From Terriglobia bacterium (GTDB lineage Bacteria; Acidobacteriota; Terriglobia; Terriglobales; Acidobacteriaceae): a stretch of DNA of 64,000 bases. Where the stretch lies: NCBI GenBank assembly GCA_020072585.1, contig JAIQGL010000014.1, positions 62,001 to 126,000 of the forward strand. Reading direction: 5' to 3'. This document shows positions 1 to 64,000 of this stretch, piece after piece. Position 1 is the stretch's first letter; every line of letters begins with the position of its first letter. Position numbers and translations under genes: made by a program. The notes under the pieces are model-generated. The model saw nothing but the letters and a program-made list of their open reading frames with translations, was not told where the DNA came from and searched no databases.

Positions 1-78
1 GTGGCGATAGACGATGGAACATTCAAGATGCCGGCTGCACCGGCCGCGCCCGCCGCAACCAAACCGGCGCCCAAATAA
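1..78 (+). CDS. C-terminal tail of an unidentified protein (5' end outside window)
   Basis: Frame 1 is open from base 1 to a TAA at 76-78 and encodes about 25 residues ending in an Ala/Pro-rich tail (PAAPAAPAATKPAPK). The next gene starts 50 bases later on the same strand with its own ribosome binding site. Ala/Pro/Lys tails of this kind are common at the ends of exported acidobacterial enzymes, but nothing here identifies the protein. It could be a spurious open stretch; the position just upstream of a same-strand gene argues for a real gene end. Confidence 0.5.
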   Translation: MAIDDGTFKMPAAPAAPAATKPAPK

Positions 79-127
79 AAAGAGCGCAAGACGGCCCACA
101 ATCAGCTGAATATTTGAGAGGAATTTC

Positions 128-3100
128 ATGATGACGACTTCCCGCCTGCCCTTACGCTACTCGATCTCTGTTTTTGCCCTGCTGTTAAGTTTTTGCGCAC
201 TGCCCTCGGCAGTTGCTCAATCCCCGGTGAAATACGATTCCGGCACCATCTCTGGCCTGACGGCAAGAAATATTGGGTCCGCCACCATGAGCGGACGGAT
301 TGCGGCCATTGATGCAGTGGATGAAAACGGCAAGATTACCGTGTTTGCCGGATCTGCCAGCGGAGGCGTATGGAAGTCGATTAATGGCGGCACAACGTTC
401 AAGCCGGTGTTTGACCGCGAGGCGGTGCAATCGATTGGCGCGGTAACGATCGATACTGCGAACCACAAGATTGTCTGGGTGGGAACGGGCGAATCCTGGA
501 CCAGAAACAGCGTTTCCATCGGCAATGGAATTTACAAATCGACCGATGGCGGCGAGAACTGGAAGAACATGGGTCTGAAGGATTCAGAGCGCATTGCCCG
601 CATTCTGGTGGATCCGGCAGATAGCAACACGGTCTATGCATGCGCCACCGGCCACTTGTGGAATGACAATGACGAACGTGGTGTCTACAAAACCACCGAC
701 GGCGGCACAACGTGGAAGAAAGTACTGGCCGGCGCCAACGGCGCGACTGGATGCGCCATGCTGGCAACAAACCCGCAGGAGCCGAAAACAATCTACGCCT
801 CCATGTGGGACTTCCGCCGCCAAGGCTGGACGTTCCGCTCAGGCGGGCCCGGCAGCGGACTGTTTAAATCGACAGACGGAGGCGACCACTGGACGGAGAT
901 CAATTCCAGCAATAGCCAGGGCCTGCCGGAAAAGCCATACGGAAGAATTGCGCTGGCGGTGGCGCCTTCAAAGGCGAACGTGATTTACGCCATGATTGAA
1001 TCCAAGCAGAGTGCGCTGTACCGTTCTGACGATGCGGGCAAGAACTGGAAAAAGCTGGATGCCAGCCAGTACATGGTGTGGCGGCCTTTTTATTTTGCCA
1101 ACCTGATTGTGGACCCCAAGAACGAAAACAAGGTCTTCAAGGTCGATCTGTCACTGCTGGTCAGCCTGGATGGTGGACGCAGCTTTAGCTCCACAGCCAA
1201 CGCCCACGGCGACTATCACACGGTATGGATTGATCCCAGCAATACCAACCAGCTTTATACCGGAGACGACGGCGGCTTCTGGACCAGCGTGGACGGAGGC
1301 ACCCGCTGGGCCCGCGCATGGAACCTGCCCACGGCGCAGTTCTATCACGTAAGCGTGGACAACGCGACCCCGTATCACGTTTACGGCGGCCTGCAGGACA
1401 ACAGCACCTGGGTGGGCGATTCATCGTATCCCGGAGGCATCACGAATTCGCGATGGGAAAATGTATTCGGCGGTGACGGGTTCTGGGCATTTGAAGACCC
1501 GGCAGACCCGGATTATATCTACGCAGAAGCGCAAGGTGGGGAGATTGGCAGAATCAACCGCCACACGCTGAGCGGCAGAGGCATTAAGCCGCAGCCGCAA
1601 TACAACGAGAAGAAGCTCCACTTCAACTGGAACACGCCGATCCATATGAGCCCGAATGAAAAAGGCACCATCTATATGGGCGCGCAGTTCCTCTTCCGCT
1701 CAAGAGATCATGGCCAATCCTGGGAACGTATCTCTCCGGACCTTTCCACCAATGATCCCGAAAAACAAAAACAGGAAGAGTCAGGCGGCATCACCGTGGA
1801 CAACTCCGCGGCGGAGATGCACACCTCGATCTACTCCATCAGCGAATCGCCGAAAAACGGCCAGCTGATCTGGGCCGGGACAGACGACGGCAATCTGCAG
1901 ATCACGCGCGATGGCGGCAAACACTGGACCAACGTAGTAGATAAAGTCCCGAACCTGGGCAAGAACTCATGGGTTTCCACGGTAACGGCGAGCCGGTTCA
2001 ATGAAGGCACGGCCTACGTCACCTTTGATCGCCATACATTCGGCGATATGAAGCCATACGTATACAAGACAACCGATTTCGGCAGCACATGGACTCCTCT
2101 GGTCAGCGATGCAAGCGGCATCACCGGTTATGCACATGTCATCACCGAAGACACGGTTGATCCTAACCTGCTCTTCCTGGGCACAGAGTTTGGTCTGTGG
2201 ATCTCCATTGACGGTGGCAAGCAATGGGCGCAGTACAAAGGCAGCGGATTTCCCGCAGTGGCAGTACGCGACATTGTGGTGCAGGCACGCGAGTCTGACC
2301 TGGTGCTGGCAACGCATGGGCGCGGCATCTGGATTATTGATGACATCTCTTCCCTGCGCGCGCTTACTCCTGACCTGATGGCCAAGGACGCGGTTCTGCT
2401 GGATTCCACCAGCATTCAGTACCTTAACGCCAACGGGGGATGGGCGGAAGGTGATGCCACGTTCTCCGGCCCCAGCCGCACGACCGATGCCTTTATCACG
2501 TACTACCAGAAAGGCCGTCACATTTTTGGTGATATGAAGATTGAGATTCTCGATCCTTCCGGCAAAGTGGTGGATACGATCGCAGGCAGCAAGCACCGCG
2601 GCGTCAATCGGGCAACGTGGTCCATGCGCCTGAAGCCGCCCACAGTGCCGCCCGCGGCCAGCGCGGCGTTTGGCGCTGCCACGGGGCCACGCGTCCTGCC
2701 AGGAACTTATACGGTAAAGATGACCAAGGGCGATAACGTTTACACGGCAAAGCTCAAACTGGTGCTTGATCCACGCGCCTCTTACAACGAGCAGGACCGC
2801 CGCCAGCAATTTGACCTGGCCATGAAACTTTACGGAATGATGGAACGCATGAGCTTTGCCGTGGACTCCATGGTGAGCCTGCGTGACACTGCAACAGCAC
2901 GCACAGCCAAATTGCCCGCCAATGATGCTCTGCGCAACAACCTGCAGCAGTTCTCACAACAAGTGGACGCGTTGCGCTCAAAGATTGTGGCCACCAAGGA
3001 AGGCGGCGCAATTACAGGTGAAGAACGCATCCGTGAGTATCTGACCAATGTCTATGGCGACGTAAATAACTATGACGGCAAGCCCACGAACTCCCAGGTA

Positions 3101-3313
3101 GAGCGCACGGACGCTCTGGGCCGGGAACTGGAAGATGTAATTAAGGAGTTCGACCAGCTCAAAGAAAAACAGCTGCCAGGCATCAATTCCAGCCTGCAAA
3201 AAAAGAAACTGGAAACAATCCAGCCTCTCACACAGCAGCAATGGGAAAAGATGCACGAAGGCGGCAGCGGCGGCGAACAGCACGGTTCAATCAGCCGATG
3301 GGAGCGTGATTAA
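128..3313 (+). CDS. Secreted VPS10/BNR-repeat (sortilin-like) beta-propeller protein
   Basis: A 1061-residue exported protein with an N-terminal signal peptide (hydrophobic stretch, then an AVAQ-type cleavage region near residue 31). Residues about 35-750 carry at least ten Asp-box/BNR motifs of the form S/T-x-D-G-G-x-x-W (KSTDGGENW, KTTDGGTTW, KSTDGGDHW, TSVDGGTRW, ITRDGGKHW), the signature of sialidase/VPS10-type propellers. The C-terminal 300 residues contain a beta-rich segment, then a helical, charged region. Such proteins are very common in Acidobacteriota, usually annotated as glycosyl hydrolase or sortilin-like; their substrate is unknown and I see no sialidase active site. The start is ATG 128 (or the adjacent ATG 131) behind a GAGAGGA Shine-Dalgarno. 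It is convergent with enolase. Confidence 0.85.
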   Translation: MMTTSRLPLRYSISVFALLLSFCALPSAVAQSPVKYDSGTISGLTARNIGSATMSGRIAAIDAVDENGKITVFAGSASGGVWKSINGGTTFKPVFDREAVQSIGAVTIDTANHKIVWVGTGESWTRNSVSIGNGIYKSTDGGENWKNMGLKDSERIARILVDPADSNTVYACATGHLWNDNDERGVYKTTDGGTTWKKVLAGANGATGCAMLATNPQEPKTIYASMWDFRRQGWTFRSGGPGSGLFKSTDGGDHWTEINSSNSQGLPEKPYGRIALAVAPSKANVIYAMIESKQSALYRSDDAGKNWKKLDASQYMVWRPFYFANLIVDPKNENKVFKVDLSLLVSLDGGRSFSSTANAHGDYHTVWIDPSNTNQLYTGDDGGFWTSVDGGTRWARAWNLPTAQFYHVSVDNATPYHVYGGLQDNSTWVGDSSYPGGITNSRWENVFGGDGFWAFEDPADPDYIYAEAQGGEIGRINRHTLSGRGIKPQPQYNEKKLHFNWNTPIHMSPNEKGTIYMGAQFLFRSRDHGQSWERISPDLSTNDPEKQKQEESGGITVDNSAAEMHTSIYSISESPKNGQLIWAGTDDGNLQITRDGGKHWTNVVDKVPNLGKNSWVSTVTASRFNEGTAYVTFDRHTFGDMKPYVYKTTDFGSTWTPLVSDASGITGYAHVITEDTVDPNLLFLGTEFGLWISIDGGKQWAQYKGSGFPAVAVRDIVVQARESDLVLATHGRGIWIIDDISSLRALTPDLMAKDAVLLDSTSIQYLNANGGWAEGDATFSGPSRTTDAFITYYQKGRHIFGDMKIEILDPSGKVVDTIAGSKHRGVNRATWSMRLKPPTVPPAASAAFGAATGPRVLPGTYTVKMTKGDNVYTAKLKLVLDPRASYNEQDRRQQFDLAMKLYGMMERMSFAVDSMVSLRDTATARTAKLPANDALRNNLQQFSQQVDALRSKIVATKEGGAITGEERIREYLTNVYGDVNNYDGKPTNSQVERTDALGRELEDVIKEFDQLKEKQLPGINSSLQKKKLETIQPLTQQQWEKMHEGGSGGEQHGSISRWERD

Positions 3314-3325
3314 TTCTCTATCAGT

Positions 3326-4741
<1,416 letters not shown>

Positions 4742-4814
4742 TCAGGCTCGGCGCTTCCAGCGCTTGCCCACTTCTGTTATGGTGAAACTTTACTCCGAGG
4801 AGAGAGCAACGACA

Positions 4815-5114
4815 ATGTCCATACCCCAGCAGCCCAATATCCGCCTGGTCAACGCGGCCGATTACCGTGATAGCTACGCCAATTCCATCCAGATCCGCGT
4901 GAGTGTTTGGGACTTTCTGCTGGTGTTCGGACGCCTGAACCCGCTGAACGCGCAGGATGTGGAAGTGCAGAATTTTCAGGGGATCTATCTCAGCCCACAA
5001 CAAGCCAAAGCGCTGCTGACGATTCTGGAGCAAAATGTGCGCCAGTACGAAGGCACCTTCGGGGAAATCAAGCTCGATCCCTCCATTACCGCGCAACAAG
5101 GGCAGATCAACTAG
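4815..5114 (+). CDS. DUF3467 family small protein
   Basis: A 99-residue cytoplasmic protein. The pattern YANSIQIRVSVWDF ... QGIYLSPQQAKALL ... YEGTFGEI matches the DUF3467 family, which has no established biochemical role. The ORF track start (4632) runs back into the enolase promoter region. The start chosen here is ATG 4815 (MSIPQQPNIRL), preceded by a GAGGAG-like element, and gives the usual family length. It is divergent from enolase and is followed by the GT39 gene 51 bases downstream on the same strand. Confidence 0.8.
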   Translation: MSIPQQPNIRLVNAADYRDSYANSIQIRVSVWDFLLVFGRLNPLNAQDVEVQNFQGIYLSPQQAKALLTILEQNVRQYEGTFGEIKLDPSITAQQGQIN

Positions 5115-5165
5115 TACGCTGTTGACAAGTGGGCTCCGGCATCCTTTCTGTGAGAAACAGAACAA

Positions 5166-6764
5166 TTGACCACCTCGCACACTAACCGGCTCCCGCAACT
5201 ATCGTTCGTGCACGTCTTTCCACTGATCTTTGTTGCGATCTTTCTGCTGCATGCGCCGCTGCTGCGCCTGCCCTTTTTCTGGGATGAAGCCGGCTTTTAC
5301 GTTCCCGCCGCCTACGATCTGGCGCACTCTCACACGCTCATCGCAAAGACGACGATCGATACCGGTCATCCACCCCTTTCCGCGGCGTATCTGGCCCTGT
5401 GGTTCACGCTCAGCGGATGGAAGCCTGCGGTGGCACGCATCGCTATGCTTTTACTTGCGGCGCTGGCGCTGACCAACGTCTTCCTGCTGGCCAGACGGCT
5501 GGCTGGAACCGGCGTTGCCGTGGCAACAACCATTGCCACCGCGCTCTATCCGGTCTTTTTTGTGCAGAGTTCCCTGACGCACGCGGACCTTATGGCTGCG
5601 GCGTTCACGTTCTGGGGAATCAGACTCTACATTGAAGATCATGCCTGGCCCAGCCAGCTTGCGTTTTGCCTTGCTGTTTTGAGCAAGGAAACGGCTGTCA
5701 TCACGCCGCTGGCATTTGCGCTTTGGGAGCTCTTACAGATGCGCGCTCTTGGCCGCAGCCAGCTCCGGCGCGCCGTGATCGCGCTGGTTCCAGTTGTACC
5801 GTTGCTGTGCTGGCTTGCCTACCACTATCACGCCACTGGAAGGTTTTTTGGCAATGCCGACTTCTACCAGTACAACGTGACCCATGCACTCAGCCCGCTT
5901 CGCTTTGTGCTGGCGCTGGCGCAGCGGATCTGGCATCTTTTCGGTGCCATGAACATGCTGGCGCTGACCGCGGCCACCGTGATGGCCATGTTCTTTCCGC
6001 CGGTCAAAGATCCATCCGGAGAGCGCCCGCGTATTGCTGTTCCCGTGCAACTCCAGTTTGGGCTCATCATGCTGGCGCACCTGGTGGCATTTTCACTCCT
6101 GGGCGGCGCGCTGCTCACACGCTACTTGCTGCCGGCTTATCCGCTGGTGATTCTGATTGGCATGTCAACCTTGCACCGGCGCATTGCGCGCTGGGAATGG
6201 CCGGCTGCGGTGATGATTATCGTCTTTGTGCTGGCGCTCTTCTTTGATCCACCATACCGGACCGCGCCTGAGGACAACCTGACGTACAAGGATTTCATTG
6301 AGTTGCACTATCAGGCGGCGAAGTTTCTGGAGCAGCACGAACAGAATTCCACAATCCTCACGGCCTGGCCGGCAACGGACGAACTTTCCCGACCCTATTT
6401 AGGGTACGTGGCGCAATCATTTCCCCTGGTTCAGGTACAGGACTTCACGGTGGAAGAGATGGTCAAGGCGCGACAGATGCGCTCAAAATATCAGGTGGCC
6501 TATCTGTTCTCGACCAAAAATGAATTGTCTCCATGGATTCGCTCCGAGCGGTGGGAAAAACTCAATCAGCGCTTCTTTGGCTCTCACCGTGATGTGTCTC
6601 CTGATTTGGCGGCGGAGTTCCTTCACGGCAAGATCGTTTTTCTGGCCAGAAGCCGGGCGGAATGGGTGGCGATCCTGGAACTGGATCAACCCTCCTCCGT
6701 GGCTTCTGCCGGAGAGATGCATAGACCGCCAAAAGACGCCCACTCAATTTTGCCGCAAAAATAA
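5166..6764 (+). CDS. GT39-type membrane glycosyltransferase (ArnT/PMT-like)
   Basis: A 532-residue polytopic membrane protein with about ten hydrophobic segments. The first periplasmic loop contains FFWDEAGFYVPA, where the DE pair corresponds to the catalytic acidic residue of the GT39/GT-C family, followed by TGHPPLSAAYL, a standard family feature. These enzymes move a sugar from a polyprenyl-phosphate donor to lipid or protein acceptors on the outer face of the inner membrane. The acceptor here is unknown. The C-terminal 180 residues are soluble and periplasmic. The listed start is a TTG with only a weak ribosome binding site; a GTG at 5208 is an alternative and would still precede the first membrane helix. 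Confidence 0.8.
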   Translation: MTTSHTNRLPQLSFVHVFPLIFVAIFLLHAPLLRLPFFWDEAGFYVPAAYDLAHSHTLIAKTTIDTGHPPLSAAYLALWFTLSGWKPAVARIAMLLLAALALTNVFLLARRLAGTGVAVATTIATALYPVFFVQSSLTHADLMAAAFTFWGIRLYIEDHAWPSQLAFCLAVLSKETAVITPLAFALWELLQMRALGRSQLRRAVIALVPVVPLLCWLAYHYHATGRFFGNADFYQYNVTHALSPLRFVLALAQRIWHLFGAMNMLALTAATVMAMFFPPVKDPSGERPRIAVPVQLQFGLIMLAHLVAFSLLGGALLTRYLLPAYPLVILIGMSTLHRRIARWEWPAAVMIIVFVLALFFDPPYRTAPEDNLTYKDFIELHYQAAKFLEQHEQNSTILTAWPATDELSRPYLGYVAQSFPLVQVQDFTVEEMVKARQMRSKYQVAYLFSTKNELSPWIRSERWEKLNQRFFGSHRDVSPDLAAEFLHGKIVFLARSRAEWVAILELDQPSSVASAGEMHRPPKDAHSILPQK

Positions 6765-6813
6765 GCTTGGTATGTGCAGCCTCCCGGAAGACAGGCTGCG
6801 CACAAGCTGCCTT

Positions 6814-6918
6814 CTACGAGAGAATCCTTGCAACAACAGAATGAATGCTGGTGTTGTACCAAAAATAACCGAACACCAACGCCGTCGACTCTACCACCCG
6901 GAACCACTGCTTTTTCAT
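6814..6918 (-). CDS. Possible 34-residue hydrophobic small protein
   Basis: Too short for the ORF track. An ATG at 6918 on the minus strand opens a 34-codon frame (MKKQWFRVVESTALVFGYFW...) ending at TAG 6814-6816. It is preceded by a purine-rich GGGAGAGG element about 7-10 bases upstream and lies 20 bases downstream of the CWH-protein stop on the same strand, as if in a two-gene unit. The sequence has two basic residues, then a hydrophobic stretch long enough for one membrane helix. No family is recognised. Chance occurrence cannot be excluded; conservation in relatives would decide. Confidence 0.3.
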   Translation of the reverse strand: MKKQWFRVVESTALVFGYFWYNTSIHSVVARILS

Positions 6919-6938
6919 GGCCCTAACCTCTCCCTGAT

Positions 6939-7169
6939 TTAGCCGTTTGCCTCAACTTCCACACGCGCATGGGTAAATGGCTTCTGCTCATTGGGGGAGA
7001 GAACACGCATTTTCTTCCAGTCGTAAGCGAATTCGGTGCCACAATCGAGGCATACTACATACGTTCCCGTCTGCATGGCAGCCTCACAGCGTCGCTGTCC
7101 TGATTTGCTGGTCTGGGGGAAACTGATTCGTTTATGCCAGCATCCGAACAAAGCGTCTAAAATCTTCAC
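6939..7169 (-). CDS. Small CWH/CxxCG putative zinc-binding protein
   Basis: The core carries CWHKRISFP near the N-terminus and TYVVCLDCGTEFAYDW in the middle. The Cys/His pattern (CWH plus CLDC) suggests a single bound metal, probably Zn. I recognise this as a recurrent small protein of Acidobacteriota of unknown function, usually 70-80 residues. The ORF track start (GTG 7238) gives 99 residues and has no clear ribosome binding site. GTG 7169 (MKILDALFGCWHK) sits 5 bases after a strong GGAGGAG and gives 76 residues, so I prefer it. Family assignment is from memory of the pattern, not from a search. Confidence 0.7.
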   Translation of the reverse strand: MKILDALFGCWHKRISFPQTSKSGQRRCEAAMQTGTYVVCLDCGTEFAYDWKKMRVLSPNEQKPFTHARVEVEANG

Positions 7170-7650
7170 GATCTCCTCCCGCTGTTGCTTTCGATTTTTG
7201 AGGAGGGCTCTAATCCCCTCACAAGCAACCTTCGGCACATCTTGGGCTCGTACCCCAGGTAACGGGCCGCAGGGCCTGTACCATCGTTATGTAAATAGTG
7301 GTAATTGACCTGACTTCGTTTCACCTCTATTTCCACAAACATATGACACAAAATGTCAGGGCTTTTATTTAACGCTCTCTCTTGCAATACGTTGAACGCA
7401 GGAATTCTGGATTTGTTGCATTAAGAATCGTTGGCTGGCTGGATAAACCCAATTAAACCTCTGTGGAATCAGAGGCTTAGACCATCTTCTGATTTTCCCT
7501 GCCAGCAGCCCGGTTGAGAAAATCCCCTGCTCCTGCTTTAGCAAAACGCAAAATTAGAATGCACCAATAAAAAAGAAGATGCCGCATTGCCTGATCATTT
7601 ATTGTATGGTGCTCGATTCACCCAGCTTGTCCCTTGGAAGGTTGTGCACG
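7170..7650. other. Intergenic region between divergent genes
   Basis: About 480 bases with lower GC than the flanking genes and no convincing ORF. It should hold the promoters of the minus-strand CWH gene and the plus-strand FMN reductase. A small perfect hairpin (CCTCTG-TGGAAT-CAGAGG) lies at 7458-7475. I could not fix a convincing -35/-10 pair for either gene. Confidence 0.5.
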
Positions 7651-8226
7651 ATGTACTTCATCCCCGTAATCCTTGGCAGTATCAGGCGCAACCGAGAGAG
7701 CGCTAAAGTGGCTCAATTTGCTTTTGACTGGCTAAGGCAGCTGGATCGGGTCCGGACCGAGTTGTTGGATTTAAAGGAGCTGGACCTGCCCATGATGGAA
7801 GAGCGACTCAGGTTCCGCAAGGATGGGCCTGCCAGTGTCGTGGAGTTCAGCGCCAAGATCAATCAAGCGGATTCAATCGTCATTGTTTCTCCGGAATACA
7901 GTGGCGGCTATCCGGGTGTTCTGAAGAATGCATTGGACTACTTAAAATCTGAGTACCAGCGTAAACCCTTCGGCATCATTACTGTATCCGCAGTTGAAAC
8001 CGGCGGCATTCTCTGCCTGAACGGATTGCGTCAGGTCGTTTTACATCTGGGCGGCGTTCCAATTCCAGCCAGCCTTATGGTGGCGCGCGTGCAGGAGTCA
8101 TTTGACACAGAAGGCAATCCCACTGATCCGAAATTTACACTCAATGCCAGGAAGTTTTTTGATGAGCTTATGTGGTTTACTGAAGCTCTGTCCGCCAGAC
8201 GAAGCGCAAAAACCACGGCAACGTAG
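7651..8226 (+). CDS. NAD(P)H-dependent FMN reductase family protein
   Basis: A 191-residue flavodoxin-fold protein. The start ILGSIRRNRESAKVA is the phosphate-binding loop of the NADPH-dependent FMN reductase family (GSxRxxR/S), and SPEYSGGYPGVLKNALDYL is the flavin-contacting loop. Members reduce FMN, quinones, chromate or azo dyes; the physiological substrate cannot be told. The ORF track start at 7579 adds 24 residues; ATG 7651 is preferred because it begins directly at the fold and has GGAAGG about 10 bases upstream. It stands alone between intergenic regions, so it is probably monocistronic. Confidence 0.85.
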   Translation: MYFIPVILGSIRRNRESAKVAQFAFDWLRQLDRVRTELLDLKELDLPMMEERLRFRKDGPASVVEFSAKINQADSIVIVSPEYSGGYPGVLKNALDYLKSEYQRKPFGIITVSAVETGGILCLNGLRQVVLHLGGVPIPASLMVARVQESFDTEGNPTDPKFTLNARKFFDELMWFTEALSARRSAKTTAT

Positions 8227-8550
8227 GTCGCTCGCTGGAAAATGATTCCTGCAATCAGGATGCAATTCCATTCACACCTTTTTGTTCTTGTAGAAATTTC
8301 GCACCAAAACCGGGGCGATTCGAAAAATCCCAAAATGAGATTCTTGCCCCACTACGGGAATTCTTGTTGTTCAAATCCTTTCATTAGCGAAATTTTTCTT
8401 TCTAAGATTTGAAATTTGTTGACAGTCCATGACAGAGCGACTAGCCTCCCTCAAAAGATCATGCGCGCGTTAAGGCATTTGACCTTGTTGGCGCGTGAGA
8501 TTTGGCTGCTACAATCTTTTTTCTAGGTTCCCGTGAGGTGAAAGAGCAGG
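8227..8550. other. Intergenic region upstream of the aroE fusion gene
   Basis: About 320 AT-richer bases with no supported ORF. The 3' part contains the candidate promoter listed separately. I saw no strong intrinsic terminator for the FMN reductase gene. Confidence 0.5.
8488..8515 (+). promoter_or_regulatory. Candidate sigma70-type promoter for the AroD-like/AroE gene
   Basis: TTGGCG and TACAAT are separated by 16 bases, with the -10 box ending 35 bases before the ATG at 8551. The -10 matches the consensus at 5 of 6 positions and the -35 at 4 of 6. An upstream TTGACA at about 8419 is another -35 candidate without a good partner. Prediction by eye only. Confidence 0.35.
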
Positions 8551-10095
8551 ATGGCTAATGTTGCGCTCGTTGCAACCCTCACAGCGCCCTTGTCTTCCGG
8601 TGTACGTGAAATTACAGCGCTCCCCGCTTCAGTTGCATGGCTGCAATGGCGGGCGGACATGGCCGGTCATGTTTCGGCTTTGCGGTTGCGTACTTATTTC
8701 CCCGGAAAGCTCCTATACACCCTCCAAAGCACACGCCACGGCGGCGTGTTTGCGGGACCAGCCACAGAAAGGCACAGTCACATTCTTGCGGCTGCGCCGC
8801 ACTATGATTTGGTGGAACTGGAAGCAGAAACCGATCTCACACATGAACTGCTGAGCGCGATTCCTCCATACCAGCGCATGATTTCCTGGAGTGGCACGGC
8901 GTGCGATGCCGCTCAACTCCATCGCCAGTTCAATGAAATCAGCGCAATACCGGCGCATTCCTATTGCCTGACCGTGACCAGCGACAAAACCAGTGACGGA
9001 TTGCAGACCCTCCTTTTCCTGAAAGCCCTGGACCGCAATGACGTTACAGCCTACTGCAAAGGACCATTCGGCCTCTGGAGCCGTTTGCTGGCGCCTTTTT
9101 TTGGCGCGCCTTTTCTTTTTGGCCATGCTGGACCCCAGACCTCCACTTCTGGCGATCCGGCAGTCAACAAGCTGATTTCTGACTATGGCTTCCCTTCTCT
9201 GTACCCCGTGAGCGAGCTTTATGGCATGGTAGGAAACAGGATCTTCCAGTCGCCATCGCCACGGCTGCACAATGCAGGATACCGCGCTCTCGACTATCCC
9301 GCGCTGTTTCTCCCTTTCCATGTGGAGAGCTTTGAAGAATTCTGGAAAGAAATGATTGCCTCCCCGCAGCTTGAGTCGCTGGGAGTTCCAATTCAAGGGT
9401 TAACGATTGTTTCTCCGCACAAGGAAGTCGCACTGCACGCAGCCGGGCTGCGCAGCCCCATGGTCAGCCGGGCCGGAGCCTCCAACATCTTCGTCCGCAA
9501 AAATGGCGTGTGGGAGGCCCATACCACTGATCCTGAGAGCGTGGCATCGCTTCATAACAGTCACCCAGACGGACAGAATGGCAAAACGACACTGCGGAAG
9601 GCCGCAGTGATCGGCTGCGGGGGCGCTGGCCGGGCCGTGGCTGCCGCGCTGCAACAATCAGGCGTAGACGTCACATTGGTCAATCGCGGCAAGGAGCGCG
9701 GAGACCGCGCCACTCAACTCCTGGGATTGCCGTTCATCTTGTTGTCAGAATTTGAGGCCCACGGCTTTACTCTGCTGGTGAATGCCACGCCTATTGGCCG
9801 TGAAGACGATTCTCTTCCCTTTGCCATTGACTCGCTCAGCCATGACACAGTGGTGGTTGATCTGGCCTACGGAGCACGCCCCACTCCGCTTGTCTCCGGA
9901 ATACATACGCGAGGCGGCACCGTGATTGATGGTTATGACGTAGTCCTGACCCAGGTACGCAAACAATTTGAAATGATGGTGGGATTGGAGATGCCCCGCA
10001 GCGTCGGGCGTGACGCGGTAATGTCAACCAGTCCTCCAATCGGCGCCCTTCACCCAGTGGAAGTTGAGCAGGAGGCTTTTGAATGCAGCCCCTGA
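8551..10095 (+). CDS. aroE: Degenerate type I dehydroquinase domain fused to shikimate dehydrogenase
   Basis: A 514-residue two-domain protein. Residues about 1-215 resemble type I 3-dehydroquinate dehydratase (WRADM, ISWSGTA, GLWSRLLAPFFGAPF), but by eye the motif positions expected to hold the catalytic His (HDF motif) and the Schiff-base Lys are not His/Lys, and the ExR glutamate is Gln. Residues about 225-500 are shikimate dehydrogenase: YGMVGNRIFQSPSPRLHN, SPHKEVALHA with the catalytic Lys, HTTDPESV with the catalytic Asp, and the NADP loop GCGGAGRAVAAAL followed by VNRG. The second half should reduce 3-dehydroshikimate to shikimate in chorismate synthesis. The first half is probably structural or regulatory, with another dehydroquinase (type II AroQ) expected elsewhere. 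It is followed by an acyl-CoA dehydrogenase gene 67 bases downstream. Confidence 0.85.
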   Translation: MANVALVATLTAPLSSGVREITALPASVAWLQWRADMAGHVSALRLRTYFPGKLLYTLQSTRHGGVFAGPATERHSHILAAAPHYDLVELEAETDLTHELLSAIPPYQRMISWSGTACDAAQLHRQFNEISAIPAHSYCLTVTSDKTSDGLQTLLFLKALDRNDVTAYCKGPFGLWSRLLAPFFGAPFLFGHAGPQTSTSGDPAVNKLISDYGFPSLYPVSELYGMVGNRIFQSPSPRLHNAGYRALDYPALFLPFHVESFEEFWKEMIASPQLESLGVPIQGLTIVSPHKEVALHAAGLRSPMVSRAGASNIFVRKNGVWEAHTTDPESVASLHNSHPDGQNGKTTLRKAAVIGCGGAGRAVAAALQQSGVDVTLVNRGKERGDRATQLLGLPFILLSEFEAHGFTLLVNATPIGREDDSLPFAIDSLSHDTVVVDLAYGARPTPLVSGIHTRGGTVIDGYDVVLTQVRKQFEMMVGLEMPRSVGRDAVMSTSPPIGALHPVEVEQEAFECSP

Positions 10096-10162
10096 GGTTC
10101 AGGCTGTGTTGAGCGTGAAATCTTCGCGTCCAAATGAATTGTGAATACCGGAGTTGTTGCCC

Positions 10163-11356
10163 ATGAATATAGAACTGGATCCATCGCAGAAAGAAGTGAT
10201 CGCGCGCGCACGTGACCTGGCGCGGAAGAACTTTGCTCCGCGCGCACCTGCATACGATCGCACCGCGGCATTTCCCGTGGAAGACTTCACAGATCTGTTC
10301 CGCGTCGGTCTGCTGTCTGCTGTGGTTCCCCGCGAGCACGGTGGCATGGGCCTGGGCCCCTATCGCGGTGATGTCTTTACTCTCTGGCTGATCACCAAGG
10401 AGCTTGCCAAAGCTGACTTGTCTCTTGCGCGCTGCTGGGAGGGCCATTGCAATTCCCTGGTGCTGCTGGACGGCATGGGAACGCCCGAACAGAAAGAACG
10501 CTGGTTCAACGGCGTAGTCCAGAAAGGCGAGACGTGGGTGGCCTGGAGCGGTGAACCGCAGGCGCGCGCGTCACTGGAAACCATGAAATTCGGCACCTAT
10601 ACCACCAGAGTCAAAGGCGGTTGGACCGTGGAAGGCAGCAAGGCATTCGCCACCAGCGCAGGCGGAGCACAGTGGGCCATCCTGCTGGTCAGCACTGCCG
10701 GGCCTGGTGGAGCGCGGCACAATACCGGATCGGTGGACTCTCAGCTGCTTCTGGCCTGCGATCTCTCTGATCCCTCCGTGAGCGTGGATTCTTCCTGGTG
10801 GGACCCGATCGGCATGCGCGCCACGGCCAGCCATGTTGTTCGCTTCAACCACACTTTTATCCCGGAAACAAATCTTATTGGACGTCCCGGGCAGTATCTG
10901 GTGGATGGCTGGCAGACCTGCTTCATTCCGCATTACGCGGCAACCTTCCTTGGAGCAGCGGAAGCGGCCTATGAATTCGCCGTTGAATACATCTCTTCGC
11001 AAAACAAGACCGCTGATCCCTATATTCAACACCACATCGCACAGAGCGCCATCAATGTTGAGACTGGCCACCTCTGGCTGCAACATGTGGCGCGCATGTG
11101 GGAAACCGGCCGGCACGATGAAGCACAGCTTGCAGGCAGCCGCGCCCGCCACACCATGGAACATCTGGCGGAAGAGACGGTGAAGCTTTGCATACGGGCC
11201 TGCGGGGCACGCAGCCTGAACCGGCCCAGCGCGCTGGAACGGATCTATCGTGACCTCTCGTTTTATGTCCGGCATGACAATGACGACCAGATTCTGGCGA
11301 CGATCGGAAAATCTCTGCTGGGAGAGCGGCACGATCCGTCGTTCTACAAACCATAA
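10163..11356 (+). CDS. Acyl-CoA dehydrogenase family flavoprotein
   Basis: A 397-residue protein with acyl-CoA dehydrogenase architecture: a helical N-terminal domain (FRVGLLSAVVPREHGGMG), a middle beta domain (WVAWSGEPQARASLE, GGWTVEGSKAFATSAGGAQWAI) and a helical C-terminal domain. The family oxidises acyl-CoA or related thioesters with FAD; some members act on nitroalkanes, amines or sulfur heterocycles. The usual SEP motif of the middle domain is present as SGEP, and I cannot assign the substrate. ATG 10163 is chosen over the TTG of the track because GGAG lies 9 bases upstream. It may be co-transcribed with the upstream aroE fusion. Confidence 0.8.
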   Translation: MNIELDPSQKEVIARARDLARKNFAPRAPAYDRTAAFPVEDFTDLFRVGLLSAVVPREHGGMGLGPYRGDVFTLWLITKELAKADLSLARCWEGHCNSLVLLDGMGTPEQKERWFNGVVQKGETWVAWSGEPQARASLETMKFGTYTTRVKGGWTVEGSKAFATSAGGAQWAILLVSTAGPGGARHNTGSVDSQLLLACDLSDPSVSVDSSWWDPIGMRATASHVVRFNHTFIPETNLIGRPGQYLVDGWQTCFIPHYAATFLGAAEAAYEFAVEYISSQNKTADPYIQHHIAQSAINVETGHLWLQHVARMWETGRHDEAQLAGSRARHTMEHLAEETVKLCIRACGARSLNRPSALERIYRDLSFYVRHDNDDQILATIGKSLLGERHDPSFYKP

Positions 11357-11418
11357 CAACGCAGCTCTACACTTGCGCAACAAAAGGCCGCGGTAATCTG
11401 GGAAAGCCGGTGAAAGCC

Positions 11419-12600
11419 ATGACAAGCACGAAGCGGCAACACACGCTGGGAATCTGGGTACTCGCCCTGGGTTATTTTGCTTTTTACGTTCCTTATAGCG
11501 GGCTGACCAAGGCAGTCACCTCCGGACTGCTCTCCGGTGGCCGTCCGGTTTCTGGTTTTGCGCTGCTGCCTTCCACCGTAATTGCCACGGCCATCTCAAT
11601 GCTGTTGTTCATAACAGTAATGGGCTGGTGGAAGCACGCGGGAAGAAAACAGATCTTTGGATACAACGTGGCTGCCCCCGGAAGGCATACATTGCTTTCA
11701 GGGCTAGCCTTCTCCACTATCATCATCGCTACAACGCTCGCCTACAGCTTCAGCGGCGTCTCCATTCTTTTTGCATTGATTCTGATGCGCAGCGGTGTGC
11801 TCATCATGGCCCCTATCATCGACCGCTTGTTTCAACGCCGCGTTCGCTGGTTTTCCTGGGCTGGTCTGCTTTTCAGCCTTGCAGCGGTTGCCATTGCATT
11901 TGCCGGGGTTCGCGATTATCAACTCAGTCTTGCTGCTCTTTTAAACCTTGCCGCTTATCTCACCGGCTACGCCGTCCGCCTGCCCTGCATGACCCAGATG
12001 TCAAAAACAGGACAGAGGGAAGCCACGCTTGGCTATTTCGTGGAAGAACAGCTAGTCGCCATGCCCGTTCTTGTGCTCGCGCCAGGCCTGTTTGCTCTGG
12101 TGGGACATAGCAGCATTGCCAATGAAATCCGTTTCGGCTTCATGAATATTCTGAACGCGCCATTTACCGTCCCCGGCTTGGCAATCGGGTTCTTCTATGC
12201 AGGATTGGGACTCTTTTTAGCATTCATCTACCTGGACCGCAGGGAAAATACTTTTTGTAATTCCCTGTTCGCCTGCTCCAGCCTGCTATCGGGAATCGCA
12301 GCCAGTTACATTCTTACCTGGTGGCTGCATGCTCCTTACCCCAGCGGAATCCAGTTGAGCAGCGCCTGCCTGATCATGGCGGCTCTCTTTGTGCTTTCCC
12401 CGCTGCATCATCTGCCGATGTACATTACGCAACTGCGCCAGGCAATGGGTGAGCACCGGCTTGTGCTCGTCGACTTTGTGAAGACCGCACCCGGCGAACC
12501 GCCGCCGGCAAGCCAGGGACAAACGGCAAGTGTTATCACCGTGAATTTTCAGGCTGTCCGTGAGGTACTGCAGAAGCGCCAAGCCGGTGGACGCTCCTGA
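11419..12600 (+). CDS. Polytopic membrane protein of unknown function
   Basis: About 393 residues with roughly ten predicted membrane helices and a soluble basic C-terminal tail of about 60 residues. The alternation of helices (IIIATTLAYSFSGVSILFALILMRSGVL) recalls the drug/metabolite transporter superfamily, but no defining motif is seen. ATG 11419 has GGTGA 5 bases upstream; the GTG of the track at 11410 is an alternative. It follows the acyl-CoA dehydrogenase by 62 bases and precedes the sugar-modification genes, so a link to either is possible. Confidence 0.65.
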   Translation: MTSTKRQHTLGIWVLALGYFAFYVPYSGLTKAVTSGLLSGGRPVSGFALLPSTVIATAISMLLFITVMGWWKHAGRKQIFGYNVAAPGRHTLLSGLAFSTIIIATTLAYSFSGVSILFALILMRSGVLIMAPIIDRLFQRRVRWFSWAGLLFSLAAVAIAFAGVRDYQLSLAALLNLAAYLTGYAVRLPCMTQMSKTGQREATLGYFVEEQLVAMPVLVLAPGLFALVGHSSIANEIRFGFMNILNAPFTVPGLAIGFFYAGLGLFLAFIYLDRRENTFCNSLFACSSLLSGIAASYILTWWLHAPYPSGIQLSSACLIMAALFVLSPLHHLPMYITQLRQAMGEHRLVLVDFVKTAPGEPPPASQGQTASVITVNFQAVREVLQKRQAGGRS

Positions 12601-12748
12601 TACGTATTTGTTCCATAGGATTTTTCTTCTGCTCCCGGCACAAAAAGTCTGCACCGATCTCGCGGGCGCTACTCATCCACGCCAAGCATCACCACAACAT
12701 CCAAAAAGCACGTAAACTAGTGAGCGGATAAAATTACCTTCTTACACG

Positions 12749-13645
12749 ATGAACACGATCAATCCAAATGCTGTAGGACAACGCTCGAAAGATGCCACAC
12801 GGCCGTGGAAATGGTCCATCGCAATGTACGCCGGGGGATCCCCGCTGCGGCTTAAACCTACTCCCGGCGTGTCGAATCCAGTGCTCTCGGCTGCCGACGT
12901 AACTGATGTTCCGGCACGTTTTGTTGCTGACCCGTTCATGGTGAACGTGGATGGCCTGTGGCACATGTTCTTTGAGGTACTGAACAATGAACCCAACAGG
13001 GGTGAGATTGGCCGCGCAACCAGCATTGACGGCCTGACGTGGCACTATGAACGGATCGTGCTGCAGGAACCATTTCATCTCTCGTATCCCTGCGTCTTCG
13101 AATGGAACAATGATTTTTACATGATCCCGGAAACGCTGGGCGCAGAGGCGGTCCGGCTCTATCGCGCCACATCTTTTCCCGACCATTGGACGAAGGTGAA
13201 GGACCTGGTCCCCGGAAAACACGCTGATCCTTCCATTTTTTTGCGCGACAACAAATGGTGGCTTTACACCTGTCCGACGCCACACCAACATGACACGCTC
13301 AACCTGTATTCCTCCCGCGATCTATTTTCCAACTGGATCGAACACCCTTTGAGCCCCATCATCTCGGGGAACAAAAGCGTGGCCCGTCCCGGAGGCAGAG
13401 TACTGCAATATGACGGCAGGCTGATCCGCTTTACCCAGGATTGTGTCCCGACCTACGGCAGGCAGGTGAGGGCTTTTGAAGTTACCGAGTTGACTGCACA
13501 TACCTATAAAGAGCATGAAGTCGCGGAGTCACCTGTGCTGACGCCGGATGGCGGAGCTTGGAACGTCTCCGGCATGCACCACGTTGACGCACATCGCACG
13601 AATGGATCGTGGCTGGCATGCGTGGATGGGCTCGTGGATGTTTGA
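12749..13645 (+). CDS. GINT1 N-terminal-like five-bladed propeller protein (glycan-related)
   Basis: A 298-residue protein with GH43-like propeller features: RFVADPFMVNVDGLWHMFFEV, GEIGRATSIDGLTWHYER, YPCVFEWNNDFYMIPET, HADPSIFLRDNKWWLYT and SGNKSVARPGGRVLQYDGRLIRF. This matches the domain found at the N-terminus of plant glucosamine inositolphosphorylceramide transferase 1 and in many bacterial glycan loci, sometimes fused to a formyltransferase-like domain. Here it stands alone without any transferase domain. It begins a small plus-strand pair with a GT4 glycosyltransferase. The role is inferred to be surface-glycan modification. Confidence 0.65.
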   Translation: MNTINPNAVGQRSKDATRPWKWSIAMYAGGSPLRLKPTPGVSNPVLSAADVTDVPARFVADPFMVNVDGLWHMFFEVLNNEPNRGEIGRATSIDGLTWHYERIVLQEPFHLSYPCVFEWNNDFYMIPETLGAEAVRLYRATSFPDHWTKVKDLVPGKHADPSIFLRDNKWWLYTCPTPHQHDTLNLYSSRDLFSNWIEHPLSPIISGNKSVARPGGRVLQYDGRLIRFTQDCVPTYGRQVRAFEVTELTAHTYKEHEVAESPVLTPDGGAWNVSGMHHVDAHRTNGSWLACVDGLVDV

Positions 13646-13689
13646 TCCATTCGTGCTGGCCCCCAAATTTGAGAAAAGCGAGAATTAGT

Positions 13690-14682
13690 TTGTCTGCTCC
13701 CTTACGCGTACTGGTGACGCGGCAAAATACTTATCCTGCTCGAGCTTATCCTGTCTCTACTGAGGGACTGGCCAGTCTTCGCATCACTGACCTGATTGTA
13801 AAAGGCCTGGCAGAGCTTGGCCATGAAGTCCACTACCAGGTCCAGCTGGACAAGGTCCCCTTGCCGGAAGGTGTTCGCTGGGTCCCAAATGGCTCAGTCC
13901 CTCCCGTGGACATCACCCATCGCCAGAAAGTCGACCTGAAGGTGAGGAAGTCAGACTTTCCGCAGCCGTGGGTCAGAACTTGCCACACTGACCTGGGAGA
14001 GCGGGACGTTGACCGTGGCTTGGCGCAGGACAACTGGATTTTTGTCTCGCGCACGCTGGCAGAAACCTATGGAAGCTCAAGATATGTGGTCAACGGTATT
14101 GATCCCTCTGAATTCATTTACTCGGAAAGCAAAGACGACTATCTCCTCTTTGTTGGGTGCCTTGACCGCGCGGCGCAAAAAGGACTTGACGTTGCAGTTT
14201 CTCTAGCCGTAAAAACCGGCCTCAGGCTGCTGGTGGGGGGCTCTGCCGTGAGCGATGAAGCAAATGCAACGATCCGAGCGCAATGCAAACATGCCAACAT
14301 CGAACTGCTGGGAGAGATACAGGGCACGCGGAAGGCGGAACTGTTTGCCGGCGCCAGGGCTTTTCTCTTTCCTACGCAGCACAATGAGGCCTTTGGCACT
14401 GTGATGGCGGAAGCCCTTGTCTCCGGGACGCCGGTCATTTGCAGCAATCGGGGAGCATGCCAGGAGCTTATCTCGCCCGACGTTGGGTTCGTTTGCACAA
14501 CGGAGCAGGACTATCTTTCTGCCATTGACCGCGTGCATGAGATCAAACCATTTGCCTGCCGGGAAAAGGTAATGCGTGAATATCATTATCTGCGCATGGC
14601 AAACGATTATGTAGAACAATACCGGCAGGAAATCGAAGGCACACATGCTGAGGCTTGCAGTTCAAACAGCGTAGCAGATTGA
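13690..14682 (+). CDS. GT4-family glycosyltransferase
   Basis: About 330 residues with a GT-B fold. The C-terminal half has the retaining GT4 signature EAFGTVMAEALVSGTPVI (the E-x7-E motif) and SNRGACQELI. The N-terminal half is short, with PARAYPVSTEGLASLRITD replacing the usual Gly-rich loop. The ORF track start (13609) would overlap the upstream gene by 37 bases; TTG 13690 is preferred since homology begins just after it, though its ribosome binding site is weak. The donor and acceptor sugars are unknown. It is convergent with the PIG-L/methyltransferase gene. Confidence 0.8.
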   Translation: MSAPLRVLVTRQNTYPARAYPVSTEGLASLRITDLIVKGLAELGHEVHYQVQLDKVPLPEGVRWVPNGSVPPVDITHRQKVDLKVRKSDFPQPWVRTCHTDLGERDVDRGLAQDNWIFVSRTLAETYGSSRYVVNGIDPSEFIYSESKDDYLLFVGCLDRAAQKGLDVAVSLAVKTGLRLLVGGSAVSDEANATIRAQCKHANIELLGEIQGTRKAELFAGARAFLFPTQHNEAFGTVMAEALVSGTPVICSNRGACQELISPDVGFVCTTEQDYLSAIDRVHEIKPFACREKVMREYHYLRMANDYVEQYRQEIEGTHAEACSSNSVAD

Positions 14683-14688
14683 ACTATC

Positions 14689-15819
14689 TCATGTCGGCTG
14701 CCAGAGACGAAGAGTGGTGCCCTCCCGCCGGCAAAATAGATTACCTGGACCGCCGCTCACCGCTTCAAAACAGCTCCCTACCGTTTCCTGGGCCAGCAAC
14801 CGCCATTTGAGAGCAGAAAGTTTACGCGCCAGTTCCAGATCGAAATCGCCCTCAGAGGAAGTCATCAAATACTTTGCCTGCACCTTGCGCAATATTGCCG
14901 CCAGGTCGTGCTCCACGTAATACAGGACTTCAGCCAGAAGAACGATGTCGGCCTGAAGCGGCCCCTCTTCAATGCCCTGCTGGACCACGTCCGTTTGTTT
15001 GTCATTGCGGAAGCGCATATGCAGACGGCGCGCGAATTCAGGATGGACTTCCAATGCCCGTATGCGGGCCTGTGGAAACGCCCGTCGCAGATGCAAAGTC
15101 ATGGAGCCCTCGCAGGCTCCCACTTCCAGAATCGTCTTTATGCTGCCAGGCGCGGCGTGTTCCAGCAGAAGTTTGCAGGAACGCTCATAGCGTTGCGTTT
15201 CATATGGCGATGAGAAAAGTCCCCAGGCATCAGGAAACGGCAGTATCTCAGAGCGAGTCAGAGCAATGCCGTGCATCACCTCTTCAAACGTGGCGGGGGT
15301 GAAAGCCTCCACGCCGAGCAGAGCCGTATGAGGCATCCTGAATGCGTCATCCTCTGTTCGAATCCTTGACGCATAGACGGTATTGATAATCCTGGCTTTC
15401 GTTGCAAAGGCTGAACGCTTCAGAACATTCACTTGCAGCGCAAAACCAGAGGGCGCCTGCACCCATACTTCTCCGAATGCCTGGGCTGCGGCGAGGGCCA
15501 CTGTTCCACGCAACGTGTCTTCATCAAATGGGCTGTGCGTGTAAATGCGGCCATCTACTTTCTGCCGACGCAGCTTTTTCACCAGGCTTTGGAACGCGGG
15601 GCTGTCAACTTTTTCTACTACGTGTCCAAGATAGTTCGCCTTCGTGGCCTTGAGTTCGACCGCTGCCCGCTGCAATTCTGCCCGCAGATCGCTTTGGCTG
15701 TCGGGCCATTTGGGGTCGCCGGTGGCGAGGATCGAGGCATTCCTGCACACGGTGCTGAAGCCCAGCGTTTCATCCGAGGGATAGGCAACGACAATCAGGT
15801 TGGAGCGTGGTGTGGGCAT
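14689..15819 (-). CDS. PIG-L/LmbE-like domain fused to a NodS-like methyltransferase
   Basis: A 376-residue fusion. Residues about 1-190 follow the PIG-L/LmbE deacetylase fold (VVAYPSDETLGFSTV at the position of the usual AHPDDE zinc motif), but the first His and Asp are Tyr and Ser. The later HPDH motif is replaced by FDEDTLRG, so the zinc site looks lost. Residues about 200-376 are a class I SAM methyltransferase (ILEVGACEGSMTLHL, LLAEVLYYVE), closest in style to NodS N-methyltransferases. Bacterial N-deacetylase plus N-methyltransferase pairs act on amino sugars in Nod factor synthesis; a similar N-methylated glycan is possible here, but the first step looks inactive. It lies 35 bases downstream of the neighbouring minus-strand GT4 gene. 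Confidence 0.7.
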   Translation of the reverse strand: MPTPRSNLIVVAYPSDETLGFSTVCRNASILATGDPKWPDSQSDLRAELQRAAVELKATKANYLGHVVEKVDSPAFQSLVKKLRRQKVDGRIYTHSPFDEDTLRGTVALAAAQAFGEVWVQAPSGFALQVNVLKRSAFATKARIINTVYASRIRTEDDAFRMPHTALLGVEAFTPATFEEVMHGIALTRSEILPFPDAWGLFSSPYETQRYERSCKLLLEHAAPGSIKTILEVGACEGSMTLHLRRAFPQARIRALEVHPEFARRLHMRFRNDKQTDVVQQGIEEGPLQADIVLLAEVLYYVEHDLAAILRKVQAKYLMTSSEGDFDLELARKLSALKWRLLAQETVGSCFEAVSGGPGNLFCRREGTTLRLWQPT

Positions 15820-15854
15820 CCGGATGGTGAATGGTTGAGTCTGTTTTTCAGTCG

Positions 15855-16850
15855 TTAAAGGCGGGCCTTAATGAAACCGAGTAATTTTTCCCGAGTATGC
15901 TCAACGGAGAATTTTTTGACCCACTCAGAAGCATCGATGCGCACGTCGTTCTCCAGCGCGGAAGCGATTGTGTCCGCAATGGGGCCGCGCTTTCTGGTAA
16001 TGGGGCCATACACATGGGGCCGAAGTTCATCCCGCTCAAATCCAAAGTAATTGCCGTTCACCACGCAGGTGGTCCCGCAGGCCATGGCTTCAATCATGGC
16101 GATGCAGAAACTTTCCCGCGGAGAGGCCATCACAAAAAGCCGGGCGCGGCTGCACAGGTCGGCGATCTCCGACGCGGTCCGCCACGATTGGGGCTGCATC
16201 GGCGCTTTCCTGTCGGCCGTGGCGATCACAGAAATGCCATCAAAGTATGGCTCGACTCTTCTGAAGTATTCCAGGTTTTCCGTCCCACCCACCACGTGTA
16301 AGGGGAGACCGAAGCGATCATAGACTTTCTTTTTATAGTCACGCACCAGTTCAAGCTGGTTTTTTTCCGGATAAATCCGGGCGACACAAAGGACGTAATC
16401 TTCACTACTGCGTTTTTTGTAGAAAACTTCAGGGTTGTACGAGCCGCCGATGCGAAGAAGATCGCTATGCGGACGGTCACTCAAGTGGGTAAGGATTCCG
16501 CGGAACAACGCTTCATTGATCTGCTTTTCCGGATGACGCTGCACGAAACAGAAAGAAGGAATCCGGTGGGCGAGCGGGCCGATCAGGGTCCGGTCGTTGA
16601 AGTCTATATCCGGGTGGATAAACAGGCTAAACTCGAACTTGTCTTCAAAAAGAATTTCAAACTTGCGGTGCGGCGGAATCAGCGTGCCGTAGTGCAGAAG
16701 TTCGCACTCGCCCTCACAATGGCATATCAGCAGATAGACGTCATAGTCACAAAAAACGTGGTTCTGGTAATCGCTGATGAGTCGCTCGTATCCGCCAACA
16801 ACAACCGGATAAGGACTGTCACTACAGACAATAAGCGCTTTTGGTTTCAT
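15855..16850 (-). CDS. GT4-family glycosyltransferase
   Basis: A 331-residue GT-B enzyme. The N-terminus SDSPYPVVVGGYERLISDY is the Gly-rich acceptor-side loop of GT4 enzymes; ARIYPEKNQLELVRDY and SPRESFCIAMIEAMACGTTCVV are the nucleotide-sugar side with the E-x7-E motif. It overlaps the end of the upstream acyltransferase gene by 29 bases, so the two are translationally linked, and it is followed by the PIG-L/methyltransferase gene. The linkage formed is unknown; context suggests surface or capsular glycan assembly. Confidence 0.82.
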   Translation of the reverse strand: MKPKALIVCSDSPYPVVVGGYERLISDYQNHVFCDYDVYLLICHCEGECELLHYGTLIPPHRKFEILFEDKFEFSLFIHPDIDFNDRTLIGPLAHRIPSFCFVQRHPEKQINEALFRGILTHLSDRPHSDLLRIGGSYNPEVFYKKRSSEDYVLCVARIYPEKNQLELVRDYKKKVYDRFGLPLHVVGGTENLEYFRRVEPYFDGISVIATADRKAPMQPQSWRTASEIADLCSRARLFVMASPRESFCIAMIEAMACGTTCVVNGNYFGFERDELRPHVYGPITRKRGPIADTIASALENDVRIDASEWVKKFSVEHTREKLLGFIKARL

Positions 16851-17955
16851 GTTGTGCTAAAGCATCCGTACAGCTTTGGCTATTGAACTTAAGGGGCCCT
16901 ATTGTCCGCGAATGTGTTGCCCAGCTTGCTTTGTAAGCATGCGAGCCGCGGAGCAAATCGTATTCCTCCAAACCGGACGACACGGCATGCTCAATGCCGG
17001 CGGCAAAAAGAAGCCGTCCCGGCGACCACTGCGCCGCCTCCGGCAGAAAACCACCATTCCAGCTGCAAAGGCTGTTCCGCCCGCGCATACAAACGTCAAT
17101 GGCCAGAACCCGGGCGCCGTGGAGCAAAACAAACGCTGCCATTTTGCCCTCAACAAACAATGAAGGCAAGACTTCTCTTACAAACTCTTGCACAGGCCTT
17201 GGTGCGAAGCCACTCCTGCTTTCGAACCGGCTCAGGTTGAGTGACAAAAACAGCTCCACCATTTCATCTGGAGGAATCCGGTCCGGCGTCAACTGGCGGA
17301 CTTCCAGTCCGCTGCTTTGGGCATTCCTTTGTATCCGGCCAAGCCCTTTGCGAAAAACATGGCTTCGTGTGGCAAGATATCCGGCAAAAGTGCCCGAAAG
17401 CTGGATATAGAAACAGTTTTTGTCAGGCTGGTAGCCAGTTTGCAGCCCTTTGCTCTCAGCCAAACAGGCCGCTGCCTGCCTGCAGTTCGAGTCAGGACGC
17501 ACGTTAGAAAGCACAATGCGATAAGACGCAGCATGAGCAAGCGCAAACGCCAGCACGCCGGTCTGCGCGGCCAGATCGCTGGCGCCAGCCACCAGATCGT
17601 TGTAGTCGCACATAGGCGAGGGGAAATCGATGGTCCCCTGCTCTTCCTGCACAGCGAGTGGCAACACCGCCGCCAGTTCAGGACCACGCCTGGCAATCAC
17701 GACAAATGGCGCAAGCTTAGGATAGCTGCGACACCACGCGAGAAACCATTTCGATGAGCTAAAGGCACGATTGCAGGGAGATTGCTCCAGCAGTCTTTCC
17801 CAGCATGAGGCAATGGCTTCAATTTCCACCAGGTCGCGCAGCAGATGATATTCCGGCGCGCTGCCGGATTCACTCGCATTCGCGATCAAACTTGGATTTG
17901 CGCCCAAAACCCTATCGTCACTCCGAGCGACATCATAGCCATTCTTCGTCACCAT
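16822..17955 (-). CDS. FemAB/BcsL-type GNAT acyltransferase
   Basis: A 377-residue protein with the two-lobed GNAT arrangement of the cellulose-biosynthesis acyltransferase (CelD/BcsL) family: the W-x8-SS-WFLAWCRSYP segment at the N-terminal lobe and LLFAAGIEHAVSSGLEEYDLLRGSHAYKASWA at the C-terminal lobe, where the D-LRG---YK pattern is typical. Members acylate polysaccharides or aminoacylate cell-wall precursors; the exact substrate is unknown. It is the first gene of a three-gene minus-strand unit with GT4 and PIG-L/methyltransferase genes. Confidence 0.75.
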   Translation of the reverse strand: MVTKNGYDVARSDDRVLGANPSLIANASESGSAPEYHLLRDLVEIEAIASCWERLLEQSPCNRAFSSSKWFLAWCRSYPKLAPFVVIARRGPELAAVLPLAVQEEQGTIDFPSPMCDYNDLVAGASDLAAQTGVLAFALAHAASYRIVLSNVRPDSNCRQAAACLAESKGLQTGYQPDKNCFYIQLSGTFAGYLATRSHVFRKGLGRIQRNAQSSGLEVRQLTPDRIPPDEMVELFLSLNLSRFESRSGFAPRPVQEFVREVLPSLFVEGKMAAFVLLHGARVLAIDVCMRGRNSLCSWNGGFLPEAAQWSPGRLLFAAGIEHAVSSGLEEYDLLRGSHAYKASWATHSRTIGPLKFNSQSCTDALAQHETKSAYCL

Positions 17956-17983
17956 GGCACTACAAATCGCTTTGTCTACACAT

Positions 17984-18024
17984 AAAAAAATGGGCAGGAG
18001 GGAGTTTATTCCGCCTCCTGCCCA
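17984..18024 (-). terminator. Rho-independent terminator of the multicopper oxidase gene
   Basis: Read on the minus strand, an 11-base stem (TGGGCAGGAGG with its complement) is followed by a run of seven T. It starts 12 bases after the oxidase stop codon and lies just before the acyltransferase start, separating the two transcription units. Confidence 0.85.
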
Positions 18025-18035
18025 AATAGTTCTCC

Positions 18036-21000
18036 TTACGGCTTAGGAGTTTCTGGTTCCTCCTCTTTGTCTTCCGCCGCCTTCGCTGGCGCCTTTCTGT
18101 TCAGGAACCGCTCCTGCGGGTCTTTCTTTGCCGGATGCACCTTCTCAATGGCCTCTGGAACCGCGTGTGGATGAACACTGGGCAGCGCCAATAGCTTTGG
18201 CGTCCCACCGGTCAAGCACGTAAGTTGGTCCTTTGGAGTAGCATTCACCCGGAACAAGCCCCAGTTGCCGCCGGAAGCAAACTCGCCGACAGGAAAGCTC
18301 TTGTAGAGGTAGTCTCCCGAGACTTTGTTCCTGCCGCCTGCGCTTGCAAGCACGATGTCGAAATGGTTTCCTGGCCCAAAGCCGTCACGGGCGCCAAACC
18401 ACTGCGAGTTAGCGTTATTACCAATCGCCGCACTGGAGACATTGCCCACCGTGACATATGGCTCTTCCTGCCATACGTGGCCATTGATGGTCCAGACATC
18501 GTCAGGGAAGCCTCCCAGACCGTCTGGATGCAGCATGCGGAAACGAACCGGGGTTCCCGCCACGGCGCAGAAGATCGGCGTTTGCGGGTTACCCTGTGGT
18601 TTCGTCGGACTGAAGAATGGGTTTGGCATGTTGTTGGAAAATGCCTGCGATACATCCACTTCATCAAAATTAGAATTACTCGGCGGTGTTCCCGACGAAT
18701 CCTGGTAGCGGTAAGGCATTGGCTCTGCGCCAAAATTCGTGAAGTTGAAGACGGGGTAGTTATTGCCTGAGTCCGCTTGATTCGCCGTCAAATAGATGTT
18801 GTTCTGCATCATGGTCACGAATTCGCGGAACATCAACTTGCCGTATGAATCCGTCACGTCGGCGCTGGTTCCGTTGGCGGGCCATTTCGACCCCTTGGGT
18901 TCCACGATGAGCGCCCCGATCATCGCCAGCGGCTGCTGCTCGATGGGATCAGAGGCAATCAGGTTGGCCGATCCTAATTCAATCGGTACTCCTGTTGTGA
19001 TGCCGTCAGGATTGGTAATCACTTCCCCGGCATACCATTTGTATTGTCTCGGTGTACAGGCGCCAGTGGCGGGACACGGGGGCGTGACCTGACTCGGGTT
19101 CATGCCCACATTCACGCCGTTGCCTTCTGTAACGTCATAGCCAACCATTTGCGCATGCATGCCCACGTTCACTGAAGGAATCACAGGGATTTGCCAGGGT
19201 GTGGCTCCGCCCGCGCCGCTAATGTTGCCATCCGGTGTGGTGAAGACGCTGCCGGATGCGCTGATCTGGCTGGCGGTGATCCGGTTGAAAAGATTTACGG
19301 TGATGCACTCACCGGCGTTGGCCCGCAGGACCAGTGGATCCTTGGGAGGGTTCGGGCCCACAGGATTTCCATTGTTATCAGCTGTCATATAGAGCAGCGC
19401 GCCGCTCTGGCTGGTAATTGTGCTGGTGGGCGCATCATGGGAGTTGTAGGTAATTCCATCCGCGTTGTAAACCGCGGCAACGTTGTAAGTACGGTTCCCG
19501 GTGGCGTTGGCTGGACAGCTTCCGCTGGCTTTGAGCGTAACACCGCCTCCAGGATTGTTAGGTAGAGGTTGCAAGCCAGGAACATTCTTTGGATTCCCGC
19601 CCGCGTTATACGAACGCAAAATTCCCCACATGCCCTGGCCTACGTCCAGAACTCCTGAACCGGGCATATAGAGATAGTCGGCACTCGACCCTTTGGTTGA
19701 AGGCAGCTTGAACTGGAACTCATAGTGCTCTGAGATGCCCATGGCCTGATTGTCGCGGTATCCAGAGGTACTGGAGGAAGGCTCAAACAGCCACTTGAGT
19801 CCTTCAATACCGAAGTTGTGATTAAAGAGATACGCTCCCACCAGCACGCGTACCTGCACACGATCGCCTTGAAATGCCCGCAGCAGCGGCGTGTAAGGAT
19901 CGCCCTTCTGCACGCAGTTTCCGCAGGAAAGCAGCGGCGGCGGATACTGGAAGTTGTTCGTTGGTCCGGAAGTGATCCGTTGCGGAAATACCGGCTGCGT
20001 ATTCAGGATCGAATCGTTCCGTGTGATGTTGGAGTTGAATACGTAGGAAAGATCGGTGGCCTGGTTGGTTGGATCGTGTTTGCAGTTGTTTGCATTCGGG
20101 CATTTCGGGTCTGAGACGCGGAATGCCAGAGGCTCATTCCTGTAATTCACGTTCATGGTACCCACGATCGGCGATCCGCTGATCAGCGTGGGCGCGCATC
20201 CACTGCCCGGCTGGTTGATGGCGTTTTTGCTTTCACACCATCCCCACGGCGTAGTGGGATTTACCGGCGGAGGTTGCGGATACTTGATCGGCTGCCCTCT
20301 GCTGGTGTTGTTATAGGCCAGCGCAAGGTCCTGGAACTCGATCAGAAATTCGCGATAGCTGTCCGCGGTATTGCTGGTAACGATGTTGGCCTGCCAGCTT
20401 GTGGGGCCGCCATCCGTACCGCCGCCGAGCGGCGTGCCATTTTCAGAGTTGAGCCACTTTGATTGCTCCGGCTCCACCACCAGCCCGGCGTACAAGCCGG
20501 CTTGTTGATGAGTGGATGGACCAAAGTGATCGTGGGTAAAAACGGTCCGCAGGGTCCGGTCACTACCCTTGCCGTTGTTAGGACATGGCGGCCAGAAGCA
20601 GCCATCCAGCGAATCTGCATACCAGCGCTGGATGGTCGTGGTGGCCCCCTTCCAGCTTTGCCCTGCCGGCGCCGTGCCAAAGGAGATGGGATATCCGTTC
20701 GCCGGGGTTGGGTCTTTGGCCACCGGGCAGGTAAAGTTCACCGGAGATGTAGGCTGGCAGTTGTTCTCTTTTCGGATCGCGTCAATGCGGTCCGTCACCT
20801 CGTTTGGACTCAGGGTGCCATCCTCATAGTTGTAGCCATTGGAGGCGCCGTCAGAGGCAAGAACATCAAACTTCACCAGGTGGATGTGCTGGCCCAGAAT
20901 GTCAGTGGGCGTGCGTACCTGGAAATTATCCAGTTCGTAATAGCTGGGGACCAGGTTGGTCTGCCAGAATTCGACAACGTCAGTCTTGCTGTTGGCGCGG

Positions 21001-23480
21001 AAAAAGAACGGCTCCGGCGCGCGTTGTCCGGAGAAGGTTTTAGAGACATCACTCCACAGAGTTATAAAGCGCTCCTGCGGGTAGTGCCATCCCTTCTTGT
21101 TGAAGACAACGTCAGTCTGGATATCGGCAGCCTTGTAACGCCGGACTTCTCCAATGGCTTTTCCATCGTCAGTCACGGCAGGATCAGCAAAAGGCGCGCC
21201 AGGTTGTGGCCCGCGCGGCAGTCCATTGGTTATGAAAACTCCGGGGGCGCCGTCAGGCAGGTAACTGGGATGGTTACGCACCTGATTGAAAGCCATGGCG
21301 ACTTTTTCCACCGGAGTTCCCTCTTCCGGCAACTCTCGGGCAAGCATGGTGTGATTGTCTTTGCTGAAGTCCCACTTGTTGTGGCGCTCGCCGTCAACGC
21401 TCGCGTCCAGCACCACATGCCGCGCCAGCCCGCCATCCAGATACATCGGCTTGCCGTCAGTCCCAAGAATCGGTTGTCCGGTCGCGGTCAACGCGGGTGC
21501 AAAATCAAGTGGAGGCGGCGGAGCACGATGCCCGGCGATTCCGGGAACAAAGAACGGGAATCCGGGATTGGAGCACGTTCCCGCCGTTGATCCGTCCAGG
21601 CGATCACACTTTGGAATAGTTTTGGCTTCATAGCCGTCAAGCTTTCCGGGGGTCTTGGGGTCCTGGACAGGAACAATTTCCACCTTGGCCGGAATGGGAG
21701 CCATGGCTTTGGTGGGCAATGGCACAACGGCCGGAATGGGAGTGCCCGCGGCAATCTCACCATCAGGCAGGGCGCGTGCGCCTTTTACAGGAACACCGTT
21801 TTGTAACTCCGTCCCTGATTCAAAGACATCATGAACGCGGAACATCGACCCCAGGGTCTGGTTGCGGTTGCCGCCTCCGTTGTAATCAATCTCGATCGTA
21901 TAGGAAGCGCCCGGGCTGAGCAGCTGGCTGTCTAAGTAACTGCTGTTGGGATCGTTGGGTGTGTGTATCCACTGATGCGCGTGCTGGTGATGCACATGCG
22001 TAAGGTTGGAGCCGCCATGCAGAACGCGAAACTTCACATGGTCCCGCAGATAGGCGTGATAAACGTTGGAGGGATCATCCGGGAAAAAAGCCACCCTGGC
22101 CTTCTGGCCCGGCTGGGGCGTGGAAGGACTGGGCAACGCTGTGCCATTGACTTGCAGGTCCTGCAACGCGTTGACCCACGGGGTAACAATATTTGGATTC
22201 TTGATCGGCGGATACTGGGTCACGGACGGTATGTTCGCCGGCACATCCACGACCATGGCCGGGTCGCCTACCGCCCACGATGCCAGAAAGAATTCTTCAA
22301 ACTTGCAGTCTGGGCAATTCCACATGGGACCAACATGGACCCTGTTGGCCAATACCTCAGCGCCTATGGCTCCAGTGCCGTAATTAATGGCAAAGTTGTC
22401 TTTGCCTGGCCCGAGCACGGTGTGCATATCCGGTGCGGTGCTGCCTGAAGGCGGCGGATAAAAATCAGCAAACGCCTGCACCGCGCTGGTGACTTCATGG
22501 TAGTGAATCGTAAACTCGCGGTATGGTTCCCGGCGGTTGGGCGATGCGGGAATGGGATTGAATTCCGGTCCCGGCTGTGTTGCAGGAAAAGCGCCGGCGT
22601 TCGGGCCTGTAATGATTGCGTTAAGGTCGGTATGGATGGTATTGCCGGATGTATCCACCATTCTCAAAATCGGCACGCCTGCGCGGGGATGTCCCTGCGG
22701 GTAAACAGCGTTGTAATTCAGAATGGGGTGTCCATCTGGGGTAAAACCGTTATTTCCTTTGGAACGGTTGATCGCCAGCAACAGATCAGCGCGCGTGACC
22801 TGGCTGCGATAGTATTCCGCGTTGGGCGGCTCAACGGTAACCGCGCCAAACAATCCGGCAGTAATCTGCCCGCCTTCACTGCCTGCGCCAAACGTTGAGG
22901 CCGTGGTATAGAGCAGGAACGTTCCTTCTTCCGCTGCATAGAGATTGTAGGTTTTATTACCCCCTGGGGCCACCAGGCTGCTGACATTCTTGCCGACGTT
23001 GGAAGCATCATCTGCAATGCTGGTCGCCAATTCCAGTCCGCTGACGTGCAAAGACGTGGAACGCGTTACCGGCTGAAGCGGGCTTGGCGGAGTGTCCGCC
23101 AGCCAATTCGTGAAATTGATCTTGAGGCATTGCCCCTGGTTGACTCGCAATACGATAGGACGAGGACGTTTGTCCGTGCGCAGGCGCACCTGTCCCTTCT
23201 GGCATGCGACTTTAGAACAGCTCTGGCCGTCGCTGGACCGCACCAGGTCAGACGTGAGCGCAAAAACCATGCCTTGTGGCATTGCGGCGCCCAGCCGGTT
23301 CAGCATGAACGGCTGATCGAGCGAAGCAACATTGGCTGTAACAGTATTCTTAACAGAACAAGCAACCGGTGGGGCTTGAACTGGCGCTGGTGCTGCTCCG
23401 GAAGATTGAATACTCCAGAAGCTGGTTAACAGTATTGCTGCAAACGAAATGAGTCGGAGGAAGGACAGCTTGCGGGGCAT
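18036..23480 (-). CDS. Giant MofA/MnxG-like multicopper oxidase
   Basis: An exported 1814-residue protein with a signal peptide (SFLRLISFAAILLTSFW, cleavage after SSGA). Cupredoxin modules recur: LRVNQGQCLKINF near residue 115 and LRANAGECITVNLF near 1390; the GALIVEP/GLVVEP strand ends occur three times. Putative copper motifs are THVHHQHAHQW (about 497), GQHIHLVKF (about 865), HDHFGPSTHQQ (about 987) and NHNFG (about 1223). This size and the HQHAHQW/YLDSQ block match MofA-type oxidases implicated in Mn(II) oxidation. I found no classical HCHxxxH type 1 motif, so activity is an inference. The start is ATG 23480 with AAGGAG 5 bases upstream; the track start 23513 is 11 codons too early. Confidence 0.82.
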   Translation of the reverse strand: MPRKLSFLRLISFAAILLTSFWSIQSSGAAPAPVQAPPVACSVKNTVTANVASLDQPFMLNRLGAAMPQGMVFALTSDLVRSSDGQSCSKVACQKGQVRLRTDKRPRPIVLRVNQGQCLKINFTNWLADTPPSPLQPVTRSTSLHVSGLELATSIADDASNVGKNVSSLVAPGGNKTYNLYAAEEGTFLLYTTASTFGAGSEGGQITAGLFGAVTVEPPNAEYYRSQVTRADLLLAINRSKGNNGFTPDGHPILNYNAVYPQGHPRAGVPILRMVDTSGNTIHTDLNAIITGPNAGAFPATQPGPEFNPIPASPNRREPYREFTIHYHEVTSAVQAFADFYPPPSGSTAPDMHTVLGPGKDNFAINYGTGAIGAEVLANRVHVGPMWNCPDCKFEEFFLASWAVGDPAMVVDVPANIPSVTQYPPIKNPNIVTPWVNALQDLQVNGTALPSPSTPQPGQKARVAFFPDDPSNVYHAYLRDHVKFRVLHGGSNLTHVHHQHAHQWIHTPNDPNSSYLDSQLLSPGASYTIEIDYNGGGNRNQTLGSMFRVHDVFESGTELQNGVPVKGARALPDGEIAAGTPIPAVVPLPTKAMAPIPAKVEIVPVQDPKTPGKLDGYEAKTIPKCDRLDGSTAGTCSNPGFPFFVPGIAGHRAPPPPLDFAPALTATGQPILGTDGKPMYLDGGLARHVVLDASVDGERHNKWDFSKDNHTMLARELPEEGTPVEKVAMAFNQVRNHPSYLPDGAPGVFITNGLPRGPQPGAPFADPAVTDDGKAIGEVRRYKAADIQTDVVFNKKGWHYPQERFITLWSDVSKTFSGQRAPEPFFFRANSKTDVVEFWQTNLVPSYYELDNFQVRTPTDILGQHIHLVKFDVLASDGASNGYNYEDGTLSPNEVTDRIDAIRKENNCQPTSPVNFTCPVAKDPTPANGYPISFGTAPAGQSWKGATTTIQRWYADSLDGCFWPPCPNNGKGSDRTLRTVFTHDHFGPSTHQQAGLYAGLVVEPEQSKWLNSENGTPLGGGTDGGPTSWQANIVTSNTADSYREFLIEFQDLALAYNNTSRGQPIKYPQPPPVNPTTPWGWCESKNAINQPGSGCAPTLISGSPIVGTMNVNYRNEPLAFRVSDPKCPNANNCKHDPTNQATDLSYVFNSNITRNDSILNTQPVFPQRITSGPTNNFQYPPPLLSCGNCVQKGDPYTPLLRAFQGDRVQVRVLVGAYLFNHNFGIEGLKWLFEPSSSTSGYRDNQAMGISEHYEFQFKLPSTKGSSADYLYMPGSGVLDVGQGMWGILRSYNAGGNPKNVPGLQPLPNNPGGGVTLKASGSCPANATGNRTYNVAAVYNADGITYNSHDAPTSTITSQSGALLYMTADNNGNPVGPNPPKDPLVLRANAGECITVNLFNRITASQISASGSVFTTPDGNISGAGGATPWQIPVIPSVNVGMHAQMVGYDVTEGNGVNVGMNPSQVTPPCPATGACTPRQYKWYAGEVITNPDGITTGVPIELGSANLIASDPIEQQPLAMIGALIVEPKGSKWPANGTSADVTDSYGKLMFREFVTMMQNNIYLTANQADSGNNYPVFNFTNFGAEPMPYRYQDSSGTPPSNSNFDEVDVSQAFSNNMPNPFFSPTKPQGNPQTPIFCAVAGTPVRFRMLHPDGLGGFPDDVWTINGHVWQEEPYVTVGNVSSAAIGNNANSQWFGARDGFGPGNHFDIVLASAGGRNKVSGDYLYKSFPVGEFASGGNWGLFRVNATPKDQLTCLTGGTPKLLALPSVHPHAVPEAIEKVHPAKKDPQERFLNRKAPAKAAEDKEEEPETPKP

Positions 23481-23717
23481 AGAGTCTCCTTCTTGCTGCG
23501 ATCGAGTTCCCAAAATGCCGTTTGTGTGGGGGATTTTTCAGACGCTCATCGAGCGCCCGGGCTGTTTGCTTACAATGGTTCAGCAAACATTTGTCTGGTT
23601 TCCGAACTTGAAGCAGCGCGCAAATCACTTTTTGGATTGAGTCAAAACTGGTGGTAGTGTAGTCGGCGATTTATTGCTTCGCAACTTAATAAGAAAAATT
23701 TTGGACCTGTTAACCAA

Positions 23718-25400
23718 ATGTGTAAACATCACCTTTCCCTAGGTTCCATTTTGGTGCTCTCGTGCGCGCTGGCGGCACAATGCATCTCCAATGAAGTCTC
23801 GCGGCACGAAAAATCGTCTGCGCAACAACCCGGCAGGCCAACAACCACCGTCACTAGCAACAGCCCCATGCAAACGCCTTCGGACGCGACAGCACGCTGG
23901 AAAAAAGTCCAGCGCACTCTTCTCCGCGATGGAATCGCGCTGCAACTTGAAGTGGAGCCGATTGAACCACAGGTCTCTTCTTCCGCGGCACACGCGGGAA
24001 CGGCGCTACGGGTCCGTCTGGCCGTCAATGATTCTGTCACGCATGCACCGTTGACCGGGCTGCATCCCTCTGTCTGGATGAGTCTGAGCGCGGGTGAAAA
24101 CGTTCCCTGCAGCGCGCGGGCGCGCGCATTTTTGCGCAGAGGCCTGCTGGAAAAGCAACCGGAGCTGGACCTGAACGACTATTACGTTCTGGTGCTGAAT
24201 CAGGATGCGACCATTCATGTGGTTGATCCGCAATTTTCCTCCGGACGCCCGCAACTGGTGACCTCCATTGCCTTGCCTGGACACGCCGACGATTGGCTGC
24301 TTTCTGCCGACCAATCCAGGCTTTTGGTTTCCATCAGCCAGCCTGGCGAGATCGTGATGGTTGACACCGCAACGTGGACGATCGTTCATCGCGTAAAAAT
24401 TTCCGGCGCTCAAAAACTTGTATTGCAACCTGACGAACACTACCTTTGGGCCAGCTACTCCGGTAGTGAGTCAGGCGTTGCCGTGCTTTCAGCGGCAGAC
24501 CTGCATCTGATCACGCGAATACCACTGCATGCCGGCCGTCATGATATCGCCATCAGCAGTGACAGCCGTCTGGCATTTGTAACTGACCCCGGCGCCACAT
24601 CCGTTTCCATTCTTGACGTTGCGCGGCTCACTCGCACCCGGGAGTTGAAGACACCCGGGCCTGCTTCGTCGATTGCTTACTCGGCTGCCTCCCAATCTGC
24701 TTACGTAACGACCACCAGCGGAAGCATCGTTGTCATCAACGAACGCGGTGAGATTATCAGCCGCATGGAAACCGAGCCCGGCCTTGCGCACATCGCCTTC
24801 TTCCGTGACGGACGTTTTGGCTTTGCGCTGAACCCTGAGAAAGGATTGCTCCATGTGATTGACGCCGCGCGCAATACCGTGGTGCAAACCACTCCGATTG
24901 ACGCTAAGCCAGAACAAATCGCTTTCTCAGACCAGCTCGCCTACGTCGTCCGCCGTGACAGCGATCTCATCGAGATGGTTCCTCTCGACCGAGTGGGCGC
25001 GCCTGGCACTGCTGTCTCCACGGTGGACCTTCCTGCCGCGCATAACGCCTTCGCGCACGCCACCGCCGATGAGCTGACCACGACCATGGTCCAGGCGCCC
25101 GGCGAAAATGCGGTAGTAATTGCGAACGCAGCCGATAAAGCCGTCTTCTACTATGAAGAAGGAATGGCAGCACCCATGGGAACTTTCAGCAACTTTGGCA
25201 AACCACCAAGATCCGTGCTGGTGGTTGATCACAGCCTGAAAGAAAAATCTCCGGGCATCTATGAAGCCGCTGGCCGCCTGGAAAAACCTGGAATATATAT
25301 TGTTCCCGTTCTGCTTGACGCGCCGCGCATCGTTGAATGCTTCACGCTTCCTATCGGCTCTGGAGATCCCGCACCTGCGGCAAACCCCGCGCCTCACTAG
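23718..25400 (+). CDS. Exported YVTN/cytochrome-d1-like beta-propeller protein
   Basis: 560 residues with an N-terminal export signal (LGSILVLSCALAAQC). Residues about 60-130 form a small beta domain and residues about 150-440 a seven-bladed propeller built of YncE-like repeats (TIHVVDPQF, EIVMVDTATW, GVAVLSAADLHL, SVSILDVARL, SIVVINERGE, LLHVIDAARN). No heme-binding or catalytic residue is evident. A short C-terminal domain ends in a Pro/Ala tail. It is divergent from the multicopper oxidase, which suggests a shared control region, and is convergent with the cytochrome gene. A role as partner or scaffold of the oxidase is inferred from position only. Confidence 0.7.
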   Translation: MCKHHLSLGSILVLSCALAAQCISNEVSRHEKSSAQQPGRPTTTVTSNSPMQTPSDATARWKKVQRTLLRDGIALQLEVEPIEPQVSSSAAHAGTALRVRLAVNDSVTHAPLTGLHPSVWMSLSAGENVPCSARARAFLRRGLLEKQPELDLNDYYVLVLNQDATIHVVDPQFSSGRPQLVTSIALPGHADDWLLSADQSRLLVSISQPGEIVMVDTATWTIVHRVKISGAQKLVLQPDEHYLWASYSGSESGVAVLSAADLHLITRIPLHAGRHDIAISSDSRLAFVTDPGATSVSILDVARLTRTRELKTPGPASSIAYSAASQSAYVTTTSGSIVVINERGEIISRMETEPGLAHIAFFRDGRFGFALNPEKGLLHVIDAARNTVVQTTPIDAKPEQIAFSDQLAYVVRRDSDLIEMVPLDRVGAPGTAVSTVDLPAAHNAFAHATADELTTTMVQAPGENAVVIANAADKAVFYYEEGMAAPMGTFSNFGKPPRSVLVVDHSLKEKSPGIYEAAGRLEKPGIYIVPVLLDAPRIVECFTLPIGSGDPAPAANPAPH

Positions 25401-25412
25401 ACTTGCCATCTG

Positions 25413-27029
25413 TCATTCATCCGTCTTCCGGGACTTGCCGCATTCGGGCTGGAATGATTTCGTGTCCAGGTCCGCACAGACAATCTCAGCCCTGGTGGAG
25501 CCAATGCGTCGATTGGCGCCAAACGTAATGCCGGGAAGCAGGCCGGTCTTAAAATCGCGCAGCTGTTCCATCCCCAAAATCAATTTTTCGCGGGTAACGT
25601 TGCGGCCCGCGCGGGTCAGAGCATCTTCCAGGATTTTTGCCGCGCAATACACTGAAATCTGCACTAACCGGTGGTCGCGCGTCAGCTTGTGGCGTTGCAG
25701 AAAATCGTCAAATGAGTCCACCGCGCCCAGTTCAGGCTGAAGCTGTGGATAGGCCGCAAAGATCCTCCCCTGCAAACGAACGGGCGCGGTGAAGATGCTT
25801 TCGTCCATGAGCGGTCCCAGAACGAACACGTCAGGTGCCCATCCTGCGCGGTCGGCAGCCTGCATCCACAGCGAAAGCTGTTCTCCGTTGCCGATGAAAA
25901 AGATCGCGCTGGTTTCCTGGCCTTGCAGATCGTGAACAAGCTGTGCGGCGTTCGCCGGAGAAAACGCGACGGCACGCGGCTGGCCTGCTCCCAGTTCGCT
26001 CCAGGTGATTTGTATTGCGCCGGACAGTTCCGATTGCAGCTCGCTATCCGCAACAATGATGGCCGACTTTGCCGGCGTCAGGTTGCCCTGTACAGCGGCA
26101 AAGCGAATCAGCTCCTGCTCCAGTTGCTGGAAGCCCGGCAGAAGGTAGAAAACTTCACGATTCGCAGGATCGTCAGGCACGGAAAGCGCCAGCAGTCCGA
26201 CGAGCGGCAGGTGGTCCGCATGGGCCAGCGCCGCAAGACCGTGCTCTGCTCCCGGCACAAAAGGCGCTACCATTGCAAACGTTGGCGCAGCAGCAAGCCG
26301 CCTGGCGGTCTTCAATGCCATGGCGCTATCAGCTCCGGAATCGGCAAAGCGCAACAGGATTTTGCGTCCGTAGATGCCGCCGCGCTGATTCACATCGTCA
26401 AAATATGCCGTTAGTACCGCCCGCACTGCAATGCCAACGTCAGCATTTGCGCCCTGTAAAGGCGCCAGGCTGCCTATTGTGATGCGCGCCGGTTCTATTC
26501 CCGGATCACTGTCAGTTGAAATCTTTTTGAGATATGCCACCAGCGCTGCCGCACTTGCTGGCGACAACCGGAATCGTGGCATCAATGCGGAAAGCTTGGC
26601 CCCCGCAGGATCAAGCCCTGCCATGACCGCGCGCGTGAATGACGTAGCAGTAAATGCGCCGTGCTTCCGTCCATCGGCATGAGTATGGCCGTAAGGAACA
26701 GTCAGGAATTGCCATGTGATCTCGCCAGGGTCTTGTCCGTTCTCCGGACGCCCTTTGCCGTCAGCGCCATGGCAACTCGCACAAGGCTGGAGCCGGGCGG
26801 ATACTAGAAGGTCGCCCATCACGCCCTTGATTTCTTTTCCTGCGCAGTCCGCTCCCTGGAAGTAAATCTTTCTGCCGCATGCTTCCTGTTGCGTGAGTGG
26901 GGCTGCGCACATTGCAGGCGTGCTAAAGGCAAACAGCAAACCTGCGCAGAGTCCCGTCTGCCAGTAGCTTCGAGCCAAAAAGCCGGCATGCTGCAAAATC
27001 ATTTCACTCAATCTCAGGATCAAAATCAC
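25413..27029 (-). CDS. Cytochrome c domain fused to a type 1 periplasmic-binding protein
   Basis: A 538-residue exported fusion. After a signal peptide (CAGLLFAFSTPAMCAAP) comes a monoheme cytochrome c domain with PCASCHGADGKG and a distal Met in ALMPRFRLSPASAAALVAYL (to about residue 170). Residues about 180-520 resemble Leu/Ile/Val-type substrate-binding proteins (IGSLAPLQGANADVGIAVRAVL, YFDDVNQRGGIYGRKILL). A ligand-binding domain joined to a heme suggests sensing or redox coupling rather than ABC import; no permease is nearby. The start GTG 27029 overlaps the SCO stop as GTGA, so the two are translationally coupled. Confidence 0.82.
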   Translation of the reverse strand: MILILRLSEMILQHAGFLARSYWQTGLCAGLLFAFSTPAMCAAPLTQQEACGRKIYFQGADCAGKEIKGVMGDLLVSARLQPCASCHGADGKGRPENGQDPGEITWQFLTVPYGHTHADGRKHGAFTATSFTRAVMAGLDPAGAKLSALMPRFRLSPASAAALVAYLKKISTDSDPGIEPARITIGSLAPLQGANADVGIAVRAVLTAYFDDVNQRGGIYGRKILLRFADSGADSAMALKTARRLAAAPTFAMVAPFVPGAEHGLAALAHADHLPLVGLLALSVPDDPANREVFYLLPGFQQLEQELIRFAAVQGNLTPAKSAIIVADSELQSELSGAIQITWSELGAGQPRAVAFSPANAAQLVHDLQGQETSAIFFIGNGEQLSLWMQAADRAGWAPDVFVLGPLMDESIFTAPVRLQGRIFAAYPQLQPELGAVDSFDDFLQRHKLTRDHRLVQISVYCAAKILEDALTRAGRNVTREKLILGMEQLRDFKTGLLPGITFGANRRIGSTRAEIVCADLDTKSFQPECGKSRKTDE

Positions 27030-27652
27030 TGCCGCCTATTCTGGGCGCTGCCGGAAGCAGTCGCCATCATCTGCTCAACGTTGTGCATGAGCGCCGCAGT
27101 GGCACCCAGACCGTAAACGCGCTTCCACAGCGCCGCTTTGTCATTCACGATCAACACCATGGGCGAATGATTTTCCGGCGATGCCGTATCGGCCCCCAGC
27201 ACACGCAAGAGCCGATTCAACTCTGCTTTATCGCCTGTAACCAGCGTCCAGCCGGGCTTTGCTTTGAATTGCGCTCCCCAGGCGCGCAAGCGCTCAGGAG
27301 TGTCAGTAGCAGGGTCAACCGAAACGGAAATAAGAAACACGTCTTTCCCTAGCCGCTCTCCCAGGTTTTTTTGCAGCTTGCCGAATGTTGCTCCCAGCGG
27401 CGGACAAATCGTGGTGCAGGTAGTGTAAATAAAATTAATCACCACAACCTTGCCTCGGACCAAGTCACTGTAAAAATGGCGTGGCGTGCCATTCTGGTCC
27501 ACTACTTTTATGTCAGGTATCTGCGCCGGCGCGTGATCAGCGGTAAATGCCTTCTGCGCACCACCAGTAGGCAGATTAGAAGTATGTGCGGTTATGCCCA
27601 GCAGCAGTGCCGGCGTCACAAGGGCCATCGCGAATTTCCATGTGCCGTCCAA
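27026..27652 (-). CDS. SCO1/SenC-family copper chaperone
   Basis: A 208-residue thioredoxin-fold protein with an N-terminal membrane/export signal. It has the copper-binding CTTIC motif (CxxxC) in INFIYTTCTTICPPLG and the conserved distal His in ENHSPMVLIVND. SCO proteins deliver copper or reduce cysteines at periplasmic copper sites, classically CuA of cytochrome oxidase. No cytochrome oxidase is nearby here; the large multicopper oxidase is the plausible client. It is first gene of a two-gene minus-strand operon with the cytochrome fusion. Confidence 0.9.
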   Translation of the reverse strand: MDGTWKFAMALVTPALLLGITAHTSNLPTGGAQKAFTADHAPAQIPDIKVVDQNGTPRHFYSDLVRGKVVVINFIYTTCTTICPPLGATFGKLQKNLGERLGKDVFLISVSVDPATDTPERLRAWGAQFKAKPGWTLVTGDKAELNRLLRVLGADTASPENHSPMVLIVNDKAALWKRVYGLGATAALMHNVEQMMATASGSAQNRRQ

Positions 27653-27672
27653 CGATAGCGCCTTCCGGAGTG

Positions 27673-27749
27673 TGGTGACCCTGGCAGGAGTCGAACCTGC
27701 GACCTGCGGTTTAGGAAACCGTCGCTCTATCCATCTGAGCTACAGGGCC
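27673..27749 (-). tRNA. tRNA-Arg (anticodon CCU)
   Basis: On the minus strand the cloverleaf reads GGCCCTG acceptor, GCTC/AGAGC D-stem, anticodon loop TTCCTAA (anticodon CCT), GCAGG-TTCGACT-CCTGC T-arm and CAGGGTC acceptor, then A and an encoded CCA. It decodes AGG. The acceptor has one G-U pair and the outermost anticodon-stem pair is A-C. It lies between the SCO and TPR genes with no integrase scar beside it. Confidence 0.95.
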
Positions 27750-27816
27750 ACTCGAACCATTTTACCGTAAACCGCACAGTGGCCCGCGACCTTAGTCATG
27801 CATGTTTTGGTTGCCT

Positions 27817-28548
27817 CTACGCCGGCAACCGCTTCAGCAATGCTGATGCCCGCCGAAACCACGGCCGCTCACGGCGTTTCAAATAGCGTGGCATTGTGGC
27901 TTTTTTGCTTAAAACGCGTTGCGCCCACTGCCGCGCCTCCGGCATCTTTCCCTTCGCCGCCAGAAATTGCGCATAGTTGAACTGTGTCTCAGAAAGCGTG
28001 GAGGTCAAAGTAATATGCTCAAACAAGCTTGCCGCCTGTTCGTCCTGGTTGTTCCGCGCCCACGCATACGCCAGCAGTCCCGCGGCACGCTGGTAATCAT
28101 AGTTCCCATCCATTCTGACGACTCGTTCCAGGTCCGCAACCGCGGAAGGGAAATCATTCAACTCCATCTCACAGAGCCCGCGCCGGTAGAAAGGATCGGG
28201 AGAATCCGTTCGCGACGAAATGGCCCGGTCGTAGCACTCTTTTGCCTTGCCAAACTTCTTCTGCTCCAGATAAAGGTCGGCCAGCTCTTCATAGTTTCCG
28301 GCGGAAGGATTGTCCAGCACAATCATCTCCAGCTGCCGGATCCTCTTACGATGCGAAAAAATCTGGAAAGATTGCCGCAGCAGCCCCAGGTCAGGCAGCA
28401 CCTCGGCGGCAATGTAAATCAACGCACCTACTCCCCCGCCCATAATAATGATCCACAGCCAGTAGTTGTCCGGACGCCGCCGGATAAAGTGCACTACAGC
28501 AATCGCTACAAAGATGAAACCAAAACTGTAATTTCCGAATAGGTTCAT
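27817..28548 (-). CDS. Membrane-anchored TPR protein
   Basis: 243 residues. Two N-terminal hydrophobic segments (FGFIFVAIAVVHFIRR and YWLWIIIMGGGVGALIYIAAE) are followed by a soluble TPR array from about residue 80 (NYEELADLYLEQKKFGKAKECYDRAI, PFYRRGLCEMELNDFPSAVADLERVV). TPRs mediate protein-protein contacts; the partner is unknown. It sits alone between the tRNA and DUF2059 genes with no clear ribosome binding site. Confidence 0.7.
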   Translation of the reverse strand: MNLFGNYSFGFIFVAIAVVHFIRRRPDNYWLWIIIMGGGVGALIYIAAEVLPDLGLLRQSFQIFSHRKRIRQLEMIVLDNPSAGNYEELADLYLEQKKFGKAKECYDRAISSRTDSPDPFYRRGLCEMELNDFPSAVADLERVVRMDGNYDYQRAAGLLAYAWARNNQDEQAASLFEHITLTSTLSETQFNYAQFLAAKGKMPEARQWAQRVLSKKATMPRYLKRRERPWFRRASALLKRLPA

Positions 28549-28605
28549 GGGCGCAATCTGGCTTAGCCAACTGATAGATTTCCTGCCGGTATCCGGACAA
28601 CGGGG

Positions 28606-29196
28606 CTAAGGCTTCTTGGTGCTCTCTTTTTCTGCCTCTGCCATCTTTGCTACACGCTCATCTATCTTCTGGAACATTGAGCGCGCAATTCTCTGCTGTA
28701 TGCCCGCGGAAGCCTCCATGCTCTCCTCCACCATCGCCGGCTGTTCGTGAAGTATCTTCTGCCCTATGGGCGAAGAATAAAACGCCACCATCGCATCCAG
28801 GTCTGCCTTGGTCAGGTGCCGCTGATATACCGGGACCGTGGCTTCCAGCATTTCCTTGATCGCATCCGGCCCCAGCGCTTCATGCATCACTTGATCCAGC
28901 ATCTCTTGGAACTTTTTCTTCTGTTCAGGAGTGGCTTCAGGCATCTTCTCGTGAATCATCTGCTCGGCAATTTCCATGCTCTGCTGTTTGGTTGCGGTCA
29001 CAACGGCATCCATCGTCTTGGTGATCTGCAACAGGTCAAACAGCTTCAGCACTTCCTCGCGCGTGGGTGGCGCGGCAGCTGCTCTTCTGGCTTCCGCGGC
29101 AGCCCGGCTCTGCGCGGCCGCTTCCGCCACGGTCTGCTGGGCAAAGGCAGAAGACACTGTCATTACCACCAACAGCAAACTTGCAGCTCTCAACAT
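28606..29196 (-). CDS. Exported DUF2059 protein (copy A)
   Basis: 196 residues with a signal peptide (AASLLLVVMTVSSAFAQ). The mature part is helical and carries the DUF2059 pattern: PVYQRHLTKADLDAMVAFYSSPIGQKIL, which is shared nearly word for word with the neighbouring paralogue. The function of DUF2059 is unknown; members are periplasmic or secreted. AAGGAG lies 9 bases before ATG. The lysine-rich tail ESTKKP is shared in style with copy B. Confidence 0.8.
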   Translation of the reverse strand: MLRAASLLLVVMTVSSAFAQQTVAEAAAQSRAAAEARRAAAAPPTREEVLKLFDLLQITKTMDAVVTATKQQSMEIAEQMIHEKMPEATPEQKKKFQEMLDQVMHEALGPDAIKEMLEATVPVYQRHLTKADLDAMVAFYSSPIGQKILHEQPAMVEESMEASAGIQQRIARSMFQKIDERVAKMAEAEKESTKKP

Positions 29197-29362
29197 GTTC
29201 TTGGGCTCCTTTTGTGATCACCTGGAATTCCCTGTCCCATCAAGAAAATTCCACGGGAATGGCGATTCAGCCACTTATCAAAAACGCAACTACCGGCGTA
29301 CGAAAAACGCTTTTAACCCAAGGGGCATGGCGCAAACAGCACCATGCAAATTAGCCCGGCAA

Positions 29363-29941
29363 TTATTTCTTTCCGGTGCCGCTCTTTTCCTCGCTCGCTT
29401 CAGCCAGCTGCTCTGCGCGCTCACGCACCTTGATCATGATCTGGTCCATCCTTTTTTCCTGGATGGCCATTCCCGCCTGCATACCTTCCTGCATCATCTG
29501 CGGCTGCTCGCGCAAAAGCTTCTGTCCCACCGGCCCGGCAAAAAAGCGGATCATCTCTTCAACATCGGATTTGGTGAGGTGCCGCCGGTAGATTGGCACC
29601 ATGGCCTCCACCAGCTCATTCAGGGGCATCTCTCCAATCGCATCGTCGATCATGCCGTGCAACGCCTCAAGCTGCTTGGGCGTTGGATCCGGCACTCGCT
29701 CGCGAAAGCTTGTTTCGGCGCCCTGTTTCATCGCCTGCTTCATCCCGTCCATCATCGTCGTCATTGTTTTGCGTATCTGGAGCAGGTCCAGAAGCGTCAT
29801 GACTTGATCATGGGTGGCCGCATCGGGCGCAAAGGTTTCCTCTGTGGTTTTTGCCTGACTTGCAACCTTGGCTCCAACAACCTGCGCGAATACCGGCGCA
29901 CCGGCTACCACCAATACAAGAAGTAACAGAACTTTACGCAT
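29363..29941 (-). CDS. Exported DUF2059 protein (copy B)
   Basis: 192 residues, signal peptide LLLLVLVVAGAPVFAQ, and the same DUF2059 block as copy A (PIYRRHLTKSDVEEMIRFFAGPVGQKLL). The two genes lie 166 bases apart in the same direction and are evidently an old tandem duplication. The track start (29986) is 15 codons too early: ATG 29941 begins the signal peptide and has AGGAG 9 bases upstream. Confidence 0.8.
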   Translation of the reverse strand: MRKVLLLLVLVVAGAPVFAQVVGAKVASQAKTTEETFAPDAATHDQVMTLLDLLQIRKTMTTMMDGMKQAMKQGAETSFRERVPDPTPKQLEALHGMIDDAIGEMPLNELVEAMVPIYRRHLTKSDVEEMIRFFAGPVGQKLLREQPQMMQEGMQAGMAIQEKRMDQIMIKVRERAEQLAEASEEKSGTGKK

Positions 29942-30070
29942 GGCTTTCGTCTCCTGCAAGTTTTCGGGGAACCAAAAGAATCGCACATCTTCTATGTCAA
30001 TGCCACAGCAAAATAAGCTTAGGCGAATGACAAGGCCATACCCCTTGGTGACCTTATAAGCTCGCGTCTC

Positions 30071-30994
30071 CTACTTTGCCCGGGGATGCGTCCTGTCATA
30101 TACATCCATCACATGGGTAATCGATAGCTGGGTATATTTCTGCGTAGTGGAAAGCCGCTCATGTCCCAATAGCTCCTGGATCGCCCTCAGGTCTGCCCCT
30201 TCCGTCAACATGTGCGTGCCAAAGGCATGGCGCAAAGTGTGCGGATGGATGTCCGGCGGCAACCCTCTGGCCACCGCAACCTGCTTTACGATCCGCCCCA
30301 CACTGCGCGTGGTCAACGGACCGCCGCGCTGGTTAATGAAAAGCCGCCGCGTACTCTTGCCCGTTGCGTTGAGCAACCGCTGCCGCGCCTCGCGATAAAC
30401 CGTCAGTGCATCCGCCGCCGCGCCTTCCAGTGGCACATAACGCTGCTTCTTCCCTTTTCCCCGGATCAGGATCACCCCGTTGGCCTCTTCAATATCGCCC
30501 AACTCGGTCCCCACCAGCTCTGAGTTGCGCAGCCCGCAGCCATAGAGCAGTTCAAAGATCGCGCGGTCGCGCTCCGGAAAAGCCGCGCTCTCCGGCATCT
30601 CGCTGTTCAGCAGCCCGTTGATCTCTTCCATCGTCGGAACGCGCGGCAGTTTCTTTGGCAGCTTTGGCGTGGAAACCAGCTTTGCCGGGTTCTGCTGGAC
30701 AACTCCCTCCCGCGCCAGCCACTTGTACATGGACCGCAACGCTGCCAGAGCCCGCGCCACCGATACCTTGCTCAAACCACAGCCATGCAGATGCGAGAGA
30801 AATCCTCGAATGGAAACGTGATCAATCTCTTTCCAATGCGCCTCCGGGCCCATGTATTCGGCAAAGCGCTTCAGTTCATTGCCATACGCGCGCAGCGTGT
30901 GTGCTGAGGCATTCCGTTCGCCCCGCAGCGAATCAAGAAATTTCTTGATGCCTCTCTGGATTTCCGCGCCCACCCGGTTCTCTGCTGACTTCAT
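30071..30994 (-). CDS. xerC: XerC-type tyrosine recombinase
   Basis: 307 residues with an N-terminal SAM-like core-binding domain (about 15-100) and a catalytic domain carrying the tyrosine recombinase set: [11 protein letters not shown] (first Arg), [11 protein letters not shown] (Lys), [19 protein letters not shown] (His-x-x-Arg), LLGHERLST (His) and the nucleophile in KYTQLS. Xer pairs resolve chromosome dimers at dif before division. The start overlaps the stop of the upstream recombinase gene by 4 bases. Which of the two is XerC and which XerD is a best guess from motif flavour. Confidence 0.85.
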
Positions 30995-31947
30995 GGCTGC
31001 CCCGCTGTCCCGCTTCTCTTGCCTCGCGGATGAAACTTGCGATACACGGTTTTCAGCCGGTCCAGCGCCACATGTGTATAGATCTGGCTGGTAGAGATAT
31101 CGGCATGGCCCAGGATCGTCTGGACGGTGCGCAGGTCCGCTCCGTTTTCCACCATGTGCGTGGCGCAGCTATGCCGCAGCATGTGCGGGCTCGCGTGTCG
31201 GCCGGAAGCGGAAGCGTCTTTCACCATCTTCCACACGCGCTGCCGGGTCAACAGGCTCCCTCCGCGACGCACAAAAAGCATCGCTGAAACCCTGCCATTC
31301 AGCAGCGCCTGACGTCCGTCAACGATATACGTGCGGATTCCCTCTTGTGCGGCTTTTCCTATCGGCACAATTCGTTCCTTGTCGCCTTTGCCCCGAACCA
31401 GCACGTATCCCATCTCCAGTTTCAGGTCTTCCAGCTTTACGTGCACAATCTCTGAGACCCGCAACCCGCCTGCATAGAGCATCTCCAGCATCGCCCGGTC
31501 GCGCTGGGCCAGCGCCGCGGAAAATTTGGAATCTCCCGCCCTTCCCGCCGACTCCAGCATGGAATCTATCTCCGCCGCCGCCAGCGACTTCGGTAGCACC
31601 TTCCACTGCTTCGGCGAATCAATTTCCAGCGTCGGGTCATGCTGGATCATCCTGTCCAGCAGCAGGTATTTGTAAAAGTGCCGCAGTGTTGACAACTTGC
31701 GTGCCACTGAACGGTCTTTAACGTCGTTCGCAAACAACTGGCTCAAAAAGCCGCGCACATCTTCCCGCCGGGCTTGCGCTAATGTCCGCCGGCGCGCTTG
31801 CAAGAACTCCGTGAATTGCACCAGGTCAGAGTGGTAGGAACTCACCGTCAGCGGCGCCAGCCCTTTCTCTACTTTCAGATAGTCGAGAAAGCCTTTCACC
31901 ATTGGATCAGGACGACCGGTGCTTCCGTGCTTGTTATCAGACGCCAT
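30991..31947 (-). CDS. xerD: XerD-type tyrosine recombinase
   Basis: About 318 residues with the core-binding domain ([23 protein letters not shown]) and catalytic motifs [59 protein letters not shown]. The ORF track start at 32046 adds 33 residues that overlap an interspersed-repeat-like sequence (GCGTTAATCAGCGGT), so ATG 31947 is preferred; its GGAG is unusually close at 3 bases. It partners with the downstream recombinase in a two-gene overlapping unit. Confidence 0.85.
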
Positions 31948-32184
31948 ACGCTCCAGTATCCTGCATGCCCGGATTGCGGCAAATACCTCCGCTGGTTCCG
32001 AATTCGCTTTAACCTGATCAGTTCTGTCTTCCCTGATCAGCGTCATCTGCGTTAATCAGCGGTAGGGTTTTGGTTTTCCGATCACACAAAGCCGCGCGGC
32101 GCAAATTCGCCGCGCCTCAAACCGTCATCCTGAATGAGCGGCCAAAGCCGGGAGTGAAGGACCCAAACCGGCGAAGCCCACTTT

Positions 32185-32346
32185 GCGACCCTCTGCCTGT
32201 CCTCTCAGCCAGCCACCCTCCCCTCCTAGTATTCCAGCCCATTCCACCCCACTCACAACCCAGCTCACCCCGGCGTGTGAGGCGACCCCTTGGGTTGAGA
32301 CAGCCCAGAATCTCCCACTCGGCTGAGAGAACCGGCAGAGGGTCGC
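32185..32346. repeat. 26-base inverted repeat flanking a 110-base spacer
   Basis: Left arm 32185-32210 (GCGACCCTCTGCCTGTCCTC...) and right arm 32321-32346 are reverse complements with two mismatches over 26 bases. The spacer contains a further AACCCA/TGGGTT pair. It is adjacent to a second hairpin. The layout resembles a composite palindromic intergenic element; no transposase is present. Confidence 0.75.
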
Positions 32347-32347
32347 A

Positions 32348-32404
32348 GCCCATAAAGCACAAAACGCAACGGCAGGTTCTCCGTTGCGTAGCGGCTTTAT
32401 GGGC
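32348..32404. repeat. Long imperfect hairpin (57 bases)
   Basis: GCCCATAAAGC ... ACGCAACGG pairs with CCGTTGCGT ... GCTTTATGGGC around an 8-base loop, with a small internal asymmetry. There is no T-run on either side, so it is not a canonical terminator. It starts one base after the right arm of the 26-base inverted repeat. Confidence 0.75.
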
Positions 32405-32617
32405 TTGCTGATTGAATGATAGAGAATTTTTAGCGAATAGTCAAGGCATGGAAAATGGAGTGGCGACACAGTTTTGCTAGTTGACCGCATCGCTGTTTCA
32501 GAAACGTCATCCAAGCCCCGCGCGCGCCTTTGCCAGCGCGCGAGTAGGGTGTGAGGAACCTGCGGTTTCTTCGGTTAAATCTTGGCAATTCCGGCGATTT
32601 GGGCAATTCTGGGCAAT

Positions 32618-32908
32618 TCACCCAACTCCCTTCGCCAGAAGAACCACCGCATCCGAGCCCGCTTTCCTGTCTTTCGCTATTTCCAGATATTCCGGCGACT
32701 CCGCCCACTCGCGGAACGCGGGTTCATCAGGAAACGATAGCAACACAACCTTCTGCCGGTCCCAGGTGCCTTCCACTACCTGGGGACTCTCGTCCGCGGC
32801 CAGCACCCGTCCTTGAAAACGCTTCATCACGCCCATGAACTTCGCCTGGTACCGGTCATACGTGGCCCGGTCCGTGATCGTCAATTGTGCAATCGCATAA
32901 ACCGCCAT
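32618..32908 (-). CDS. DUF1330 family protein
   Basis: A 96-residue ferredoxin-like alpha/beta-barrel protein. YAIAQLTITDRATYDRYQ and FPDEPAFREWAESPEYLEIAKDRK are the DUF1330 hallmarks. The function is not established for the family. It lies 31 bases downstream of the DUF72 gene on the same strand and is probably co-transcribed. Confidence 0.85.
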   Translation of the reverse strand: MAVYAIAQLTITDRATYDRYQAKFMGVMKRFQGRVLAADESPQVVEGTWDRQKVVLLSFPDEPAFREWAESPEYLEIAKDRKAGSDAVVLLAKGVG

Positions 32909-32939
32909 CTGCCTGCATTTCTCCTGTCAAATATCTGCT

Positions 32940-33707
32940 TCATGACGCCGCGTCCTTCTTCGCTCTGCTTTTCTTCTCCGGCATCACAAACGGCTTCTCT
33001 TCAATCCCGTTCAGCCTCGCCACGGTCACCGCGTTCAGCGCGCTCTCCGGCTGCTCCTCATGTTTGAAAAATGCAAACACATCGCGCTGCGCGCTCTGTG
33101 TCCTCAGCTCTTCCGCCATCTGCTCCAGGTTCGGCTTGCTGTACTCGGGCTCGCGAAACCTGTAGTAAACAAAATCCGCGGTGATGACTTTCGGTACAAC
33201 AATTTTTTCGCTCTCCGCCCAGCACAGCGCGGCATTTCTGGTTTTCAGGATTTCGTAAATCTCGTCGTTGAACCAGCTCTCATGGCGGAACTCAAAGGCA
33301 AACCGGTACGCCACTGGCAATAGTTGCGAAAAAGTCCTGAGCAGCCCGGCGTCTGCCTTGAGGTTCGGCGGAATCTGCACCAGGATCGGCCCCAGCTTCC
33401 CTGACTGCCGCATCGGCTCCATGCTCTGTAGAAAGAAACGCATGGAATCATCCGCATCTTTGAGCCTCTTGAAGTGCGTGATTGACTGGTGCACCTTGGC
33501 GGCAAAGCGAAAGTCCGCCGGCGTGGCTCCCACCCAGCCGGCAATCGCGCTGGCCGTGGGCATGCGGCGAAATGTGCCGTTCAACTCTACTGCGTTCAGC
33601 CGCGTTCCATAGAATTCAAGAAATCGCTTTGATGGCAGCTTTTCCGGAAAGAACGCCGGCTTCCAGCTCGCGTAGGACCACCCTGATGTTCCTATGTACA
33701 CGTTCAT
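32940..33707 (-). CDS. DUF72 (YecE-like) protein
   Basis: 255 residues from ATG 33707, beginning MNVYIGTSGWSYASWK, the standard DUF72 N-terminus, and continuing with LNAVELNGTFRRMPT, FRFAAKVHQSITHFKRL and LAFEFRH-like FAFEFRHESW. The fold is a TIM-barrel with no agreed activity. The track start at 33761 would run into the terminator of the TonB receptor gene, which supports the later start. A basic lysine-rich tail ends the protein. Confidence 0.85.
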   Translation of the reverse strand: MNVYIGTSGWSYASWKPAFFPEKLPSKRFLEFYGTRLNAVELNGTFRRMPTASAIAGWVGATPADFRFAAKVHQSITHFKRLKDADDSMRFFLQSMEPMRQSGKLGPILVQIPPNLKADAGLLRTFSQLLPVAYRFAFEFRHESWFNDEIYEILKTRNAALCWAESEKIVVPKVITADFVYYRFREPEYSKPNLEQMAEELRTQSAQRDVFAFFKHEEQPESALNAVTVARLNGIEEKPFVMPEKKSRAKKDAAS

Positions 33708-33761
33708 GCACGGAAGTATAGAAGGAAGCCAGAAGCCGTGGAAAGGCCGCATTCCAGTCAT

Positions 33762-33788
33762 AAAAAAGCCCCGGCCGAAGCCGGGGCC
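33762..33788 (-). terminator. Rho-independent terminator of the TonB receptor gene
   Basis: On the minus strand a GGCCCCGGC/GCCGGGGC stem with a TTCG tetraloop is followed by TTTTTT, starting about 20 bases after the receptor stop codon. A textbook intrinsic terminator. Confidence 0.93.
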
Positions 33789-33808
33789 AATGAGCGCTAG
33801 TTAGAGAA

Positions 33809-36800
33809 TTACCACGTCAGCCTCAACCGCATCTGCATTGAACGGCCGGTTGAGTTGCTGAAGAATGGGTTCATGAAGGTTTGTGTCTGTCCTGGTTTCA
33901 AGGTCGCGTTGGAGAAGATTGTGCGCGCGGGCACGTCACCCAGGTTAATGTTGTTCAGCGCGTTGAACATATCAACGCGGTATTCAAAATTGGTGCCTTC
34001 GGTGATTTTGAATTTTTTAGCAATGGAGAGATTGAGCGTGTCCGTTGCCGGCGCGCGCAGCGTGTTCCGCCCAACCGTATTCGCATTGGGCGCTCCTATA
34101 CCTTCAATCCAATGGACCGTGCGGGGGTCCCAGCAGGCAGCTCCGCCTGTAGTTCCCCGTGATGGGTCGAAGACATCCGGGTTGGCGAACCCAAGAGGAC
34201 ACCCCGCGTCACGCTGGGCGCGGGTATTCAATGGGGCCGACTGGTTGCTGATGTCGGGACGGTCTGAGGTAATGTTCCCGTCGCCATCCCGGTCCTTGCC
34301 GTTGCTTGCCGTAAAGGGCTGTCCGCTCTCCCAATGAGGAATCGCGGCAATGCTCCATCCCCCAAATGCCTGGCCCATAAAACCATGCTTGGGGCCGCGG
34401 ATATCCCAGAAAACCGCCAGCGCCGCAACGTGCCGCCGGTCAAAATCCGATGGACCGTAGTCAATGTGGGGGCTTACTCCAAGCACCTGTGAGACGGATT
34501 GCAACGAGCCGGGAGTGGAGTTAAATCCGAACACGTCACTCACGTCATCCATGTACTTGGCATACGTATAAGAACCCTGGAACTGCAGACCACCAAGGGG
34601 CGTGTTCTTAAAACCGCGCCGCAGATTAAACTGGGCCGACTCAAAGTTGGAATTTGCCGAAGGAGCACGCACCGTGCGCTGGCCCACCTCGGGGTGGAAG
34701 CGCTTGCCCGTGGACGCCAGCAGCGGATTCATATCAATCGTGCGGTAGAGCTTGTGCGAGACAGATCCTACGTAGGAGCCGTCCGCCACCAGGTCATACG
34801 GCAGCTCGCGCTGAAAACCGAACGACCAACGGTCTGTATATGGATTGGGGAAGTCGCCCAAAAACAAACTGTTCTGGGGTGATTGCGCCGTTGCCGGCGT
34901 TGCCGTAATGCCGGCGAACAGCGGGCTGAAGGTGGCCAGGCCGCGCTTGTTGGCAACAGACAGCTGTGATTGCACCAGTCCGCCCAGTGTATTCGGGGAT
35001 GAACCGGCAATGTTGGACAACAGGTTGTTGAAGCTGTTGTCGTAAGTTGTCTGGAAGCCGCCGCGCCATACCATCTTGCTTCCGCCCATCATGCGGTTGA
35101 ACCAGTTTGATCCTGCGGGGTTCCAGGCAAAGCCGACGCTCGGAGCAAAGTTGTTCCGGTCCGGCTCTATCTTGTTGGGCTTGGCAAAATTCACCGGATC
35201 GTAATTGGTGAAGGCGGGGATAGCAAAAGTATTCTCCGGAGCCCCAAAGTATTCGTAGCGCAGCCCTAGATTCCAGGTCAGGTTCTGGGTCATCTTCCAG
35301 GAATCCTGAAAGAAGTACGACTGCCTGAAGAGATCAGGATGGTAGATCGACGAACCGAAACTGCGCTGTAGAGAGCCAGTGTTCCCGCCAAAGTCATCCA
35401 GGAAATTGGCGAATGACGTTACCGTGGCTATGCCCAGGGGAACGCTGCCTGAACTGGTATAGGCAAACGAACCCCGCTCGTTGAACGGCGGATGCTGCCG
35501 CGCCAGCTGGCGCAGAAAATCTACGCCATAGCGGAACGTGTGTTTTCCATGAACATAGGTCTGCGTGTCCTGGTACTGCCAGTTATTGGCATACCTGAAT
35601 TGCGGTATGTTGGTGGCGACGCCAAATCCAGTCACGCCGAGACCGGAATAGTTGGCCAGCGCGAGGACCGCGGAGTCCGAAGAAACTGGCGGAAAATTAA
35701 ATCCAATGCGTCCGTAGTTGAAGCGGAATTCATTTGTCCAGCGTGAGGTAATGAGGTAGGTGTCGGCAAATGTCCCGCTCAGGGTGGTCCCCTCAAAATT
35801 GCTGTCGAAGCCTGGCAGGTTATTCAGACTGGGACCGGAGATATCCCGGTCATAAAGCCACCGGAAACTCAATGTCTGCTTGTTGGAAGCATTGTGGTCG
35901 ATCCGGATTTGATGGTTGTTGTCCAGGTTTGAGCCGGTCTCACTGCGTGTTGCAAGGCCGTTTGTCAGCAGCATGCCCGTCCTGAGCGTGCCATCGCAAG
36001 TGGGGCCACCCACTGATGCCGGCACTGCAAGACTAATAGGGGCCTGCGAACCATCCCCGCGAAGACTGCCCAGGGCCTTTAGATACAACGCGGCATTGGG
36101 GCATGAAGGAGCCAGCGAGTTCAGGACTGCAACGCCCGCTGCGTCCGGTACAGTTACGGTTGACCTGTTGGCGCCAAAGAAGCGGTCCCATTGAGCAGCG
36201 CCAAAGAAAAAGGTCTTGTTGTGGCCGTTATAGAGCCCAGGGATCACTACCGGGCCGCCAATCGAAAATGAAGGAATGTTTTCGACCGCCCGGGCCGGAT
36301 CTACTCTGTGGTTAATGACATCAGAATGGTTCAAGGCCTTAAACACGCTCCCCGTGTAGGCCCAGTTCGCCGTTCCGTGAATTGCATTTGTGCCCGACTT
36401 GGTAATCTGGTTGAAGACCGCTCCACCGGCACGGCCAAATTCGGCCGTAAAATCCGCCGTTTGAATATGGACTTCCTGCACCGCATCCGGATTGGTGATG
36501 GTGAAAGCCGGTCCGGTCACGGAAATGTCGTTATTCTCAACGCCATCAATCATGAAATTGTTGCCGCGCGGACGCTGCCCGTTCACTGAGTAGGAGAATG
36601 TGCCATTCTGATTGATCGATCCACCTGCCGCAAGCGCCACGCCGGGCGTGATCTGAGCGAGCGTCAGGGAGTCCGATCCTACCAGCGGCAGGTTCGTAAT
36701 CGATATGGCATCGAAATGCTCTCCTCGGGTCTGCTCTGAAGTGTCCAGCTTAACGTCAATCCCTGAAGCTTCAACCGTCACCGTCTCTTGGGCGGCCCCG

Positions 36801-37138
36801 ATCCTGAGCGAAAAATCAATGTTACTTACGTGGGCCGACTGGATTGCTACTCCACTCTTGCCCGCGCCCGCAAAACCGGGGGCCTGTACCGATACCGTGT
36901 AGGTTCCAAGATCGACCGCATCAAACCTGTAGATGCCGGCCGCATTCGTGGTTGTTTGACGGGTGATGCCGGTAGCGCCTTCCGTGATTTTGACTGTGGC
37001 GTTGGAAACAACCGCATTCGAACTGTCAGTTACCGTGCCAGTGAGGGTCCCACGACTCGTTTGAGCAATTGCTATTGCGCACATAAACGCGAGCAACAGC
37101 ACGCCAAGGGCAGAGCGCAGCTGAAACTTCTTCATCAT
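33809..37138 (-). CDS. Oar-like TonB-dependent outer-membrane receptor
   Basis: 1109 residues. A signal peptide (LGVLLLAFMCAIAIAQ) is followed by a carboxypeptidase-regulatory-like beta domain (GTLTGTVTDSSNAVVSNATV ... IYRFDAVDLGTYTVSV), a plug domain (NFMIDGVENNDISV, GGAVFNQITKSGTNAIHG) and a long beta-barrel to a terminal aromatic residue (LRLTW). This Oar-like architecture is expanded in Acidobacteriota and is thought to move or bind large substrates such as polymers; the ligand is unknown. Two adjacent ATGs follow GGAGG, the second better spaced. It is monocistronic with its own terminator. Confidence 0.92.
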   Translation of the reverse strand: MMKKFQLRSALGVLLLAFMCAIAIAQTSRGTLTGTVTDSSNAVVSNATVKITEGATGITRQTTTNAAGIYRFDAVDLGTYTVSVQAPGFAGAGKSGVAIQSAHVSNIDFSLRIGAAQETVTVEASGIDVKLDTSEQTRGEHFDAISITNLPLVGSDSLTLAQITPGVALAAGGSINQNGTFSYSVNGQRPRGNNFMIDGVENNDISVTGPAFTITNPDAVQEVHIQTADFTAEFGRAGGAVFNQITKSGTNAIHGTANWAYTGSVFKALNHSDVINHRVDPARAVENIPSFSIGGPVVIPGLYNGHNKTFFFGAAQWDRFFGANRSTVTVPDAAGVAVLNSLAPSCPNAALYLKALGSLRGDGSQAPISLAVPASVGGPTCDGTLRTGMLLTNGLATRSETGSNLDNNHQIRIDHNASNKQTLSFRWLYDRDISGPSLNNLPGFDSNFEGTTLSGTFADTYLITSRWTNEFRFNYGRIGFNFPPVSSDSAVLALANYSGLGVTGFGVATNIPQFRYANNWQYQDTQTYVHGKHTFRYGVDFLRQLARQHPPFNERGSFAYTSSGSVPLGIATVTSFANFLDDFGGNTGSLQRSFGSSIYHPDLFRQSYFFQDSWKMTQNLTWNLGLRYEYFGAPENTFAIPAFTNYDPVNFAKPNKIEPDRNNFAPSVGFAWNPAGSNWFNRMMGGSKMVWRGGFQTTYDNSFNNLLSNIAGSSPNTLGGLVQSQLSVANKRGLATFSPLFAGITATPATAQSPQNSLFLGDFPNPYTDRWSFGFQRELPYDLVADGSYVGSVSHKLYRTIDMNPLLASTGKRFHPEVGQRTVRAPSANSNFESAQFNLRRGFKNTPLGGLQFQGSYTYAKYMDDVSDVFGFNSTPGSLQSVSQVLGVSPHIDYGPSDFDRRHVAALAVFWDIRGPKHGFMGQAFGGWSIAAIPHWESGQPFTASNGKDRDGDGNITSDRPDISNQSAPLNTRAQRDAGCPLGFANPDVFDPSRGTTGGAACWDPRTVHWIEGIGAPNANTVGRNTLRAPATDTLNLSIAKKFKITEGTNFEYRVDMFNALNNINLGDVPARTIFSNATLKPGQTQTFMNPFFSNSTGRSMQMRLRLTW

Positions 37139-37703
37139 CTTCCTCCGGGAGTTCTTGCAAAAAAAAAGACTGGGAGGATTCGGACCGCGTTAAGGATCGG
37201 CAGGATTAGCTGAAATAAAATCACTGCAACAAATACGAACTAGCTATCGCCGCCAGCTTGATTCAGTTCCCCCGGAGACCAATGTCATTGCACGATGGAG
37301 ACCAAGAATTTTGGACCTCAAATCGCGACCCGAACTTTGGGCGGGCATCCTTATAAAACGAATGTAAAGTTATGTCAACAATAATGTTAAGCACCCATGT
37401 ACAAAATATTTCATCGTTAAAGAAAAACGCCATCCCAACTTTCCCATTATGAGATTCCATAGCTGAAGAAGGATTTTTCTCTGATTTATTGAAAGAAAAG
37501 GAAGGTGTAGTCAGGGTAGTTAGTTGGCGGTGCTCATTACTCTTGAGGAATCACAAATGGCTTCTTCCCATTCAGCAGTTGGTCGGTAATCATCATCCGT
37601 GTTTACCTGTCCCGGCTTGCCGTGGGTTGCCATGATCCGTGGTAAGGGTTACGGCTCCACCCCGGGTTTCTCCGCGTCTCCGCCCTCCGCAGTGAACAAG
37701 CTC
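37139..37703. other. Intergenic region
   Basis: 565 bases between two minus-strand genes. The 5' half is AT-rich and probably holds the receptor promoter. The 3' half has strings resembling interspersed intergenic repeats (CATCCGTGTTTACCTG, TCTCCGCGTCTCCGC). The 65-residue minus-strand frame at 37263-37460 is not supported. Confidence 0.5.
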
Positions 37704-40115
37704 TTACTTATAAAGAAGATATTTCGTCCGCAGCGCCCTGAACTTCTGGAGATCATCTTGCCATGCCTGCGCAATGGCGCGGGGATCGTCGCCAGCGGCC
37801 AATGAGTCAAAGACTTGTTGATTGGAAAGCGCGGTAATCATGTGGTCCATCTTCCAGTTATCGGGATAGAGCTTCTTGAGCGCCGCCGCCAGTTCAATGC
37901 CCATCTCCGGGGCATCGAGCACCGTGCGGTCCGTAACAATAATATTGACGCCCTTGCACTGCTGGTTCTGGTACGGTCCGCTGACCGGCGTAAACGTGAC
38001 CGGAACAAAGCGTACTCCCGGAATCAGCCGCGCATTCAGATAGTCAGAGTATGCGCGCGGATCAATCCACGGCGCGCCCATCACTTCAAATGGCGTGTCC
38101 GTACCGCGGCCTACGGAAACATTCGTTCCCTCCACCAGCGCCACACCCGGATAAAGCTCAGCCTCGTTCACTGACCGCAGGTTTGGTGAGGTGTTAATCC
38201 ATACGATTCCGGTGGAATCGAACCAGTCGCCCCGCAGCCAGCCCTGCATGGGAATCACCCGCAAACGCGCGCCGATTTTCCTCTCCACGTTGTAAAGCTG
38301 CGCCAGTTCCCCCAGCGTCATGCCATGGCGTATCGGCGTGGGATGATAGTTGGTAAAGCTTGCGAACTCCGCCTGCGACATGTTTCCCTGGACAAACGAT
38401 CCATTGACCGGATTCGGCCGGTCCAGCACGATCACTTCCGTGTTCGCCTGCGCCGCCGCTTCCAGCAGGTAGCCCAGCGTCGTCGTATACGTATAGAAAC
38501 GCGCTCCTGCATCCTGAATATCAAAGACCACGGCATCCAGCGTCTTAAGTATCTCCACCGGCGGACGCTTCTTCGCGTCCGTGCCGCCATATAAAGAATA
38601 CACAGGCACGCCGGTCACCGTGTCGGTCGTATTGTCGACCTTCAGATCATCCACCGCGCCAAAGATGCCATGTTCCGGAGCAAAGATTGCCGCCAATTTC
38701 ACTCCCGGCGCTGCCGCCAGCACGTCAATCGTTCGTTTGCCCTGCCCGTCCACGCCGGTATTGTTCGTGAGCAGGCCAATCGTCATCTCCGTCTTGTCCT
38801 GCTTCAAGGACGCAAAATTGTCCTGCTCCAGCACATCAATCCCGGTAAGCACATGTCCGTTGCGGGCGCCCAGCCGGCGCGAGGCGGTCGCTGCCTCGTT
38901 ATAGCCTGTAATCGCCAGATGCTTCTCACGGTCAGCCGCAGTTACGTCCAGATGCAGCAGCGCTGCCACCGCCGTGGCCACGCGCGATCGCAAAGAAATG
39001 ATTGCTGGCCCCTGCCGCGGCAGCACAGAGTTGGTCAGCAGGATCACATACGTATTTGTATAGGGATCAATCCACATGGATGTGCCGGTAAACCCGGTGT
39101 GCCCAAACGACCCCACCGGCAGCAGCCCTCCCCGGTTCGAAGAGAAAGACGAATCAATGTCCCAGCCCAGCCCGCGTACCTCTGTGGCGTTCGGTGGTTG
39201 CTGCGGCGTAGTCATCTTTTCAATAATGTCGCCATCCAGGATCGTCTTCCGGCTGATCAGCGCTTGCGCATACAACGCCAGATCGCCCGCTGTCGAGAAC
39301 AAGCCGGCATGTCCCGCCACACCGCCCATGCGCTCCGCCCTGGGATCATGCACTGTCCCGCGCAGGATCTGCTTTCTGTCCGGGGCATACGTTGCCGCGA
39401 TCTTGCTTCTCCACTGAGGAGGCGGCAGGAAACGAGTGTGCTTCATCCCCAGCGGCTGGAAAATATGTACCTCGGCGTACTTGTCCAGCGTCAGGCCAGA
39501 GAGCCGCTGCACCATTTCACCCAGTACCATAAAATTGGTGTCGCTATAAACAAAGAGTGAGCCCTGCGGGGACTGCAACTTCTCTTCATGGGCCAGCCGA
39601 AACGCAGTGTCGCGTCCCTCCCACGGTGGATTCAGGTCTATGTCTGGCCGCAGCCCGGAATAATGTGTAAGGAGCTGGCGTACTGTCACGGTGTCTTTCC
39701 CATTCATGCCGAAGTCAGGAATGTAGTGGGCCACCGGCTCGTCCAGCCTCACCTGCCCATACTGAATCATCCGCATCACGCTCGGCGTGGTCGCCACCAC
39801 CTTGGTGAGCGACGCCAGATCAAAAATCGTGTCCAGGGTCATGGGCTCGGGACGCGGCGCGGTCGCGCGCAACCCAAAAGCCTTCTGGTGCACAATGCGT
39901 CCGTCATGTCCCACCAGCAGCACCGCGCCCGTAATCGCCTGGTCGTTGACCTGCTCCTGCACCAGCGCATCGGCCGGAGAAAAATTCGCCGTCTCCCTAA
40001 CAGGAGATGCAGCCTTCTTTTTCTTCTGCGCGGGCGCAGCCGGCACAGCAGAAAGACTCTGCAACAGCAAAATAGGTATAAGGAATAAGCTCAGGGCTTT
40101 GCGCGGGAATATCAT
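37704..40115 (-). CDS. Serine hydrolase (class C beta-lactamase fold) fused to NamZ-type exo-N-acetylmuramidase
   Basis: About 803 residues, exported (KALSLFLIPILLLQSLSAV). Residues about 45-380 are a penicillin-binding/beta-lactamase-like domain with the nucleophile motif DLASLTK (SxxK), YSDTNF and FGHTGFTGTS. Residues about 430-800 are DUF1343/GH171 (TNNTGVDGQGKRTIDVL, IFAPEHGIFG, DAVVFDIQDAGARFYTY, LDRPNPVNG, EGTNVSVGRGTDTPFE), the family of Bacillus NamZ, which removes terminal MurNAc from peptidoglycan chains. In Bacillus the two activities are separate neighbouring genes; here they are one polypeptide. The start is ATG 40115, since the track start 40154 overlaps the divergent gene. Confidence 0.88.
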   Translation of the reverse strand: MIFPRKALSLFLIPILLLQSLSAVPAAPAQKKKKAASPVRETANFSPADALVQEQVNDQAITGAVLLVGHDGRIVHQKAFGLRATAPRPEPMTLDTIFDLASLTKVVATTPSVMRMIQYGQVRLDEPVAHYIPDFGMNGKDTVTVRQLLTHYSGLRPDIDLNPPWEGRDTAFRLAHEEKLQSPQGSLFVYSDTNFMVLGEMVQRLSGLTLDKYAEVHIFQPLGMKHTRFLPPPQWRSKIAATYAPDRKQILRGTVHDPRAERMGGVAGHAGLFSTAGDLALYAQALISRKTILDGDIIEKMTTPQQPPNATEVRGLGWDIDSSFSSNRGGLLPVGSFGHTGFTGTSMWIDPYTNTYVILLTNSVLPRQGPAIISLRSRVATAVAALLHLDVTAADREKHLAITGYNEAATASRRLGARNGHVLTGIDVLEQDNFASLKQDKTEMTIGLLTNNTGVDGQGKRTIDVLAAAPGVKLAAIFAPEHGIFGAVDDLKVDNTTDTVTGVPVYSLYGGTDAKKRPPVEILKTLDAVVFDIQDAGARFYTYTTTLGYLLEAAAQANTEVIVLDRPNPVNGSFVQGNMSQAEFASFTNYHPTPIRHGMTLGELAQLYNVERKIGARLRVIPMQGWLRGDWFDSTGIVWINTSPNLRSVNEAELYPGVALVEGTNVSVGRGTDTPFEVMGAPWIDPRAYSDYLNARLIPGVRFVPVTFTPVSGPYQNQQCKGVNIIVTDRTVLDAPEMGIELAAALKKLYPDNWKMDHMITALSNQQVFDSLAAGDDPRAIAQAWQDDLQKFRALRTKYLLYK

Positions 40116-40126
40116 CTGTGAACTGA

Positions 40127-41299
40127 GTGTGTTATAAACCGAAAACAAAAGCAACGCGAGGACATTTTCTGCACCAAAGTACCAATCACCTTCCGGGTAC
40201 GCAACCTTTGGCCCACGCTTACAGCGGCCAGCAGAACCAGTTCCAGCGCGCCTTTGATGTCCTGCGTTCCGGCATCGAGCAGCGCGCCTTCCCCGGTGCA
40301 GCCGTTGCCGTAACTCACCGGGGCAAGCTCATTGCCTTGGAAGGTCTGGGGCGTTTCACCTACGCGCCTGATTCTCCCGCCGTCAAGGCTGATACTGTCT
40401 ATGATCTGGCATCGGTCACCAAGGCCGTGGCAACCACTACCGTCTGCATGATTCTGTATGAGCGTGGCCAGTTTAAGCTCGACCAGCCGCTGGTTGAACT
40501 AATACCCGAATTTGCCGCCAGCGGCCTAGAAAATGACGACCCTCGACGCCGGGCGGTCACTCTCCGCATGCTCTTGGCGCATTCCTCCGGACTGCCTGCT
40601 TATGTAAAACTCTTCCAGACCGCCCAAACTAAAGAGGAGTTATTGCGTCAGGCACTCAAAGTTCCGCTCACCGCCGCCCCAGGCTCCCGCGCTGAGTACA
40701 GCGATATAGGGTTCATTCTCCTGGGCCAGGCCCTGGAACATCTGGTACGGGAGCCTCTTGATCAGTTCTGCCATCGTGAGGTCTTTGCCAGACTGAATCT
40801 GGAGCAAACCTGCTTCAACCCGCCCGGAGATTGGAAAACCTCGATTCCTCCCACGGAAGACGACCAGATATTCCGCCACCGGCTGATCCAGGGGGAGGTC
40901 AATGATGAAAACGCCTCCGTCATGGGCGGCGTTGCTGGGCATGCCGGCTGTTTTGCCCGAGCCATGGACGTGTCAATTTTTGCCCACTGCATGTTGCACG
41001 GCGGCACACCTCTGGTTCGCCAGGAGACGCTAGAAATTTTTACTCGACGCGAGAACTTTCCACTCGGTACCTCCCGCACTTTAGGCTGGGACACACCTTC
41101 GCAACCGTCTCAGTCAGGAAAATATTTTTCCTCGCGTTCCTATGGCCACTTGGGCTATACAGGTACATCACTATGGATTGATCCTGATCGCCAGCTCTCT
41201 GTTACGCTGCTAACCAATCGTACCTGGCCGGACCGTGGTTCGCAGTTGATCAAGCAAATCCGGCCCGCATTCCACGACGCAATTGTCGAGGCTATTTGA
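40127..41299 (+). CDS. Serine hydrolase, beta-lactamase fold (AmpH/YbbE-like)
   Basis: Up to 390 residues. The nucleophile motif is DLASVTK, the second motif YSDIGF, and the third region YGHLGYTGTS. It shares long blocks with the hydrolase half of the divergent fusion (GGVAGHAG, WIDPD), so the two are paralogues. The start is uncertain: GTG 40127 would leave only 11 bases to the divergent gene. A CTG at 40169 with GAGGA 6 bases upstream and a TTG at 40208 are alternatives, and similarity begins only near FQRAFDVLRSGIEQ. No export signal is seen. It precedes murQ by 16 bases and so probably belongs to its operon. Confidence 0.8.
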   Translation: MCYKPKTKATRGHFLHQSTNHLPGTQPLAHAYSGQQNQFQRAFDVLRSGIEQRAFPGAAVAVTHRGKLIALEGLGRFTYAPDSPAVKADTVYDLASVTKAVATTTVCMILYERGQFKLDQPLVELIPEFAASGLENDDPRRRAVTLRMLLAHSSGLPAYVKLFQTAQTKEELLRQALKVPLTAAPGSRAEYSDIGFILLGQALEHLVREPLDQFCHREVFARLNLEQTCFNPPGDWKTSIPPTEDDQIFRHRLIQGEVNDENASVMGGVAGHAGCFARAMDVSIFAHCMLHGGTPLVRQETLEIFTRRENFPLGTSRTLGWDTPSQPSQSGKYFSSRSYGHLGYTGTSLWIDPDRQLSVTLLTNRTWPDRGSQLIKQIRPAFHDAIVEAI

Positions 41300-41315
41300 C
41301 TGAGGTATTAGCGGC

Positions 41316-42236
41316 GTGAGTCCCCGCAAACTCACTATCGGTGATCTGGGAACCGAGCAGCAAAACCGCGCTTCGTCTGCCCTGGACACCCTTTCCGCCC
41401 TTGAAATTGCCCGGGTCATCAACCAGGAAGACAAAAAAGTTGCCGCTGCCATCGAGCGAGCCCTGCCCCAGATCGCGCGTGCGATTGATGCCATTGCCGC
41501 GGCCATCGGCAACGGGGGAAGGCTTATCTACGCGGGCGCGGGCACCAGCGGACGGCTGGCCGCGCTTGACGCCGCTGAATGTCCCCCCACGTTCAATACC
41601 GATCCTAAGACCGTCCAGTACGTGATCGCCGGAGGCAATAAAGCTTTGGGCCGCGCTGCCGAATACAGTGAAGACTCCCGCTCCACTGGCAGGCGCGATA
41701 TGGCCAAACGCAAGCCGGGCAAGAAAGATGTTGTGGTGGGAGTTGCGGCGAGCGGGCGCACACCATACACGATCGGCGCTTTGGAGCACGGCAGCAAGAA
41801 AGGGGCCAAAACCGTGGCTGTGGTCTGCAATCCTGGCTCAGAGCTGGGTGCGCTGGCCGACATTGAGATCGTGATTGAGGTCGGTCCGGAGGCGGTATCC
41901 GGCTCCACGCGCATGAAGGCCGGATCTGCACAGAAGATGGCTCTCAACCTGCTTACTACAGGAGCAATGGCCCGGCTCGGTTATATCTACGGCAACCTCA
42001 TGGTCAATGTTCACACCACAAATGAGAAATTGATGGAGCGTGGCCTCTCCGTGCTGGAAAAAACTGCCGGGGTGGACCGGCTCACCGCTGTAAAAACTCT
42101 CAAGGCTGCGGATAACCAAGTTGCTCTGGCGCTCATCATGTTGAAGACCAGTTTGGGGCGCGCCCAGGCTGCGAAAAGACTCAAGAGCGTTAAGGGCAAT
42201 GTCCGGCAGGCGATTGCGCAGGGTAATTTAAAATGA
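41316..42236 (+). CDS. murQ: N-acetylmuramic acid 6-phosphate etherase
   Basis: 306 residues, SIS-domain lyase that cleaves the lactyl ether of MurNAc-6-phosphate to give GlcNAc-6-phosphate and D-lactate during peptidoglycan recycling. Diagnostic strings: YAGAGTSGRLAALDAAECPPTF, VGVAASGRTPYTIGAL, GSTRMKAGSAQKMALN and VNVHTTNEKL. GTG 41316 gives the normal family length. Its stop overlaps a possible ATG for the murA frame as ATGA. No MurNAc kinase that would make its substrate is visible in the window. Confidence 0.95.
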   Translation: MSPRKLTIGDLGTEQQNRASSALDTLSALEIARVINQEDKKVAAAIERALPQIARAIDAIAAAIGNGGRLIYAGAGTSGRLAALDAAECPPTFNTDPKTVQYVIAGGNKALGRAAEYSEDSRSTGRRDMAKRKPGKKDVVVGVAASGRTPYTIGALEHGSKKGAKTVAVVCNPGSELGALADIEIVIEVGPEAVSGSTRMKAGSAQKMALNLLTTGAMARLGYIYGNLMVNVHTTNEKLMERGLSVLEKTAGVDRLTAVKTLKAADNQVALALIMLKTSLGRAQAAKRLKSVKGNVRQAIAQGNLK

Positions 42237-42382
42237 AGCTTGTTCCCAAGTCACCGAATGTCCGCTCCACCCATCCGGCATCGCTGCTGCCCGGAGCCGT
42301 TGGGGACTTCAAAAAACCGGTTTCGCGCAGCCGGACCATTCGGATTGACTTCAGGGAAGTGGCGATTGCGCCAGAGAGTCTT

Positions 42383-43687
42383 ATGGATAAATTTGTAATT
42401 CGTGGCGGTAATCCGCTGGTAGGAAGCGTCCGCATCAGCGGCGCCAAGAATGCCGCTCTGCCTGCGATGGCCGCCGCCATCCTGACCGACGAGCCAGTTA
42501 TTCTGGAAAATATTCCCGATGTCCGCGATATTCAGACAGAGCGCAACCTGCTCGTCTCCATGGGCGCCGAGGTTGAATTAGGTTACGGGCGCGCCTCGCA
42601 CCGTACCACCATCTCATGCAGCAACCTCGCTAATCCTGAAGCCGCGTACGAGTTGGTTAAGACCATGCGGGCTTCCACCCTGGTGCTGGGGCCGCTGGTG
42701 GCGCGCATGGGACGCGCCCGTGTTTCCCAGCCCGGAGGCTGCGCCATTGGCGCCCGCCCCATCGATCTCCACATCAAAGGCCTGGAACGCCTCGGCGCAA
42801 TCATCAAACAAGAGCATGGCTATATAGAAGCCAGCGCGGAACGGCTCCACGGCGGACATATTATTTTTGACAAGATCACCGTTACAGGCACGGAAGATCT
42901 GATGATGGCCGCAACTCTCGCCCAGGGCGAAACCATCATGGAAAACTGCGCGCGCGAGCCTGAGGTGACCGATCTTGCCGCGCTATTGACCAAGATGGGC
43001 GCCCGGATTGAAGGCGCGGGTACAGGCACTATCCGTATTCAGGGGGTGGAAAAGCTGCACGGAGCCCGCCACCGCATCATTCCTGATCGCATTGAGGCAG
43101 GCACATTCGTGATTGCTGCCGTGCTGACCGGGGGCGACCTCACGTTGACGAACTGTGACCCCACACATCTCGGCGCGCTAATTCAAAAGCTGGAAGAATG
43201 CGGCGTGCGTATCCGGACAGCCCCTGATTCCATGCGTGTCACCAACGGCCATCAACTCATCGCCGCCGACATCACCACGGAAGAATATCCCGGCTTCCCC
43301 ACGGACATGCAGGCCCAGTACATGACTCTGGCCACGCAGGCGCAGGGGACCTCCATCATCACAGAGAATATTTTTGAGAACCGCTTCATGCACGCCCATG
43401 AACTTGTGCGCATGGGAGCCAATATCAAAGTGGAGGGTAGCCGCGCCGTGGTTCGTGGGAAAACGCCCCTCAGTTCAGCCGCTGTTCAATGCTCCGATCT
43501 TCGCGCTTCAGCGTCTCTGGTCATCGCCGCCCTGGTTGCTGACGGTGAGACCATCATTGACCGCGTCTATCACGTCGACCGCGGTTATGAGCGCATTGAA
43601 GAAAAGCTGAAAGGCGTTGGCGCGCAAATCCGCCGCATCGGTGAAATCCTTCCCAAGCGCACCGCGGCTCCAAGTGTTGTAGCCTAA
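42383..43687 (+). CDS. murA: UDP-N-acetylglucosamine 1-carboxyvinyltransferase
   Basis: Transfers enolpyruvate from PEP to UDP-GlcNAc, first committed step of peptidoglycan synthesis. About 434 residues from ATG 42383: [27 protein letters not shown] is the family N-terminus. The catalytic, fosfomycin-target Cys is present in [13 protein letters not shown]. The track start at 42233 overlaps the murQ stop as ATGA and would add 50 residues with no family counterpart; coupling through that ATG cannot be excluded. Grouping synthesis (MurA) with recycling (MurQ) is sensible but unusual. Confidence 0.94.
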
Positions 43688-43910
43688 GACGCAAGCGTTG
43701 TGGCCGCTGGCTTCAGCCTCTGAAAGGTATCAGGGCTCGGCTTCAGCCGTACCATCCACTTTCGTATTTCGATAAAGTCAACGAAATTTTCAAAATCTCT
43801 CCTTCCCGTTTTGAAACAGCTCTGGATTTTTATTTACGATTTTTCAACTCTCACTACTACCCGCCGCCGTAATATTGACCTCTTCTTATTCGCATGGAGC
43901 GAATCACAAG
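43688..43910. repeat. Intergenic spacer with two GGCTTCAGCC palindromes
   Basis: GGCTTCAGCC occurs twice within 45 bases (about 43709 and 43740), each nearly self-complementary, resembling REP-like intergenic units of Acidobacteriota. The AT-rich 3' part (43770-43860) is the likely promoter region of the RiPP locus; no confident -35/-10 pair was identified. Confidence 0.5.
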
Positions 43911-44549
43911 ATGCCTATGCCGGGCGAAAGCGTCTCTTCCGCGGACCGCCACAACAGCGCTGAACCCTTGCCGCTGTTCCGTCCGGAAGCGCTCGCCGCA
44001 CAGCAGCAAAAGTTTCACGGCGAGATCATTCTTATCCGCCCTTTTTCTCTCATGTTGCTGGGTTGGTTCGCCATCGGCATTACAACTGCGGTCCTGGGAT
44101 TTTTTCTGCTTGGCCAGTACACCGAGAAAGCACACGTGCCCGGCATGATCACTTCCGGCCGTATCTCAGGCGCGTCTGCTCCTCGGCTTGAGGCGGATTT
44201 CTATGTGCCTGGCTCTTTGATCGGCCGGCTACGCCCCGGCAACCAGCTCACCCTGCGTTGCGAAAAGTGCTCCACGCCTTTCGCACAACAAGTGGGAACT
44301 GTTCTGGAAGTTCCAGCTGCGCCGCTGGGCCCTGCTGAACTTTCTCAGATGAATTTGGCCCTGGCCGAGCCAGTAGACATTCCGGTTGACAAAATCCCGG
44401 TTTACAAAATCAAGGTGTCGCTCCCGCCACAGACGGCACGGATCTCGCAACTCAACTCTTCGCCGCAAATGGGAACCAGAATGGAAGCCGACATCCCGCT
44501 GGGGCGTAAACCTCTAATCAAGTGGTTCTTCGATCGGTCTGGAAGCTGA
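43911..44549 (+). CDS. Reduced HlyD-family membrane-fusion protein
   Basis: 212 residues. The N-terminus LFRPEALAAQQQKFHGEIILIRPFS followed by one membrane helix (LLGWFAIGITTAVLGFFLLG) and YTEKAHVPG is characteristic of adaptors that pair with C39-type peptide exporters. The C-terminus EADIPLGRKPLIKWFFDRSGS is the usual family end. The coiled-coil hairpin and lipoyl halves that normally sit between them are missing, so the protein is about half the usual length. ATG 43911 (GGAG 11 bases upstream) replaces the track TTG. It precedes the exporter gene by 31 bases. Confidence 0.78.
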   Translation: MPMPGESVSSADRHNSAEPLPLFRPEALAAQQQKFHGEIILIRPFSLMLLGWFAIGITTAVLGFFLLGQYTEKAHVPGMITSGRISGASAPRLEADFYVPGSLIGRLRPGNQLTLRCEKCSTPFAQQVGTVLEVPAAPLGPAELSQMNLALAEPVDIPVDKIPVYKIKVSLPPQTARISQLNSSPQMGTRMEADIPLGRKPLIKWFFDRSGS

Positions 44550-44580
44550 ACGGACCGCGGGACGAAGTACTTCGGACAAA

Positions 44581-46731
44581 ATGAAATTCTCCTGGGGACA
44601 GAAACTACCGTTGGTCTTTCAGACTGAAGCGGCGGAGTGTGGTCTGGCGTGCCTGGCGATGATCGCAGGCTATCACGGCGCGCAAATTGACCTGGCGGCC
44701 CTCCGGCAGCGCTTCTCCGTGTCGCTTCGCGGCGCAACGCTGAACCACATCATCAAGTTCGCCGCTGCTCTTGATCTCACCGGACGTCCGCTCCGTGTAG
44801 AGCTTGAAGACCTGGCCTGGCTGAAGACCCCTTGCATCCTGCACTGGAAAATGGACCACTTCGTGGTGCTGAGGAAGGTCACCCGGAAACACATCTATCT
44901 GCATGATCCTTCCATGGGCCCGCGCCGGATGAGCTTCGCCGAAGCGAGCCGCCATTTCACCGGCGTTGCGCTGGAGCTCACGCCCACGCCCAGTTTTGCG
45001 CCCCGCGATGAGCGCCGCCCGCTCCGTCTGCGTGATCTGATTGGCCGTGTCGTCGGCCTTAAACGCGCGCTCGGACAGATCTTTGCCCTTGCCGCTGCTC
45101 TGGAGTTGTTCTCCATCATTAGCCCCTTGTTCCTGCAGCTCACGGTGGACAAGGTCCTGGCCTCCTTCGATCACAATCTGCTCCTCACGCTGGGCCTAGG
45201 CTTCATGCTGCTGATCGCCCTGCAATCCCTCCTGGGAGCATTGCGAAGCTGGACAACTCTGTACTTTGGCATATCACTCAAGCTGCAGTGGTATGCCAAT
45301 CTCTTTTCGCACCTGGTCCGTCTTCCGGTCTCGTTTTTTGAAAAACGATATTTCGGTGACATCCTCTCGCGCTTTGACGGCGCGGAGGCCATCCAGCGCA
45401 CTCTGACCAACAACTTTATTGAAGCGATTCTTGACGGCCTGATCTCTATCTTCGTCCTCGCGGTCATGTTCATCTATAGTCCGAAGCTGGCCTTGATCGT
45501 CATTGTCAGCGTCTTGCTCTATGTTGCTCTGCGCAACCTCGCCTATGCTCCTTTGCGGAGATCCACGGAAGAGCAGATCTTGCGTCTTTCCAAACAGCAG
45601 GGTTATCTGATTGAGACGCTCCGTGGCATTCGCACCATCAAGGTCCTTGGCCGTGAAGACAGCCGTAAAACCCGATGGATGAATCTTCTTGCGGACTCGA
45701 CCAACGCCCAGGTTGCCGCGGAAAAACTCTCGCTGCTCTTCAAGGCCGCGAACGGACTAATTTTTGGTCTGCAATCGGTAGCTGTCGTCTGGATGGGCGC
45801 GACATTGGTCCTGGGGGGGAAATTCAGCGTCGGTATGCTGTTTGCTTTCGTTGCTTATCAGGAGCAGTTCAAGGCCCGCATCACGAATCTGGTAGACCGC
45901 CTCTTTGATTTCCGCATGCTCTCGCTGCAGGTCCATCGCCTTGCGGACGTGGTTCTTGAGAAGCCCGAATCCTCCGTCGATGAATCTGCCGGCTCCCTGG
46001 AAGACGCCTCCATCCAGGTGCAGCACCTCTTCTTCCGTTACTCAGATACAGAACCGTGGCTGCTGGAAGATGTCACCTTGAGCATCGCGCCGGGCGAGTG
46101 TGTGGCCGTTGTTGGCCCTTCAGGCACGGGAAAATCGACGCTTCTCAAATTAATGGCGGGGCTGCTGAAGCCACAATCGGGCGATGTGATCGTGAACGGG
46201 CATTCCGTGTGCGCCAGCCGCGCCGCCGTTCTGGGAAACGTAGGGTTTGTTTTGCAGGACGATTGTCTCTTTGCCGGGACCATCGCTGACAACATCGCCT
46301 TCTCCGCTGACATTGCGGACATGTCCCGCGTTGCGGAGTGCGCCCGGCTCGCCTGCCTGGACGATGAGATCCATGCGATGCACATGGGCTACAACACCCT
46401 GATCGGTGATATGGGCTCAGCCCTTTCTGGAGGCCAGCAGCAGCGTCTTCTGCTGGCCCGCGCTCTTTATCAGCGGCCGTCCATCCTGATCCTGGATGAG
46501 GCCACCAGCCATCTCGACGTTCCCACGGAGCAGCGTATCGCCGCCATGCTGGCTGAACTGTGCATGACGCGCGTCTTCGCAGCCCATCGGCCCGACACAA
46601 TCAGGATTGCTGACCGCGTCATCACTCTGTCGCGTTCAGGAAAAATTTCAGAGCAGCCGGCTTCACTGCGCGCCGTTCCCGCAGCCGGCACAAGACTTTA
46701 CCGAGGAGAAAGCTATGCCCAACCAAAATGA
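44581..46731 (+). CDS. C39 peptidase-containing ABC exporter (PCAT)
   Basis: 716 residues combining leader peptidase, membrane and ATPase domains. The N-terminal C39 domain has the catalytic Cys in QTEAAECGLACLAMIAGYHG and the His/Asp pair in MDHFVVL and LHDPSMGPR, so it should be active. Five or six helices span about 160-430. The ATPase has Walker A GPSGTGKS, signature LSGGQQQRLLLARAL and Walker B ILILDEATSHLD. PCATs remove double-glycine leaders and export the peptide. The substrates are almost certainly the five peptides encoded immediately downstream. The end overlaps the first precursor gene by 17 bases. Confidence 0.93.
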   Translation: MKFSWGQKLPLVFQTEAAECGLACLAMIAGYHGAQIDLAALRQRFSVSLRGATLNHIIKFAAALDLTGRPLRVELEDLAWLKTPCILHWKMDHFVVLRKVTRKHIYLHDPSMGPRRMSFAEASRHFTGVALELTPTPSFAPRDERRPLRLRDLIGRVVGLKRALGQIFALAAALELFSIISPLFLQLTVDKVLASFDHNLLLTLGLGFMLLIALQSLLGALRSWTTLYFGISLKLQWYANLFSHLVRLPVSFFEKRYFGDILSRFDGAEAIQRTLTNNFIEAILDGLISIFVLAVMFIYSPKLALIVIVSVLLYVALRNLAYAPLRRSTEEQILRLSKQQGYLIETLRGIRTIKVLGREDSRKTRWMNLLADSTNAQVAAEKLSLLFKAANGLIFGLQSVAVVWMGATLVLGGKFSVGMLFAFVAYQEQFKARITNLVDRLFDFRMLSLQVHRLADVVLEKPESSVDESAGSLEDASIQVQHLFFRYSDTEPWLLEDVTLSIAPGECVAVVGPSGTGKSTLLKLMAGLLKPQSGDVIVNGHSVCASRAAVLGNVGFVLQDDCLFAGTIADNIAFSADIADMSRVAECARLACLDDEIHAMHMGYNTLIGDMGSALSGGQQQRLLLARALYQRPSILILDEATSHLDVPTEQRIAAMLAELCMTRVFAAHRPDTIRIADRVITLSRSGKISEQPASLRAVPAAGTRLYRGESYAQPK

Positions 46732-46876
46732 CGCCAATCGGGTGCTCAACCGCATGGGTGCTCGCGAGTTAACACAGGAAGAAATCGAAAGCGTAAGCGC
46801 CGCCGGGCCACCGTGCCGGCTGACGTTCACGCACCTGCCCGGCGGAAGCTCTGACGAAGATACCGTATGTCCATAA
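46715..46876 (+). CDS. RiPP precursor peptide 1
   Basis: 53 residues from ATG 46715 (GAGGAG 6 bases upstream), starting inside the end of the exporter gene. The leader NRVLNRMGARELTQEEIESVSAAG matches the other four, but the GG site is altered to AAG. The core is divergent, with two Cys (PPCRLTF ... DEDTVCP) and the acidic SSDEDT run; it ends CP rather than C. The track gives a longer frame from 46607 that runs back into the exporter. Confidence 0.8.
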   Translation: MPNQNDANRVLNRMGARELTQEEIESVSAAGPPCRLTFTHLPGGSSDEDTVCP

Positions 46877-46981
46877 ACCGGGGATGCGGGCAGGCGAACA
46901 GATGTAACGCCAAGTGGCTGGACAAAACTATTTTTTGAAGAGCTTGGGCCGTTCAACGGACCCATGAAAGGAGAAAAAAAT

Positions 46982-47137
46982 ATGAATAACCAGAACAGAG
47001 TGTTGATTCGCAGAGGCGCTCGTGAGTTGACACCGACAGAAACTGAACTTGTGAATGGGGGAATTCTTACTCTTTCACTCTGCACCGCCGCTCCTTCTCC
47101 GGATGGGGATCAACATGTCGGTGAACTCGGCTGCTAA
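46982..47137 (+). CDS. RiPP precursor peptide 2
   Basis: 51 residues, below the track limit. ATG 46982 follows AAAGGAG. The leader is NRVLIRRGARELTPTETELVNGG, ending in a canonical double glycine; the core starts ILTLSLCTAAPSPDGD and ends ELGC. The core has two Cys, several Thr/Ser and the DGD motif. Cleavage after GG would release a 24-residue product. Confidence 0.85.
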   Translation: MNNQNRVLIRRGARELTPTETELVNGGILTLSLCTAAPSPDGDQHVGELGC

Positions 47138-47206
47138 GCGCTAAAAACTCTTCTGAGAGCTTGGGGCCGCTTCAACGGAACCAAAATTGACGAAAAGGAG
47201 AAAAGC

Positions 47207-47359
47207 ATGAATGACCAGAACAGAGTGTTGGTCCGCAGAGGCGCTCGCAATCTGAACGAAAAAGAGATCGAGCAAGTGAGCGGAGGTCTACGCACTGATA
47301 CCGTTTGCACCTTCGGTCCCAATGGCAATGACGGCGACACTTTCCTGCATGAGTGTTGA
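47207..47359 (+). CDS. RiPP precursor peptide 3
   Basis: 50 residues, below the track limit. ATG 47207 follows AAGGAG. Leader NRVLVRRGARNLNEKEIEQVSGG, then core LRTDTVCTFGPNGNDGDTFL ending HEC. It shares the CT ... DGDTFL ... EC pattern with precursor 4. It is followed within 10 bases by an intrinsic terminator. Confidence 0.88.
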   Translation: MNDQNRVLVRRGARNLNEKEIEQVSGGLRTDTVCTFGPNGNDGDTFLHEC

Positions 47360-47367
47360 ATTTTATC

Positions 47368-47397
47368 CGGTGGCGCCATGCGGCGTCGCCGTTTTTT
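47368..47397 (+). terminator. Intrinsic terminator between precursors 3 and 4
   Basis: CGGTGGCGCC and GGCGTCGCCG pair as a 10-base stem with two G-U pairs and an ATGC loop, followed by TTTTTT. It lies 8 bases after precursor 3. It should end or attenuate transcription before precursors 4-5 and the ATP-grasp gene. Confidence 0.8.
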
Positions 47398-47470
47398 AAA
47401 TGACCGGGCTTGCTTTCCCGGCGCATTTTGAGGTTGGCATTTTACAAACAATCAAAAAAGGAGAAACGTA

Positions 47471-47623
47471 ATGGACCAGGACAATCGTGTACTTACCCGC
47501 AGAGGCGCCCGTGAGTTGAATGAGCAGGAAGTCCAGAAAGTGAGCGGGGGAATCAGAACGCTGACCTTGTGTACTAACGAAGGTGGCGTCCGCGATGGAG
47601 ATACCTTCCTCGGCGAATGCTGA
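47471..47623 (+). CDS. RiPP precursor peptide 4
   Basis: 50 residues, below the track limit. ATG 47471 follows AAAGGAG. Leader NRVLTRRGARELNEQEVQKVSGG, core IRTLTLCTNEGGVRDGDTFL ending GEC. This is the closest to the family consensus and the best model precursor in the set. Confidence 0.88.
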   Translation: MDQDNRVLTRRGARELNEQEVQKVSGGIRTLTLCTNEGGVRDGDTFLGEC

Positions 47624-47630
47624 TCGGAAA

Positions 47631-47656
47631 GCGGAGGCGCCTTCGGGAGCCTCCGC
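47631..47656 (+). terminator. Hairpin after precursor 4 (terminator-like, no T-run)
   Basis: GCGGAGGC and GCCTCCGC form an 8-base stem with an inner CC-TTCG-GG cap, 7 bases after the stop of precursor 4. The lack of a T-run makes it as likely to be an mRNA-stabilising or processing hairpin as a terminator. Confidence 0.6.
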
Positions 47657-47745
47657 TTCCTGGATATATAACACGAAGACATACAACACGAAGATACAAA
47701 CGGAAAATCGTATGGCTGTTTTTCTATACAGCCTGGGAGGAAATA

Positions 47746-47916
47746 ATGAAAGAAGAAAATCGCGTACTGAGTCGCAGAGGCGCTCGTGAACTATCGGAAC
47801 AGGAAATAGAAGCCGTCACCGGCGCTCTCAAGATCATACGTCACACGTTGACGCCGTGTTTCATCGATAGCAAACAGCAGTTGCTCAACGGAGACCAGGC
47901 AATCGGCGAGTGCTGA
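47746..47916 (+). CDS. RiPP precursor peptide 5
   Basis: 56 residues from ATG 47746 with GGGAGGA upstream; the track start at 47617 is too early. Leader NRVLSRRGARELSEQEIEAVTGA, with GA at the cleavage site. The core is longer, IIRHTLTPCFIDSKQQLLNG then DQAIGEC. It keeps two Cys and the terminal GEC but has lost the DGD spacing (NGDQ). Confidence 0.85.
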   Translation: MKEENRVLSRRGARELSEQEIEAVTGALKIIRHTLTPCFIDSKQQLLNGDQAIGEC

Positions 47917-47931
47917 TGTGCCTGGAATAAG

Positions 47932-47951
47932 TGGGCGGCCAGGGCCGCCCA
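47932..47951 (+). terminator. Hairpin between precursor 5 and the ATP-grasp gene
   Basis: TGGGCGGC and GCCGCCCA form a perfect 8-base stem with a CAGG loop. No T-run follows, so an attenuating or processing role is more likely than full termination. Confidence 0.5.
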
Positions 47952-47991
47952 TCTGCTATAAACCTGAATTGCCAGCGTCGGAGGTGAAGCC

Positions 47992-49086
47992 ATGAAACTC
48001 ATAGTTTTAGCGCCGGAAGATGATAACCACACAGCCCCCATCAAGTGGGCGCTGGAAAAAGCAGGCCATCGCGTGGTTTGCTGGGCCGGACTCACCTGGA
48101 TGGAAGACGGCCAGGCCTCACTGTTGATCGGTGACAATGACACGCTTGTTCTCGGCGCGCACTCTGTTGATCCTGGTGATGTGATCTGGGTCCGCCGCCC
48201 GGAGCCGCCTCTTCCCAATCCTAAGACATCAGAGCCCGACAAGAAATTTGCCGCTCTCGAATACCGGTCCTTCTATCATTCTATCGCCTATTTTCTGGAA
48301 ACCCTGCCGGTGTGGTGCATCAACAGGTATTCCGCTGCCCGGGTAATGGTCCAGAAGGCCGTGCAGATACGCCTGGCCCGCAAGTGCGGTCTCAAAGTAC
48401 CCGCCACCCTCATGTCCAATGCTCCTGCAACCGTCAAAGAATTTTTTGAGCGGGAGAATAGCAGAAATATCTGCAAAGGCTTCACTCCACATGTATGGCA
48501 GAAGGAAGGAAAAATGACCGTGGCCATTACAGAGACTTTTGAGCTGACGCGCAGCCAGCTGCCCAGCGATGAAGTCCTGACCTATGCGCCCGCAATCTAC
48601 CAGGAACGTGTTCCCAAAGAGTTTGACGTGCGCATGGTGCTCATGGGAAACCAGATTTATTCCTACGCTCTCATCAACAAGAAGCAGGCGCTGGATTGGC
48701 GGCAGGATGCAGGCTTAGGTCACGTCGCGGCGGAACGCATTCCCACCCCGCCTGAGGTCGAAAAGGGTGTACTTGAGTTCGCCCGGCAGTCCGGACTTTG
48801 CTTTGGCTCGCTCGACTTCGGCGTGGATGCGAAAGGAGATTGGTGGTTCCTGGAAATCAATGAAGAAGGACAGTTTCTCTGGCTGGACCAGTTCAGTCCT
48901 GACGCCAGGCTGCTGGAAAAGTTCTGCGCGTTCGTCACTGCTCCCCAGGGCTCAACCGCGCCGCTGGAAGAGCGCGAGCACCTCTTCCCTTCTCTGCGCG
49001 AGTATGAAGACTACGTCACTGGACGGGAGATGCCGGAACCTACGCGCCCCCGTACTGAAGACCCATTTCTTTCCATGGAGGCGTAG
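47992..49086 (+). CDS. Graspetide-type ATP-grasp ligase (MvdC/MvdD-like)
   Basis: 364 residues with the layout of ATP-grasp enzymes that make side-chain ester or amide macrocycles in graspetides: a pre-ATP-grasp domain with VIWVRRPEPPLPNP, WCINRYSAARVMVQKAVQIR and CGLKVPATLMSN, then the ATP-grasp fold with EFDVRMVLMGNQIYSYALI, the family-typical LDWRQD, and LDFGVDAKGDWWFLEINEEG followed by QFLWLDQ. It should join Ser/Thr/Lys side chains of the precursor cores to Asp/Glu carboxylates. GGAGGTGA precedes the ATG, the best ribosome binding site of the locus. It lies directly downstream of the five precursors. Function is inferred from motifs and position. Confidence 0.85.
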   Translation: MKLIVLAPEDDNHTAPIKWALEKAGHRVVCWAGLTWMEDGQASLLIGDNDTLVLGAHSVDPGDVIWVRRPEPPLPNPKTSEPDKKFAALEYRSFYHSIAYFLETLPVWCINRYSAARVMVQKAVQIRLARKCGLKVPATLMSNAPATVKEFFERENSRNICKGFTPHVWQKEGKMTVAITETFELTRSQLPSDEVLTYAPAIYQERVPKEFDVRMVLMGNQIYSYALINKKQALDWRQDAGLGHVAAERIPTPPEVEKGVLEFARQSGLCFGSLDFGVDAKGDWWFLEINEEGQFLWLDQFSPDARLLEKFCAFVTAPQGSTAPLEEREHLFPSLREYEDYVTGREMPEPTRPRTEDPFLSMEA

Positions 49087-49138
49087 CGTCAGGATATGGC
49101 TTTGCGGTTGGTATCTGCTTTGGGGTACAACTGATGCG

Positions 49139-50029
49139 ATGAAGATTGCCAAAAAAGCCCATAAGCTGGCGGATGCGTTTGAGATCAGGCACGGAGATTC
49201 TTTCCGCCTGAAAGACTACGATCCCGCCGATGCCGGGAGCATTCAATCCAAGGACAAAGACAAGGCCATTGAGCTCTTGCAGCAAAGCGTTGCCGTGCTG
49301 CAGGAATTACAGGAAAAGCTTTACGCCCAGGACCAGTGGGCCGTCCTGCTGATATTTCAGGCCATGGATGCCGCTGGAAAAGACAGCCTGATCAAGCACG
49401 TCATGTCGGGCGTGAATCCTGAGGGATGCGATGTTGCCAGCTTCAAGCAGCCCTCCGCAGAAGAACTGGACCATGATTTTCTGTGGCGGACCACGCGCCG
49501 CCTGCCGGAGCGCGGAAAAATCGGCATTTTCAACCGTTCTTACTATGAAGAAGTCCTGGTCGTCCGTGTTCATCCGGAATTTCTGGCCAAGCAACATCTT
49601 CCCGCGCAGCTGATCACGAAGAAAATCTGGAAAGAACGCTACGAAGACATCCGCAATTTCGAGAGTTACCTCAGCCGCAATGGCACGGTCATTCGCAAAT
49701 TTTTCCTGCATGTATCCAAGGAAGAACAGAAAAGGCGTTTTCTGGCCCGCCTGGACGAAGCGGAAAAGAACTGGAAGTTCTCAGAGGCTGACGTGCACGA
49801 ACGCCGGCACTGGGACGAATATATGAATGCCTATGAAGACATGATCCGGCACACGGCCACGCCGGAAGCGCCCTGGTATGTTGTGCCTGCTGACAGCAAA
49901 TGGATCACGCACCTGACCGTCAGCGCGGCCATTATCCAGACGCTCAAGGAGCTTAACCTGCAATTCCCCAAGGTCGATAAAGAACGCCGCAAGCAACTGG
50001 AAGTGGCACGGCAGGCTTTGCTGAAATAA
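49139..50029 (+). CDS. Polyphosphate kinase 2 family protein
   Basis: 296 residues from ATG 49139; the track start at 48767 runs back through the ATP-grasp gene. Walker A is AMDAAGKDSLIKHVMSG, followed by the PPK2 hallmarks PEGCDVASFKQPS, HDFLWRTTRRLPERGKIGIF and NRSYYEEVLVVRVHPE. PPK2 enzymes transfer phosphate between polyphosphate and nucleotides (ADP or AMP). The direction and nucleotide specificity are not readable here. It probably has its own role rather than belonging to the RiPP locus. Confidence 0.88.
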   Translation: MKIAKKAHKLADAFEIRHGDSFRLKDYDPADAGSIQSKDKDKAIELLQQSVAVLQELQEKLYAQDQWAVLLIFQAMDAAGKDSLIKHVMSGVNPEGCDVASFKQPSAEELDHDFLWRTTRRLPERGKIGIFNRSYYEEVLVVRVHPEFLAKQHLPAQLITKKIWKERYEDIRNFESYLSRNGTVIRKFFLHVSKEEQKRRFLARLDEAEKNWKFSEADVHERRHWDEYMNAYEDMIRHTATPEAPWYVVPADSKWITHLTVSAAIIQTLKELNLQFPKVDKERRKQLEVARQALLK

Positions 50030-50054
50030 AAACCAAGCAGAAGCTCCTGCGGGG

Positions 50055-50636
50055 CTATTTTGATTTGTATACGATGTTGTCTGAGAGCGGCGATTTCAAC
50101 CATGCGGCAAGGCCCTGCGCATTGCGGTCTTTCTCAGATGTTTCCGCGGTGGAAATATCGATCGGCCACTTCACGCCGATCTCAGGATCGGCAAAATAGA
50201 TCCCGCTCTCGCCCTTCTGGTTATAGACCCCCGTCGTTTTGTACTGGACTTCGCAATCGTCGGTGAGCGAGCAAAACCCGCGGGCAAACCCGTAAGGCGC
50301 CCAAACCTGTTTCTTGTTCTCCTCGGAGACTTCCAGTCCAAACCATTGTCCCAGCGTCGGCGAGCCCTTGCGCACGTCCACCGCAACCAGGAATGCCGTG
50401 CCCCGGGTCACGCGCATCAGCTTGCCCATAGGCGGGTCCCATTGGAAGTGCAGGCCGCGCAAAACGCCCTTCTTGGATTTTGAGTGGTTGTCCTGAACAA
50501 AGTCTGTGGGTAGGCCGAGTTCGCGAAACTGGTCCGCGCGATACGTCTCCATGAAAAAGCCGCGCGAGTCTCCACGCACCTCCGGCAGCACAACCTTAAT
50601 ATCATTCAGGTGAACAGACTCGATCTTGAAGGCCAT
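50055..50636 (-). CDS. rfbC: dTDP-4-dehydrorhamnose 3,5-epimerase
   Basis: 193 residues, cupin-fold RmlC. VRGDSRGFFMETYRADQF, DNHSKSKKGVLRGLHFQ (catalytic His), VDVRKGSPTLGQWFG and APYGFARGFCSLTDDCEVQYK are all present. It makes dTDP-4-dehydro-L-rhamnose for surface glycans. The other rhamnose genes (rmlA, B, D) are not in the window. It is convergent with PPK2 and 51 bases downstream of the symporter gene on the same strand. Confidence 0.93.
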   Translation of the reverse strand: MAFKIESVHLNDIKVVLPEVRGDSRGFFMETYRADQFRELGLPTDFVQDNHSKSKKGVLRGLHFQWDPPMGKLMRVTRGTAFLVAVDVRKGSPTLGQWFGLEVSEENKKQVWAPYGFARGFCSLTDDCEVQYKTTGVYNQKGESGIYFADPEIGVKWPIDISTAETSEKDRNAQGLAAWLKSPLSDNIVYKSK

Positions 50637-50687
50637 TTGAGCGGCGGCTCCTTAAGAAAATTTGACGGCGAATTTGGCTCCGGCTTG

Positions 50688-52646
<1,959 letters not shown>

Positions 52647-52845
52647 TAAGCTCTCCGATTCTGAGTTTAGGCTCGCGGCTCAGGGCCAGACTAGCAGATC
52701 AAAGCGCCTGCGGGACCCGGGGAAACCGCTTAACAGCCGGGGAGGCGCCTGCAACGTCAATGCCCGCAAAGGCACGACTGGCGCTGTCCCGCAGTCACAA
52801 CAGAATCTCGCCAACCGTCCGCGCTAATTCTGGTATTGTTGCGCC

Positions 52846-54732
52846 ATGGTGGAAAAGCTGGTGTTCGCCGGCATCTGTTTGCTGGCCCTGTCCTCTCCTG
52901 TCGCAGCCGGTGAGTTTCAGCGTGCCGCCCTGGTCCATGTCGATCGCGATGGTGCAAAGTGGGCGGAAAAGACCCTCAAGAAGCTTTCTCTTGAGGAAAA
53001 AGTCGGACAGATGTTCATGGTCCGTCTGATCATGCCTCAGTTTGTAAATATCAGGAATCCCGAGTATCTCAAATGGCTCGATCAGATTAAACGCTACCAC
53101 CTGGGCTCTGTTCTGCTCACCGTGCCTGCCGATGGCCCATCGCTTTCCAAAAGTGAGCCGTATGAGGCGGCCATGCTGATCAACCAGCTTCAACATGTCT
53201 CCAAGGTCCCCCTGCTGGTTGCCGCCGACTATGAACGCGGCCTCTCCATGCGCCTGAACGGAACAACGGTATTTCCGCACAGCATGGCCTTCGGCGCAGC
53301 CGGCAAACCGGAGCTGGCGGAAGGCTTCGGCAGGCTGGTGGCGCAGGAATCGCGCGCCATCGGCGTGCAATGGAACCTCATGCCGGACGCCGACGTAAAC
53401 TCCAACCCGGTCAATCCTGTCATCAACACGCGCTCTTTTGGTGAAGATCCCGCGCAGGTGAGTGCGCTGGTAAGCGCCTATATCCGCGGCGCTCATGGCT
53501 CAGGGCTTTTGACCGCTGCCAAGCATTTTCCCGGTCACGGAGACACCGCGACGGACTCGCACCTGGGAGTGGCTGCCGTGAATCGGAGCCGCGAGCAGAT
53601 CGAGCAGATTGATCTTCCGCCTTTCCGCGCCGCCATTCAGGCAGGCACAGACGCCGTAATGGTGGCCCATATCACTGCGCCATCGCTTGATCCCGATACT
53701 TCCCGCGTGGCTACAAACTCCAGCGCTATTGTCACAGGACTCCTCAAGCAAAAACTTGGCTTCAAGGGATTGGTTATCACGGACGCAATGGACATGGGCG
53801 GACTCACCAGTGTCTATCCTGAAGGCGGAGCCGCGGCGGCGCGGCACGCCGCACTGGACACCTTGAATGCCGGCAATGACATGTTCCTCCTCTTCTCTGA
53901 CCTGGATGGCGCGTACAAAGGCCTGGTTGACGCTGTCCGCAAAGGAGAGGTTTCAGAGAAACGCATTGATGAATCTGTGCTGAAAATTTTGCGCGCCAAG
54001 GCAAGTGTTGGGCTGAACCATGCCACGCAGGTCGATATCAATGCGCTCTCTTCCATCATCATCAGCCCGGAAAATCTGGCGTTCGCGCAGCAGGTGGCCG
54101 ATTCCTCGATCACCCTTGTCCGGGAAAACGGCCACATGATACCGCTCAATCGCCAGGGCGCTTCCGGCTCCGGCCCGGCTTACGGAGCCATCCAGAAGGA
54201 AGGAAGCAAACTGCTGTGCATCATCTTTACCGATGACGTACGGAGTGATAACGGACGCCAATTGCAGCGTGAACTGCGCGCGCGCGTGCCCGACACCCGC
54301 GTGATTTTTGTAGACCCGCGCATCGCCGCAGGCAGCATGCCGGAAATCCAAAGTGCCATGAATGCGGCGGAAAACGTTATCGCAGCAATCTACCTCGTTC
54401 CTGTTCCGGGCCGGGCTGTCCGAACCGAAGGTGCTACAGGCGTGAATACCATCTCCATGCCGGACGCCACCGCCACCTTGCTCCAATCCATCCTGCAAGC
54501 AAAGCGCGATAGGACAGTGGTGATAAGCTTTGGATCACCATACTTCCTGGCGGACTTTCCTCAGATTGAAAATTACGTCTGCGCGTATTCCAACGCCTTT
54601 ACTTCTGAGGTGGCTGCCGTGAAGGCGCTGTTCGGTGAGATACCATTTCGCGGGCGCTTGCCGGTAACGATCCCCGGCGTGGCCAAGCGCGGAACCGGCA
54701 TGGACCAGCCGGCGCTTGCTCTCAAAAAGTAG
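52846..54732 (+). CDS. nagZ: Exported GH3 beta-N-acetylhexosaminidase (NagZ-like)
   Basis: 628 residues with a signal peptide (VFAGICLLALSSPVAAG). The GH3 barrel spans about 45-390 with VAADYERGLSMRL, NTRSFGEDP, and AAKHFPGHGDTATDSHLGV, the His/Asp acid-base loop that distinguishes NagZ-type enzymes. The nucleophile is in ITDAMDMGGL. A C-terminal (alpha/beta) sandwich domain of about 220 residues follows. It should release GlcNAc from peptidoglycan fragments, complementing the NamZ-like enzyme at 37.7 kb. No clear ribosome binding site precedes ATG 52846. Confidence 0.92.
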   Translation: MVEKLVFAGICLLALSSPVAAGEFQRAALVHVDRDGAKWAEKTLKKLSLEEKVGQMFMVRLIMPQFVNIRNPEYLKWLDQIKRYHLGSVLLTVPADGPSLSKSEPYEAAMLINQLQHVSKVPLLVAADYERGLSMRLNGTTVFPHSMAFGAAGKPELAEGFGRLVAQESRAIGVQWNLMPDADVNSNPVNPVINTRSFGEDPAQVSALVSAYIRGAHGSGLLTAAKHFPGHGDTATDSHLGVAAVNRSREQIEQIDLPPFRAAIQAGTDAVMVAHITAPSLDPDTSRVATNSSAIVTGLLKQKLGFKGLVITDAMDMGGLTSVYPEGGAAAARHAALDTLNAGNDMFLLFSDLDGAYKGLVDAVRKGEVSEKRIDESVLKILRAKASVGLNHATQVDINALSSIIISPENLAFAQQVADSSITLVRENGHMIPLNRQGASGSGPAYGAIQKEGSKLLCIIFTDDVRSDNGRQLQRELRARVPDTRVIFVDPRIAAGSMPEIQSAMNAAENVIAAIYLVPVPGRAVRTEGATGVNTISMPDATATLLQSILQAKRDRTVVISFGSPYFLADFPQIENYVCAYSNAFTSEVAAVKALFGEIPFRGRLPVTIPGVAKRGTGMDQPALALKK

Positions 54733-54755
54733 CAACGCGCAGGTCGAAGCGCAAG

Positions 54756-55601
54756 CTAGTCCGATTCCTGCAAGGTCTTTACGTGGGCCTCAAGGGCTCT
54801 TGCGTATTCGCGCTCTGCCTGCAATTCTGACTGGAGCTTCTTGACCAGACCTTCTAGCCGCATAATTTCGATCTTGAGCTTGCCCGCGTCAGTAAGATTG
54901 GCCGATTTTCCATTTGCCTGAGCCGCGGGCACTGCTGCGGCTGCTGGAGCCGTAATCGGCGTGGCAGCTGCTGGCGTTACAGGCCCAGGCGCTGCTGCTA
55001 CAGGAACCGGCTGGGCAGCGGGAACTGCTGGAGTCGTGGTGACCGGCAATGGCATGGCTGCAACAGGCGCTGGTGCTGCGGCGACGGCCACAGCAGCGCG
55101 TTGCTGAACCGGAGCAGGCGCGGGCACAACAGACCGCGGAGGTATGGGAGCGGCCGCTGCCGAGAAAATACTGCTTAACGCCACCGCTGCATTTGCTGCC
55201 GCGGCGGGCGTAGGCGCTGGTGCGCCGTTCGGCTTAAGCAGATGCTTCACCCGGGCAATCAGATCTTGCGGCTGAAATGGCTTGCGGAGCAGTTCGTCGG
55301 CTTTCACCGCAAATGCCTTCTCCGCCACGGCGCGGTTCACCACGCCGGACATCAGGATCACCGGCGTCTTCGCCAGCTCCGGATGCGACTTAATATGCTG
55401 GCAAACGTCGTAGCCGTCCTTGTCCGGCATGATCACGTCCGTGATAACAATGTCCGGCCTGGCTTGTTCAATCTCCTTCAATGCGGTCGCGGCATCGTGG
55501 CACGCCACTACATTGATGTTCTCCCGCCGGAAGGCGATCTTGATCACCTCGCGCATGGTCGCACTGTCATCAATAAAGTAGACAGTGGGCGTAGTGCTCA
55601 T
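54756..55601 (-). CDS. Receiver protein with Ala/Pro linker and C-terminal coiled coil
   Basis: 281 residues. A REC domain (1-120) has IDDS, the phosphoacceptor in IVITDVIMPDKDGYD, and the Lys in LRKPFQ. Residues about 125-235 are almost entirely Ala, Pro and Val, a flexible linker. The last 45 residues (KLKIEIMRLEGLVKKLQSEL) form a coiled coil. No DNA-binding domain. It is the last gene of the chemosensory operon, with ATGA overlap to the gene before it, and is the likely CheY-like output. Confidence 0.85.
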   Translation of the reverse strand: MSTTPTVYFIDDSATMREVIKIAFRRENINVVACHDAATALKEIEQARPDIVITDVIMPDKDGYDVCQHIKSHPELAKTPVILMSGVVNRAVAEKAFAVKADELLRKPFQPQDLIARVKHLLKPNGAPAPTPAAAANAAVALSSIFSAAAAPIPPRSVVPAPAPVQQRAAVAVAAAPAPVAAMPLPVTTTPAVPAAQPVPVAAAPGPVTPAAATPITAPAAAAVPAAQANGKSANLTDAGKLKIEIMRLEGLVKKLQSELQAEREYARALEAHVKTLQESD

Positions 55602-56374
55602 CGAAAACCTCCATCGCCGTTGTCCTGCGCGGCTTCGTCCAGCTCGCGTAGTGCTTCCAGCATTAGCTCCGTGGCGGAACGGAGCACGGTCCGCGTGGCT
55701 GCGCTTTCTCCCGGCAAAAATTTGTACGATCCTGTTTCCACGCCATTGCAGTACTTCACAATGTGGACCACCGCGTCGTCTCCAATTCGGTCACCGCTTT
55801 CCGCGTGAGTAATATTGCCATTCTCAAAAAAAATGATTCCGTCAATCTCCCCTGAATTGACTGAAAGCGAACCAGTCTGCCGCGAGTGCACCAGCATCTG
55901 CACCACTCCCGGCAAATCCAGATGCGAAAGACTGCCGCTCAAACCTTCATCGGACGAACCCAGCATCTGCACCGGACGAAATCCTTCAGAGTTACTGCGC
56001 AGGAACGTTTTGATCTGCGCCGCGATCAGCTCCGGCCCCAGCCGCTTGTCCACATAATCAGCGCAGCCGGAACGAAAAGCCTCCATCAGCGCCTGGTCGC
56101 CGCCATCGCCCAGCGCGATCACCGGAATGTGCGCGGTCTTGGGATCGGCATGGATAATCGGCGGCAGATCATGTGCGCTGATTTCGCGCAGGCTGGTGGA
56201 ACAAAGAATCGCTGAAGGCGTGTCATATTCCAGCATGGTCAATGCGTAACCAGATTGCGTGGTGTGCACCACTTCAAACCCTTCAAGCTTCAGCGCCTCG
56301 GTGATCCGCCGGGCCAGAAACACGTTGGCATCAATCAGCAGAATCTTGGCGGGCGTGGAGACGGTTGGGTTCAT
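55598..56374 (-). CDS. Degenerate receiver plus DUF4388 (PATAN-like) protein
   Basis: 258 residues. The first 125 residues keep a receiver fold, but the phosphoacceptor position reads ILCSTSL instead of an Asp, and the acidic pocket is IDAN, so phosphorylation is unlikely. The C-terminal part (LSGSLSHLDLPGVVQMLVHS and GSLSVNSGEIDGIIFFENG then ITHAESGD) is a DUF4388 domain found in chemosensory adaptors. The start is ATG 56374, which overlaps the upstream CheW stop as ATGA; the track start 56392 is too early. Confidence 0.8.
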   Translation of the reverse strand: MNPTVSTPAKILLIDANVFLARRITEALKLEGFEVVHTTQSGYALTMLEYDTPSAILCSTSLREISAHDLPPIIHADPKTAHIPVIALGDGGDQALMEAFRSGCADYVDKRLGPELIAAQIKTFLRSNSEGFRPVQMLGSSDEGLSGSLSHLDLPGVVQMLVHSRQTGSLSVNSGEIDGIIFFENGNITHAESGDRIGDDAVVHIVKYCNGVETGSYKFLPGESAATRTVLRSATELMLEALRELDEAAQDNGDGGFR

Positions 56375-56799
56375 TGCGGCGCCTCCACACAAATCAACTT
56401 CTCCAGCGCAACAATCGCAACGGTCTCATCGCCCATGGCCAGCAGGCCGCTCACGTAAGGCGCTTCCATCCCTGTGAGTGGAACGCGCGCCGCGCTGGCC
56501 AGCTCACATTCGCCGGTAACCGGCACAGCCGTCAATTCCTGGCGTGGTCCGAGATTGCAGTTCGCGATCAAATAAAACTTTCTTGGCGGCGCAGCCGCTC
56601 CAACCAACACCTGGGCCACGTCGCATACAGGAACAATTTTTCCCCGCCGCACCAGCACGCCCGTCAGCAACGGCGTCCGATGCGGAAAGGTCTGTACGCT
56701 GTCCGGACGGGCCAACTCCGTTACGGTCTCCGCGGGCAGAGCAAAGCGCTTCTCACCCAGAGGAAAGAGCACGTACGATTTGTCTGGCTCCGCCATCAT
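56371..56799 (-). CDS. CheW-like coupling protein (second copy)
   Basis: 142 residues with the CheW beta-fold: YVLFPLGEKRFALPAETVTELAR, PLLTGVLVRRGKIVPVCDVAQVL and GDETVAIVALEKLI. CheW links receptors to CheA. It overlaps the upstream CheW-like gene by 4 bases. Two CheW-like genes in one operon suggest separate coupling roles. Confidence 0.85.
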   Translation of the reverse strand: MMAEPDKSYVLFPLGEKRFALPAETVTELARPDSVQTFPHRTPLLTGVLVRRGKIVPVCDVAQVLVGAAAPPRKFYLIANCNLGPRQELTAVPVTGECELASAARVPLTGMEAPYVSGLLAMGDETVAIVALEKLICVEAPQ

Positions 56800-57308
56800 A
56801 CGGTTACCACACCCCGCACGCGTTCCAACCCGGCACGCAGAATTTCCAGCTCGGTCTTGTTGAGGAAAGCGTTATGGTTCACCACGGGAACCACAGCCCC
56901 GTTCACTACAGCCAGCCCGCGATACCAGCCGCGTTCCTCATGGGTAAAAGCCCGTGGCAGCGCATGCAGTGACGAAATCTCCATGATGCGGTCCGTCGAA
57001 TCCACCAGCACGCCCGTTGGCACGTTTCTCAGCACCATCACGCGCGCTCCGTGCGACTCCGGCAGTAGAAAGTGCTGCGCCGCATCCACCACAAAATAAG
57101 TCGTGCCGTTCCTCTCCAGCGTGTATTTCAGCTTGGAGATCTGTGCCGAGATTCCACCCAGCGCAAACGCATGCAGGTCTTCCATGCCGCGGATTTCTTT
57201 CACTACGCTGGCCGCAATCGCCAGCTTGAATCCGCCCACGGCAAACACAATCACATCTTCCCGTGCCGCTTGCGGCGGCTGGGAACGCGTCTGTTTCAGG
57301 GGTTTCAC
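56796..57308 (-). CDS. CheW-like coupling protein (first copy)
   Basis: 170 residues; EDVIVFAVGGFKLAIAASVVKEIRG starts the CheW fold and YRGLAVVNGAVVPVVNHNAFL holds the receptor/CheA-binding strand. It is longer than usual CheW by a basic N-terminal extension. The GTG start overlaps the CheB stop as GTGA. Confidence 0.85.
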   Translation of the reverse strand: MKPLKQTRSQPPQAAREDVIVFAVGGFKLAIAASVVKEIRGMEDLHAFALGGISAQISKLKYTLERNGTTYFVVDAAQHFLLPESHGARVMVLRNVPTGVLVDSTDRIMEISSLHALPRAFTHEERGWYRGLAVVNGAVVPVVNHNAFLNKTELEILRAGLERVRGVVTV

Positions 57309-58519
57309 ATGGCCCCCACTTTCGCGGCGCCAAAAATATAGAGAACGCGCTTCTCAATGCCGTGGTAGATGTTTTCTATCGGCAACACCTGGTCCACCGC
57401 GCCTGTCTTGATGGCCTCCTGCGGCATGCCGAAGATCACGGCCGTTGATTCATCCTGGGCGATCACGTGCCCGCCGACGGACCGGATTGTCTGCACTCCT
57501 TTGGATCCGTCATTGCCCATGCCGGTCAGGATCACTCCAATGGTCATCGGCCCGGCGTATTCCGCCGCGCTTTCCAATGTGAGATCAGCGCACGGACGAT
57601 ACCCGCTGACGCGCGGCCCATCGTCAAGAGAAACTCTGCCTGTGGGCGAAACGCGCAGATGATGTGAGCCCGGACAAACATACAGCTGCCCTGGCACAAT
57701 GATCTCTCCGGCTTCCGCTTCCTTCACTTTGATTTGCGAGGCTTCTGCCAGTTGCGTGCTGAATTGTGAGGTGAAATTTCCAGGCATATGCTGGACCAGA
57801 ATCACTGCGCCGGGAAAATCTTTGGGGAAATAAGGGATAAATTTCATCAGTGTAGCGGGACCGCCCGTGGACGAAGCCAGCACCACGATGGGAAACTTCC
57901 CTGCACCCTTGGCCGCGGCATTCACCGCCGCTCGCACTTCCTGCAATCCGCTGTCGCCGTTTTTTGACGCCGGCTCCACTCGAGGCGACGATGATGCCAC
58001 CTCATGCTGCAACTTTGAGCGCGTGGCCGTACGCACTACGCGGACCTTAGCAGCCATCTTGAGCTTGCGGCACAACTCTTCTTTCACCGAGCTCATATCA
58101 AGGTCAATGCCGCCGCTTGGCTTGGCCACAAAATCGATGGCTCCGAGCTCCAGGGCCTTCAAAGTAACTTCCGCGCCTTCCTTTGATTCAGAGCTTACAA
58201 TCAGGATCGGCCGGGGATTGCTGGACATGATGATCTCGGTGGCCTGAAGACCATCCATGTGCGGCATGTTGATGTCCATGCTGATAACGTCCGGCTTGAG
58301 CACTTCAGTTTGCGTGACCGCGTCGCGTCCGTCGCGCGCCTCACCGCAGACTTCAAGCTGCGGATCATCGGCGATGATGCTTTGCAGCACCTTGCGCATG
58401 AACGCCGAGTCGTCCACTACCAGCACTCGAATTTTCTTTCCTGCAAACGTCATCTTGAACTCTGTCGCTCCGCTCCGAACCCGCCGCAGAGCCTCAATCG
58501 CCTGGTCTTCTTTCAGCAC
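57305..58519 (-). CDS. cheB: Protein-glutamate methylesterase/glutaminase CheB
   Basis: 404 residues: a receiver domain (VLVVDDSAFM, phosphoacceptor in ISMDINMPHMDG) and a methylesterase domain with the catalytic Ser in LASSTGGPATL, His in LVQHMPGNFTSQF and Asp in LTGMGNDGSKG. It removes methyl groups from receptors, opposing CheR. The GTG start has no clear ribosome binding site; ATG 58453 (MTFAGKKIRVLVVDDS) is an alternative, but the intervening codons have coding-like GC3. Confidence 0.92.
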   Translation of the reverse strand: MLKEDQAIEALRRVRSGATEFKMTFAGKKIRVLVVDDSAFMRKVLQSIIADDPQLEVCGEARDGRDAVTQTEVLKPDVISMDINMPHMDGLQATEIIMSSNPRPILIVSSESKEGAEVTLKALELGAIDFVAKPSGGIDLDMSSVKEELCRKLKMAAKVRVVRTATRSKLQHEVASSSPRVEPASKNGDSGLQEVRAAVNAAAKGAGKFPIVVLASSTGGPATLMKFIPYFPKDFPGAVILVQHMPGNFTSQFSTQLAEASQIKVKEAEAGEIIVPGQLYVCPGSHHLRVSPTGRVSLDDGPRVSGYRPCADLTLESAAEYAGPMTIGVILTGMGNDGSKGVQTIRSVGGHVIAQDESTAVIFGMPQEAIKTGAVDQVLPIENIYHGIEKRVLYIFGAAKVGAM

Positions 58520-58580
58520 TTGCGTCAGGCCGCTCAGCGCGTGGTCGGCTTCGCGGCCTTTTGAAAATTCTTAAAGTTCC

Positions 58581-61500
58581 TTACTCTCCGGCAACCGCCG
58601 CGTGCTCCAACTGCATGCCCGCGGGCGATCCAATCAATTTTCCGACTGCGGCAATAAACTGGTCTTCCTGCACCGGCTTGGTCAGGAATGCCGCCGCACC
58701 TTCCTTGATAGCGCGGTCACGGTGCTTGGCGCCCGCCCGTGAAGTAACTACCATCACCGGAATGCCGCGCGTCTGCGGGTCTTGCCGCAGATGTGACAAC
58801 AGTTCGTAACCATTGGTCCGCGGCATCTCAAGATCGGTCACCACCAGATCACAATGTGTCTGGGTAACGATCTCCAGCGCTTCCAGTCCGTCTGCCGCCA
58901 GCTTTACGCGGTATCCGGCTTTTTCGAGCATGCGGCCAACGAACTTGCGCACGCTGATGGAGTCGTCCACCAGCACCACGAGTTTTTCTTCCGGCACAAA
59001 ATCAATGGCCGCCTGCGGAATCGCCCCATGGGCCACAGCCGCCGCGCCCGGAGCAAAGATGCGTGCAGCGTTCGCGCTGGTCATCAAAGGACGATGCTCA
59101 ATGGCCTCGCCGGCCACCAGGCGGTTCACGTCAATCAGCAGAATCAGGCTGCCATCCGGCGCAATGGTGGCGCCGGGAAACATTTTCAGGTTGCGCAGGA
59201 ATTCGCCCAGGCTCTTGATGACGATTTCATCTTTGCGGACCACATCTTCCACCACCACGCCAACCTGGCGGCCCGCAACATTCACAATCACCATGCGGTA
59301 ATAACCGTTGATCGGCTGAATGGGCTCGAGCCCCAGCGCGCTATCCAGGCGCACGATCTCCGTTACCACATCCCGGACCTTCGTGAGCAGCTTGCCGCCG
59401 ACTTCCTCCACTTCCGTGGTGCGGAGCCGTCTGATCTCTTCCACAAATGCCAGCGGCAAGGCAAACATCGTGCTGCCGCACCGGACAAACAGCGCCTGGG
59501 AAATAATGAGTGTGAGCGGGACCTTGAGCGTGAAGCGCGTGCCAAACGCCTTTTGCGTCTCTACTTCAATCTCGCCATTCAGCAGCGCAAGGTTCGATTT
59601 CACCACGTCAAGGCCAACGCCGCGGCCGGCCAGTTCGGTCTTGCGTGGAGCGGTGGAGAACCCAGGCTGGAAGAGAAGATCAAGCAACTCCCGCTCCCCG
59701 AGTTCAGCCGCACTCTCAGCCGAGAGCATTCCGTGGTCGACGGCGGTCTTGCGTACTTTCTCGTAGTCGATACCGCGTCCGTCGTCTTCCACTTCAATAT
59801 ATATATGGTTGCCGCGATGGTAAGCGCGTACCGCTACGTTGCCGGAGTCGCTCTTGCCCAGTGCGTATCTTTCTTCGTCGCGCTCCAGACCGTGGGCCAC
59901 CGCGTTGCGCACCAGGTGAATCAGTGGATCAGAGATCTGCTGGATAATGTTGTTATCAAGCTCTGTCTCCGCGCCGGCCAGCGTAAGCTCCACTTTCTTG
60001 TTCACTGCCTTGGCGGCATCGCGCACCGTGCGCGAGAGGCGCGTATACAGGTTGCCGATGGGCACCATGCGCGCCTGCGTGATCTCATCCTGCAAGCGAT
60101 GCGCGAGCTTGGTGAACTCGTCAATGTCGCCATCCACGCGGCGCACAAAGCCATCCAACTGCGTCAGGACTTCGGTGATGTCGGCGGAAATCTCCGTCAG
60201 CGAACGCGAGAGGATATTGAAATCGTCGTAGCGGTCCATCTCCAGTTCGCTGAACTCAGCGAGCGAATGATCGAAAGTATGCGAATAACTGGAGTAGCCG
60301 CTGCGTAGCGGGAAATTGTCAGAAGGCCTGGGCGCGGGCACAGAGTGTATGCGGCTGAACTCATGTTTCTCCTGGAACTCGGAGACCTTGTCCTGCATGC
60401 GCCCCTTGGAAAAATTCAGCACATCGGCAAGGCGCTCCAGCTCAGCCACTCGTCCGAGCATGCGCGTGCGGTTGATCACCAGCTCGCCCACCGCGTTCAT
60501 CATGCGGTCCAGCCGTTCCAGCGCAATGCGGACCGTCTTGGATTGCGGCATGGACGCAGGTTCCTTGCGCAGGAAGTCTTCGTCCGCGAATTTCTCGATT
60601 CCTTCCGGCTTCTTGATCTCCGCCGCCGCTACCAAGGGAGGCGCGGAGACCGGTGCAGCGGGCTCCTGCGTGCCGGCAACAACCGGTTCGGCTATCGTCG
60701 CCGCCTCGTCCGACAAATGAATCTCTTGCAGGTAGCTGGCGGGTGCGATAGCGATGGGTTTCGCCGCAGGCGGCTGCGTGACAGGCGATTGCACCGCGAT
60801 GGGAGCAACAATCTCCTTGGCCTGTGCGGCCGCCGGAGCCACGGCTTCCTTCTCCGGCTCTTTTTCAGCAGGCGCCAGGCGCGAGATGCGTGCAAACAAT
60901 CCCTGTACTGACGACTGCATGGCAGCATCGTCAGTCCATTGGTGATAGAGGAATTTCTTGAGCGTATCCACCGCGTCAAGACAGATGTCAATGATCTCAG
61001 CGCTGGGACGAAGCTCGCCTTCTCGTAGCCGCCCAATCAGGTCTTCCGCGCGGTGCGCCACGTGCGATATCCGATGCAAGCCAACTTGTGCCGCCGATCC
61101 CTTCACCGTGTGCATCGCGCGCAATAGGCGGTGAATCTGCTCAGAACTGGGGTTTGTCTCCAGTGAGAGCAGGCAGTGCGTAACCACCTGCAAATGTTCT
61201 TCCGCTTCCGGTATAAAAAATTCCAGCACCTCCGCGGGAACTTCAGTGTCCTCCGGCAGAGGCTCAGGGGGCGGCGGTACAGGTGCTGCCTCCGCGACGG
61301 GCGCAGGAGCCGCTACTTTGGTCTGTTCCGCGCTTGATACGGAAGGCGCTTCCTCCAGGACAGTCTGTGGCCGCGCTTCTTGTTGCGGAGGCGCCGCTGC
61401 GGCAACTGCCGTCTGGAATGCAAACGGATAGCGCTGCTTAAAGATGCCAATGTCTTCGTCCGCCTCGATCGCATTGGTGCTGATCATGATCAGGTCAGAT

Positions 61501-61802
61501 TCAAGCAGGGCAACTGCTTCAGAGATAAATTCCACCAGAGGACCAGCGGCGTCAGCGGCGATGCTGGCGTTCATTGCATACTGGAAAATATGCGCCAGCT
61601 TGCCGGAAATCTCAGAGAACAACGGAAAACCATACGAGGCCGAAGTGCCGGCAAGCGTGTGCGCGGCAATGTGGAGCCGCTCCACGTCTTCCATGCGCGG
61701 GTATGCATCCTGCAGAATGCCCGCGTATTCCCGCAAAAACTGCAGGCGCTCTGACGCTTCCTGGAGGAAGACCTCTACGAATTCTGCCCCTTGCCCGTTC
61801 AC
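58581..61802 (-). CDS. cheA: Hybrid chemosensory histidine kinase CheA with two Hpt domains and a receiver
   Basis: 1073 residues. Hpt1 has IAAHTLAGTSA (phospho-His about 48) and Hpt2 has RAMHTVKGSAAQVG (about 229). A Pro/Ala-rich linker precedes the dimerisation and ATPase domains (HLVRNAVAHGLERDEER, DDGRGIDYEKV, GRGVGLDVVKSNL), a CheW-like domain, and a C-terminal receiver (VVLVDDSISVRKF, VVTDLEMPRTNGYE). This architecture recalls Chp/Pil or Frz kinases more than flagellar CheA. The GTG start overlaps the CheR stop as GTGA with AGGAG upstream. Confidence 0.93.
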   Translation of the reverse strand: MNGQGAEFVEVFLQEASERLQFLREYAGILQDAYPRMEDVERLHIAAHTLAGTSASYGFPLFSEISGKLAHIFQYAMNASIAADAAGPLVEFISEAVALLESDLIMISTNAIEADEDIGIFKQRYPFAFQTAVAAAAPPQQEARPQTVLEEAPSVSSAEQTKVAAPAPVAEAAPVPPPPEPLPEDTEVPAEVLEFFIPEAEEHLQVVTHCLLSLETNPSSEQIHRLLRAMHTVKGSAAQVGLHRISHVAHRAEDLIGRLREGELRPSAEIIDICLDAVDTLKKFLYHQWTDDAAMQSSVQGLFARISRLAPAEKEPEKEAVAPAAAQAKEIVAPIAVQSPVTQPPAAKPIAIAPASYLQEIHLSDEAATIAEPVVAGTQEPAAPVSAPPLVAAAEIKKPEGIEKFADEDFLRKEPASMPQSKTVRIALERLDRMMNAVGELVINRTRMLGRVAELERLADVLNFSKGRMQDKVSEFQEKHEFSRIHSVPAPRPSDNFPLRSGYSSYSHTFDHSLAEFSELEMDRYDDFNILSRSLTEISADITEVLTQLDGFVRRVDGDIDEFTKLAHRLQDEITQARMVPIGNLYTRLSRTVRDAAKAVNKKVELTLAGAETELDNNIIQQISDPLIHLVRNAVAHGLERDEERYALGKSDSGNVAVRAYHRGNHIYIEVEDDGRGIDYEKVRKTAVDHGMLSAESAAELGERELLDLLFQPGFSTAPRKTELAGRGVGLDVVKSNLALLNGEIEVETQKAFGTRFTLKVPLTLIISQALFVRCGSTMFALPLAFVEEIRRLRTTEVEEVGGKLLTKVRDVVTEIVRLDSALGLEPIQPINGYYRMVIVNVAGRQVGVVVEDVVRKDEIVIKSLGEFLRNLKMFPGATIAPDGSLILLIDVNRLVAGEAIEHRPLMTSANAARIFAPGAAAVAHGAIPQAAIDFVPEEKLVVLVDDSISVRKFVGRMLEKAGYRVKLAADGLEALEIVTQTHCDLVVTDLEMPRTNGYELLSHLRQDPQTRGIPVMVVTSRAGAKHRDRAIKEGAAAFLTKPVQEDQFIAAVGKLIGSPAGMQLEHAAVAGE

Positions 61803-62665
61803 ACTTTCTCCTGCGCCACCGCCGCCCGTGCCAGGTTGGCCGGCTTCTGGTAAATCCGCGCATCACGATGGATATGCGTGTCAAACTTTACGTCCGCCCG
61901 GTTAATGGATTCCGCATGCCCCAGGAACAGATATCCGCCCGGCTCCAGGTATTCATAAAAACGCTGGATCAGCTGCGCCTGCCGTTCCTCAGAAAAATAA
62001 ATCAGCACATTCATGCAGAAGATGCAGTCGAACTTTCCCATGTAGACAACTTGGGCAAGGTTCATTGGAGCAAACGTAACCAGGTTGCGGATGCGCGGCC
62101 GGACCAGATAATGGTCGCCCATGCGGGAAAAATATTGTTCGCGCTGCCGCGGTGAAACCGTTTCCAGGTCACGCGGCTCAAACACGCCATGCTCGGCATG
62201 GTCCAGGGCCTGGCGGCTCACGTCCGTGGCCAGAATGTGGATGTTCCACGCATCGGCAAACTCAATAGTGTCCGCCACTGTCATGGCGATACTGTAAGCT
62301 TCTTCACCGGTGGAACAGCCGGCGCTCCATACGCGCAGCGAACGCGGGCTTTCCCAGAATTTTTTCATGTGCAGGTCCGGCAGGACCTTTTTCTCCAGCG
62401 CTTCAAAGATCGCGGGATAGCGAAAGAATGAAGTCTCCTGCGTCAGCAGGCGCTGCAACAAAGAGTCATATTCCACGTTGGAATTCTTGATCAGGCGCAA
62501 CAGATCGGTGCCGTGCATCAGCTTTCTGGCTTCAATATGCTCGAGCACACGGGTGGAGAAAAAACGCTCGCGCGAATCATCAAAAAGGATTCCCGAGCGC
62601 GTCTCTATCAGGCCGCGAATCTCGCTGAGTTCGTGTTCGCTGACTGTCACTACTCCCCCTGCCAT
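61799..62665 (-). CDS. cheR: Chemotaxis receptor methyltransferase CheR
   Basis: 288 residues. Helical N-terminal domain, then the SAM domain with VWSAGCSTGEEAYSIAM, DVSRQALDHAEHGVF and FDCIFCMNVLIYFSEERQAQLI, all CheR hallmarks. It methylates receptor glutamates using S-adenosylmethionine. AGGAG lies 4 bases before ATG. It overlaps CheA and follows the MCP gene by 38 bases. Confidence 0.94.
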   Translation of the reverse strand: MAGGVVTVSEHELSEIRGLIETRSGILFDDSRERFFSTRVLEHIEARKLMHGTDLLRLIKNSNVEYDSLLQRLLTQETSFFRYPAIFEALEKKVLPDLHMKKFWESPRSLRVWSAGCSTGEEAYSIAMTVADTIEFADAWNIHILATDVSRQALDHAEHGVFEPRDLETVSPRQREQYFSRMGDHYLVRPRIRNLVTFAPMNLAQVVYMGKFDCIFCMNVLIYFSEERQAQLIQRFYEYLEPGGYLFLGHAESINRADVKFDTHIHRDARIYQKPANLARAAVAQEKV

Positions 62666-62703
62666 GTCTCTCCTCTAGTTGCTCGTTGCTCCTGAATACG
62701 GCA

Positions 62704-64000
62704 CTAGCGCCTTGCCATGGCCGCAGCAGCGCTTACCAGCTCCGGCCGGGATTCGCCGGGAAGCGCATTGGTATTGGCATTGCCGCCCGCGGAAACACGG
62801 AATTGTGAAAGTGCTTCGTTCAGCTGTTCTGACATGTGCACCAGCTGCTCCACCGTGCGCGAAGTCTGCCGCGCGCCCTGGGAAGTCTGGCGGGTAATAT
62901 TGGAGATGATCTGCATCGCGTTGGCCACGCCTTCCGTGCCGCGCACCTGCTGTTTGGAAGCCAGAGAGATTTCCTGCACCAGCTCTGCCGACTGCCGCAC
63001 CACGCTGGAAATTGCGTCCAGGGCGCGGCCGGCCTGGTCAGCCAGCTTGGCGCCGATTTCCACTTCCTTGGTGCCTTCTTCCATCACGATCACGGCGTCA
63101 TTCGTCTCCGCCTGAATGGCCTTGATCAGAGCGGCGATATCTTTCGTTGCAGCGCGTGAGTGTTCGGCCAGCTTGCGGACTTCATCGGCAACCACGGCAA
63201 ATCCGCGTCCGGCTTCACCAGCTCGCGCGGCTTCAATAGCAGCGTTCAACGCCAGCAGGTTGGTCTGTTCGGTAATGTCATTGATGACGTTGACGATTTC
63301 AGAAATTTCCAGCGACCGGTCACCCAGGGCCTTAATGCGCTTGGCGGTTGCCTGCACTGAGGAACGAATGCGCTGCATGCCTTCCAGCGTGTCCCGCACG
63401 GAGCGGTTGCCCTGCTCGGCTGCGTCCAGCGCGCGTCGCGCGGCTTCCGCGCTGGCCTCAGCGTTGTTGGAAACCTGTTTCATCGAGACCGTAAGCTGTT
63501 CCACGGCGGACGACGTGTTGGTAATTTCCTGGTCCTGCTGGATGGCGCCGGTAGACATCTCTTCCGACGCGATCAGGATTTCGTTGGCGCTCGACTGCAC
63601 GTCAATGGCTGCCTTGCGCACGCGCTCCAGCACCTTGGCAAAGTTATCAAGCATGTAGTTGACGGAGTCCACCACATTGCCCAGCGCGTCATTACTCACG
63701 CGCCCGCGCAGCGTCAGGTCGCCGCGGGCAATCTGGCTCACAATCGTCAGGAACTCGGTCACGCTCTTCTGCAAGCTCTCCTGCGCTTCCTGGTTGAAGA
63801 TGGCGCGGGACGAGCTCTCGGCAGCGCGGTTCAGCTGTTCGGCAATAAAGCCGAAATCGTCCGCCGAATCCACCACTGCGCGCGTGCGGTAGTCACCCTG
63901 GGCAAAGCGTTCGGCAAATTCCGACAAACGCTTAATGGGATCAAGCACCCGGTTGGCGATGCGGAAAACCGTAAACGCTACTGCGCCCACGCACACGGCC
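62704..64000 (-). CDS. Methyl-accepting chemotaxis protein (5' end outside window)
   Basis: The C-terminal 430 or so residues of a receptor, open to the window edge. The end of a membrane helix is followed by HAMP-like segments ([21 protein letters not shown] and [20 protein letters not shown]), then a signalling coiled coil with the conserved tip [21 protein letters not shown] and [17 protein letters not shown]. The sensing domain is lost off the edge, so the ligand is unknown. It heads the chemosensory operon as seen here. Confidence 0.92.

Follow-up and report, generated by a model that had tools for sequence, protein, structure and literature searches.

Whether a giant multicopper oxidase set among the genes of a Mn(II)-oxidation operon can still act as a metal oxidase is the question raised by a locus in the genome of a Terriglobia bacterium, which we analyzed within a window of 64,000 nucleotides. 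A preliminary description had placed a copper chaperone and a cytochrome c protein beside the oxidase, with a propeller protein divergent from it, and this arrangement was confirmed for all four genes. The oxidase reading frame as listed spans 18036–23513 on the minus strand (1825 codons); the ATG at 23480 is the likelier start, with AAGGAG as a Shine–Dalgarno sequence ahead of it and a signal-peptide-like stretch, as judged by eye, following it, thus placing the gene at 18036–23480. An intergenic region (23481–23717) separates the oxidase gene from the divergent gene for a YncE/YVTN-type β-propeller on the plus strand (23718–25400). The remaining two genes lie on the minus strand and overlap by 4 bases: a fusion of cytochrome c and Peripla_BP_6 (25413–27029; E 7.4e-6 for Cytochrom_C and 8.5e-36 for Peripla_BP_6), with the cytochrome in the N-terminal position and its CASCH motif at residue 83, and a SCO1/SenC copper chaperone (27026–27652; SCO1-SenC E 8.5e-18) with a CTTIC motif. 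The codon composition of the cassette resembles that of the neighboring genes.

The oxidase is homologous to MnxG over its full length, as the NCBIfam model NF041487 (MnxG) matched it in three stretches with an E-value of 0 and 1075 bits, and a single-sequence search recovered one PDB relative, Bacillus MnxG (9bxa), with an E-value of 1.7e-71. Neither this oxidase nor a second, distinct oxidase that the genome encodes on contig C55 (1329 bits) reaches the equivalog cut-off of 3100 bits set for this model. Likewise, the sampled Gammaproteobacteria and Burkholderiales contained no P. putida-type MnxG above this cut-off, the best match there scoring 2414 bits. The best matches to the MnxG model in the sampled genomes (2414, 2404 and 2183 bits) stem from loci where the oxidase is accompanied by the propeller and, if the contig continues, by two SCO genes and the fusion gene.

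Besides McoA and MopA, MnxG is one of the Mn oxidases of P. putida (PMC11409713), and the mnxG operon of strain GB-1 comprises mnxG, a YVTN propeller, two SCO1/SenC genes, an ABC substrate-binding protein that carries a cytochrome c domain, and SurA (PMC11409713 Table 4; PMC8218464 Fig. 2). The window shares with this operon four adjacent families including the unusual fusion of cytochrome c and binding protein, whereas it has one SCO gene instead of two, an inverted propeller gene lacking the C-terminal domain, and an oxidase that falls short of the required score and misses one copper motif. SurA was not seen beside the window cassette, where the tested neighbors were TPR, DUF2059 and GNAT proteins. 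Bacillus MnxG of the MnxEFG complex (PDB 9bxa; PMC5622069) is a homologous giant oxidase, but with 1227 residues it is shorter than the window oxidase, has the small MnxE and MnxF as partners and keeps the HCH...M of the motif in question. The mofABC operon of Leptothrix discophora likewise has a giant oxidase with a nearby cytochrome c gene; there, however, mofB codes for an isomerase of the Mip type, the cytochrome c of mofC is a protein of its own, and the set of propeller, SCO and fusion proteins is undescribed (PMC8218464). No Mip-type isomerase or separate cytochrome c is found among the window cassette genes, whose cytochrome is fused to the binding protein. Because of this different composition of the mofA operon, MnxG is the better comparison, so that of the initial assignment as MofA/MnxG-like the MnxG part stands and the operon matches mnxG rather than mofABC. 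Judged from gene content, the window holds an mnxG-type cassette, a type already described in Pseudomonas. Locus L177 was considered as a proxy for MofA and rejected, as its neighbors are unrelated.

The four families recur together well beyond this genome. Among 200 sampled genomes of the same order the oxidase was detected in two, the window's own genome and G132, and all four families are present at each of the three loci concerned (window, C55 and G132). A scan of named genomes yielded 31 loci, distributed over Acidobacteriota, Bacteroidota, Pseudomonadota, Planctomycetota and others. Once further genomes from the phylum, from the class to which L064 belongs and from the order of L070 were included, along with two plasmids, the loci encoding a core-family oxidase at full length numbered 50. 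In this set the propeller accompanies the oxidase at 45 loci, SCO at 39 and the cytochrome fusion at 33, all three partners being present at 33, with some of the absences falling at contig ends. Matches to the fusion protein elsewhere in the order, except for G081, start at residue 137 at the earliest, beyond the haem motif at residue 83, and are mostly 21–29% identical. The joint recurrence of the same families across phyla, resembling the P. putida mnxG operon, indicates that the four genes form a real cassette, in line with the co-occurrence that the preliminary description had put forward as a check.

In multicopper oxidases electrons enter at the T1 copper and O2 is reduced at the trinuclear cluster; the motif L4 (HCHxxxHxxxxM) is the source of the T1 Cys, His and Met as well as of two T3 His. 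The window oxidase lacks L4 due to an in-frame deletion of 51 bases, corresponding to 17 residues that read DSIFHCHFYPHFAQGMW in the C55 paralogue. The alignment in codon view places the junction at ~21848..21849 on the minus strand, where the GGG of Gly555 is joined directly to TCG (ACC CTG GGG / TCG ATG TTC), clean and in frame. L4 is present at 49 of the 50 full-length loci, leaving the window as the sole exception, and is retained by distant outgroup oxidases as well. In a profile search against the PDB it aligned with the HCH motif found in two-domain laccases and, in Bacillus MnxG, with HCHLYPAFGIGM. The Bacillus protein (9bxa) has an Ala at the position of the T1 His of other members (HCHFYPH). 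Another locus, L176, was ruled out as a second case without L4, as its contig ends at the motif. AlphaFold2 models of the L4-bearing domain reached mean pLDDT values of 65.5 for the window and 55.4 for C55, which is too low to base an argument on; part of L4 forms a strand (212–218) in the low-confidence C55 model, as would fit the removal of a strand by the deletion.

The other copper motifs are retained in the oxidase alignment, all on the minus strand: L3, HVHHQHAHQW (residues 506–515; ~21971..21998), L1, the HIH of GQHIHLVKFD (residues 876–878; 20880–20888), and L2, the HDH of THDHFGPSTHQQ (residues 994–996; 20526–20534). Two further candidates for lost copper ligands, HNFHVHG changed to HNFGIEG and LHGHVW changed to INGHVW, were dropped since these sites vary across the family. 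As L4 contributes the T1 Cys, His and Met together with two T3 His, its deletion would remove the T1 copper, leave the trinuclear site incomplete and interrupt the electron route from T1 to O2. Judged from its sequence, the window oxidase is thus probably unable to oxidize in the usual way, which speaks against the copper-dependent oxidation mechanism originally proposed for this copy.

A second lesion affects the neighboring gene. The window propeller has 16 residues beyond residue 545 compared to 99–140 in 37 relatives, making it the only one of the 38 propellers to lack the C-terminal domain. No comparable damage is seen in the other two partners of the window cassette, SCO and the cytochrome fusion, whose genes look intact. 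In the same genus, a frameshift or a sequencing error divides the propeller of G200 (L106:4254-6132) between two overlapping ORFs. The oxidase next to it has an intact L4 and belongs to another group; SCO and the cytochrome fusion are absent within its reach. SCO proteins of 380–520 residues, about twice the usual length, occur at L046:17511-18716, L048, L050, L062 and L063 and are perhaps two fused SCO genes.

The C55 cassette of the same genome (L040:9198-19073) has its four genes on a single strand, the oxidase first, followed by propeller, SCO and fusion, and contains all copper motifs. In contrast to the window copy, it keeps both L4 and the propeller C-terminal domain and its propeller gene is not inverted. 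The two oxidases are 47% identical and fall into different well-supported groups of a FastTree phylogeny, and on these grounds we rejected the idea that the cassettes arose by recent duplication. Within this tree, which contains neither P. putida itself nor MofA, the relatives nearest to the MnxG model are placed on the same side as C55, the support being modest (88). Copper-dependent oxidation may hold for the C55 copy. Beside the C55 cassette, L040 carries a secretin-like gene (6907–9201) directly downstream of the cytochrome fusion and a sigma-factor-like gene (5621–6289), both recognized by eye, as well as a di-haem oxidoreductase (3892–5457; DHOR). A search of the genome for heme peroxidase (PF03098) gave no match, the control being equally silent.

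In G081, another species of the genus, the corresponding region is collinear with that of the window, and the flanking genes are 73–88% identical. Between these same flanks G081 has a stand-alone binding protein (L044:9664-10875) that is 67% identical to the window fusion, without the cytochrome domain, and its genome has no such oxidase. This binding protein, which has a signal-like N-terminus of its own, is an apparent remnant of the cassette. These data are most simply explained by a cassette that the ancestor already had at this locus and that was almost wholly removed in G081 and damaged in the window genome. At 30071–32046 of the window, two neighboring genes encode tyrosine recombinases that look XerC/XerD-like by eye, and this pair is also kept in G081 next to the cassette locus.

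Outside the deletion the oxidase has changed little. The window oxidase breaks 15 of 241 near-invariant columns, defined by at most one exception in the 39 other oxidases; 13 of these breaks are the L4 deletion itself, whereas S547G and D863N account for the rest. Thus, there are two substitutions in the remaining 228 columns, a conservation similar to that of the relatives. The end branch leading to the window oxidase amounts to 0.76 changes per column, and were even 5% of it free of selection, one would expect about 8 further breaks, with P ~0.009 for observing two or fewer. This bound is conservative, as the constrained rate was taken as the neutral rate. The two breaks outside the deletion imply that the loss is recent, that selection still acts for another role, or that the deletion is unreal.

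Taking these data together, we consider it somewhat probable that the window contains a remodeled and recently inactivated mnxG-type copy, and that any such oxidation is carried out by the C55 cassette. The window would then represent a second copy of an mnxG-type operon for oxidation of Mn(II), the presumed substrate of the family, built from a giant exported multicopper oxidase, the β-propeller, SCO and the fusion of cytochrome c and binding protein, and this copy would be in the course of being dismantled, having lost the propeller C-terminal domain in addition to L4. Any MnxG-type oxidation in the organism would then come from the separate, intact C55 cassette. Counting against decay are the normal conservation outside the deletion and the intact SCO and fusion genes, as would be seen under selection.

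These same features are what one would expect of a pseudo-oxidase maintained by selection, which keeps the fold and the histidines of L1–L3 and serves a non-catalytic role, for instance as a Mn/Cu-binding scaffold, a regulator or a partner of the C55 oxidase. With less than ~5% of the end branch neutral, a frame still open over 5.4 kb, intact SCO and cytochrome genes and an intact paralogue available to be served, we regard this role as conceivable though unlikely: a very recent loss would give the same picture, and the damaged neighboring propeller together with the near-total removal of the cassette in the sister species point to decay.

An artefact of sequencing or assembly appears more doubtful still. 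Here, the organism would possess the 51 bases, making the window oxidase an ordinary MnxG-type enzyme; the deletion is indeed known from one assembly, and no second strain carries the window copy. An assembly error is made less likely by the independent and unique lesion in the neighboring propeller and by the lack of a long repeat at the ends of the loss, which is moreover exactly in frame, and the window is free of N. That the window copy is an active copper-dependent metal oxidase passing electrons to the cytochrome fusion is very improbable despite its MnxG homology, the cassette and the intact SCO and cytochrome genes, since L4 is absent and known enzymes of this kind give their electrons to O2.

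In genome surveys, the potential for Mn(II) oxidation is called from MnxG/MofA-like matches. Such matches need a motif check, as the window offers a full-length, well-scoring oxidase within a whole operon, yet without the catalytic copper motif. If the oxidase were indeed a selected pseudo-oxidase, it would constitute a non-catalytic MnxG-family partner in manganese biomineralization. Irrespective of the window copy, the oxidase is recurrently accompanied by propeller, SCO and cytochrome fusion from Acidobacteriota to Bacteroidota, Planctomycetota and an alphaproteobacterial plasmid, rendering the roles of these partners a general and testable question, and the presence of an intact and a damaged cassette in one genome makes these roles testable in a single organism. 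The plasmid, pSH1 of Sphingobium xenophagum, carries a divergent version of the cassette (L179:7860-16945), annotated as hypothetical proteins, SCO family protein and c-type cytochrome, and its location suggests horizontal movement.
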